DNA of 33,148 bases, from the IMG/VR virus record IMGVR_UViG_3300025450_000076, positions 1-33,148 of that record; one strand, written 5' to 3'. The notes beneath the pieces were generated by a model that worked only from the letters and a program-made list of their open reading frames with translations, ran no database searches and was not told the DNA's origin. Origin of the DNA: a virus. Position numbers and translations under genes: made by a program. This document shows, piece after piece, positions 1-33,148 of this stretch (position 1 is the stretch's first letter; every line of letters begins with the position of its first letter).

Positions 1-182
1 TCCGCCACAGCTTGCAGCGCCTCCAAGATGCCGTCATTGGTGCAGGTCCAATGCCCTTCCAGGCTGGTGCAGGTATAGGCTTTGGTCTTGAACTCGAAGC
101 GGATGGTTGCGTCGAACGTCATGCCATGGACCTTGCAGCTTGTGCTGTGGGCGTCTGCCGTGAAGTCGATAACCCTAGCCAT
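1..182 (-). CDS. Small unknown protein, cut at left window edge (probably continues at the right edge)
   Basis: Leftward frame with an ATG at 182-180 preceded by a GGGAG-type ribosome binding site. It gives 60 residues beginning MARVIDFTADAH and runs off base 1 without a stop. It contains four cysteines. I do not recognise a family. If the window is a circle, the two bases left over at base 1 join base 33148 in phase and the frame continues for 26 more residues to a TGA at 33072-33070, giving an 86-residue protein. It would then sit between the 323-residue protein and the RusA-like gene in one leftward operon, its TGA overlapping the RusA ATG. Confidence 0.7.
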   Translation of the reverse strand, partial: MARVIDFTADAHSTSCKVHGMTFDATIRFEFKTKAYTCTSLEGHWTCTNDGILEALQAVA

Positions 183-262
183 GGCCTGTGCTCCCTGCGA
201 GTCTCGTCCCGTCCCTTGATATGTCGTACCATTCGGGACGAAGACCCGCAAGGATCGTCGGC

Positions 263-1234
263 TCACAGCTCGCGGACGTTGCCCTTCTGCCGCGGGATCA
301 GAGACCAGATGGCCTTGGCCAATCCGCTGGTGCGCTTGGCAGGCGCCGCCTCTACGGGCGGGAACGTTCCCACGGGCTTGCGGATGGTTACCTTGTGGCG
401 CCGCGCCATCTCCTGGATGGCCGCCGCGGTTGGGTCCGCCTGCTCCTTGGCTGCCTGCCTCAGCTCGTCCATGCGCCTATGGGTGGACAGCCCGCCAACC
501 ATGGGCAGGTCGTGCGTCGCCGTGGCGCGTGGGGGGATCTCCGCGTATGTCCCGTCTGGCGTAGGCACCCAGCATGGTTGCTCGCCCGCTTGGATGGTGA
601 TTCGGACGGGTCCGGGCCCGTGGCAGATCACCTGTGCCCCGCGGCCCAGTCCCACGCAAGGGCGGCCCGGCTCCTTCCACAGCTGGGCATTCTCCTCGCC
701 AACCTCTATGCCGGTGTCCTGCCGGACTTGGAAGCGCAAGGGCCGGACGCGGGTCCAGTCGTGCCAGATGTCATCGCCTCCCATGAAGTCCGACAGGCTC
801 AGCCCGTGGCCAGTCCTGAACCGAAAGGTACCAGCCAGCCTGTCCGTCTCGACTGCCGCCGTCCCGTCCTTGGCCAGCATGATCGCCCTGGACCCATTCT
901 CGATCACGATGGGGCCCGCGTCGGGTCCATCCGCATGGACTTTGACCATGGCCCCGTTCGGAGCCACCGACAGGCCGCCGCCCGGCAGCTCGAACGCCAG
1001 CCCGTCCGGGCCATTGGCCAAGGTCCGCCATCCCCGGCTGTCCAGCGCGAAGAAAGCCGTGCAGTCGTTGGGCACTTCCAGCATGCCCCGGTTGGCTTGC
1101 ACGTCATACAGGCCGGCATTCGTCCTGATCACCTGCGCATGCCTGTCCGGCGCCGTGAACACCTGCCCCAGGCCATCCGGGGAAGTCTGTGGCCAGCCCT
1201 GCCAGCCTTCGAATTCGGATCGTGTCGCGCTCAT
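263..1234 (-). CDS. Protein of unknown function, 323 aa
   Basis: Leftward gene starting MSATRSEFEGW, with a good GGAAGGGAGGG ribosome binding site just upstream and one base separating it from the stop of the preceding 110-residue gene. The protein looks beta-rich over roughly the first 230 residues (many Gly, Val and Thr). After that comes a charged helical stretch (RRMDELRQAAKEQADP) and a basic, proline-containing tail. No catalytic motif, signal peptide or membrane segment is evident. It is the largest protein of the leftward block and lies just upstream of the recombination genes in transcription order, if the genome is circular. I cannot assign a function; a DNA-metabolism or host-takeover role is only a guess from position. 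Confidence 0.75.
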   Translation of the reverse strand: MSATRSEFEGWQGWPQTSPDGLGQVFTAPDRHAQVIRTNAGLYDVQANRGMLEVPNDCTAFFALDSRGWRTLANGPDGLAFELPGGGLSVAPNGAMVKVHADGPDAGPIVIENGSRAIMLAKDGTAAVETDRLAGTFRFRTGHGLSLSDFMGGDDIWHDWTRVRPLRFQVRQDTGIEVGEENAQLWKEPGRPCVGLGRGAQVICHGPGPVRITIQAGEQPCWVPTPDGTYAEIPPRATATHDLPMVGGLSTHRRMDELRQAAKEQADPTAAAIQEMARRHKVTIRKPVGTFPPVEAAPAKRTSGLAKAIWSLIPRQKGNVREL

Positions 1235-1235
1235 G

Positions 1236-1568
1236 TCATGCCCTCCCTTCCAAAGATTCCAGCAGGCGCCTTGCCGCCATCCGACGATGGGCCGATCCGC
1301 CCATGGTCACGAAGACCAGACTGCCGCCCTGCCCGTCGTGGTCTAGGTCCATGGCCCCGGACCATTGCAGCCAGTCTGAGACGATGGCAGGGACCGCGGA
1401 GCAGTGCTCGCGGAATCCGGCTATGTCCAGCTCGCCGGAATCGTATCGGTGAGCCGGGTAAGCCTTGCCATCAGCCATGGCGCGCAACAGCAGTTCCGCC
1501 GTCCAGCGCTGGCCTTGGGTCAAGACCTCCCAAGGGTTGCCCTCCCAGGGCGATGCCGCGGCGCTCAT
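1236..1568 (-). CDS. Small unknown protein, 110 aa
   Basis: Leftward gene. I chose the ATG at 1568 (MSAAASPWEGNP) over an in-frame ATG at 1592 because it forms an ATGA overlap with the stop of the upstream 70-residue gene, the usual sign of translational coupling. The protein has a Trp-rich N-terminal half (NPWEVLTQGQRW) and an arginine-rich C-terminus. It shows no membrane segment and no motif I recognise. The overlaps on one side and the one-base gap on the other place it in a tightly packed operon with its neighbours. Confidence 0.7.
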   Translation of the reverse strand: MSAAASPWEGNPWEVLTQGQRWTAELLLRAMADGKAYPAHRYDSGELDIAGFREHCSAVPAIVSDWLQWSGAMDLDHDGQGGSLVFVTMGGSAHRRMAARRLLESLEGRA

Positions 1569-1777
1569 GATGCCCGCCGCAGGCGAAGCCATGAGAATGG
1601 CATGGCCTTGGCAGTAGGCGTTTCATGCTTGGCGTTGGATTCCCGGACGGCATAGACCGGGGCGCCGTAGTGATAGGCCAGCGCGTCTGCCTTGGCTTGC
1701 GCCCTGCCGCGGGTTGCGAACAGCTGGCCACTAGCGCGGCAGCCGGAACGCGTGTCGAAGATTTCGAATCTAGCCAT
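1565..1777 (-). CDS. Small unknown protein, 70 aa
   Basis: Leftward gene starting MARFEIFDTRSG. A strong GGGGAGGGGA ribosome binding site precedes the ATG at 1777, so I reject the longer upstream extension of the same frame. The sequence (R-A-Q-A-K-A-D-A-L-A-Y-H-Y) suggests a compact alpha/beta fold with a basic C-terminus. The family is not recognised. Its TGA overlaps the start of the next gene (ATGA). Confidence 0.7.
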   Translation of the reverse strand: MARFEIFDTRSGCRASGQLFATRGRAQAKADALAYHYGAPVYAVRESNAKHETPTAKAMPFSWLRLRRAS

Positions 1778-1797
1778 GGTAGTCCCCTCCCCAGGGT

Positions 1798-1819
1798 GCC
1801 CCCGGTTGATTCCGGGGGC
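1798..1819. other. Perfect 8-bp inverted repeat between leftward genes
   Basis: GCCCCCGG and CCGGGGGC are separated by the loop TTGATT. It lies 11 bases past the stop of the 108-residue gene and 20 bases before the next start, read leftward. No T-tract follows on the leftward strand, so it is not a classical intrinsic terminator there. It could be an attenuator or an mRNA-processing hairpin. On the rightward strand it is followed by CTTTGTTGTT, a weak terminator-like context that could block antisense transcription. Confidence 0.45.
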
Positions 1820-1830
1820 TTTGTTGTTGG

Positions 1831-2157
1831 TTAGGCAGCCAGACGCATGGCAGGAGCCGGGCGGATGTTTTTGCGGGATTCGGCTACGGCCTCGCGCACC
1901 ATGTCGTGAAACTCGCCGCTTTCCAGAAAGTCCGACGCCTTCACATAGGCGCATCCGCCAAGATACGAGGTTCCGATTTTCTTCCCATCGAGGCGGACGC
2001 AGACTTGGACTTGGAACCATTCCCACGTCCCGTTGCGGACATTTTCGATGTCGTCTTCAAACTCGAAGGCGTCCGCCGGGTCCATGTCTTCGGGTTCCAC
2101 GACGCATTCCACGGAAAAGCGCGCCGTTTTGAAGCTGTAGATCTTTTCGTTTTCCAT
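1831..2157 (-). CDS. Small acidic phage protein of unknown function, 108 aa
   Basis: Leftward gene with a GGGGAG ribosome binding site before ATG 2157 (MENEKIYSFKT). The N-terminal half is strongly acidic (PEDMDPADAFEFEDDIENV). The central part contains a segment (LDGKKIGTSYLGGCAY) that resembles small early-region proteins I remember from several tailed phages, where the function is unknown. The C-terminal half is helical (FHDMVREAVAESRKN). No membrane segment or catalytic signature is visible. The flanking hairpins suggest it may be expressed or processed as a separate message. Confidence 0.75.
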   Translation of the reverse strand: MENEKIYSFKTARFSVECVVEPEDMDPADAFEFEDDIENVRNGTWEWFQVQVCVRLDGKKIGTSYLGGCAYVKASDFLESGEFHDMVREAVAESRKNIRPAPAMRLAA

Positions 2158-2204
2158 GATGTTTTTCTCCCCTTTGTTTTTCTGCGAGTGGTTGCCCTCG
2201 TCAG

Positions 2205-2245
2205 CCGGAGCCTCACTCCGGGACCATCGGGGGCGCGAGGCCCCC
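2205..2245. other. Two tandem GC-rich hairpins
   Basis: The first stem pairs CCGGAG (2205-2210) with CTCCGG (2216-2221) around a five-base loop. The second pairs GGGGGC (2229-2234) with GCCCCC (2240-2245), also with a five-base loop. They fill the gap between the 99-residue and 108-residue leftward genes. No U-tract follows, so Rho-independent termination is unlikely. An RNA-stability or attenuation role is possible. Confidence 0.45.
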
Positions 2246-2257
2246 TAGGTTTCGGGC

Positions 2258-2557
2258 TTACCACTGGTCGGCAGCTTTGAGCGCCATTTCCGCATGGCCT
2301 GTCGTTCCGTGAACCAAGGCGACCCTGGACTCCTTTTGGGTCCTCGTCCTTCCGTTGGTGTGGATGCTGCTGACCTCCAAGGCGTCGGTTCCTGCGAGCT
2401 TGCTTGCCAAGGCAAGGGCGGCGGCTTTCTCGTTGGCCTCGTTTCCGAGCGCGTAGTCATGGGGAACCGTGAGGGATTGGCCGGTAGGAATCGCGATCGC
2501 CTTGTAGCGAGATCCCTTGATGTTGGTCGGTCCGAAGTGGCGGATTTCGATGATCAT
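2258..2557 (-). CDS. Small unknown protein, 99 aa
   Basis: Leftward gene with a GGGAGAG ribosome binding site before ATG 2557 (MIIEIRHFGPTN). The sequence suggests a short beta hairpin at the N-terminus (FGPTNIKGSRYKAIA), a helix rich in Ala/Glu/Lys (NEANEKAAALALASKLAG), and a basic C-terminal part with TRTQKESRV. No family is recognised. It is the first gene after a candidate promoter at 2604-2618, so it may open its own transcription unit. Confidence 0.75.
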   Translation of the reverse strand: MIIEIRHFGPTNIKGSRYKAIAIPTGQSLTVPHDYALGNEANEKAAALALASKLAGTDALEVSSIHTNGRTRTQKESRVALVHGTTGHAEMALKAADQW

Positions 2558-2603
2558 TTTTTCTCTCCCTGTTGCGCCGGCTTTGGTTGATTCGCGCCGG
2601 TCT

Positions 2604-2618
2604 CATATAGTTATTGGT
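2604..2618 (-). promoter_or_regulatory. Candidate leftward promoter or operator
   Basis: Read leftward the segment is ACCAATAACTATATG, lying 46 bases before the start of the 99-residue gene. CTATAT resembles the -10 hexamer used by alphaproteobacterial housekeeping sigma factors, but I see no -35 at normal spacing. The same eight bases (ACTATATG) occur 43 bases before the 61-residue gene, and ACCAATAA recurs before the second recombinase gene. Confidence 0.4.
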
Positions 2619-2717
2619 ACTTGCGGGGCCCTTGGATCATCTTTTTTTTACGCTTTTTTGCCCCTTGCCGCTTGCCCCCTGGGGGCCCTTGCCAAAGCTT
2701 GCCTTGGTACCCCTGAT

Positions 2718-2765
2718 CCCCCGGCCCCTTGCGGGGTCCGGGGGTAGGCCGGCGGCTTTGCCGCC
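2718..2765. other. GC-rich stem-loops downstream of the pentapeptide-repeat gene
   Basis: A long hairpin (2718-2728 with 2733-2744, one bulged T, TTGC loop) is followed by GGCGGC-TTT-GCCGCC (2751-2765). The stretch 2558-2783 has no gene. Besides the hairpins it holds many copies of CTTGCC and a T-rich tract at 2639-2658. It may end or stabilise the leftward transcript, but no leftward U-tract follows the stems. Confidence 0.4.
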
Positions 2766-2783
2766 TTGGATCTTGCCGCTTTG

Positions 2784-3086
2784 TCAGGGCCAAACGGTCC
2801 GATCCGTATAAGCCCCCTCGAAGTTGGCCCCCGAAAGCGATGCCTTTGTGAAGTCCACTGCGTAAACTTCGGCCCCGCCAAGGTTGGCCTTCGTCAGGTC
2901 GGCCCTCCAAAAAATGGCCTTGCTAAGGTCGGCCCCCCGTAGGTCGGCCCCCGAAAGATCCGCTTTGCTGAGGTTAGCTCCAACCAGATTGGCACCCCGA
3001 AGGTCGGCCCCAACAAGATTGGCCCCCTTAAGGTTGGCCCCCCTTAGGTTGGCTTTTGGTCCGATTTCGTATCCGTTGACTTGCAT
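2784..3086 (-). CDS. Pentapeptide-repeat protein, 100 aa
   Basis: About residues 12-92 follow the A(N/D)LxX five-residue register: [20 protein letters not shown] and so on, roughly sixteen repeats. Such repeats fold as a right-handed quadrilateral beta-helix. Some family members (Qnr, MfpA) mimic DNA and protect or inhibit DNA gyrase, but most have no known function. The ATG at 3086 follows an AAGGGGAAC ribosome binding site. Length and composition fit a short single-domain member. In a phage early block, modulation of a host DNA-binding enzyme is a reasonable guess, not a demonstrated role. Confidence 0.85.
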
Positions 3087-3193
3087 GACATTGTTCCCCT
3101 TGCTTGCCGGGCCCGTCCCGGTACCCCCTTGCCCCCAGCCGGCGATCCGGTCTGGGGGTGGAGGGCGCGGCGCGCCGGGTATCTCGGCGGGGC

Positions 3194-3379
3194 CTACTCG
3201 ATGGGGCTGACATCGACCAGGATGCAGTACCCGCCTTGGAGCTTGCTGACCTTGGGCAGGTCATTGGCGTGGATCAGCCCTGCCGCGCAATAGTCTTCGA
3301 GCCTGTTTTGGGCCTTATCCCTGTTGGAGAAGGGGCCCGCGTAGTAGGTGTTGGTGTGATTCCGGTCCATCTTGGTCAT
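3194..3379 (-). CDS. Small unknown protein, 61 aa
   Basis: Leftward gene. I start it at ATG 3379 ([13 protein letters not shown]), which has a GGAG element 11 bases upstream, rather than at in-frame codons further up that lie in the divergent intergenic region. The protein has aromatic and charged residues ([19 protein letters not shown]) and a beta-rich C-terminus (GGYCILVDV). The layout suggests a small single-domain SPOR-like or beta-grasp fold, but I cannot name the family. It is the first gene of the leftward block, divergent from the small terminase gene. Confidence 0.65.
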
Positions 3380-3422
3380 TTTCTTTTTCTCCACTTTGGG
3401 CCCCGCATCATTGCGGCGCATC

Positions 3423-3436
3423 CATATAGTATTACG
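3423..3436 (-). promoter_or_regulatory. Candidate promoter of the leftward block
   Basis: Read leftward: CGTAATACTATATG, 43 bases before the ATG of the 61-residue gene, in the 106-base divergent region between leftward and rightward modules. It shares ACTATATG and its distance to the start codon with the element at 2604-2618. No good -35 is visible, so an activator or unusual sigma factor may be needed. Confidence 0.4.
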
Positions 3437-3485
3437 CAAGGGCCGCCCTAGCGGATCACAGAAAGCGCAAAGAAATGGATGGGAA

Positions 3486-3986
3486 ATGGCAAAGAATTTA
3501 GCAGTGCGCCATGGCCCCCGATTCACGGGGCCCGACGGCATGACGGCCAAGCAGGCCCGCTTTGTGGTGGAGTATGTCCAGTGTGGGGGGCAAGGATCCC
3601 TTGCCGCTGAGCGGGCAGGCTATTCTTCGCCAGCGCAATCCGCTTATGGCCTATTGCGCTTGCCCGCCGTTCGCGCCGCCGTGGATGAGCGCGTTTTGCT
3701 TATGGTTGAAGAAGGCAAGGCTTGCGCCATGGCTACGTTGCTTGACGTGGCCCGAAACGGCCGCAACGAGTCAGCCAGGGTAGCCGCCGCCTCAAAATTG
3801 GCTCAAATAGGCCGCCTGATCCCCGAAAAAGACGAACAGAATCAAGGCGATAGCAAGCCGATCAGTCAATGGACTGTCGAGCAATTGATGGACCTCGCCT
3901 CTCGCGGCCGTCAAGCCATGGCGATCCAGTCCTCGCCCGTCATCGACGTCACAGCGAGCGAATGTTCCGAAATCTTGAACGATTAA
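3486..3986 (+). CDS. terS: Terminase small subunit, 166 aa
   Basis: Residues 17-66 carry the pattern typical of small terminases of the Terminase_2 type: G-M-T-A-K-Q-A-R-F-V-x-E-Y, then a glycine turn and AAERAGYSSP followed by QSAYGLLRLPAVRAAV. This is a DNA-binding helix-turn-helix that recognises the packaging site. A helical middle part (LLDVARNGRNESARVAAASKLAQIGRL) suits oligomerisation, and a charged tail probably contacts the large subunit. I chose ATG 3486 because upstream codons of this frame lie in the divergent promoter region. It is separated from the large subunit gene by about 5 kb carrying a methyltransferase and tail-fibre genes, which is unusual. It is the first rightward gene. 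Confidence 0.85.
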   Translation: MAKNLAVRHGPRFTGPDGMTAKQARFVVEYVQCGGQGSLAAERAGYSSPAQSAYGLLRLPAVRAAVDERVLLMVEEGKACAMATLLDVARNGRNESARVAAASKLAQIGRLIPEKDEQNQGDSKPISQWTVEQLMDLASRGRQAMAIQSSPVIDVTASECSEILND

Positions 3987-4318
3987 GGGGCATTCCGGGA
4001 ACGAGATCGTAAGAGATTCACCAATCTTTTACCAATAGTCCGATAGTCGCCCGTCAGTCGCCCCCGCTCCAAGCTCCAAAGCCCTTGCGCCCCAAGGCGG
4101 CGGCGGGGCCGCCGCCCTTGCATGGCCCTTGGCCGGCCCTGGGCCCGGCCCGCGGCGGCCCCGGCCCCCACCCTTGGTGGCGGACCCGACCCCTGGCTCG
4201 GTGGCGATTGCAAGGCCCGCTGAGAAAATTTCTACCTTTCCAAAATAACTCGACCCCCTCACGGGTCATCCGCCAAAACGAACAGACATCCCCATCGGGC
4301 AACTGGATGGGGGACACC
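3987..4318. other. 332-base intergenic region with a strong GC hairpin
   Basis: I see no convincing gene here. The left half contains GGCGGCGGC (4096-4104) pairing with GCCGCCGCC (4108-4116) around GGG, followed by more GC-only palindromic sequence to about 4180. It could end the small terminase transcript, though no T-run follows. An A/T-rich patch at about 4221-4250 precedes the methyltransferase gene and could hold its promoter, but no clear hexamers stand out. Confidence 0.5.
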
Positions 4319-5365
4319 ATGGCGGCCTACTACAACGAGATCGACCCATTTGCGGCGCAGTGGCTCCGCAATCTGATCGAAGCGGGACACATAGCAGGGG
4401 GGGGGCACGTCGATGAGCGCGATATCAGGGACATCAAGCCAGCCGAACTTCTGGGATACACCCAGTGCCACTTCTTTGCAGGCCTGGGCGGTTGGTCAAG
4501 GGCTCTGCGCCTTGCAGGATGGGGAGACGACCAAGCGGTGTGGACGGGCTCCTGCCCATGCCAACCTTTCAGCTGCGCAGGCAAAGGAGCAGGGCTTGCT
4601 GACGAGCGGCACCTTTGGCCCCACTTCCACTGGCTGGTCTCCCAGTGCCGCCCTGCAATCGTCTTTGGCGAGCAGGTTGCGTCAAAAGACGGCCTCGCTT
4701 GGCTCGACCTTGTATCGGCTGACCTGGAAGGAGAGGGCTACGCCGTCGGGTCGGCAGATTTGTGCGCTGCGGGCGTCGGTGCTCCGCACATCCGGCAAAG
4801 GCTCTACTGGTGCGCCAAAGACGGGCTGGACAACGGTAACCACCCGCGACTGGAAGGACACGGGATGCGACATCAAGCCGCGCTCGGACGGGACGGAACG
4901 GCTGGACCAGTTGCCGAGGCAGGCCAATCTGGCGAGTTGGCCGACACCCTGCTCCAAGGTGGCGGCGGGAGGGGAATACAAGGACCCGGAGAAGGCGATG
5001 GCGCGGGCTCTGGGTCCGCATGCGAACGACCTGAGGGACTTTGCCGCGATGGCGGGCTGGCCGACCTGCAAGGCCCACGACGGGGAGTTTGGGACTCCGA
5101 TGATGACGGGCAGGCCGATGGAGAAGTCCACGCACCTTGCGACGATCACCAAGCTGGTCTCGTCAGTGTCCGGCCCCGCGCGACTAACGGCGACTGGGCA
5201 TCTGCTGACTGGCTCTTCTGCCGGGATCAAAAGTGGCGGTCAGTTGAGCCCGGCACATTCCCGCTGGCTAATGGGGTTCCCGGACGCGTGGGACGACTGC
5301 GCGCCTACGGCAACGCGATCGTCCCGCAAGTCGCGCAAGCCTTCATAGAGGCCTGCATGGGCTGA
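4319..5365 (+). CDS. dcm: Cytosine-C5 DNA methyltransferase, 348 aa
   Basis: Transfers a methyl group from S-adenosylmethionine to C5 of cytosine in DNA. C5-methyltransferase motifs appear in order. Motif I is FFAGLGGWS at about residue 52. Motif IV is GSCPCQPFS at 77-85, with Cys81 as the expected nucleophile. The motif VI position reads FGEQV instead of the usual ENV. Motif VIII is RQRLYW at 159-164, and motifs IX/X end the protein (AYGNAIVPQVAQAF). The segment between VIII and IX, which should recognise the target, is Gly/Asp-rich and contains two L-A-D repeats, as in other phage enzymes of this type. I start at ATG 4319 behind GGGGGA; an in-frame ATG at 4307 is possible. No partner restriction enzyme is present, so protection against host restriction is likely. 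A second long frame overlaps most of it. Confidence 0.88.
   Translation: MAAYYNEIDPFAAQWLRNLIEAGHIAGGGHVDERDIRDIKPAELLGYTQCHFFAGLGGWSRALRLAGWGDDQAVWTGSCPCQPFSCAGKGAGLADERHLWPHFHWLVSQCRPAIVFGEQVASKDGLAWLDLVSADLEGEGYAVGSADLCAAGVGAPHIRQRLYWCAKDGLDNGNHPRLEGHGMRHQAALGRDGTAGPVAEAGQSGELADTLLQGGGGRGIQGPGEGDGAGSGSACERPEGLCRDGGLADLQGPRRGVWDSDDDGQADGEVHAPCDDHQAGLVSVRPRATNGDWASADWLFCRDQKWRSVEPGTFPLANGVPGRVGRLRAYGNAIVPQVAQAFIEACMG
4413..5348 (+). CDS. Overprinted reading frame inside the methyltransferase gene, 311 aa
   Basis: An open frame of 311 codons shifted by one base relative to the methyltransferase, opening with ATG 4413 (MSAISGTSS). Its product contains segments I remember from proteins annotated as hypothetical in many tailed phages: LSAAQAKEQGLLTSGT, LGSTLYRLTWKERATPSGR, short W-P-T repeats (SWPTPC, GWPTCK) and SGGQLSPAHSRWLMGFP near the end. 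In those phages it also overlaps a methyltransferase frame. Two explanations remain: a genuinely translated overlapping gene, or an artefact conserved only because the methyltransferase is conserved. No strong ribosome binding site precedes ATG 4413. No function is known to me. Confidence 0.45.
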   Translation: MSAISGTSSQPNFWDTPSATSLQAWAVGQGLCALQDGETTKRCGRAPAHANLSAAQAKEQGLLTSGTFGPTSTGWSPSAALQSSLASRLRQKTASLGSTLYRLTWKERATPSGRQICALRASVLRTSGKGSTGAPKTGWTTVTTRDWKDTGCDIKPRSDGTERLDQLPRQANLASWPTPCSKVAAGGEYKDPEKAMARALGPHANDLRDFAAMAGWPTCKAHDGEFGTPMMTGRPMEKSTHLATITKLVSSVSGPARLTATGHLLTGSSAGIKSGGQLSPAHSRWLMGFPDAWDDCAPTATRSSRKSRKPS

Positions 5366-5369
5366 TATA

Positions 5370-5391
5370 GCGGGAGCACCCCAACTCCCGC
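5370..5391 (+). other. Hairpin between the methyltransferase and ArfA-like genes
   Basis: GCGGGAG (5370-5376) pairs with CTCCCGC (5385-5391) around an eight-base loop, ending 13 bases before the ArfA-like ATG. With no T-tract it is not a standard terminator. It replaces the expected ribosome binding site of the small gene and could control its translation. Confidence 0.5.
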
Positions 5392-5404
5392 GTACGGCCT
5401 TCTA

Positions 5405-5581
5405 ATGAGCAACCAGAGGCATTCTGACAGCGCCCCCAGGAAGCGCAATCCGGTAGCCCGAGCGCTGCGGACCCCTACCTTTCGCCCCCGAACGGTAAAG
5501 CCCGGCAAAGGCCGCGGCACTTACCGCCGGCAACGCGATCTTGACTGGGCAAAAGGCACCCCCCTGCCTGATTTAGCCTGA
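5405..5581 (+). CDS. ArfA-like ribosome-rescue protein candidate, 58 aa
   Basis: A 58-residue very basic protein. Residues 15-41 (NPVARALRTPTF, then RPRTVKPGKGRGTYRR) follow the layout of alternative ribosome-rescue factor A. E. coli ArfA has a similar helix with LLHDPLFRQRV followed by a lysine/glycine-rich KKGKGSY segment. ArfA recruits release factor 2 to ribosomes stalled on mRNAs without a stop codon. Here the hydrophobic-aromatic part (ALRTPTFRPR) and the G-K-G-R-G-T-Y core are kept. The gene has no clear ribosome binding site; a hairpin lies just upstream. Its last 15 bases overlap the repeated motif at 5567-5585. I am fairly confident the gene is real, less so about function. Confidence 0.6.
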   Translation: MSNQRHSDSAPRKRNPVARALRTPTFRPRTVKPGKGRGTYRRQRDLDWAKGTPLPDLA

Positions 5582-5585
5582 AACA
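5567..5585 (+). promoter_or_regulatory. Repeated intergenic motif, copy 1 (before tail-fibre genes)
   Basis: CCTGATTTAGCCTGAAACA, identical over 19 bases to 21326-21344. It ends 15 bases before the ATG of the 311-residue tail-fibre gene, just upstream of its GAGGG ribosome binding site. The placement before a gene cluster suggests a phage-specific promoter or regulator site. Confidence 0.55.
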
Positions 5586-5600
5586 CCCGAGGGCCCCGAC

Positions 5601-6536
5601 ATGCAGCCGACGCCTTACAGCCGCCAGTTCAACTTCTCGGGCTACGAGGGCTCGAATCCGGGCGCCAACCCGCCCGCCGACAAGCTGGACAGCGAGTTCA
5701 ACGCCCTGAAGGTGTCTTTGGACCAGGTAGACTATAACCTGGCACTGATCCAGCGCGACGACGGCCAACTGGCCAACCAGTCGGTTGGATTGGTCCAGCT
5801 GAAGCCGGAAGTCCTGGCATATTTCGGCGTCGGCGGCACGTATTCGGGCACCGGAACGGGCGGCTCGGGGAGTGGGGGCGGCAATACCTACGTGTCGGGC
5901 GGCGGCGCCCTGTATGCGTGGCAGTTGCTGGACATGCCGCACTCCTGGACGGGTCTGGGTGGCCAGGTTCTGGTCGTCTCCCCGGACGGAAGCGGCGTTA
6001 CCACCGAGGCGCTGCCTTCTGCCAGCACGAATTTCAAGGCTCTGACTGATGCCTTCAGCTCTTTCAGCGGCAAGGCGGGCTATACCGTCCGAATCGACTC
6101 CACCGCAACCGTTCTGGAGGCCGTGAACATCACGATTGTGCCCGGCGCATCGTATGCCCGGTGCGACCAGAACCAGGACTGGGGCGGTTTCACGCAGACC
6201 AATCTGGTTACCAAGAAGGCTGCCGATACCTTCGTGGATCTGGGCGCTTCGGTCTCTGGGACCGTCGCCATTGACCCTGCGAATGGGATGGTGATCAGGG
6301 GAACCATCGCCGGCAGCGTCAACTGGACCTTCACGGGCCTGCCCCCGGCGGGAGAAGTCTGGACGCTCGAGATGGTTCTGGAGAATGCCGGGGCCTTCAC
6401 CCACTCCTGGCCGGCCGGAACCGACTGGGGCGGCTCCACGACGTCGGCGATGCCGACTTTGAACTCCACGGGCTGGAGCGTCCTGGCCTTCCAGTTGTTC
6501 GCGGACGGCCTGACCATCGCTGTCAAGGTGCGCTGA
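5601..6536 (+). CDS. Tail-fibre / virion attachment protein, 311 aa
   Basis: The N-terminus (PYSRQFNFSGYEGSNPG, then LDSEFNALKVSLDQVDYNL) resembles the virion-anchoring start of tail-fibre proteins in many podoviruses and siphoviruses. In those proteins a short fold is followed by a helix starting the trimer stalk. A Gly/Ser/Thr linker (about residues 80-103) leads to a beta-rich C-terminal part with alternating Thr, Val and Gly. No enzymatic motif is seen. A GAGGG ribosome binding site precedes the ATG. The next gene starts two bases after its stop, so the two products probably assemble into one adsorption device. Placement before the large terminase gene is unusual for a tail-fibre gene. 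Confidence 0.7.
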   Translation: MQPTPYSRQFNFSGYEGSNPGANPPADKLDSEFNALKVSLDQVDYNLALIQRDDGQLANQSVGLVQLKPEVLAYFGVGGTYSGTGTGGSGSGGGNTYVSGGGALYAWQLLDMPHSWTGLGGQVLVVSPDGSGVTTEALPSASTNFKALTDAFSSFSGKAGYTVRIDSTATVLEAVNITIVPGASYARCDQNQDWGGFTQTNLVTKKAADTFVDLGASVSGTVAIDPANGMVIRGTIAGSVNWTFTGLPPAGEVWTLEMVLENAGAFTHSWPAGTDWGGSTTSAMPTLNSTGWSVLAFQLFADGLTIAVKVR

Positions 6537-6538
6537 GC

Positions 6539-8959
6539 ATGGGAAAGAAGCTGGTAGCGGTTCTGGGAGGTGCGGGCCCCCTGGGCAGCGGCGGATCGGG
6601 CGCCAGCGGCAATGTGCTGACGTTTCTGACCACGAAACTGCCCACCGGGACGGCTGGGACCTATTACACGACGGCAGTCAGCGCGTCGTTGACCGGAACC
6701 ACGTTCTCCGTGGCTTCTGGGGGCTTCCCGACGGGCATTACGATGAGCGCGGACGGCGCAATCACCGGCACGCCGTCGGCAGCCGGCGACAGCACGGTCT
6801 ACATCACCGCCACGAACGGAAGTCAGACTCTGACCGCTGGATTCCTGATCAGCATCATGGCCGTTTCCGCCCCCAGCACGGGCGGAGGCGGCACGACTGT
6901 GAATCTGGGGGGCGGCGGGCTGCCGCTGAGCGGAACCGGCAACAGCGGCGGCACCAACAACAACAAAACTCCCCCTGGAGCGTCTGCTCCCCTGACCATC
7001 ACGACCACCAGCGTCCCCGCCGGCAAGGTTGGCACGGCTTACGGCACCGGGACCCCTCCCAAGGTCCAGATTACCGCCAGCACGATGACGGGGACCACCT
7101 TTGCAATCGTCCCCAACCCGAATCCCAAGGTTACCGACAACGGCCTGCCCCCAGGCATCACCCTGAGTGGAGCCGGAGCCCTGACAGGCACGCCAACCGA
7201 CCCAGGGACCTATAAGTTCACCGTCCAGGCTTCGAACGGCACTGGAACGGCGACGGCAACCGCCACCCAGTCCTATTCGTGTTCGGTCTCGACGGCGGCG
7301 GGCACCCCCAGCAACCCGACCACCAAGTCCTCGCCCGAGCTGAATAACTTCGTGCTGTTCCCGGACGGCTACGCGATGGTCGCTGCCAACGGCCTGGCCA
7401 AGGCGGGCGGCGTTGCCGAGTTCTCCGGCCTGTGGACCGCTGGCAAGGACGCGGCGTCCGCCGGCGGCCGGATCGTGGTTGCGGAGGCCACCGGCAAGAT
7501 CTGGGTGGGAACCAACGTCAAGTCCACCTCGGCCTCGCCCTCATGGACCCAGACGGCCAATCTGGGCATGAACTGCAAGAAGGTCCTGACGGACGGCAGC
7601 ACGTTCGTGGTCGTGGGCGACACCGGCATTGCCTATTCGTCTGACGGCGTGTCCTGGGCGACGATTCCGCTGGCCACTTTTCTCAGCACGAATCTGGGTG
7701 GCCAGTTGAGTGGCTTCACCAGCCTGTTCTACCAGCCGGGCCTTACCAAGCCCTGGGTCGTGGTAGGCAGCGGAGCGGCTGGCCAAAAGATCGTGTCGGC
7801 GGGCGCAGCGTTTCCATCCGGTCCCTGGACACCCAGCGGCAATCTGGCCGTCCAGATGTTCCCCAACGCCTTCTGCGGCCTGCCCAATGGCAGCTTGAAC
7901 AGCGGAACCCCCAGCGCGACCTATGCGCCGGACATCAACGGGACTTTCCTGGGCCTGACCGGCTGGACGCACACGGGCGGATGGTTCATGGACTATTCCA
8001 TGACCGGAAACTCTGGTTATCCGGGATACTCCGACCGCTGGGCATATGTGGACACGACGGCTGGCGGCGTCGCGGAAACGCCCAACACGTTCGCGGGCAA
8101 CGCCCCCAACCCCTTCCCGTCCGGCAAGACCAAGTTTGCCTGTCAATCGAACGTTTACGGCGGCTCGCCTGGGATCAGCAGCACCTTGACGTTGCCAAGC
8201 TCAATGGCCGCCAACATCGCGGCAGGGCATATCAACTTCACGCTGGGCGGCAGCGTGGTTTCGGCGTCAGCGAGCGGCACCTACCACTGCCAACTGAATA
8301 TCAAGCTGGTCTGCTATGATTCGACGGGAGCCACGATCTCCACGCCGACCTTCTCCAGCGACCAGAACTCCAAGAACTCCTGGACGGCCTTCTCGATCAC
8401 CGGAACGCTGCCGACCAACACCTCCAGCGTCAAGATCCAGGTCCTGGGAACGGTCGATGCCCCGAGTTTGATGGTCATGGGCGTTGCGGACTTCTCCCTG
8501 TCGTTCGTGGACTCGACCGGCGCGGATGTGACCGGTGCGGCCGCCGGCGGCAAGGACTGCGGTGTGGTCGCCGGCCAGAGCTTTGGCATCGCCCAGTCTG
8601 CCGATCTGGTTACCTGGACGGACCATTCCAAGGGGGCGGCTTACGGCAACATCGGGCTGGCCATCTCGGCGGTGGACGCCAAGACCATGCTGGTTGCGAC
8701 CGACAAGAAGGGCTCCACGGTCGAGCTGGAGGTGTCCAGCGATTACGGCATGAACTGGACAGGGCACAGCAACCCGGCCCGCAAGAACGACCCGACCAGC
8801 GGCAATACGTTCTTCGACATCTCGTATGGGCGAATCTGGCTGGGCACTGGCCAGTATCTCAGCTGGACCGACGACGGAGGCACCACCTGGGGCGGCCCCG
8901 TGTGGTTCACGCCCTATGACGGCAAGGCCAGGAGCCCCCAGGCCATTTGCGGGCTGTGA
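6539..8959 (+). CDS. Large tail-fibre / receptor-binding protein with Ig-like domains, 806 aa
   Basis: Two putative immunoglobulin-like domains of the He_PIG kind are visible. One is at about residues 28-105 (FPTGITMSADGAITGTPSAAG), the other at about 150-250 (LPPGITLSGAGALTGTPTDPG). Between and after them are Gly/Asn/Thr linkers. The rest contains BNR/Asp-box-like blades (SSDGVSWATIP, SSDYGMNWTG, TDDGGTTWGG) typical of beta-propellers. A beta-sandwich-like part at about residues 560-660 might bind carbohydrate. No signal peptide is present, consistent with a virion protein. I infer host-surface recognition. It starts two bases past the previous stop. Confidence 0.7.
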   Translation: MGKKLVAVLGGAGPLGSGGSGASGNVLTFLTTKLPTGTAGTYYTTAVSASLTGTTFSVASGGFPTGITMSADGAITGTPSAAGDSTVYITATNGSQTLTAGFLISIMAVSAPSTGGGGTTVNLGGGGLPLSGTGNSGGTNNNKTPPGASAPLTITTTSVPAGKVGTAYGTGTPPKVQITASTMTGTTFAIVPNPNPKVTDNGLPPGITLSGAGALTGTPTDPGTYKFTVQASNGTGTATATATQSYSCSVSTAAGTPSNPTTKSSPELNNFVLFPDGYAMVAANGLAKAGGVAEFSGLWTAGKDAASAGGRIVVAEATGKIWVGTNVKSTSASPSWTQTANLGMNCKKVLTDGSTFVVVGDTGIAYSSDGVSWATIPLATFLSTNLGGQLSGFTSLFYQPGLTKPWVVVGSGAAGQKIVSAGAAFPSGPWTPSGNLAVQMFPNAFCGLPNGSLNSGTPSATYAPDINGTFLGLTGWTHTGGWFMDYSMTGNSGYPGYSDRWAYVDTTAGGVAETPNTFAGNAPNPFPSGKTKFACQSNVYGGSPGISSTLTLPSSMAANIAAGHINFTLGGSVVSASASGTYHCQLNIKLVCYDSTGATISTPTFSSDQNSKNSWTAFSITGTLPTNTSSVKIQVLGTVDAPSLMVMGVADFSLSFVDSTGADVTGAAAGGKDCGVVAGQSFGIAQSADLVTWTDHSKGAAYGNIGLAISAVDAKTMLVATDKKGSTVELEVSSDYGMNWTGHSNPARKNDPTSGNTFFDISYGRIWLGTGQYLSWTDDGGTTWGGPVWFTPYDGKARSPQAICGL

Positions 8960-8961
8960 AG

Positions 8962-10608
8962 ATGGCCAAGAAGCCAGTCAAGGCGGCACCCGACGAAGAT
9001 CTCGATCTGACCAAGATCGACTTCGAGAAGGCCGACAAGGAGACCATCGAGCGGGCGGTGGCCGCCGCCGAGCGCCTGGTTGCCATCAAGAAGGCCGAGG
9101 GCTCGCTGCTGGACTTCTGCAAGTTCATGACGCCCAGCTTGAACGACGAGGAAGACGCAACCCTGACTGACTTCAAGGTGGCCCCGCATCTGGAGTTGAT
9201 CGCGGAGCGCCTGGAGGCAATGGAAAGGGGGGAGATTCAAAGGCTGCTGATCAGCATGCCCCCCGGACACGGCAAAAGCCAGCTGTGCACCCGATTGTTC
9301 CCCGCATGGTTCATCGGCAGGAACCCGAGGCGCCGGTGCTTGCTGGTGGGCTATTCAGAGACCTTTGCACGGGCTGAGTTCGGGTTGCCCTTGAGCAGGT
9401 TGCTGAAGTGGCAGGCCTATCAAAGCGTGTTCCCTGGGGTCAGCTTGAGCGGGGGCAGCAAGGCTGTCGATAACCTGGTGTTGTCCACGGGCGGGTACAT
9501 CGCCAGCGTGGGCAAGGGCGGAGCGCTGACCGGTAGGAGGGGCGAGTTGATCGTAGTTGACGACCCGTTCAAGGGCGCCGAGGAGGCCGCCAGCGAAACC
9601 GAGCGCAACAAGCTGTGGGAATGGTTCAAGAAGGACCTGAAGAGTCGCCAGGCCGCCGGCAAGAACCGCGGGATCGTGGTCATCGCCACCCGGTGGCACG
9701 AGGAAGACCTGATCGGGAAGATTCTGGAAAGTGAAGAGGCCGGGCGATGGGAATACCTGCGCCTGCCCGCCATCTTCGAGGAGCGGGACGCCCAACTTGC
9801 CACCCGAATGGGAAAGAACGTCGGTGACGCGCTGTGGCCCGAGATGTACGACCGGGACTTCATGGACGAGATGCGCGGCACGGACCCGCGCGCCTTCCAG
9901 TGTCTGTATCAACAAGAGCCCGTCCCCGACGACGGCGTGTTGTTCCGGGCGGAGCACCTGAAGGAGTACCGCGAGAAGCAGTTGCCCAAGGGTCTGAGGA
10001 TCTATGGGTCGGTCGATTATGCCGCCAGCGGGGACCAAACCGCCGACAACCAATGCTTCTTGGTCAGTGGAGTGGATGACAAGGGCAAGCTGTGGCTCCT
10101 GGATGCGGTCTGGGGCAAGCACGATCTGGACAAGTTCGTCGAGAAGATGCTGGATGCCTGCGTCAAGTGGAAGCCGCTGGTGGTCTATGGGGAAAAGGGA
10201 CCATTGCCCAAGGTGGCCATGAGCTATTTGCGGCGGCGCATGTCCGAGCGCCGGGTGCACGTGAACTTCAGCGAGTTCGCCAGCACCAAGGACAAGGTGG
10301 TCCGCTCCCAGGCGATTCTGGCCAGGTGTTCCACCGGGATGGTCATGTTCCCCGAGCACGCTGACTGGTGGCCGGCGGCCCGGACCGAGCTTCTCAAGTT
10401 CCCGAACGGCAAGCACGACGACTTCGTGGACTGCATGAGTTTGTTCGGCCAGGGGCTCAAGCGTCAGCTCAGGGGGAGTGGTGTGGCAGGTTCCAAGCCG
10501 CTGGAAATCGAGCCCGACCCCCAGCACAACATCATCAACTGGATCATGTTTCAGACGCGGGCCGAAGAGCGCGCCCGCAAGTTCGCGGAAGCCCACAAGG
10601 GCTTTTAG
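8962..10608 (+). CDS. terL: Terminase large subunit, 548 aa
   Basis: ATP-driven DNA-packaging motor and nuclease. The Walker A motif is MPPGHGKS at residues 99-106. Walker B is LIVVDD at 196-201, with a second Asp where Glu is usual. The coupling motif is IATRWHEEDL at 241-250. The C-terminal RNase H-like nuclease shows Asp352 (GSVDYAAS), Glu411 (VYGEKG) and the D-D-F-V-D group at 486-490, which fit the metal-binding residues. I prefer ATG 8962, two bases after the previous stop, over a TTG at 8947 inside the previous gene. The length is normal for the family. It ends with TAG, showing that amber is a genuine stop here. Confidence 0.93.
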   Translation: MAKKPVKAAPDEDLDLTKIDFEKADKETIERAVAAAERLVAIKKAEGSLLDFCKFMTPSLNDEEDATLTDFKVAPHLELIAERLEAMERGEIQRLLISMPPGHGKSQLCTRLFPAWFIGRNPRRRCLLVGYSETFARAEFGLPLSRLLKWQAYQSVFPGVSLSGGSKAVDNLVLSTGGYIASVGKGGALTGRRGELIVVDDPFKGAEEAASETERNKLWEWFKKDLKSRQAAGKNRGIVVIATRWHEEDLIGKILESEEAGRWEYLRLPAIFEERDAQLATRMGKNVGDALWPEMYDRDFMDEMRGTDPRAFQCLYQQEPVPDDGVLFRAEHLKEYREKQLPKGLRIYGSVDYAASGDQTADNQCFLVSGVDDKGKLWLLDAVWGKHDLDKFVEKMLDACVKWKPLVVYGEKGPLPKVAMSYLRRRMSERRVHVNFSEFASTKDKVVRSQAILARCSTGMVMFPEHADWWPAARTELLKFPNGKHDDFVDCMSLFGQGLKRQLRGSGVAGSKPLEIEPDPQHNIINWIMFQTRAEERARKFAEAHKGF

Positions 10609-10619
10609 GCGTTTTGCCT

Positions 10620-10637
10620 CTCATTTAGCACGAAACA
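10620..10637 (+). promoter_or_regulatory. Repeated intergenic motif, variant copy 2
   Basis: CTCATTTAGCACGAAACA matches copies 1 and 3 at 15 of 18 positions. It lies in the 45-base gap after the large terminase gene, ending 16 bases before the next ATG. Confidence 0.5.
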
Positions 10638-10653
10638 GAACGGAGCCCCAGCC

Positions 10654-10977
10654 ATGACCCTTCGCCGTGACTATGTGCCACTTCCGGACGGCGGCCAGGC
10701 ACCGGGCGACGCAATCCAGTGCATGCCGTTTGGCAGCGTTTCGACGCACGCCTATACGGGAAGCGCCTCTCAGATTACGCTGGGGGCTACCACTGAGATC
10801 GTCCAGTTCTTCGCCGACACGGACGTCTATGTGGCAGTCGGCACGAATCCGACGGCCACCAACACCAGTTGGCTGGCCAAGGGCGGCACCTATTTTGCCT
10901 ATACGGTCCCGATTGGCTCCAAAATCAGCGTGCTGGCGGCCAGCACCGGCGGGAATATCCGCATCATGGAGGCCTGA
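10654..10977 (+). CDS. Small putative virion protein, 107 aa
   Basis: Starts MTLRRDYVPLPDGG behind a GGAG ribosome binding site and the repeated motif. The protein is beta-rich with alternating Thr, Val and Gly (SQITLGATTEIVQFF, DVYVAVGTNPTATNTS) and ends GGNIRIMEA. Short proteins of this kind between terminase and portal genes are often decoration or head-associated proteins, but I recognise no specific family. The next gene starts three bases after its TGA, suggesting coupled translation. Confidence 0.65.
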   Translation: MTLRRDYVPLPDGGQAPGDAIQCMPFGSVSTHAYTGSASQITLGATTEIVQFFADTDVYVAVGTNPTATNTSWLAKGGTYFAYTVPIGSKISVLAASTGGNIRIMEA

Positions 10978-10979
10978 TA

Positions 10980-11705
10980 ATGTTCAGCCCCATTCCGGCG
11001 GCTGGCGGGGGCAGCGGCGGTGGCTCCTATACGCCCGTCCCCAGCCAGACCATCAATCTCAGCGGCGGCAGCGCTTCCATCACAAACGGGATTGACCACC
11101 TGGTTCTGACAGGTGTTGCCTCTGGCGGCCTGACGTTGGCGGTTCCCGGAGACGGCTTCTACTTCATCGACGCGACGGCGGCTTCAGCCACCGGCGGCGC
11201 CACGGTCTCGCTCTCGGCTACGAACGGCAACGTCGCCATCCCGCTCGGGATCGAGTCCATCTGGCACGTCGCCGCGGGCACCGCGAAGCGCTACAACGCC
11301 CTCACGACCGCAAGGGCTCTTGCGCACGCGACCGGCAACACGACGGTCTCCTCTCCGGGGACGAACATTGCCCTCGACACCCTCGACTACCAAGACGTCT
11401 CGGGGATGTGGACCACGGGCGACAACACGAAACTCGTCGTTCCCGCCGGGTTCACGAAGGCGCGCGTCACGGCGGGCATCTATCAAGCATTTACTGGGAA
11501 CCTTTATATCAACTGGTGGAGCGCGGTCCTGAAGAACGGAGCGGGCATAACGCCGCAGGTCGCCGTCACGGGCTACTACACCGGCGAGCAGTGCAACCCG
11601 ATCATCCCCGTCGTGGCGGGCGACTACTTTCAACTGAACTGCGCCTGCCAAGCGGCGAATCCGGTCTATAACGGGACGTGGATGCAACTGGAGTGCTTCC
11701 CATGA
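10980..11705 (+). CDS. Virion adhesin with C-terminal C1q-like jelly-roll candidate, 241 aa
   Basis: A Gly/Ser-rich start (PIPAAGGGSGGGSY) leads to a beta-rich region. The last ~115 residues show a pattern seen in C1q-like jelly-roll domains of phage proteins: ALDTLDYQDVSGMW, then TKLVVPAGFTKARV, then VAGDYFQL near the end and a final TWMQLECF. In phages such domains commonly serve adhesion. From about 11200 leucine codons change: six CTC and no CTG between about 11206 and 11435, against mostly CTG before. That suggests the C-terminal domain came from another source. It starts three bases after the previous stop and overlaps the next gene by ATGA. Confidence 0.65.
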   Translation: MFSPIPAAGGGSGGGSYTPVPSQTINLSGGSASITNGIDHLVLTGVASGGLTLAVPGDGFYFIDATAASATGGATVSLSATNGNVAIPLGIESIWHVAAGTAKRYNALTTARALAHATGNTTVSSPGTNIALDTLDYQDVSGMWTTGDNTKLVVPAGFTKARVTAGIYQAFTGNLYINWWSAVLKNGAGITPQVAVTGYYTGEQCNPIIPVVAGDYFQLNCACQAANPVYNGTWMQLECFP

Positions 11706-12058
11706 GCGACACGATAGGCACCGTCTCCGTCCTATTCGGGCGCATCGTCCCCGTCTTCAGCGTCGCCGACGCCCAGGCGCAGAAGCTGACCTATCTGCAC
11801 CAGTCGTGCTCGGCCAACATCTCCGCGAAGTGGGACCCGTCGGGCCAGGCGAACGCGGCCCTCACGCTGGCCAGCGGCGCGGACTCCGCGATCATGTCCA
11901 TGGCGGACGCCAAGGCCTGCCTCGCATGGGTTGGCCAGTGCGTCACCGCCTGTAGGACCCTCGAGAGCGAGATCGCGGCCATCGTCGCCGATTCCACGAA
12001 GACGGACGCCCAGAAGGTGGCCGGCATCGACGCCATCAACTGGGTTTCCCAGTCATAA
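11702..12058 (+). CDS. Small protein of unknown function, 118 aa
   Basis: Starts at ATG 11702 (MSDTIGTVSVLF), overlapping the previous stop as ATGA. An upstream in-frame ATG at 11678 is rejected because it lies inside the previous gene. The N-terminal third is beta-like and the rest helical, with three to four cysteines (ADAKACLAWVGQCVTACRTLE). Being coupled to a C1q-like adhesin gene, it could be a chaperone or partner of that protein; this is inference from position only. Confidence 0.65.
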   Translation: MSDTIGTVSVLFGRIVPVFSVADAQAQKLTYLHQSCSANISAKWDPSGQANAALTLASGADSAIMSMADAKACLAWVGQCVTACRTLESEIAAIVADSTKTDAQKVAGIDAINWVSQS

Positions 12059-12067
12059 GGGGCTCCA

Positions 12068-14554
12068 ATGTCCGAGCTTGATCCGACCAGCATCACCGAT
12101 CCGATGAACGCCTCGCAGACGCCAGACGAGCCCAAGGGCACGTCCGAGAACGAGAAGCCTGACCCGGATCCGGCCCGCGAGGAGCTGGTCAAGCAGTGGA
12201 CCAACCGCGTTCTGGACAGCAAGAAGTATTTCGAGAAGCCTTTCAAGACCATGAAGAACTGCCAGGATTGGGCGTTCTATGGTGGTGAAAAGTCGTGGGT
12301 TCTGGGGGCTTCAGAGCAGTTTGGCGGCAAATACCGCTGCAATCTGACCCTGAGGCACCTCAGCCAGAAGACTTCCCAGCTGTATGCCAAGAATCCCCAG
12401 GCGATTGCCAAGCACCGGGACCGGCTGCAATACCAGTTCTGGGACGGCAAGATCGAGAGCTACATGGCCGCCAAGCAGGCGGTGATGCAGGCACAGCAGG
12501 CAATGGCGGCCTATCAGGCCAGCGGAGGCATGATGCCCGCGCCGGTAGGCCCCGTGGCCATGCCCAATGCGGGTCCGATGCCGGGACCGATGCCGCCTCA
12601 CGCACCTCCCCAGGGTGGCCAACCGCCGGGCCCGCACCCGATGATGCCCCAGCCCGTGCGGATGGTTCCGGCGCCGCCGCCTCCGCCCGTCGATCCCATG
12701 GCGCAGATGATCGTCCAGGACGCCGAGCAGGGCATGGCCCAGTCCCAGATGCTGGATAGGGTGGGCAGGGGGCTGGAGATTCTGTTCCACTATTTCCTGG
12801 AAGAGAACAACTTCAAGGTCCGCGCCAAGCAGCTCATCCGCAGCACGTTGGTGGATGGCGTCGGCTATGTGAAGTTGGGCTTCCAGAGAGAGCTGGAGAA
12901 ACGCCCGGAGATCATCGACCAGATCAACGACATCACCGCCCGGCTGGCCCAAATCCAGCGCCTCCAGGAGGAGGTCAAGGAGGGCGATGTCGTCGATACG
13001 GACGGCGAGTTCGAGCAGCTGAAACTGGCCATGGAGCAGTTGACCCGCGAGCAGCAGGTCGTGGTCCGCGAGGGGCTGGTGTTCGACTTCCCCAAGGGCA
13101 CCCAGATCATCCCGTCCAAGGAGACCAAGCACATCCGTGGTTGGATCGGGACGGACTGGATCGCCCACGAGTTCGTTCTGACCACCGAACGGATCGAAGA
13201 GATCTACGGCGTGGACGTCGGCACCAAGTTCACCACCTACAACGACCGGGACGAGGTGGTCAACCCGCACAATATCGACAAGCCCGGCGAGGCTTCCGAC
13301 ACCGCTCTGGTGTGGGAAATCTGGTCCAAGAAGGACGGCCTGGTCTTCACCATCTGCCAGGGCTACCCGGACTTCCTGAAGGAGCCTGAGGCGCCGCTGG
13401 TCAAACTGTCCAGGTTCTACCCGTTCTTCTCGCTGACGTTCAACGACGTGGAGACGGACGACCAGATCTTCCCGCCGTCCGACGTCTCGTTGCTGATCCC
13501 CATGCAGGAGGATTACAACGCAACCAGAGAGGCCCTGAAGGAACAGCGCAGGCACAGCCGCCCTGCTTATATCGCCGCGGCGGGCGCCATCGACGACGAG
13601 GACCTGAAGCGGATCGCCAACCACGTCCCCAACGAGGTTGTCTCGGTCAACATGCCCGAGGGCTGCACGGACGTGAACGCCGTGGTCGGCCTGATGAAGA
13701 AGGCCGGCGTCGATCCCAACCTGTATGAGACCGCCAGCATCATGGACGACATCTTCCGGGTTGTCGGCTCCCAGGAAGCGGTCATGGGGGCGGCGTCGGG
13801 CGGCAACACCACGGCGACGGAGAGCTCGATTGCCGAGACCAACCGGGTCAGCGCGATTGCCTCCAACGTCGATGACCTGGATGATTTTCTCAGTGATCTG
13901 GCCCAAGCCAGCTCTCAAGTCATGCTGACGGAGATCTCGGCTGACCAGGTGCAGAAGATCGTCGGTCCCGGAGCCATCTGGCCGACTCTGACCGCCCAGG
14001 AGTTGGCGGACCAGATCTACCTCGAGATCAAGGCGGGCTCCTCGGGCCGTCCTAACCGCGCCCAGGAGCTGTCCAACTTCCAGATGGTCCTGCCGTATCT
14101 GATGCAGTTGCCCGGCATCCAGCCGGTCTGGATCACCGAGCAGTTGACCAAACTGATTGATATCGGGGTCGATCTCAGCGAGGCCTTTGTCCAGGGAGCC
14201 CCCAGCATCCAGGCCATGAACCAGCAGGCAGCCGCGCTGTTCAACAACGCGGGCGCAGGCCCCGGCGGCCCCATGGGAATGCCCGGCCAGGGTGGCCCGA
14301 TGGGCATGGGCGCACCCCCGAACGGAGGGATGGCCGGCCCAGGCGGGATGGGCGGCCCCGGCATCCGCCCCCAAGGCGCCCCCATGCTGCCGGGCCAGGG
14401 CAACCACTTTGCGGACCCCGCGGCTCAAGGCGGCTTCGGAGCCAACAACGGCCCCGTCCCCCAGGGCGTGCCTGGCAGCGGTCCGGGCTTCCCGGCACCC
14501 AACGCAGGCCGCTATCCGCAGACGGCGGCAGCCATCCTGAACGGCCTGGCATAA
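12068..14554 (+). CDS. Portal protein, 828 aa
   Basis: Forms the ring through which DNA enters and leaves the capsid and joins head to tail. Identification rests on position (between large terminase and scaffold/capsid genes), size, and segments typical of large podovirus portals. These include KHIRGWIGTDWIAHEFVLT, the block around SLLIPMQEDYNATREALK, and a helical stem followed by a GGNTTATESS turn. Two unusual features stand out. A Pro/Gly/Met-rich insert at about residues 152-210 interrupts the N-terminal part between helices. A longer Gly/Pro/Met-rich low-complexity tail covers about 727-825. AAGGGG precedes ATG 12068. Confidence 0.82.
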   Translation: MSELDPTSITDPMNASQTPDEPKGTSENEKPDPDPAREELVKQWTNRVLDSKKYFEKPFKTMKNCQDWAFYGGEKSWVLGASEQFGGKYRCNLTLRHLSQKTSQLYAKNPQAIAKHRDRLQYQFWDGKIESYMAAKQAVMQAQQAMAAYQASGGMMPAPVGPVAMPNAGPMPGPMPPHAPPQGGQPPGPHPMMPQPVRMVPAPPPPPVDPMAQMIVQDAEQGMAQSQMLDRVGRGLEILFHYFLEENNFKVRAKQLIRSTLVDGVGYVKLGFQRELEKRPEIIDQINDITARLAQIQRLQEEVKEGDVVDTDGEFEQLKLAMEQLTREQQVVVREGLVFDFPKGTQIIPSKETKHIRGWIGTDWIAHEFVLTTERIEEIYGVDVGTKFTTYNDRDEVVNPHNIDKPGEASDTALVWEIWSKKDGLVFTICQGYPDFLKEPEAPLVKLSRFYPFFSLTFNDVETDDQIFPPSDVSLLIPMQEDYNATREALKEQRRHSRPAYIAAAGAIDDEDLKRIANHVPNEVVSVNMPEGCTDVNAVVGLMKKAGVDPNLYETASIMDDIFRVVGSQEAVMGAASGGNTTATESSIAETNRVSAIASNVDDLDDFLSDLAQASSQVMLTEISADQVQKIVGPGAIWPTLTAQELADQIYLEIKAGSSGRPNRAQELSNFQMVLPYLMQLPGIQPVWITEQLTKLIDIGVDLSEAFVQGAPSIQAMNQQAAALFNNAGAGPGGPMGMPGQGGPMGMGAPPNGGMAGPGGMGGPGIRPQGAPMLPGQGNHFADPAAQGGFGANNGPVPQGVPGSGPGFPAPNAGRYPQTAAAILNGLA

Positions 14555-14614
14555 GGCAAAAACGGAACAAGACGCACATTTACCAACCAGCACAACTGCT
14601 AACAGGACGCTAAA

Positions 14615-15622
14615 ATGACGCTGGATTCGTCCACAGTCGTCGAGGATACCGAGGCCCTCACAGGCACGGCGGCTTCGGAAAACGACATTTCTTCAGACGT
14701 ATCGTCGGAACCGTCTACCGACACGGGCTCCACGGAGTCCACGAGCACCGAGTCAGACGTAAAGCCCAAGTCCCTGCTGGAACTCGCGGAAGAGGCCCTG
14801 AAGGAGACAAACGGCGGGGACCCGTCATCCCAGGGAAAGGAAACCAAGACCGAGACGGAAGCGGAAGTCAAGGCAGAGACCAAGACCGATGCGACCAACA
14901 CGGATGCGGACGTCCCCTTTCATAAGCACCCTCGCTGGCAGCAAGTTATCAGCGAGAACAAGGCCCTGAAGGAAAAGGCCCAAGTCGTAGATCAACTGGT
15001 GAACTTCGCCAAAGCGAACCACATGGAGGTTCAGGATCTGGATGCGGGGGCACAACTGGTTGCACTGGTTAGGACCAATCCTGCCAAAGCACTGGAAGTC
15101 ATCGCCCCTTTGTACCAGCACCTGGCAGCCAAGTCCGGCGCGGTTCTCCCAAACGATCTGAAGGACAGGGTAGACAAGGGCTTTGTGGATCAGGCCACCG
15201 CCGAGGAGCTGGCACGAGCCAGGGCCCAGACGCAGTGGAACGATGAGCAGGCCAGGCTAAGGGCCCAGCGCGACGCTGAGGCCAACCACGCCCAGACCGC
15301 CGTCCAGATCCAACAGGGTGTGAACGATTGGGAGACCAGGCAGAGGGCCACCGATCCCGACTTTGAGGCCAAGGCCAAGCCGATTGAGCGCACGATCAAG
15401 GCGCTGCTGTTCGAAAAGGGCCAGCCCAGGAACCAGGCGGAAGCGATCGCGCTGGCTGATGAAGCCAAGAAGATCGTCGAGGCGGAGTTCAAGAGGCTGA
15501 ACTTCAACAGCAAGCCGGCGATCAAGCCGACGACCGGCGGGGGAACGAACAAGAATCTGACCACCGAGCCCAAGAGCCTGATGGAGGCTGCAATGTTGGG
15601 GCTGCGGATGGCACACGGATAA
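14615..15622 (+). CDS. Capsid scaffolding protein candidate, 335 aa
   Basis: Position directly before the major capsid gene and composition fit a scaffold. The first ~100 residues are Ser/Thr/Glu/Asp-rich and disordered. They are followed by long charged helices (WQQVISENKALKEKAQVVDQL; ATAEELARARAQTQWNDEQARLRAQRDAEANHAQ), probably coiled coils, and a short C-terminal helix (SLMEAAMLGLRMA) of the sort that binds coat protein. No protease signature is present. AGGA precedes ATG 14615. Confidence 0.75.
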   Translation: MTLDSSTVVEDTEALTGTAASENDISSDVSSEPSTDTGSTESTSTESDVKPKSLLELAEEALKETNGGDPSSQGKETKTETEAEVKAETKTDATNTDADVPFHKHPRWQQVISENKALKEKAQVVDQLVNFAKANHMEVQDLDAGAQLVALVRTNPAKALEVIAPLYQHLAAKSGAVLPNDLKDRVDKGFVDQATAEELARARAQTQWNDEQARLRAQRDAEANHAQTAVQIQQGVNDWETRQRATDPDFEAKAKPIERTIKALLFEKGQPRNQAEAIALADEAKKIVEAEFKRLNFNSKPAIKPTTGGGTNKNLTTEPKSLMEAAMLGLRMAHG

Positions 15623-15637
15623 CAAGGGACCGAAGAA

Positions 15638-16687
15638 ATGGCATTCTCGACTGCTGAACTCAACAACATCGCCAACACCACGCTGACGTATTTCGTCCGC
15701 GGCGGTGCTCTGGCGCAGACGATCCAGGCCAAGCCGCTGCTCAACAAGCTCGAGGGCAAGAAGAAGACTTTCCCCGGCGGCAAGGACAACATCTCCTACC
15801 CGGTCGTGTTCGACTACACCACGGCGATTGCGGGCTTCAGCGACTACGACACGCTGACCTACGCCAACCCGGCCAACACCCTCAGGGTCGCGTATCCCTG
15901 GAAGCTGATCAACGCCGGCATCTCCTTCTCCGAGCACGAGCTGAATGCCAACGGCATCACCGTCGTTGACGACCTGACCGGCAAGACGACTTCCGAGAAG
16001 TCCAAGGCCGAGATGGTCCAGCTGACCAACGTCCTCGAGGAGAAGTTCAAGGACCTCGCCGAGGGTTGGGCCAGGACCTTCAACACGATGCTCTGGGAGG
16101 ACGGCACCCAGTCCGCCAAGCAGGTTCCCGGCATTCGCTCGTTCATCGTGGACGACCCGACTGCCTCGGCCAGCATCGGCGGCATCGACCAGTCCGTGGT
16201 CACTCTCTGGAGGAACCGTAGCCTGGTTGGCGGCAACGCCATCGCGGCTTCCGGATCCAACGCGGCCAACGCGGTTCTGATCACGACTCTCCAGACGGAG
16301 ATCAGGCAGCTCCGCAGGTATGGCAAGGGCCCCAGCATCTGCCTGTGCGGCAGTGCCTTCCTTGACCAGCTGCTCGCCGAGAAGAGGGCCAAGGGCTACT
16401 TCACGCTGAATGGCTTCGACAAGCGCCAGGACCTGTCGGTCGGCGATGTCGATATCGACGGCGTGAACGTGGTCTACGACCCGACCCTGGACGACCAGTC
16501 CATGTCCAAGAGGGGATATTTCCTCGACCTGGACGCGATCAGGCTGGAAGTGCTGGACGGCGAGGACAAGAAGATCCACACGCCGGCGAGGCCTGCTAAC
16601 CAGTATGTCTTCTACAGGGCAATGACCTGGAAGGGCGGACTGACCTGCAAGCAGCGCAACACCTCGGGCGTCTACGCCATCGCGTAG
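15638..16687 (+). CDS. Major capsid protein, 349 aa
   Basis: Length, order and the helical start (ELNNIANTTLTYFVRGGALA) followed by a beta-rich body fit a major coat protein, probably with an HK97-like fold. A long helix (TSEKSKAEMVQLTNVLEEKFKDLAEGW at about 125-151) fits the spine helix. Codon use is strongly biased to C- and G-ending codons, as expected of a highly expressed gene. It ends with TAG and is followed by a large stem-loop. Confidence 0.82.
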   Translation: MAFSTAELNNIANTTLTYFVRGGALAQTIQAKPLLNKLEGKKKTFPGGKDNISYPVVFDYTTAIAGFSDYDTLTYANPANTLRVAYPWKLINAGISFSEHELNANGITVVDDLTGKTTSEKSKAEMVQLTNVLEEKFKDLAEGWARTFNTMLWEDGTQSAKQVPGIRSFIVDDPTASASIGGIDQSVVTLWRNRSLVGGNAIAASGSNAANAVLITTLQTEIRQLRRYGKGPSICLCGSAFLDQLLAEKRAKGYFTLNGFDKRQDLSVGDVDIDGVNVVYDPTLDDQSMSKRGYFLDLDAIRLEVLDGEDKKIHTPARPANQYVFYRAMTWKGGLTCKQRNTSGVYAIA

Positions 16688-16700
16688 TCGCTTTGCCGAG

Positions 16701-16730
16701 CGGGGGCCCGGATCAGATTCTGGGCCCCCG
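16701..16730 (+). terminator. Stem-loop after the major capsid gene
   Basis: CGGGGGCCC (16701-16709) pairs perfectly with GGGCCCCCG (16722-16730) over a 12-base loop, 13 bases past the capsid stop. No T-tract follows, so it may be a partial terminator, a Rho-coupled site or an mRNA 3' stabiliser for the capsid message. Confidence 0.5.
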
Positions 16731-16799
16731 ATTGGCACCTGACATTCACCTCCGCGGCTGCCCTATGCATCGCAAGCCACCCAAGGAAGGACAGACACC

Positions 16800-17141
16800 A
16801 TGAAGATCTACTCCGGCGTGCTCAGGCTCTATGACGCCCACAGCACCTCCGTCAACGAGGTTCCCGTCTCCAACATTTCGGCCCCCGAGGTTCTGGTCCT
16901 CAGGGACATTCACGGCCCCACCAGTCTGCGCAATCTGCGCCAGGTGGACAACCAGAACCGCAGGCACGCCGACGAATGGGACCGTCTGGAAGCCCGCTAT
17001 CAGAACACGGCGCACACGGATGCCCGCGACGTTCTGAAGAGAGTTTTTCCCGCCGGGCGCGGCTCCAAGCTGCCCCTGGAAGTGGACCTGGAGTGCACCA
17101 TGGGCCCCTCTGATGCGCCTGAAGAGGCCGAGGCAGCCTAA
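16800..17141 (+). CDS. Small head-associated protein of unknown function, 113 aa
   Basis: AAGGA precedes ATG 16800 (MKIYSGVLRLYD). A beta-rich first half is followed by a helix (NRRHADEWDRLEARYQN) and an acidic Ala/Glu-rich tail. No family is recognised. The position between the capsid and putative decoration genes suggests a head-completion or tail-joining role. Confidence 0.65.
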   Translation: MKIYSGVLRLYDAHSTSVNEVPVSNISAPEVLVLRDIHGPTSLRNLRQVDNQNRRHADEWDRLEARYQNTAHTDARDVLKRVFPAGRGSKLPLEVDLECTMGPSDAPEEAEAA

Positions 17142-17158
17142 ACAGCAAGAGGCAACGA

Positions 17159-17980
17159 ATGGCTAACGATAAGATTACCCTGACGGTCGCTACCGACGTT
17201 GCCACGAATGGAACACTGACGGTCCCCTATCCGACCGGATACGGGGCCGGCGACTACGAGCAGGAGCTGGGCCATACCGTGGCCGCCTTCCAGCACGTCT
17301 ATGCCCAGGGCAAGGACTTCACGCTGGCGTTCGGCAGCTCGAACATCACCCTGACCTGGAAGGCCGGCATTACGCTGGCCGCCGGGACTCCGGTCATCGT
17401 CGGGCTGGTGCGGCGCACGAGCGCGGCGGGCAGGCTCAGGGTCATTAACCTGGGTGTGCCGGCTGCGGCCTCGGCTGTCTCGCTGTTTGCCTCGGCGGCC
17501 CTGGTTGGGACTGGCGCCCGGACCGTGGCGCTGCTTGCCGGCGGCCAGACCTTCGACGTTCCCAGGACCGTCCAGATCGTGTGCGCGGCTGACGAGCACA
17601 CCAAGACCTTCACGGTGACCGGCACGGACGTTTCCGGCGCCACGGTCTCCGAGGTCATCGCCGGCGTCAACACCGCGACGGCCACCGGCAAGGTGGCCTT
17701 CAAGACCGTCTCCTCGGTCGTGGCCTCGGCGGCCACCACCGGCGCAATCAGCATCGGAACCTCGGCGGTTCTGGGTCTGCCCGAGGTCGTCAAGGGACCT
17801 GGCTACGTGCTGGCCGATCTGGTTGATGGCGTCCAGGGCGGCACCCGCGGCACGGTGGTTGCCGGCGACCCTACCGGAGTTGGCGATTTGCGCGGCACCT
17901 ATGCACCGGCGACGTCCCCGAACGGGACGCACGCCTACACGCTGATTGTCGCGGCTGCCGATAGCGGGCCAGCGGCTTAA
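17159..17980 (+). CDS. Beta-rich putative virion protein, 273 aa
   Basis: Starts MANDKITLTVATD. Nearly the whole protein is Ala/Thr/Val/Gly-rich with alternating hydrophobic residues, typical of beta-sandwich virion proteins. A middle segment (QIVCAADEHTKTFTVTGTDVSG) resembles repeated beta units. No catalytic motif is seen. It follows the capsid gene cluster and precedes the tail adaptor gene, so a capsid decoration or head fibre role is plausible. Confidence 0.6.
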   Translation: MANDKITLTVATDVATNGTLTVPYPTGYGAGDYEQELGHTVAAFQHVYAQGKDFTLAFGSSNITLTWKAGITLAAGTPVIVGLVRRTSAAGRLRVINLGVPAAASAVSLFASAALVGTGARTVALLAGGQTFDVPRTVQIVCAADEHTKTFTVTGTDVSGATVSEVIAGVNTATATGKVAFKTVSSVVASAATTGAISIGTSAVLGLPEVVKGPGYVLADLVDGVQGGTRGTVVAGDPTGVGDLRGTYAPATSPNGTHAYTLIVAAADSGPAA

Positions 17981-17991
17981 GGAGGCCCGCC

Positions 17992-18750
17992 ATGGGCGTT
18001 TCTCTCGCCGATCTGGTAACCGATCTCAGGGCCGAGGTGGGCGACTCGATGACGCCCAGCCACGGCGTTGACGACTACGAGTCCTACAAGCACCTGCTGT
18101 ATCGCGTCCAGCGCAGGCTCTATGAGGAGCTCGACTGGCCGACCATGGAGACCTACCAGGACAAGCCGGTCGTCCCCGGCGAGCGGTTCTACGACCTGCC
18201 GTCAGGGATCAACTGGCACCGCATCCGGAAAGTGGTTGTCCGCTACGGCAACCAGTGGGCTGACCTGGACGAGGGCATCGGGCCCGAGCACCTGAACGTC
18301 TACAACTCCGACAACGTGAACACGTCGGGCACCTATACCACCAGGTTCAACCCGCCGCTGCGCTGGAAGATCTGGGGAGAGGGGCCAGGCGGCGCGCCCC
18401 AGTTCGAGGTGTGGCCGATTCCGGCTGCCAACACGGTGGTGCGGTTCTATGGGCTGCGCCCGCTGAACGACCTGATCACGGACACCGACCAGTGCGATCT
18501 GGATGATCGTGTGATCGTGCTTTTTGCGGCCTCTGAGCTGCTGGCCCGGCGCGGAGACGCCGATGCGCCGCTCAAGCTGAAAGCCGCCAACTCCTTCCTG
18601 GACCGGTTGAAGTCCAGGTGGTCCAGCCAGAAGCGCAGCCGCCCTCTGGTGATGGGCGGGGCTAATCGTCGGGGTGTCCACATGCCCCAGGTTGTCGTCT
18701 CTTACCCCGCGGGCGTGGACTGGCCGCCGGGTGTCACCCCAGGCCACTGA
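17992..18750 (+). CDS. Head-tail adaptor, T7 gp11 / P22 gp4-like candidate, 252 aa
   Basis: A strong TAAGGAGG ribosome binding site precedes ATG 17992. The N-terminus (LADLVTDLRAEVGDSMTPSHG) is helical. It is followed by YKHLLYRVQRRLYEELDWPT, the short beta part GERFYDLPSG and a C-terminal helix (DRLKSRWSSQKR). This layout is shared by adaptor/tail-tube proteins of podoviruses, which connect portal and nozzle. Size and place directly upstream of the nozzle candidate support the call. There is no sequence signature proving it. Confidence 0.68.
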   Translation: MGVSLADLVTDLRAEVGDSMTPSHGVDDYESYKHLLYRVQRRLYEELDWPTMETYQDKPVVPGERFYDLPSGINWHRIRKVVVRYGNQWADLDEGIGPEHLNVYNSDNVNTSGTYTTRFNPPLRWKIWGEGPGGAPQFEVWPIPAANTVVRFYGLRPLNDLITDTDQCDLDDRVIVLFAASELLARRGDADAPLKLKAANSFLDRLKSRWSSQKRSRPLVMGGANRRGVHMPQVVVSYPAGVDWPPGVTPGH

Positions 18751-18813
18751 TTGGGCGAATGCCCTTCAAAAGCCGGATTTATCAAGCAAACGAGCGAGCC
18801 TGGGGGCATGGAG

Positions 18814-19155
18814 ATGAGTTTCGAGTTCAACGATTGGCCCAAGATCGCCGTTGCGCTGATCGCCGGTCTCCTGTCCTTTTTCTGGCGGGAGCTGACAGGC
18901 GCAAGGAAGGACGCTATGCAGGCCACCCGCGAGTTGACCATGCGCTTCGAGGCGCACGAGGACAAGGACGACGACAGGCACGTTGCCGAGAATCGCAATC
19001 TTGAAGGCAAGATGACCGACCTGGAAAGGACGCTGTATCAGAACTTCGCCAGAAACGACGCCATCGAGGCCCTGGAGAACCGGTTCGAAAAGCGCCTGAA
19101 CAGCATGGAATCCAAGATCGACACCATTCTGACCGCCGTGTGTCGCAAGCCATAA
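18814..19155 (+). CDS. Small membrane protein with coiled coil, 113 aa
   Basis: I start at ATG 18814 (MSFEFNDWPK), with GGGGG seven bases upstream; a TTG at 18751 directly after the previous stop is possible but has no such site. Residues 9-25 (PKIAVALIAGLLSFFWR) form one membrane segment. The remaining ~85 residues are charged heptad-like helix (RFEAHEDKDDDRHVAENRNLEGKM and onward). This build resembles XhlA-type or holin-associated proteins, but its location inside the tail region, away from the lysis cassette, leaves the role open. Confidence 0.65.
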   Translation: MSFEFNDWPKIAVALIAGLLSFFWRELTGARKDAMQATRELTMRFEAHEDKDDDRHVAENRNLEGKMTDLERTLYQNFARNDAIEALENRFEKRLNSMESKIDTILTAVCRKP

Positions 19156-19167
19156 GGAGCTCCCGAT

Positions 19168-21294
19168 ATGGCCGGCCAGAGTGAGATGATCCCCTACGCA
19201 GTGTTCTCGGACTTCCGGGGCGGCCTGGATGCGCGCCGCATGCCGATCAACGGCGTGCCGGGCACCTTGCAGACGGCCACCAACGTCCTGGTCAGCCGCG
19301 GCGGCGAGCTGGAGAAGCGCAAGGCCTTTGTGCCCCAGATCACCCTGCCTGACGGGACGTTCGGGCTGTGGTCGTGCGCGGGCAACCTGTATACGTTTGG
19401 CAGCGCCACGGCCCCCACGATGCCCAACGGGGTCATCTACCAGCAGCTGGTCCACCCCACGGGCGCCACCATGCAGCGCCTGGTGGACGCGGCGAACTTT
19501 GCAGGGAAAATCTACGCCGTCGCCCAGTTCGTGGACGGCAGCATCCACCACTTCTACGACGGCGCCATCATCCCCTTCTGGAGGGACGGCACCTATGCCG
19601 ACGCGTCGCCGGCGAACTTCCCCAACCAGATCAACAACAACATCCAGCTGGCCGCCTATCTGGCGGCGGTGATCGACGCCAGCCCCGCCTATTCGGCGCG
19701 GGCCCAGGTCAACTCGGTGATCGTCAGTGCCCAGGTGCCGGGGACGGCCTTCACCTATTCGGCCTCGGTAGCGTCGGGCGGCACGGGGACCACCATTGCC
19801 GTCAATCTGGTAACCGCCAACGTGGCAGCCTCAGCAGGCTCCCAGGCCGTGGCCACCATGACCGTGGCCAGCGGCTACAACGCGGCCACCGACTATGTGA
19901 CCGGCATCACCGCCGGCCCGACCGGTCCCCAGCTCCTGGGGGCTCCTGTCGCCTGGCAGGGCAACGCCGCCGACACCGCGACCGCCATTGCCACCCAGAT
20001 CAACCGCTGGGGCTCCCAGTTCTCGGCCACGGCCACGGGCGCCGTGGTCTCAATCACCGGGCCCATGATCGGCACCGCCTTGAACGGAACCGAGCTGGTG
20101 GCCACCGTGGACGGCCAGATGACGCTGGGGGCCATGACCAGCTTCATGGGCGGCTCCGGCGCCGTCGCCCCTGTCGCCCAAGTCGTCCAGTTCGACATCG
20201 ACGGCCCCTACACCGAGGCCGCCGTCTACCAGATTCTGGTTGGCAGTCTGACCGCTACGAAAGCAGCCACCCTAACCAGCAAGGGCACGGTCATCAAGGC
20301 GCACCGCCAGAAGATCTATGCGGGCAACCAGTCCGTCATGGAGTTCTGCGCGATCAACAGCCCGACCTACTGGACGCCGCTGGCCACCGGCGACACGACG
20401 AACCCGCCCGGCGCAGGCTTTGTGGACTTGGCCACCAACGGCTTTGGATCGGACCCGATCACGGCGATCTCGACGCTGAACCAGTATCTGGTCTTCTTCG
20501 CCCAGCACGGCGTCCAGGTGTGGAGCATCGACCCGGACCCCGCCAAGAACGCGCTTGCCCAGCCCATCGAGAACATGGGCACCCGCTTCACGCACTCAGT
20601 GCAGCCGTTCGGCGGCATGGATATCGGCGTGCTGTTCCTGCATGATTCCGGCATCCGGGCCATCAAGCCGCAGATGATCACCGGCTATGTGTCGGCCAAC
20701 GACGCGGGCTTCCCGGTGGATCCCCTGATCACGGCGGACCTGGCGGCGCTGAATCAGACGGACATCAACAACATCCGCAGTCTGGTCACGCCAAAGGACT
20801 ATGCCTACTGGTTGTCCATTGGGTCCAAGATTTACGTCCTGAGCTATCACCCCAATGCCCAGATCCAGGCGTGGTCGGTCTTCCAGCCCGGCTTCACGGT
20901 GGACAGCATGGTGGTCAACGACCAACAGGTCTGGGTGCGCGACACCAACAACCAGCTCTACCTGTATGGGGGAACCGATGGCAACACCTACGATTCTTGC
21001 CCCGTGGAGGTGGCTACCCAGTTTGTGGACGGCGGCTCGCCGTCGGCTTTCAAGCGACTTCAGTCTTTTGACGCTGCCGTTCTGGGGACATGGGACGTGG
21101 AGGTGATGGTCGATCCGCGCAAGAACAAGGTCGTCCAGCGCATCGGCCAGATCGACGAGTCCACCTTCCGTGGGGGCGCGGTTACCGTGACCGCGCGGTG
21201 CAACCACATGGCGTTGCGCTTCACCAGCGCCTATCCGGGGCCGGCCACGATCAGCTCGGCCATCCTGCACTTCGACCCGCAGAACGTCTCTTAA
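19168..21294 (+). CDS. Tail nozzle protein, T7 gp12-like candidate, 708 aa
   Basis: A strong AAGGAG precedes ATG 19168. The N-terminal segment (YAVFSDFRGGLDARRMPING, then LQTATNVLVSRGGELEKRKAF) matches the beginning of podovirus tail nozzle proteins I remember, which open with a short strand reading D-F-x-G-G-L. The body is beta-rich, as expected of a propeller-like nozzle. It contains an inserted Ala/Thr/Gly-rich region (about residues 185-345) that may be an Ig-like decoration. Order after the adaptor gene supports the assignment. Confidence 0.68.
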   Translation: MAGQSEMIPYAVFSDFRGGLDARRMPINGVPGTLQTATNVLVSRGGELEKRKAFVPQITLPDGTFGLWSCAGNLYTFGSATAPTMPNGVIYQQLVHPTGATMQRLVDAANFAGKIYAVAQFVDGSIHHFYDGAIIPFWRDGTYADASPANFPNQINNNIQLAAYLAAVIDASPAYSARAQVNSVIVSAQVPGTAFTYSASVASGGTGTTIAVNLVTANVAASAGSQAVATMTVASGYNAATDYVTGITAGPTGPQLLGAPVAWQGNAADTATAIATQINRWGSQFSATATGAVVSITGPMIGTALNGTELVATVDGQMTLGAMTSFMGGSGAVAPVAQVVQFDIDGPYTEAAVYQILVGSLTATKAATLTSKGTVIKAHRQKIYAGNQSVMEFCAINSPTYWTPLATGDTTNPPGAGFVDLATNGFGSDPITAISTLNQYLVFFAQHGVQVWSIDPDPAKNALAQPIENMGTRFTHSVQPFGGMDIGVLFLHDSGIRAIKPQMITGYVSANDAGFPVDPLITADLAALNQTDINNIRSLVTPKDYAYWLSIGSKIYVLSYHPNAQIQAWSVFQPGFTVDSMVVNDQQVWVRDTNNQLYLYGGTDGNTYDSCPVEVATQFVDGGSPSAFKRLQSFDAAVLGTWDVEVMVDPRKNKVVQRIGQIDESTFRGGAVTVTARCNHMALRFTSAYPGPATISSAILHFDPQNVS

Positions 21295-21325
21295 GCCCCC
21301 AAACAGGGCGGAAGCGGGCATAAAT

Positions 21326-21344
21326 CCTGATTTAGCCTGAAACA
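21326..21344 (+). promoter_or_regulatory. Repeated intergenic motif, copy 3 (before ejection genes)
   Basis: CCTGATTTAGCCTGAAACA, identical to 5567-5585. It lies in the 60-base gap after the nozzle gene and ends 10 bases before the ATG of the first ejection protein gene, just ahead of an AAGGGA ribosome binding site. Confidence 0.55.
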
Positions 21345-21354
21345 AGGGAACGCC

Positions 21355-22089
21355 ATGGCAACCGCCCCCACCACCCCGACCGGCATCACCAGCATCCTGA
21401 GCCAGTTGCCCACGGGCATCTCTGGCCAGCCGGGCTATTCTGGCGCGCTGTCCAGCCTGTTCTCGGGCGCTCTGGGCCCGCAATACCAGGGCATGATCCA
21501 AGACCAGCTGGGCATGACGCCGGCGGCTGTCGGCGCCTCCCAGGCGGCCACGGCCAACGAGCAGCAGCGCCAGACCAACCTGACGGGCGCCCAGACCAGC
21601 ATCAACAGCGCCTTCGACGGGCTGGCGGCTACCATGCCAGGCCAAGTCCAGCAGGCCTATATGAACACGAACATGCCGCTGGTGGACAACACCTGGTCCC
21701 AGAACCGGGCCCAGATGATCTACGGCATGGCCCGCGGCGGCAACGACAAGAGCTCGGCGGCGGCAACCGGCCTGGGCGACACGCTGTTTGGCTACAACCA
21801 GGCGCGCCAGGGCGTGGCCAACGACGCGATGACGGCGGCCCAGAACACCGCCGACCAGATCAACAAGGCACGCTCCAGCACGGTCAACGCCTCGTATGGC
21901 GCCTATAACCCGATGGCGGCAGCCGACACGGCGACGGCTGGCCTGAACGCCAGCACCAAGCCTGCCCAGATTAGCCAGCTTGGCACGATTCTGAACAGCC
22001 TGATGGGCCAGGCCGGAACCGCTGCCCAGGCCAAGGGCCAGGGCTACGGCAACGCATATAACGTATTCCTGCCAACGGCGGTGGCATAA
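21355..22089 (+). CDS. Putative internal / ejection protein, 244 aa
   Basis: Starts MATAPTTPTGITS behind AAGGGA and the repeated motif. It is rich in Ala, Gln, Gly, Asn and Thr, with predicted helices (ANEQQRQTNLTGAQTSINSAFDGL) and no Trp-rich core. Position after the tail nozzle and the similar composition of the following genes suggest one of the proteins stored in the virion and ejected with DNA. No catalytic motif is seen. Its TAA overlaps the next ATG (TAATG). Confidence 0.6.
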   Translation: MATAPTTPTGITSILSQLPTGISGQPGYSGALSSLFSGALGPQYQGMIQDQLGMTPAAVGASQAATANEQQRQTNLTGAQTSINSAFDGLAATMPGQVQQAYMNTNMPLVDNTWSQNRAQMIYGMARGGNDKSSAAATGLGDTLFGYNQARQGVANDAMTAAQNTADQINKARSSTVNASYGAYNPMAAADTATAGLNASTKPAQISQLGTILNSLMGQAGTAAQAKGQGYGNAYNVFLPTAVA

Positions 22090-22943
22090 TGGACGCGGGC
22101 ATCAACTGGAACATGAACGGCAACGGGGGCTTCGGCGACCCGAACGCGCCCATGGGCGTCTCCGACCAGAAGACGATCTACACGAGCCCCGGTGGCTTGC
22201 CCAACATCTCCGTTAACCCCGCGGAGCTGTTGAACCGGGTGGCCATGATCAGCGGCATGACTCCCCAGCAGCAGTTGGCCGTAGACCCCACGCTGGCGGG
22301 CGCTTACACCCAGTACGGCGCCCAGACCTGGAACAACAACCAGCGCGCCGGCATCATGGCCGACAACATGGCCAAGCAAAACGGCTACCAGCAGCAGGCC
22401 GTCGCCGGGCTGAACGGGATGACCGGCGCATATTCGGCGCTGCCCCAGACGGCTGGCATCGACGCGGCCCGCCACACGGCCACCCTGAATGGGGCAACCG
22501 TCCCGGCCACTGGCGGCGGACCCGGAGGCGGGGCGGGCTTTATGGCCATGCCGGGCGCAACCGGTATGGCAGGCGCCTTCGCCCAGCATGTCGGCGACCA
22601 GTCGGGCCAGCGCTCGGCCACGCAAGCCCAGAATCTGGGCCAGCTTGGCGGCATCACCCAGGCCTTCTCCCAAGCAGGCAACCAGGCCGAGCGCGCCGGC
22701 GAGGGCATCACCCAGGCTGGCAACTTCTCCCAGGGCCAGCAGAGCACCGTGGCCCCGGCCTTCCAGTCCGCGAATGCCCAGGCGGCCAACTATGCGGGCG
22801 CCGGACAGATGATGGGCCAGGCGGGGCAACTGGGACAGATGGCCAAATTGTTTGCGGGATCGCCAATGCCGTCAGCCCAGCAAATGAGGCAATGGGCCCA
22901 GCCAGTTGGCTCTACAGACCCGTATCTTAAGTTCATGAACTAG
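22089..22943 (+). CDS. Putative internal / ejection protein, 284 aa
   Basis: Coupled to the previous gene by a TAATG overlap. The protein is Gly/Ala/Gln/Met/Asn-rich, with long stretches such as QNLGQLGGITQAFSQAGNQ and a glycine-rich patch at about 138-146. No enzymatic motif or signal peptide is visible. Composition and place suggest a virion-internal protein able to unfold and pass through the tail; this is inference. It ends with TAG. Confidence 0.6.
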   Translation: MDAGINWNMNGNGGFGDPNAPMGVSDQKTIYTSPGGLPNISVNPAELLNRVAMISGMTPQQQLAVDPTLAGAYTQYGAQTWNNNQRAGIMADNMAKQNGYQQQAVAGLNGMTGAYSALPQTAGIDAARHTATLNGATVPATGGGPGGGAGFMAMPGATGMAGAFAQHVGDQSGQRSATQAQNLGQLGGITQAFSQAGNQAERAGEGITQAGNFSQGQQSTVAPAFQSANAQAANYAGAGQMMGQAGQLGQMAKLFAGSPMPSAQQMRQWAQPVGSTDPYLKFMN

Positions 22944-22952
22944 AGGTCCAAG

Positions 22953-24392
22953 ATGGCAGCCTATGACAACCCTTATTACAGCGGAAACGACGTCGCGGGA
23001 CAGACCGGCGGCATCGGCGGGGCGCTGGCTGACATCTTCAAGGCCATGCCCAGCCCGCTGGCTATGGCGCAGATGCAGCAGCAGGCGCAGACTGCGGCGG
23101 CGCAGAGGGACCTGCTTGCCCAGCAGGCTAACTACCAGAAGGCCCAGGCTGATGCTCTTGGCCAGAAGACACCTGCCGAGATCGCCGAGCTGATTGCCCG
23201 GACAGGCGCGTCCAACGCCCAGTCAAGCATGTTCGGCCACCAGGCCGGGCTTTACGATGCCCAGGGCAGGAACGCGGATGCCGAGGCTCAACTGACCGGC
23301 ACAAAGAACAACCAGCTCCAAGACTCCTACAACAACATCGAAGGCGCCGTAAACGGCAACAACCAGGGGGCCATCGCCAAGGCGGCCCTGGGCAGTGGCC
23401 AGCTCTCCGCCGCTTCCAGCGTCGGCCAGATGGCCTACGCCAACCAGAGCGACAATCTTACCCCCGACCAGATCGCCAGGCACATCGCGGCGGCTGGACA
23501 TCCGATCACGCCCGACCAGTCGATTGACCTTGGAGGCCAGCAGTCCGCTCGAGACTTCGATATCCTCAAGGCCCAGTCCTCGACTTATGGCAGGACATAT
23601 GCCGCGGACGAGGCCACCAGGCGCCTTCGTGAGAAGCAGCGCATCGACGCCCTTATGCCCGTAATGAAGCAGATCGACTCACAGGCTGCCCAGGCCCCTG
23701 GCATCGCCATGCAGCTGAACAACCTCGAGTCGGCCTTCAACGACTCCAGCGCTGGTGCCGACGCCAACATCAAGAACCAGTTGCTGGCGCTGGGCAACGT
23801 GTCTGGGTTGCTGTCTGACGACCAGAAGAAGGAGCTGGCTGCCAATGAAACGGCAGCCAAGACGGCGGCCTCTCTGGTGCAGATGATGGCCATGGGACAG
23901 AAGGGCTCACTGACTGGGAACGTGATCGGACTGGACAGCAAGACCGTCCCACAGCTCATCACCTCCCCGCAAGGCAGGGCGCAGATCCTGGCAGAGATGC
24001 GCCAAAAACTGGTTGACTTGCCATCGCAACAGAAGAAGGCAATGACCGACTTCTATGCCGCGAACGGCAACTACGTGAATGGCGAGACCGGTCAAGATTT
24101 CACCTCGGGCTTTAAGGTGCCCACCATGGCAGAGGTCCCCAAGGTTGGGCCCCAAACGCCCGCTGCCGGGGCCGCGCCCTCTGGCGTTCTGGCGACCGCT
24201 GCCGCTGCCTCAACTGCCTCCCCTGCCGCCGCTCCGGCACCGGCTACCCAGCCGGCGGCGGCCTCTATGTCCAAGGAAGACGTGCGGCAAAGCATCGTCA
24301 ACGCTCGGGTGGCAATCAAGGACCACCCCGAGCTCAAGCAGGCCATCCTGGCCAAAATGCAGCAAGCCGGCATTGATACGAGTGGTGTCTGA
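22953..24392 (+). CDS. Putative internal / ejection protein, 479 aa
   Basis: GAGG precedes ATG 22953 (MAAYDNPYYSGND). The N-terminal ~90 residues carry a Gln/Ala-rich helix (AMAQMQQQAQTAAAQRDLLAQQANYQKAQ). The central part is helical with conserved-looking stretches (ALGNVSGLLSDDQKKELAANE). A Pro/Ala linker (about 405-438) leads to a small C-terminal helical domain (SKEDVRQSIVNARVAIKDHPELK). No lytic transglycosylase motif is visible. The TGA overlaps the next ATG, so it is translated with the following protein. Confidence 0.62.
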   Translation: MAAYDNPYYSGNDVAGQTGGIGGALADIFKAMPSPLAMAQMQQQAQTAAAQRDLLAQQANYQKAQADALGQKTPAEIAELIARTGASNAQSSMFGHQAGLYDAQGRNADAEAQLTGTKNNQLQDSYNNIEGAVNGNNQGAIAKAALGSGQLSAASSVGQMAYANQSDNLTPDQIARHIAAAGHPITPDQSIDLGGQQSARDFDILKAQSSTYGRTYAADEATRRLREKQRIDALMPVMKQIDSQAAQAPGIAMQLNNLESAFNDSSAGADANIKNQLLALGNVSGLLSDDQKKELAANETAAKTAASLVQMMAMGQKGSLTGNVIGLDSKTVPQLITSPQGRAQILAEMRQKLVDLPSQQKKAMTDFYAANGNYVNGETGQDFTSGFKVPTMAEVPKVGPQTPAAGAAPSGVLATAAAASTASPAAAPAPATQPAAASMSKEDVRQSIVNARVAIKDHPELKQAILAKMQQAGIDTSGV

Positions 24393-26659
24393 TGGCAGCC
24401 CTGACCTTCGACGATGTGCTTCCCCAGGCCGGAGCACCGGCAAAGCCCGCTTCCGGCGCACCCGCCGGCGGCCCGCTGACGTTTGACGATGTGGTGGCAG
24501 GCTCCGCCGGCAAGGCGGCCCCCCAGGGATGGGGGGACTTTCTGCTTGGCCATTCGCTTGACGCGGCCAAGGCTATGCAGGATCCCCTAGGTGCCACCAT
24601 AGGTGCCGCCCGCAAGCTGTATGACGCTCGGGGCACGATTGCTGACGACGTAAGCCAGATAGTGTCCAACGCCCCTGAAAGCGCGAAGGATCTTGCCAAG
24701 AATATTGGGCAGGCCGCTTGGCACCCCCTGGACACAGCCAAGACCATCGGCAAGGGCCTGTATGGAGCCGGCCAGCTGGCAGGGGACGCCATCACCGGAG
24801 CAGTGGGCTTGCCCACGGGTGGGTCGTTCCTGCAAGACGACCGCGGCGTGGCACGGGCCATTGGCCAATATTACGGGGACCGCCTAGGCACCCCCGATGC
24901 CCTGCTGCACACCCTGACCAAGGATCCGGTCGGGCTGTTGATGGACGCGTCCATGGGCTTGGGGGGCGCGGCCAAGATCGCTGGCATGGCCGGAAACGTG
25001 GCGGGCAAGATCGGGACTGCCGCCAGGGTGGCGGGGGAAACCGGAGCGCTGGCAGGCGATGCCGCCGACGTAGGGCAAGCCGCCCGTGCGGCGGGCTATG
25101 GCGGGGCCATCGCGGGGGAAGGAGCTGGTGGTGCAACCAGCCTGGCCGACAGGATCGCCAATGGCGCCCAGGGCGTCGCATCTGGCCTTGACCAGGCCTC
25201 CAGCGGCTTGACCGCGGCGGGCCACGCCACCAATCCGATTGCCTTGGCTGCCAAGGGGACGTCGTATGTCGTCGGCAAGGCGGCACCTGTCGCCGGCAAC
25301 CTGACCGCTGCCGTTCTGGGCAATGCCACCGGTCAAGGCGGGGACGTCTTCAAGCAGATCGCAGACACCAAGTTTGGATACGGCGACTCCCTGATGGGGG
25401 GTACCGATCCCGCTGAGGCAGCCAACTACGCCAAGCGGGCGCAGACCCTGGCAGACTACCAGTCTGGCGCCGGCGACATGACCGGCATCGTGGACCAGGC
25501 CAAGGCCGCTCTCGCCAGAATGCGGGCCCAGCGCAACGCCGAATACCAGAACGGCATGATGGGCGTGCGCACCGATCCCACGGCGCTGGACGTGTCCGGC
25601 ATCAAGCAGGCTCTTGGCAGTGCCCTGGGCACCTGGACGCGCGACGGAATCCCGCGCAACATCCCCTCCGGCGTGGCCGAGCAGCTTGATCTGGTCCAGC
25701 AGTATCTGGACGGCGGACCGCAGCGGTGGACGCCGGGCGCCCTGGACAACCTGAAGCAGGACATCAACGGGGCGCTGGCCAAGATCCAACCCAACACCGT
25801 GGAATCGAACGCTCTGGGCGGCGTGCATGCCGCCATCGGACGGGCGATCACCGAGCAGGCCCCCCAGTATGCCAAGGTTATGTCTGACTACGGCGACGCC
25901 TCGGATGCCATTCGCGAGATTCAGCAGGGAATGTCCCTGGGCCAGCGTCAGACCGCAGACGCGGCACTGCGCAAGCTGCAAACGATCTTCCGCAACAATG
26001 CCAGCACCGGCTACGGCAACCGCATGGACATGGCTAAGACGCTGGAGGACAACGGCGCCAACACCATGCTGGACGCGCTGGCCGGCCAGTCAACGTCGGC
26101 TCCGTTCGCTCGCGGCATTCAAGGTGCTGTTGCTGGCACCGGTGCGCTGGGATTGGCTGGCGGCGCGGCGGCGACCGGGAATCTGCCCACTGCGGCTGCG
26201 GCTCTGGCGGGCCTGATCCTGCAATCTCCCAAGCTGATGGGTAAGGCAGTCGGCGGGGCTGCCCAGGGAGCAGGCATGGTATACGGAGCTGGGCGCCGGG
26301 CGATTGGCGCTCTGGGATCCGCTGACGATGCCGTCAAAGACTTGGCCACCAGGATTTGGCGCGGACCTGATGACAACCCCTCAGGCCCCGGATCAACCGT
26401 CTGGAACGACGTGCCCAAGGGGCCGCCTCCGGGCGGACCGATGCACACGACTGGCAAGGGCAGGCGCTACCTGCCGCCGCCTTCGGACGGGCCGATTGAC
26501 GCGGAGTTCGAGGACTACCACGACCCGCAGATTGCTGGGCCTGATATGGTCAAGCGGATCGCTGGCCCCGGAGGGCCGCAGATTGAGGCACCATCCAACA
26601 AGACGCTGCCACCCGAGTTTCTGGCCATGCTGGCAAGAATCGTTGGCAAACACCACTGA
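24392..26659 (+). CDS. Large putative ejection protein, 755 aa
   Basis: Coupled to the previous gene (TGATG). LTFDDV occurs twice in the first 35 residues, separated by an Ala/Pro/Gly linker. Then follow long Ala/Gly-rich, moderately hydrophobic stretches (ASMGLGGAAKIAGMAGNVAGK and similar, about 190-300) that could insert into or cross membranes, and helical parts. The C-terminus is Pro/Gly-rich and acidic. Residues around 95-200 are similar to the first ~120 residues of the following interrupted gene, so the two are paralogues. No peptidoglycan hydrolase motif was found. Confidence 0.65.
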   Translation: MAALTFDDVLPQAGAPAKPASGAPAGGPLTFDDVVAGSAGKAAPQGWGDFLLGHSLDAAKAMQDPLGATIGAARKLYDARGTIADDVSQIVSNAPESAKDLAKNIGQAAWHPLDTAKTIGKGLYGAGQLAGDAITGAVGLPTGGSFLQDDRGVARAIGQYYGDRLGTPDALLHTLTKDPVGLLMDASMGLGGAAKIAGMAGNVAGKIGTAARVAGETGALAGDAADVGQAARAAGYGGAIAGEGAGGATSLADRIANGAQGVASGLDQASSGLTAAGHATNPIALAAKGTSYVVGKAAPVAGNLTAAVLGNATGQGGDVFKQIADTKFGYGDSLMGGTDPAEAANYAKRAQTLADYQSGAGDMTGIVDQAKAALARMRAQRNAEYQNGMMGVRTDPTALDVSGIKQALGSALGTWTRDGIPRNIPSGVAEQLDLVQQYLDGGPQRWTPGALDNLKQDINGALAKIQPNTVESNALGGVHAAIGRAITEQAPQYAKVMSDYGDASDAIREIQQGMSLGQRQTADAALRKLQTIFRNNASTGYGNRMDMAKTLEDNGANTMLDALAGQSTSAPFARGIQGAVAGTGALGLAGGAAATGNLPTAAAALAGLILQSPKLMGKAVGGAAQGAGMVYGAGRRAIGALGSADDAVKDLATRIWRGPDDNPSGPGSTVWNDVPKGPPPGGPMHTTGKGRRYLPPPSDGPIDAEFEDYHDPQIAGPDMVKRIAGPGGPQIEAPSNKTLPPEFLAMLARIVGKHH

Positions 26660-26677
26660 TCCCATAGGACGCTGACC

Positions 26678-27853
26678 ATGGCTCTCGGCGACTTCTTCAC
26701 CCCGACCGCCTACGACCCCAACACCCAGGGATGGGGTGACGTGCCCGAGGCCGCGCTGCGGAACCTGCCGTCGTCTGCCATGCACGTTGCCCAGGGCGTG
26801 GGCAACATGGCCATGCACCCGTTCGACACGGCATCTGCCCTGGGCATGATGATTGGGGGCGCCGGCGAGTGGGCGGGCAAGGGCCTGGGGCAGCTTATGA
26901 CTGGCCAGCAGGGCCCTATCCCTCGCACAGACGCCATGCAGATGGCTGCGCAGGCGGCCCAGGGAATGATGGACAGGTAGGGGTCCGAGGCGGCTCTTAG
27001 GCACACACTGGCCACCGATCCGGTTGGAGCGGGCCTGGATGCCGCCGGCGTGGTGGCACCGGCCATGGGTGCTGCCAAGGCGGCAGATCTGGGCAACGCC
27101 GCCAGGGCGTTTGCGGCGGACGAGAGTGGAGTGCTGCATCTTCCGGCGGGTAAGAGCTTGCTGGATGCGTTCAAGGAGAAGGGGTATTTTGATACAGGTA
27201 AAAACTGGACAGATCATCCAGATGCACCTGAAAAGTTTACAGCCATATCTGATCCTACCACAGGACATTATGGTCTTGTACCTGAACAAAGAGAATATAT
27301 TGAACCTTCCATGGATGAAGCAGCTCATGATTCCAGACTTCCAGAAGATTTATTGAGGATGTTGGCTGAATCTAATATGAAACCAACAATGTATTCCTCA
27401 CACGACCGCATGAAGTGGCAGGGACTAATGGACCTTGGAAACGGCCCATATGAAGGACCAAGAACACCTTCAGAATTTGATGCCATGAGAAGTGCTCCTC
27501 CGTTAGAGGTTGAGCCATGGGGGATATTTCATCCAGGAGCCATGGAAGAGGCATCCAGAGCAGCAATAAACCAGTATGATATTGCACACAGGTCAAATAA
27601 CTTTGTTTCTGAAATCGAAGCAGGTAATAAAGAAGTCACAGGGACAAACGCAAAAGGACAACCTGTAGTTTTACGCCCAGAGCCAGACGGCAGCGGCAAC
27701 CCCACCTTTGTAGATTTTGATGATCCCAATAAGGGTCTTATGTGGCGGTGGTCTAACCCCGAACATGTTTTAGGTAGAATACTGGAAACAGGATTTCGGG
27801 CTGATTTACCAGAGCACCAGGCTCTAATAGACCGCATCCTTCAGGGCCAATAA
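26678..27853 (+). pseudogene. Ejection-protein paralogue interrupted by an in-frame amber codon, 392 codons, with low-GC 3' module
   Basis: The frame opens at ATG 26678 (MALGDFFTPTAYDP), meets TAG at 26978-26980 after 100 residues, then continues open in the same frame to TAA 27851-27853. The sequence flanking the amber matches the preceding gene's product. There DRLGTPDALLHTLTKDPVG reads through. Here it is DR, stop, then GSEAALRHTLATDPVG. The NLPSSAMHVAQG...HPFDTA part also matches NAPESAKDLAKN...HPLDTA. The stop therefore replaces one residue, most simply Leu or Tyr. From about codon 168 the DNA becomes A/T-rich (23 G+C of 60 at 27241-27300) and encodes an unrecognised ~220-residue domain ending RADLPEHQALIDRILQGQ. 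Without readthrough only a 100-residue N-terminal protein is made. Re-initiation at GTG 27050 or ATG 27065 lacks a good ribosome binding site. Confidence 0.75.
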
Positions 27854-27865
27854 CCCCTCCCCGCC

Positions 27866-27883
27866 GGATTTAGCCATCAAGCA
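27866..27883 (+). promoter_or_regulatory. Weak copy of the repeated intergenic motif before the lysis cassette
   Basis: GGATTTAGCCATCAAGCA shares GATTTAGCC with copies 1 and 3 but differs in the second half. It lies 12 bases after the interrupted gene and about 40 bases before the first lysis-cassette start. Confidence 0.35.
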
Positions 27884-27923
27884 CCTCGTGTGCCTGTGCC
27901 TGGCTGTTTACGGAGGTATCGCC

Positions 27924-28220
27924 ATGCTGTTTCTTCTCGCTGCCCTGGGTGTCGCCGTCATCGCTGGTGTCGGTTACGTCCTGATTTCCAAGCACGGCGC
28001 TGCCAAGGTCGCCGCCCAGCTTGCCGCTGCCAAGGCTACCGAGGCGTCTGTCGTCTCCAAGGTCGAGGCTGTGGTTTCCCCTACACCCGCGCCCGCAGCG
28101 GCCCCGGTCGCGGCCCCGGCTCCTGCCCCCGTTGCGGCTACGCCTGCCCCGGTGGCTCCTGTGGCTGTCGCCGCTACTCCGGCCCCGACCGCCGCTCCCG
28201 CGGCTCCCGCCGCGAGCTAA
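27924..28220 (+). CDS. Small membrane protein with Ala/Pro tail, 98 aa
   Basis: I start at ATG 27924 (MLFLLAALGVAV), six bases after a CGGAGGT ribosome binding site, rather than at GTG 27888. Residues 1-20 form one hydrophobic membrane segment. A helix (AKVAAQLAAAKATEASVVSKVEAVV) follows, then about 45 residues of alternating Ala/Pro that should be extended, as in periplasm-spanning proteins. It opens the lysis cassette. A role as pinholin-like or envelope-spanning lysis factor is possible but not shown by sequence. Confidence 0.6.
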   Translation: MLFLLAALGVAVIAGVGYVLISKHGAAKVAAQLAAAKATEASVVSKVEAVVSPTPAPAAAPVAAPAPAPVAATPAPVAPVAVAATPAPTAAPAAPAAS

Positions 28221-28223
28221 CTG

Positions 28224-28538
28224 ATGGCCGGGTTTCTCTCCCGGCTTCTGGACTCGACGGACCCGACCCTGGAGGCCGGGACCGCCGTTGTCTTGCTGAT
28301 CGTCGGCGGGATGATCGGGCTCGCGATCTATGACATCGCATGGCTGCACAACGCGTTCCATGCGTCGGACTATGGGACGGGGGCCGGTGCCATCCTGGGT
28401 GGATGGGCGGCGTCCGCGTTCGGCACTGGCCTGCAACGCAAGAACCAGGCCGCCGCGATCATCCAAGTGAACAACTCAGCATCCGGCTCGGGCAACGCCT
28501 CTGGCTCCGCCAAGGCGACCCTGCCGGACGATCAATAA
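28224..28538 (+). CDS. Holin candidate, 104 aa
   Basis: Starts three bases after the previous stop. It has one clear membrane segment at about residues 18-41 (VVLLIVGGMIGLAIYDI) and a weaker second one at about 52-67 (GAGAILGGWAASAFGTGL). The C-terminus is soluble and polar, with Ser/Gly/Asn. Size, two membrane segments and location directly before spanin and endolysin genes fit a class II-like holin that would release the endolysin through the inner membrane. No family signature is seen, so this is inference from context. Confidence 0.6.
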   Translation: MAGFLSRLLDSTDPTLEAGTAVVLLIVGGMIGLAIYDIAWLHNAFHASDYGTGAGAILGGWAASAFGTGLQRKNQAAAIIQVNNSASGSGNASGSAKATLPDDQ

Positions 28539-28548
28539 GGAGCACCCC

Positions 28549-29034
28549 ATGTTCGCAGCCATCATCGCCTTCTTCTCCGGCGGATTTATGCGCTGGTTGC
28601 TCGTGGGGGGCGTCTCCGCCGCCGTCCTGGCGGGCGGTTATTGGTATGTCGGGCACCTCCGCGACGAGGTGCACCTGCAAGACCAGAAAATCGGCAAGCT
28701 GGCCGAGGATCTGGCGGTGGCCACCAAGATTGCCACCGAGAACGCCGCCGAGGTCGGCAAGATCAAGGCGCAACGCGAGGCGGACATGGCTGCCGTTGCC
28801 AAGGACCGGGACGACGCGCTGGCCCGGCTGAAGTCCGAATACGACCAGCGCTTGGAGGTGAAGAATGCTCCCGAGAAAGATAATGGCCCTGTCAGCCCTG
28901 TCATGCGCCGCACTCTTGACGGGCTGCGCAGGGGTCTCTCCGGCACCGGTAGTGATTCCGCAGGTCAAGGTGGAAAAACTGTCCCCGCCGGAAAACTTCC
29001 TAAAGTGCGAGGACGAGCCGTCTCCGCCGGATAA
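28549..29034 (+). CDS. Inner-membrane spanin (Rz-like), 161 aa
   Basis: AAGGAG precedes ATG 28549. A single N-terminal membrane anchor (about residues 13-35, RWLLVGGVSAAVLAGGYWYV) is followed by a periplasmic coiled coil (LRDEVHLQDQKIGKLAEDLA through ALARLKSEYDQRLE). This is the layout of i-spanins, which pair with an outer-membrane lipoprotein to fuse the two membranes in the last lysis step. The o-spanin gene starts inside this gene in another frame, as in lambda Rz/Rz1. The region past residue 105 is doubly coding and looks low-complexity in this frame. Confidence 0.82.
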   Translation: MFAAIIAFFSGGFMRWLLVGGVSAAVLAGGYWYVGHLRDEVHLQDQKIGKLAEDLAVATKIATENAAEVGKIKAQREADMAAVAKDRDDALARLKSEYDQRLEVKNAPEKDNGPVSPVMRRTLDGLRRGLSGTGSDSAGQGGKTVPAGKLPKVRGRAVSAG

Positions 29035-29260
29035 CACCGCCGCGCTGACCGAACGGGACTTGGCCGACTACACCATCCGTCTGGCGTTCGCTGGACGCGA
29101 CTGCCGCGTGAAACTCGGCGAAGTCAAGCGCTGGGTTGAACAGCAGATTGGCACCGATGGCCCCAATAAGTCTCTCAGCGTGGATGTTGAGGGAAAACAT
29201 ATGGACACCACCCTTGGGGAGGTGAAGCAGGGGCTCGACGGACTCATGGCCGTTAAATGA
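28865..29260 (+). CDS. Outer-membrane spanin lipoprotein (Rz1-like), 131 aa
   Basis: Starts inside the i-spanin gene in a different frame behind GAGG. The signal peptide ends in a lipobox LLTGC with Cys21 as the lipidation site. The mature part is about 110 residues, longer than lambda Rz1. It contains SPPENFLKCEDEPSPPDNT and ALTERDLADYTIRLAFAGRDC, a pattern seen in longer o-spanins of proteobacterial phages. The TGA overlaps the next start (ATGA). Confidence 0.82.
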   Translation: MLPRKIMALSALSCAALLTGCAGVSPAPVVIPQVKVEKLSPPENFLKCEDEPSPPDNTAALTERDLADYTIRLAFAGRDCRVKLGEVKRWVEQQIGTDGPNKSLSVDVEGKHMDTTLGEVKQGLDGLMAVK

Positions 29261-29439
29261 TCGGGCTTTCGCTGCCCGTCCTCACGCTGGCCTTGATCGC
29301 CATGGCCGTGGGCGGGGCGGGCTTCATAAGCGGCGTCTGGTGCGTCTTCGGACACCTCACCGAGAAGGACAACGACCATGGCGGACGTCGAGAAAATGAT
29401 CAGCGAAGTGCTGATGTGGGAAGGCGGATACGTCGATGA
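29257..29439 (+). CDS. Very small membrane protein overlapping spanin and endolysin genes, 60 aa
   Basis: The ATG at 29257 overlaps the o-spanin stop (ATGA). The first ~30 residues (LSLPVLTLALIAMAVGGAGFIS) form one membrane segment, followed by a short basic tail. Its last 62 bases overlap the endolysin gene in another frame. Coupling and hydrophobicity suggest a real gene, possibly a second holin or antiholin. The alternative is a chance frame bridging two genes. Confidence 0.45.
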   Translation: MIGLSLPVLTLALIAMAVGGAGFISGVWCVFGHLTEKDNDHGGRRENDQRSADVGRRIRR

Positions 29440-29890
29440 TCCCCTGGACCATGGCGGGCCCACGAACATGGGCATCACCATGGGCACGCTGGCGGCTTAC
29501 CGCGGGACCAGCGTCTCCCAGGACGACGTGCGCAATCTGACCAAGGACGAAGCGGTCCAAATCTACAAGCGCGAGTATTTCGAGAAGCCCGGCTTTGACC
29601 GGCTGCCCGAGGCCGTCCAGGCTCAGGTGTTCGATATCGGCGTCAACAGCGGCGTTTGCCGCGCCGTCAAGCTGCTGCAACAGGCTCTGAACGACGAGGG
29701 CCAAGCCGTGGCCGTGGATGGAGACCTGGGGCCTGCCACCGTGGCGGCGGCGGCCGCCGTTGACCCGTTGTCCCTGAACGATGCCCTGGTGGACCGGCGC
29801 ATCAAGTTTCTGCAAGCCATCGTCGCCAACGACCCCTCCCAGGGACGCTTTTTGACGGGCTGGCTGCGCCGGGCAAGGTATTTCGCATAG
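29378..29890 (+). CDS. Endolysin, GH108-family lysozyme, 170 aa
   Basis: Cleaves the peptidoglycan sugar backbone during lysis. Residues 15-33 (EGGYVDDPLDHGGPTNMG, then IT) match the GH108 lysozyme signature, in which the first Glu (Glu15) is catalytic. The C-terminal half (VCRAVKLLQQALND..., VDGDLGPATVAA) matches the family's peptidoglycan-binding domain. There is no signal peptide, so export needs a holin. GAAGGA precedes ATG 29378. The length is normal for the family. It ends with TAG. Confidence 0.9.
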   Translation: MADVEKMISEVLMWEGGYVDDPLDHGGPTNMGITMGTLAAYRGTSVSQDDVRNLTKDEAVQIYKREYFEKPGFDRLPEAVQAQVFDIGVNSGVCRAVKLLQQALNDEGQAVAVDGDLGPATVAAAAAVDPLSLNDALVDRRIKFLQAIVANDPSQGRFLTGWLRRARYFA

Positions 29891-29903
29891 GGAGGGGACG
29901 GCC

Positions 29904-30377
29904 ATGATCGGTAAGTCGCAATCCATCTGGAACGAGTCCATGGCAACCGGCATTCCGATCATCGACGAGGATCACCGGCTATTCTGCACCCTTACGGCGG
30001 CCATGCACGACGTGGCAGACGGCGCCCCCACGAACCCGCACCACGCGTCCGAGCTGTGCGACATGCTGTTGGCATACCTGATCGGGCACTTCTACCGGGA
30101 AGAGATGGCGATGACCGCCGCCGGCCAGCCGTTCTACGAGGTGTGCAGCCACAAGGCACGGCACGACGAGTTCCTGGAGAAGGCCGAGCGCAAGATCGCC
30201 GCCGTCAAGCTCGGCTCGCCGTCGTCTCTGGACTGGCTGGCCAACATGGGCGAGCGGTGGATCACCGGGCACATCCCGTTCTGCGACAAGAAGGTTTTCC
30301 CGCACATGCCGCTGCGCTCGTTCGATCTGCGCCCGCTGCATGTGCTGGCCATCGAGGCCCTCAAGGTCCGCCACTGA
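29904..30377 (+). CDS. Bacteriohemerythrin, 157 aa
   Basis: A di-iron oxygen-binding four-helix bundle. All seven expected ligands are visible: His24 (IDEDH), His62 and Glu66 (HFYRE), His83 and His87 (HKARH), and His123 with Asp128 (HIPFCD). The start (WNESMATGIPIIDEDH) is typical of bacterial single-domain members. It follows the endolysin gene by 13 bases with a GGAGGGG ribosome binding site, and is followed by arm-type repeats and a strong terminator. It is thus the last gene before attP, a typical place for a non-essential cargo gene. Such proteins are common in magnetotactic and other microaerophilic alphaproteobacteria, where they bind or sense oxygen. A fitness role for the lysogen is inferred. 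Confidence 0.9.
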   Translation: MIGKSQSIWNESMATGIPIIDEDHRLFCTLTAAMHDVADGAPTNPHHASELCDMLLAYLIGHFYREEMAMTAAGQPFYEVCSHKARHDEFLEKAERKIAAVKLGSPSSLDWLANMGERWITGHIPFCDKKVFPHMPLRSFDLRPLHVLAIEALKVRH

Positions 30378-30412
30378 CCTTGCAAGGAACCTTGCAAGCC
30401 GCATTTGCAAGG
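30377..30412 (+). repeat. attP left arm: cluster of TTGCAAG repeats
   Basis: Contains ACCTTGCAAG, then CCTTGCAAGCC, then CATTTGCAAGG, in that order. The same three units recur in the same order and orientation at 30622-30656. They are likely arm-type binding sites of the adjacent integrase. The cluster begins on the hemerythrin stop codon. Confidence 0.75.
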
Positions 30413-30430
30413 CAGGCCCCCCAAGGAAAA

Positions 30431-30461
30431 CCCCGGAATCTGGCGGATTCCGGGGCTTTTT
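30431..30461 (+). terminator. Rho-independent terminator of the late operon
   Basis: CCCCGGAATC pairs with GATTCCGGGG around TGGCG and is followed by CTTTTT. It is the strongest intrinsic terminator in the window and ends rightward transcription after the hemerythrin gene. Confidence 0.88.
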
Positions 30462-30462
30462 A

Positions 30463-30514
30463 TGGTGGGCGCGCACGGACTCGAACCGTGGACCCGCTGA
30501 TTAAGAGTCAGCTG
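30463..30514 (-). other. attP core: 3' part of a tRNA-Lys(CTT) gene
   Basis: On the minus strand the segment reads as a tRNA from about position 25 to the 3' CCA. It has anticodon stem GCTGA/TCAGC around loop CTCTTAA (anticodon CTT), T-arm CACGG-TTCGAGT-CCGTG, and the acceptor 3' strand ending CCCACCA. The 5' half of the tRNA is absent and the sequence diverges after 30514. Such a fragment lets a phage restore the tRNA upon integration. It lies 150 bases before the integrase start, between two arm-type repeat clusters. Confidence 0.88.
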
Positions 30515-30621
30515 GCCACCAAGATTCCAGCGCCTTTCAGACCATTCCCAGACCACTTTTAGACGACCAGCCATTTTTCAGCAACCACTAACTGCCCAGA
30601 AACGCTTGCATTTCGTCTCCA

Positions 30622-30656
30622 ACCTTGCAAGTCTCCTTGCAAGCCCATTTGCAAGG
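30622..30656 (+). repeat. attP right arm: cluster of TTGCAAG repeats
   Basis: ACCTTGCAAG, CCTTGCAAGCC and CATTTGCAAGG recur as in the left arm, with 3-base and 0-base spacers instead of 3 and 1. The last unit runs into the integrase ribosome binding site (AAGGAG), so integrase binding could repress its own translation or transcription. Confidence 0.75.
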
Positions 30657-30664
30657 AGACACAG

Positions 30665-31933
30665 ATGCGCGTCAATATTCCCGGAGGATACCTGTTCCAA
30701 CGCAAAAACTCCAAGCGCGGGAACTGGGTGTTTTATTGCTACGTGGACGGCGAGGAAACGCAATCTTCAACCGGCACAAGCAATCTTGAGAATGCGAAGG
30801 CCAAGGCCTCGGAGCTGTATGCAAACTTCACCAAGCGCGTCCGCATGGGCACCACCGTGCGCAACGAGACCTTCCAGGAGGCGGCCTTTGCGTTCATTAC
30901 CTCCGAGCAACAGCGCCTGGGCATCGCCGATCTGAACGCGCCGGGAGAGAAGCCGCGGCATCTGCGCCAGAAGGCCAGATGGGCCCAGGACCTTTGCGAG
31001 TTCGTCGGGCCCCGCACCCTGTTGGAGGATGTCACCTCCACGCGCATGCGCGATCTGGATGACTGGCTCCAGGACCGGCGCAACGCTGGCGGCGTGTGGG
31101 GCAATCTGAAGGCGACCGTCTCGCCCACAACCAAGAATACCTTTCGGGCGCTGTTCCGTGGTATCGTCGATCACGCCGTCCGCCGTGGGCGCATCCGCCC
31201 CCAGGACCGTCCGGAGATGGAGAACGTGCCCCCCAGCCCCATGCGCCGCTCGGCGTTCACGATCTCGGAAGTCGCCCAGATTCTGGAAGCCGCCAAGCAC
31301 CGCTGGCAGGCCTCCAGGGACATCGCCCATGCACGGATAGCCATGGCGCCGCCTCCGGACGCGTGGCAGGCTGACCGGGAAGCCCTGGGCAGGTTCAGGC
31401 TGTGGCACGCCCTGACCGTGCTGGCGTGGTCCGGCATGCGCCCGTCCTCGCTGGTCGCGCTGCGCCGGCGGGACGTGATCTATCGCAAGGATGCTGGAGT
31501 GGATGCCCTCATGCAGGACCCCACAGAAGAGCGCGGCCGCTTCAAGGTCCGCTCGACCACCCGCAAGGGGACCAAGCGGGGCGCGCCTCGCGAGATCACG
31601 ACGTCGATCTACCCGAACCGGCGGGCGGACGGATCCCTGGAAGAGCTGCGCAACTTGGCCAAGGACGATGACAGCTTGATTGTGCCGATCACCACCCACA
31701 GCATGAACAGCGCGTTTCGCAAGATTCTGGTCGAAGTCAAGATCACCTCCAGCGAAGACGGAGATCCTTTAAGCCTATACAGTTTGCGGCATTTCTATCT
31801 GACGTACCTGATGCAGGCGAAGCTGCCGCCGCAGATGATCGCAAAGAACTCCCAGACCAGCCTGGCCATGTTGGAGAAGCATTACGACCACCTGCAAAAC
31901 GAGTGGAACGCGGACGAGCTGGCCAACGCCTGA
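30665..31933 (+). CDS. int: Tyrosine integrase, 422 aa
   Basis: Carries out site-specific recombination between attP and the tRNA-Lys attB. The catalytic domain (about residues 195-410) shows Arg259 (SGMRPSSL), a candidate Lys in TRKGTKRG (301-304), Arg375-His376 in YSLRH, where Tyr takes the place of the first His of the HxxR box as in many integrases, and nucleophile Tyr407 (EKHYDHL). The N-terminal ~60 residues (basic, aromatic) should bind the arm sites and residues 65-175 the core. ATG 30665 follows AAGGAG, which is part of the right arm repeat. It converges with the second recombinase gene, 12 bases apart. Confidence 0.9.
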   Translation: MRVNIPGGYLFQRKNSKRGNWVFYCYVDGEETQSSTGTSNLENAKAKASELYANFTKRVRMGTTVRNETFQEAAFAFITSEQQRLGIADLNAPGEKPRHLRQKARWAQDLCEFVGPRTLLEDVTSTRMRDLDDWLQDRRNAGGVWGNLKATVSPTTKNTFRALFRGIVDHAVRRGRIRPQDRPEMENVPPSPMRRSAFTISEVAQILEAAKHRWQASRDIAHARIAMAPPPDAWQADREALGRFRLWHALTVLAWSGMRPSSLVALRRRDVIYRKDAGVDALMQDPTEERGRFKVRSTTRKGTKRGAPREITTSIYPNRRADGSLEELRNLAKDDDSLIVPITTHSMNSAFRKILVEVKITSSEDGDPLSLYSLRHFYLTYLMQAKLPPQMIAKNSQTSLAMLEKHYDHLQNEWNADELANA

Positions 31934-31945
31934 CCAGCCACCTCC

Positions 31946-32539
31946 TCAGGCAACCAGCCCGCACATCGCCCGCTTGGCCTCGCTGTTGCCCTCGATATAC
32001 AGCATCGTGGTCTTCAGATCGGCGTGGCCGGCCAGTTGCTGGACATCTCGGATGGTGCCGCCGCACAGCGGCGCCTTCTGGGCCATCGTCGTGATAAAGG
32101 TCCGGCGCCCCGAGTGCGAGGACGCGCCCAGGAAGCCCAGCTTGGCATAGAGCCGGTGGAACCACACGGCCAGCGACAGCGGGCTCTTGTGGTCGGCCAA
32201 CTGGCTGGCGGCGATGTGGTCGGTCGGCTCCAGGATGCCAATCGTGGCCCGGTAGTCCACCAGTGCCTTGCGAAGCTGTGGGTGCATGGGAATCGTGCGG
32301 CCGCCCTTGTTGCCCTTGGTGCCCTTGTTCTCCAGGGACACCACGTCGGCGATGTTGCGATCCGCGCCCATGACGGCCTTCCAGGTGATGCGGGAGATCT
32401 CGCACGCCCTGAGCCCGGCCCTGGCCGACAGCAGGAACACGGCGCGGTCTCTCAGCGCGTGCCTGGTCGTGGCCAGATAGTCCATCGTCTGCTTGATCTG
32501 CGCTTCCGTCAGGATCTGTGCCTGCTTGCCCTGTCCCAT
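31946..32539 (-). CDS. Second tyrosine recombinase, catalytic domain only, 197 aa
   Basis: Leftward gene. I start at ATG 32539 behind AGGGGG rather than at in-frame ATG 32566. A full catalytic set is visible: Arg44 (AGLRACEIS), a candidate Lys at 72-78 (NKGTKGNK), His142 and Arg145 (HSGRR), His172 (LAGHAD) and Tyr181 (MLYIEG). The N-terminal arm- and core-binding domains of a full integrase are missing. Its size resembles FimB/FimE-type invertases and other minimal recombinases. Possible roles are excision, resolution of genome multimers, or inversion of a DNA segment. It is the last gene of the leftward block, after the RusA-like gene. Confidence 0.85.
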   Translation of the reverse strand: MGQGKQAQILTEAQIKQTMDYLATTRHALRDRAVFLLSARAGLRACEISRITWKAVMGADRNIADVVSLENKGTKGNKGGRTIPMHPQLRKALVDYRATIGILEPTDHIAASQLADHKSPLSLAVWFHRLYAKLGFLGASSHSGRRTFITTMAQKAPLCGGTIRDVQQLAGHADLKTTMLYIEGNSEAKRAMCGLVA

Positions 32540-32564
32540 GATGGCCCCCTGTTCAACGTTGCCC

Positions 32565-32580
32565 ATTAGATTATTGGTGC
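32565..32580 (-). promoter_or_regulatory. Candidate promoter before the second recombinase
   Basis: Read leftward: GCACCAATAATCTAAT. It shares ACCAATAA with the element before the 99-residue gene and carries TAATCT as a possible -10. It lies about 25 bases before ATG 32539. No good -35 is visible. Confidence 0.3.
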
Positions 32581-32596
32581 AACTGAGCAGGTTGGA

Positions 32597-33073
32597 TCAG
32601 GATTTATGCGGAAACATTGCGCTTTTGTCGCGAATTCTTGCGGCTTGGAGCTCGAAGATGCAGCCGGCGTTCTCGAGGGGCACCCACACCTTGTTGACGA
32701 CCAGGCGAGCGACCGCCGCATCCGTCCCGTTCGGCAGCAGGCCGCCGTCCGTGGCCGAGTCCATGACCGCCTTGGCCAGGTTGTCCGTGTCCGGGCGGAT
32801 CGTGTGGGGTTTGCCGTGGCGCTTGGCGTCCTTGGTCGGCATGCAGAAAGTCAGCTCCAGCTCGTAGCCGTCCGCGGCCGCCGCCTCGTTGATCGTGGCC
32901 AGCGTGTCGGGGGCCGTGATGCAGGCCGAGCGGGCCGCCTGCTCCACCGTCCGGCGCCAGATACGCAGGTCCGGGCTGCCACTGGAAATGACCCTGCCCC
33001 CCCACAGCCTGGGGCGGCTCTGGGGCTTGGGGATCCCGTAGATCGGCAGGACCATGCGCAGGGCGGCTGTCAT
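32597..33073 (-). CDS. RusA-like Holliday junction resolvase, 158 aa
   Basis: RusA enzymes cut four-way DNA junctions as dimers using metal-bound aspartates. The signature is at residues 93-128: RPDTDNLAKAVMDSATDG, then GTDAAVARLVVNK. It matches the family pattern P-D-x-D-N-L-x-K and the later D-x-x-V...K, with Asp95, Asp97, Asp118 and Lys128 as likely active-site residues. The start (YGIPKPQSRPR) also fits the family's N-terminal strand. The ATG at 33073 overlaps the TGA of the upstream gene. In phages such enzymes resolve recombination intermediates before packaging. Confidence 0.85.
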   Translation of the reverse strand: MTAALRMVLPIYGIPKPQSRPRLWGGRVISSGSPDLRIWRRTVEQAARSACITAPDTLATINEAAAADGYELELTFCMPTKDAKRHGKPHTIRPDTDNLAKAVMDSATDGGLLPNGTDAAVARLVVNKVWVPLENAGCIFELQAARIRDKSAMFPHKS

Positions 33074-33148
33074 GGCGCGAACGACTCCTTGGCAGCGTCC
33101 GCGATCAGGTCATAGCCTCTTGGCGTAAAGTGCAGGCCGTCGTCGGCG
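33070..33148 (-). CDS. C-terminal part of a small protein, cut at right window edge
   Basis: Leftward frame entering at base 33148 and ending at TGA 33072-33070, giving 25 residues (DDGLHFTPRGYDLIADAA and a short end). The TGA overlaps the RusA-like ATG. The D-x-x-L-H...G-Y-x-x-I-A pattern also resembles the last block of SGNH hydrolases. However, the phase joins exactly with the open frame at base 1, so I favour the same 86-residue protein spanning the window ends. Confidence 0.65.
   Translation of the reverse strand, partial: ADDGLHFTPRGYDLIADAAKESFAP

Follow-up and report, generated by a model that had tools for sequence, protein, structure and literature searches.

The window, i.e. the whole stretch of DNA analysed here, is an IMG/VR tailed-phage record of 33,148 bases, and an identical stretch also occurs in the record IMGVR_UViG_3300006071_000034. 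Its gene neighbours include the terminase small subunit, the portal and the major head protein, and the window also contains long ORFs without a PHROG match (6539-8959, 806 aa; 14615-15622, 335 aa; 19168-21294, 708 aa; 22953-24392, 479 aa). The locus studied here consists of a C5-cytosine methyltransferase ORF (alpha) and of a second ORF (beta) which is nested in it in the +1 frame (Table 1). The second frame had been pointed out by the first-pass annotation as 311 codons long, and we found it uninterrupted over this length. The L-A-D repeats of alpha and the W-P-T repeats of beta, described there as the same DNA, do coincide: LADT at 4937 is read in the +1 frame as WPTP, LADL at 5057 as WPTC and LDNG at 4826 as WTTV. 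The ending given for beta, SGGQLSPAHSRWLMGFP, had to be extended, as the protein runs on as DAWDDCAPTATRSSRKSRKPS, 21 residues further. The description of this protein type as widespread in phages agrees with its match to PHROG 1008 and with tblastn matches of beta to 215 GenBank phage records, 106 of which cover 80% or more of beta.

Table 1. Features of the methyltransferase locus, in coordinates of the window.
Feature	Position	Strand	Basis
Alpha, C5-cytosine methyltransferase ORF, 348 aa	4319..5365	+	PF00145 1e-11; phrog_363 9e-82; AF2 model vs M.HhaI, VIA Z 14.2
Alpha motif II/III segment (AYYNEIDPFAAQWL...GHVDERDI), ahead of motif I	4322..4462	+	hhalign, VIA
Purine run AGGGGGGGGG, possible ribosome-binding site	4396..4405	+	7 nt before beta ATG (4413); direct reading
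Beta, nested +1-frame ORF, 311 aa; putative target-recognition/motif IX subunit	4413..5348	+	phrog_1008 1.3e-31; 0 stops in 176 loci; synonymous constraint on alpha
Alpha motif I (FFAGLGG)	4472..4492	+	
Alpha motif IV (PCQPFS), catalytic Cys	4556..4573	+	
Beta conserved core, residues 93-296	4689..5300	+	Codon-position pattern, identity; synonymous constraint on alpha 0.33-0.62
Alpha motif VIII (GAPHIRQRLYW)	4778..4810	+	
Beta W-P-T repeat region, residues 136-250; putative target-recognition domain	4818..5162	+	Repeats at 4827, 4938, 5058
Alpha 'L-A-D' variable region, residues 170-290; G/R/D/A-rich, predicted disordered	4826..5188	+	pLDDT, substitution counts
Beta motif IX-like element GGQLSPAHSRWLMGFPDAWDD	5235..5297	+	hhalign to motif IX of single-frame enzymes
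Alpha motif X (RAYGNAIVPQVA)	5300..5335	+	

Alpha has the catalytic fold of a C5-cytosine methyltransferase together with motif I, the PCQ of motif IV, the RxR of motif VIII and motif X. The AF2 model, which was confident in the catalytic part and had a pLDDT below 50 at residues 173-282, superimposed on 2i9k (an M.HhaI variant) with an rmsd of 2.4 over 166 residues. The fold of the catalytic part is common to alpha and the one-chain enzymes M.HhaI and M.HaeIII, as are motifs I, IV, VIII and X; alpha differs from them in that it has neither motif IX nor a folded recognition domain, and in that its II/III segment lies ahead of motif I. This unusual motif order (positions 4322-4492 of the window) was apparent in two comparisons: hhalign paired residue 2 of alpha with residue 25 of enzymes with the canonical order and left motif I as an insertion, and VIA paired residue 1 with residue 34 of HhaI. 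The first-pass annotation had credited this frame with all C5 motifs. We found that motifs I-VIII and X are present, whereas the canonical motif IX is absent from the alpha chain, and an IX-like sequence lies in the +1 frame.

The conserved core of beta comprises GSTLYRLTWK..TPSGR..LRAS, the W-P-T repeats, LTGSSAG and the motif IX-like element, and its C-terminal block LNPxHSRWLMGxPxxWDD is missing from alpha. In profile-profile alignment the window-type betas were matched along 203 columns (99.8%, E 1.4e-27) to the nested ORFs of the Paenibacillus-phage-Lily-type enzymes, and the ends of the two beta families paired in hhalign (at 96.0% with E 3.8e-9 and at 90.2% with E 1.5e-6) with LNPxFVEWMMGLPxGWVTD, a block of the single-frame actinophage enzymes. 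When the actinophage enzymes themselves are aligned to M.HhaI (E 4e-29), the block and motif X correspond to motifs IX and X, respectively. These alignments indicate that motif IX is carried by beta and is homologous to that of the single-frame enzymes, with the homology spanning only about 20-30 residues. Beta had no match in Pfam (E up to 1) or NCBIfam. A sequence search of the PDB with beta profiles gave none for the window family and only a chance-level match (E 0.32) for the Lily type. The AF2 model of beta alone was poor (pLDDT 61.6, pTM 0.27) and no fold match was obtained for it, the Foldseek matches of such a low-confidence model being meaningless.

The length of the beta ORF by itself is not significant in this GC-rich window and becomes overwhelming only when the relatives are considered. 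An equally long +1 ORF appeared in 7.5% of the synonymous-codon shuffles of alpha (P = 0.075), and the single-window ORF statistics were therefore dropped as a proof of beta. The first set of relatives comprised 87 loci after the alpha scan, one of which repeated the window, leaving 86 unique loci (80 chosen by alpha motifs, 3 by beta in IMG/VR and 3 from annotated phages), and a full-length +1 beta ORF was found in every one of them. Among 46 Kagunavirus-type loci the beta frame was interrupted in one (L120), by a single in-frame TAA with alpha intact; the fragment of another locus (L140) was too short to tell. When 176 distinct loci were taken as representatives with less than 90% identity, no stops were observed in the beta span versus 698 ± 16 expected from synonymous shuffles of alpha; since this set holds beta-picked bacterial loci and omits the broken ones, the unbiased figure for openness is the alpha-picked one. 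Both frames were also intact in 78 of 80 beta-picked bacterial loci (Pseudomonadota and others), which had been taken from 192 matches. In L164 and L189 alpha is broken by one in-frame TGA each while beta is intact. These two loci and L120 may represent decaying prophages or sequencing errors; for L189, which comes from an insect symbiont, prophage decay is a possibility. The first-pass annotation had named frequent stops in frame two as a refutation and had proposed to look for a member in which frame two is kept although the methyltransferase is disrupted: such stops turned out to be nearly absent, and such members are L164 and L189.

The openness of the +1 frame bears on the possibility that beta is a conserved artefact, that is, a frame kept open and similar merely by GC-rich codon usage and the conservation of the methyltransferase. 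The result for the window alone and the general rarity of +1 stops at high GC would fit such an origin. However, it was the shuffles preserving alpha together with its codon usage that predicted the 698 stops, none of which was seen, and the pattern persisted in phages of 38-60% GC, so that a simple GC artefact was rejected. In addition, as described below, the constraint ends where beta ends and the variable region is conserved in beta and not in alpha. With these results combined, we consider it almost certain that the artefact explanation is wrong.

Selection on the two frames was assessed in two ways that the first-pass annotation had also recommended, i.e. by synonymous-site conservation and by substitution analysis of both frames. 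For the former, codons with a conserved amino acid among 178 distinct alphas were used, and codon identity was compared with the usage of each gene itself. The normalised synonymous conservation of alpha was nearly nil outside beta (0.057 before it and 0.031 after it). Within beta it was 0.109 at codons 33-70, 0.263 at codons 71-110, 0.47-0.55 at codons 111-170, 0.33-0.37 in the recognition region, 0.62 at codons 291-315 and 0.45 at codons 316-342, amounting to 0.26-0.62 past codon 70. The step in the synonymous constraint on alpha coincides with the start and the stop of beta. As an internal control, the single-frame actinophage enzymes had no such excess around motifs IX and X (0.033 and 0.070).

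The substitution test, carried out on 67 close pairs, revealed a division of the overlap by region. In the region preceding beta and in the N-terminal part of the overlap the third codon position changed 3.3 to 4 times faster than the first, as in an ordinary alpha gene. In the variable region alpha codon positions 1, 2 and 3 changed at 0.218, 0.076 and 0.065, respectively; the fast position is the first one of alpha and therefore the third one of beta. Codon changes in this region were 640 synonymous and 335 non-synonymous in beta versus 102 and 846 in alpha, which implies that in these close pairs beta is under purifying selection in the variable region and alpha is not. The overlap with motif X evolved in the alpha-like manner again, and the alignment of distant relatives in the beta frame gave the same regional division. 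Because the variable-region DNA evolves as beta and not as alpha, the best reading is that the 'L-A-D' region of alpha is a by-product of the 'W-P-T' region of beta, and conversely some 60 residues at the start of beta and some 15 at its end resemble by-products of alpha. The second frame was under codon-phase selection within its own span only, as is demanded of a genuine overlapping gene. These results demonstrate that both frames are protein-coding and under purifying selection, which is divided between them by region, and that beta is a real, selected and widely conserved overlapping gene.

A +1-coded recognition region was also encountered in other phage lineages. Lily-type beta matched 137 phage records (tblastn), and motif IX was located in the +1 frame relative to alpha in 47 of the 47 resolved Lily-type loci versus frame 0 in 28 of the 28 resolved actinophage-type loci; the frame was assigned by a pattern search that left 78 further loci unresolved and 7 without a motif IV match. 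In the actinophage type (L223-L302) motifs IX and X evolve as frame 0, and the variable region evolves as +1 (436/229 versus 80/590). Therefore, a +1-coded recognition region is common to all three groups, and actinophage-type loci may also contain a nested ORF, without motif IX. Motif IX accompanies the +1 recognition region in two of the three groups, those of the proteobacterial and the Firmicutes phages, but not in that of the actinophages.

The sequences around the beta start favour independent translation. An in-frame beta ATG with a Shine-Dalgarno match of at least 4 nt was present in 81% of the loci compared to 23% in the shuffled null. In many relatives this match is supplied by an AGG codon for the Arg of alpha's VDxRSI, just 5' of a frequently used beta start, and AGG accounted for 38% of the codons at this Arg versus 8% elsewhere. 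Alpha, in turn, remains open across the variable region: in 62 beta-picked bacterial loci only one alpha-frame stop (in L164) was seen there, although selection on beta alone would have let 183 ± 11 accumulate, which implies that both frames are translated. An alternative would be a single chain made by programmed frameshifting, with the recognition region and motif IX read in +1 between a frame-0 part up to motif VIII and a frame-0 motif X. Such a chimera would restore the canonical motif order, and the return of the actinophage motif IX to frame 0 behind a recognition region that is still +1-coded could be seen in the same light. Yet frameshifting would not require alpha to stay open in the recognition region, the +1 constraint covers motifs IV-VIII as well, beta possesses its own ATG and Shine-Dalgarno match, and two shifts would be needed. 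We therefore regard a frameshifted single chain as highly improbable.

Very probably, judging by the sequence evidence, the two overlapping frames of the locus encode a single C5-cytosine DNA methyltransferase made of two polypeptides. Alpha, in frame 0, would provide the catalytic and S-adenosylmethionine-binding domain with motifs I-VIII and with motif X as its C-terminal helix, and beta, starting in the +1 frame from its own ATG inside alpha, would contribute the target-recognition segment with the W-P-T-P repeats and motif IX. In one-chain C5 enzymes motif IX organises the recognition domain. DNA methylation would require the association of the two chains; where alpha lies over the recognition region of beta, it would act as a spacer with a sequence imposed by beta, and the first about 60 residues of beta together with its tail would be dictated by alpha. 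We infer that alpha and beta associate physically, that beta is needed for activity and that it sets the specificity. Orphan phage methyltransferases generally give protection from host restriction, and the enzyme probably protects the phage DNA in this way.

The first-pass annotation had left the choice between a neglected overlapping gene and a conserved artefact, and had compared the second frame with a hypothetical protein. The gene is upheld by the constraint, the stops and the substitutions; an unrelated hypothetical protein is not, and beta is most likely the missing part of the enzyme, namely its recognition domain and motif IX. If beta were real but unrelated to the enzyme activity, for example a regulator or an anti-restriction factor overprinted on the methyltransferase gene, this could account for its lack of a recognised fold when modelled alone and for the loci in which alpha is broken and beta is kept. 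However, beta carries the very motif IX that is missing from alpha, its coding region occupies exactly the place that the recognition domain has in the genes of one-chain enzymes, alpha and beta co-occur in nearly all of the beta-picked bacterial loci, and M.EcoHK31I offers a precedent. An unrelated function of beta is thus unlikely.

In M.EcoHK31I the small ORF sits inside the large one in a different frame, and beta is likewise nested in alpha, here and in the relatives. Of the two polypeptides of this C5 enzyme (YGGCCR), the larger bears motifs I-VIII and X and the smaller bears motif IX (Lee, Kam and Shaw 1995, cited in PMC3404938), and alpha, with I-VIII and X and no IX, and beta, with its IX, correspond to this arrangement as published. 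The recognition region differs in its apparent location, being in the small chain here and predicted in the large chain of M.EcoHK31I (PMC3404938). Another difference is that no cognate restriction enzyme was present in the neighbourhoods of the four E. coli prophage relatives inspected, which are few loci. The locus is a variant of the M.EcoHK31I kind and not a new kind. The split with motif IX in a second chain has been known from M.EcoHK31I since 1995. It has also been described that fragments of one-chain C5 enzymes can reassemble into an active enzyme (PMC3404938). The split methyltransferase M.AquI resembles the present enzyme in having two chains, the second of which contains a part of the variable region, motif IX and also motif X (Karreman and de Waard 1990, cited in PMC3404938), but here motif X belongs to alpha and beta is fully nested. 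A second protein out of frame within a phage methylase gene is also known from the ShiLan element, in which an HNH endonuclease is hidden as a mobile insertion in some phages (PMC11855218). By contrast, beta overlaps the conserved motifs of the catalytic domain, and essentially none of the members examined lacks it. An HNH insertion of the ShiLan type was rejected: beta had no Pfam match, spans the conserved motifs IV-X and occurred throughout the first set of loci.

We lean slightly towards a broader proposal, according to which several phage lineages code the C5 recognition region in a nested +1 ORF and beta is a separable, fast-evolving and swappable specificity subunit, with the recognition domain in the small chain. 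If this is true, swapping beta could retarget a constant catalytic subunit, a role comparable to that of HsdS in type I systems. Should beta indeed be the specificity subunit, an enzyme cloned or assayed from the annotated gene alone would be inactive, and a specificity assigned from the variable region of the annotated frame would be the reading of a by-product. In addition, the locus represents a clean natural case in which the two proteins of one enzyme would share DNA with the constraint split by region, and this makes it useful for testing the detection of overlapping genes.

The distribution of these loci suggests that the nested-frame split is a common design of phage methyltransferases, which is hidden because annotation pipelines usually retain one of two overlapping ORFs. 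Most records annotate the methyltransferase only and not beta, and for the four inspected E. coli prophage copies, in RefSeq-annotated genomes, alpha alone is annotated. Beta is annotated exceptionally, as 'Mte8-like protein' in Kagunavirus and as 'g62 internal gene' in phage Lily, and in a Xanthomonas phage two overlapping 'DNA methyltransferase' genes are annotated. A literature search for the name 'Mte8-like protein' gave no functional paper. Likewise, no paper on the overlap in phages was found in a search that left most subscription journals outside its reach, which is weak evidence of novelty. In the prophage of E. coli Ec1117 (L383, 2863-4032) the methyltransferase appears in RefSeq as two incomplete pseudogene pieces. 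A Pseudodesulfovibrio genome bin (L146, 4849-6760) contains tandem C5 methyltransferases, one of the window type with beta and a second with the canonical motif order and a +1 beta-like ORF of its own.
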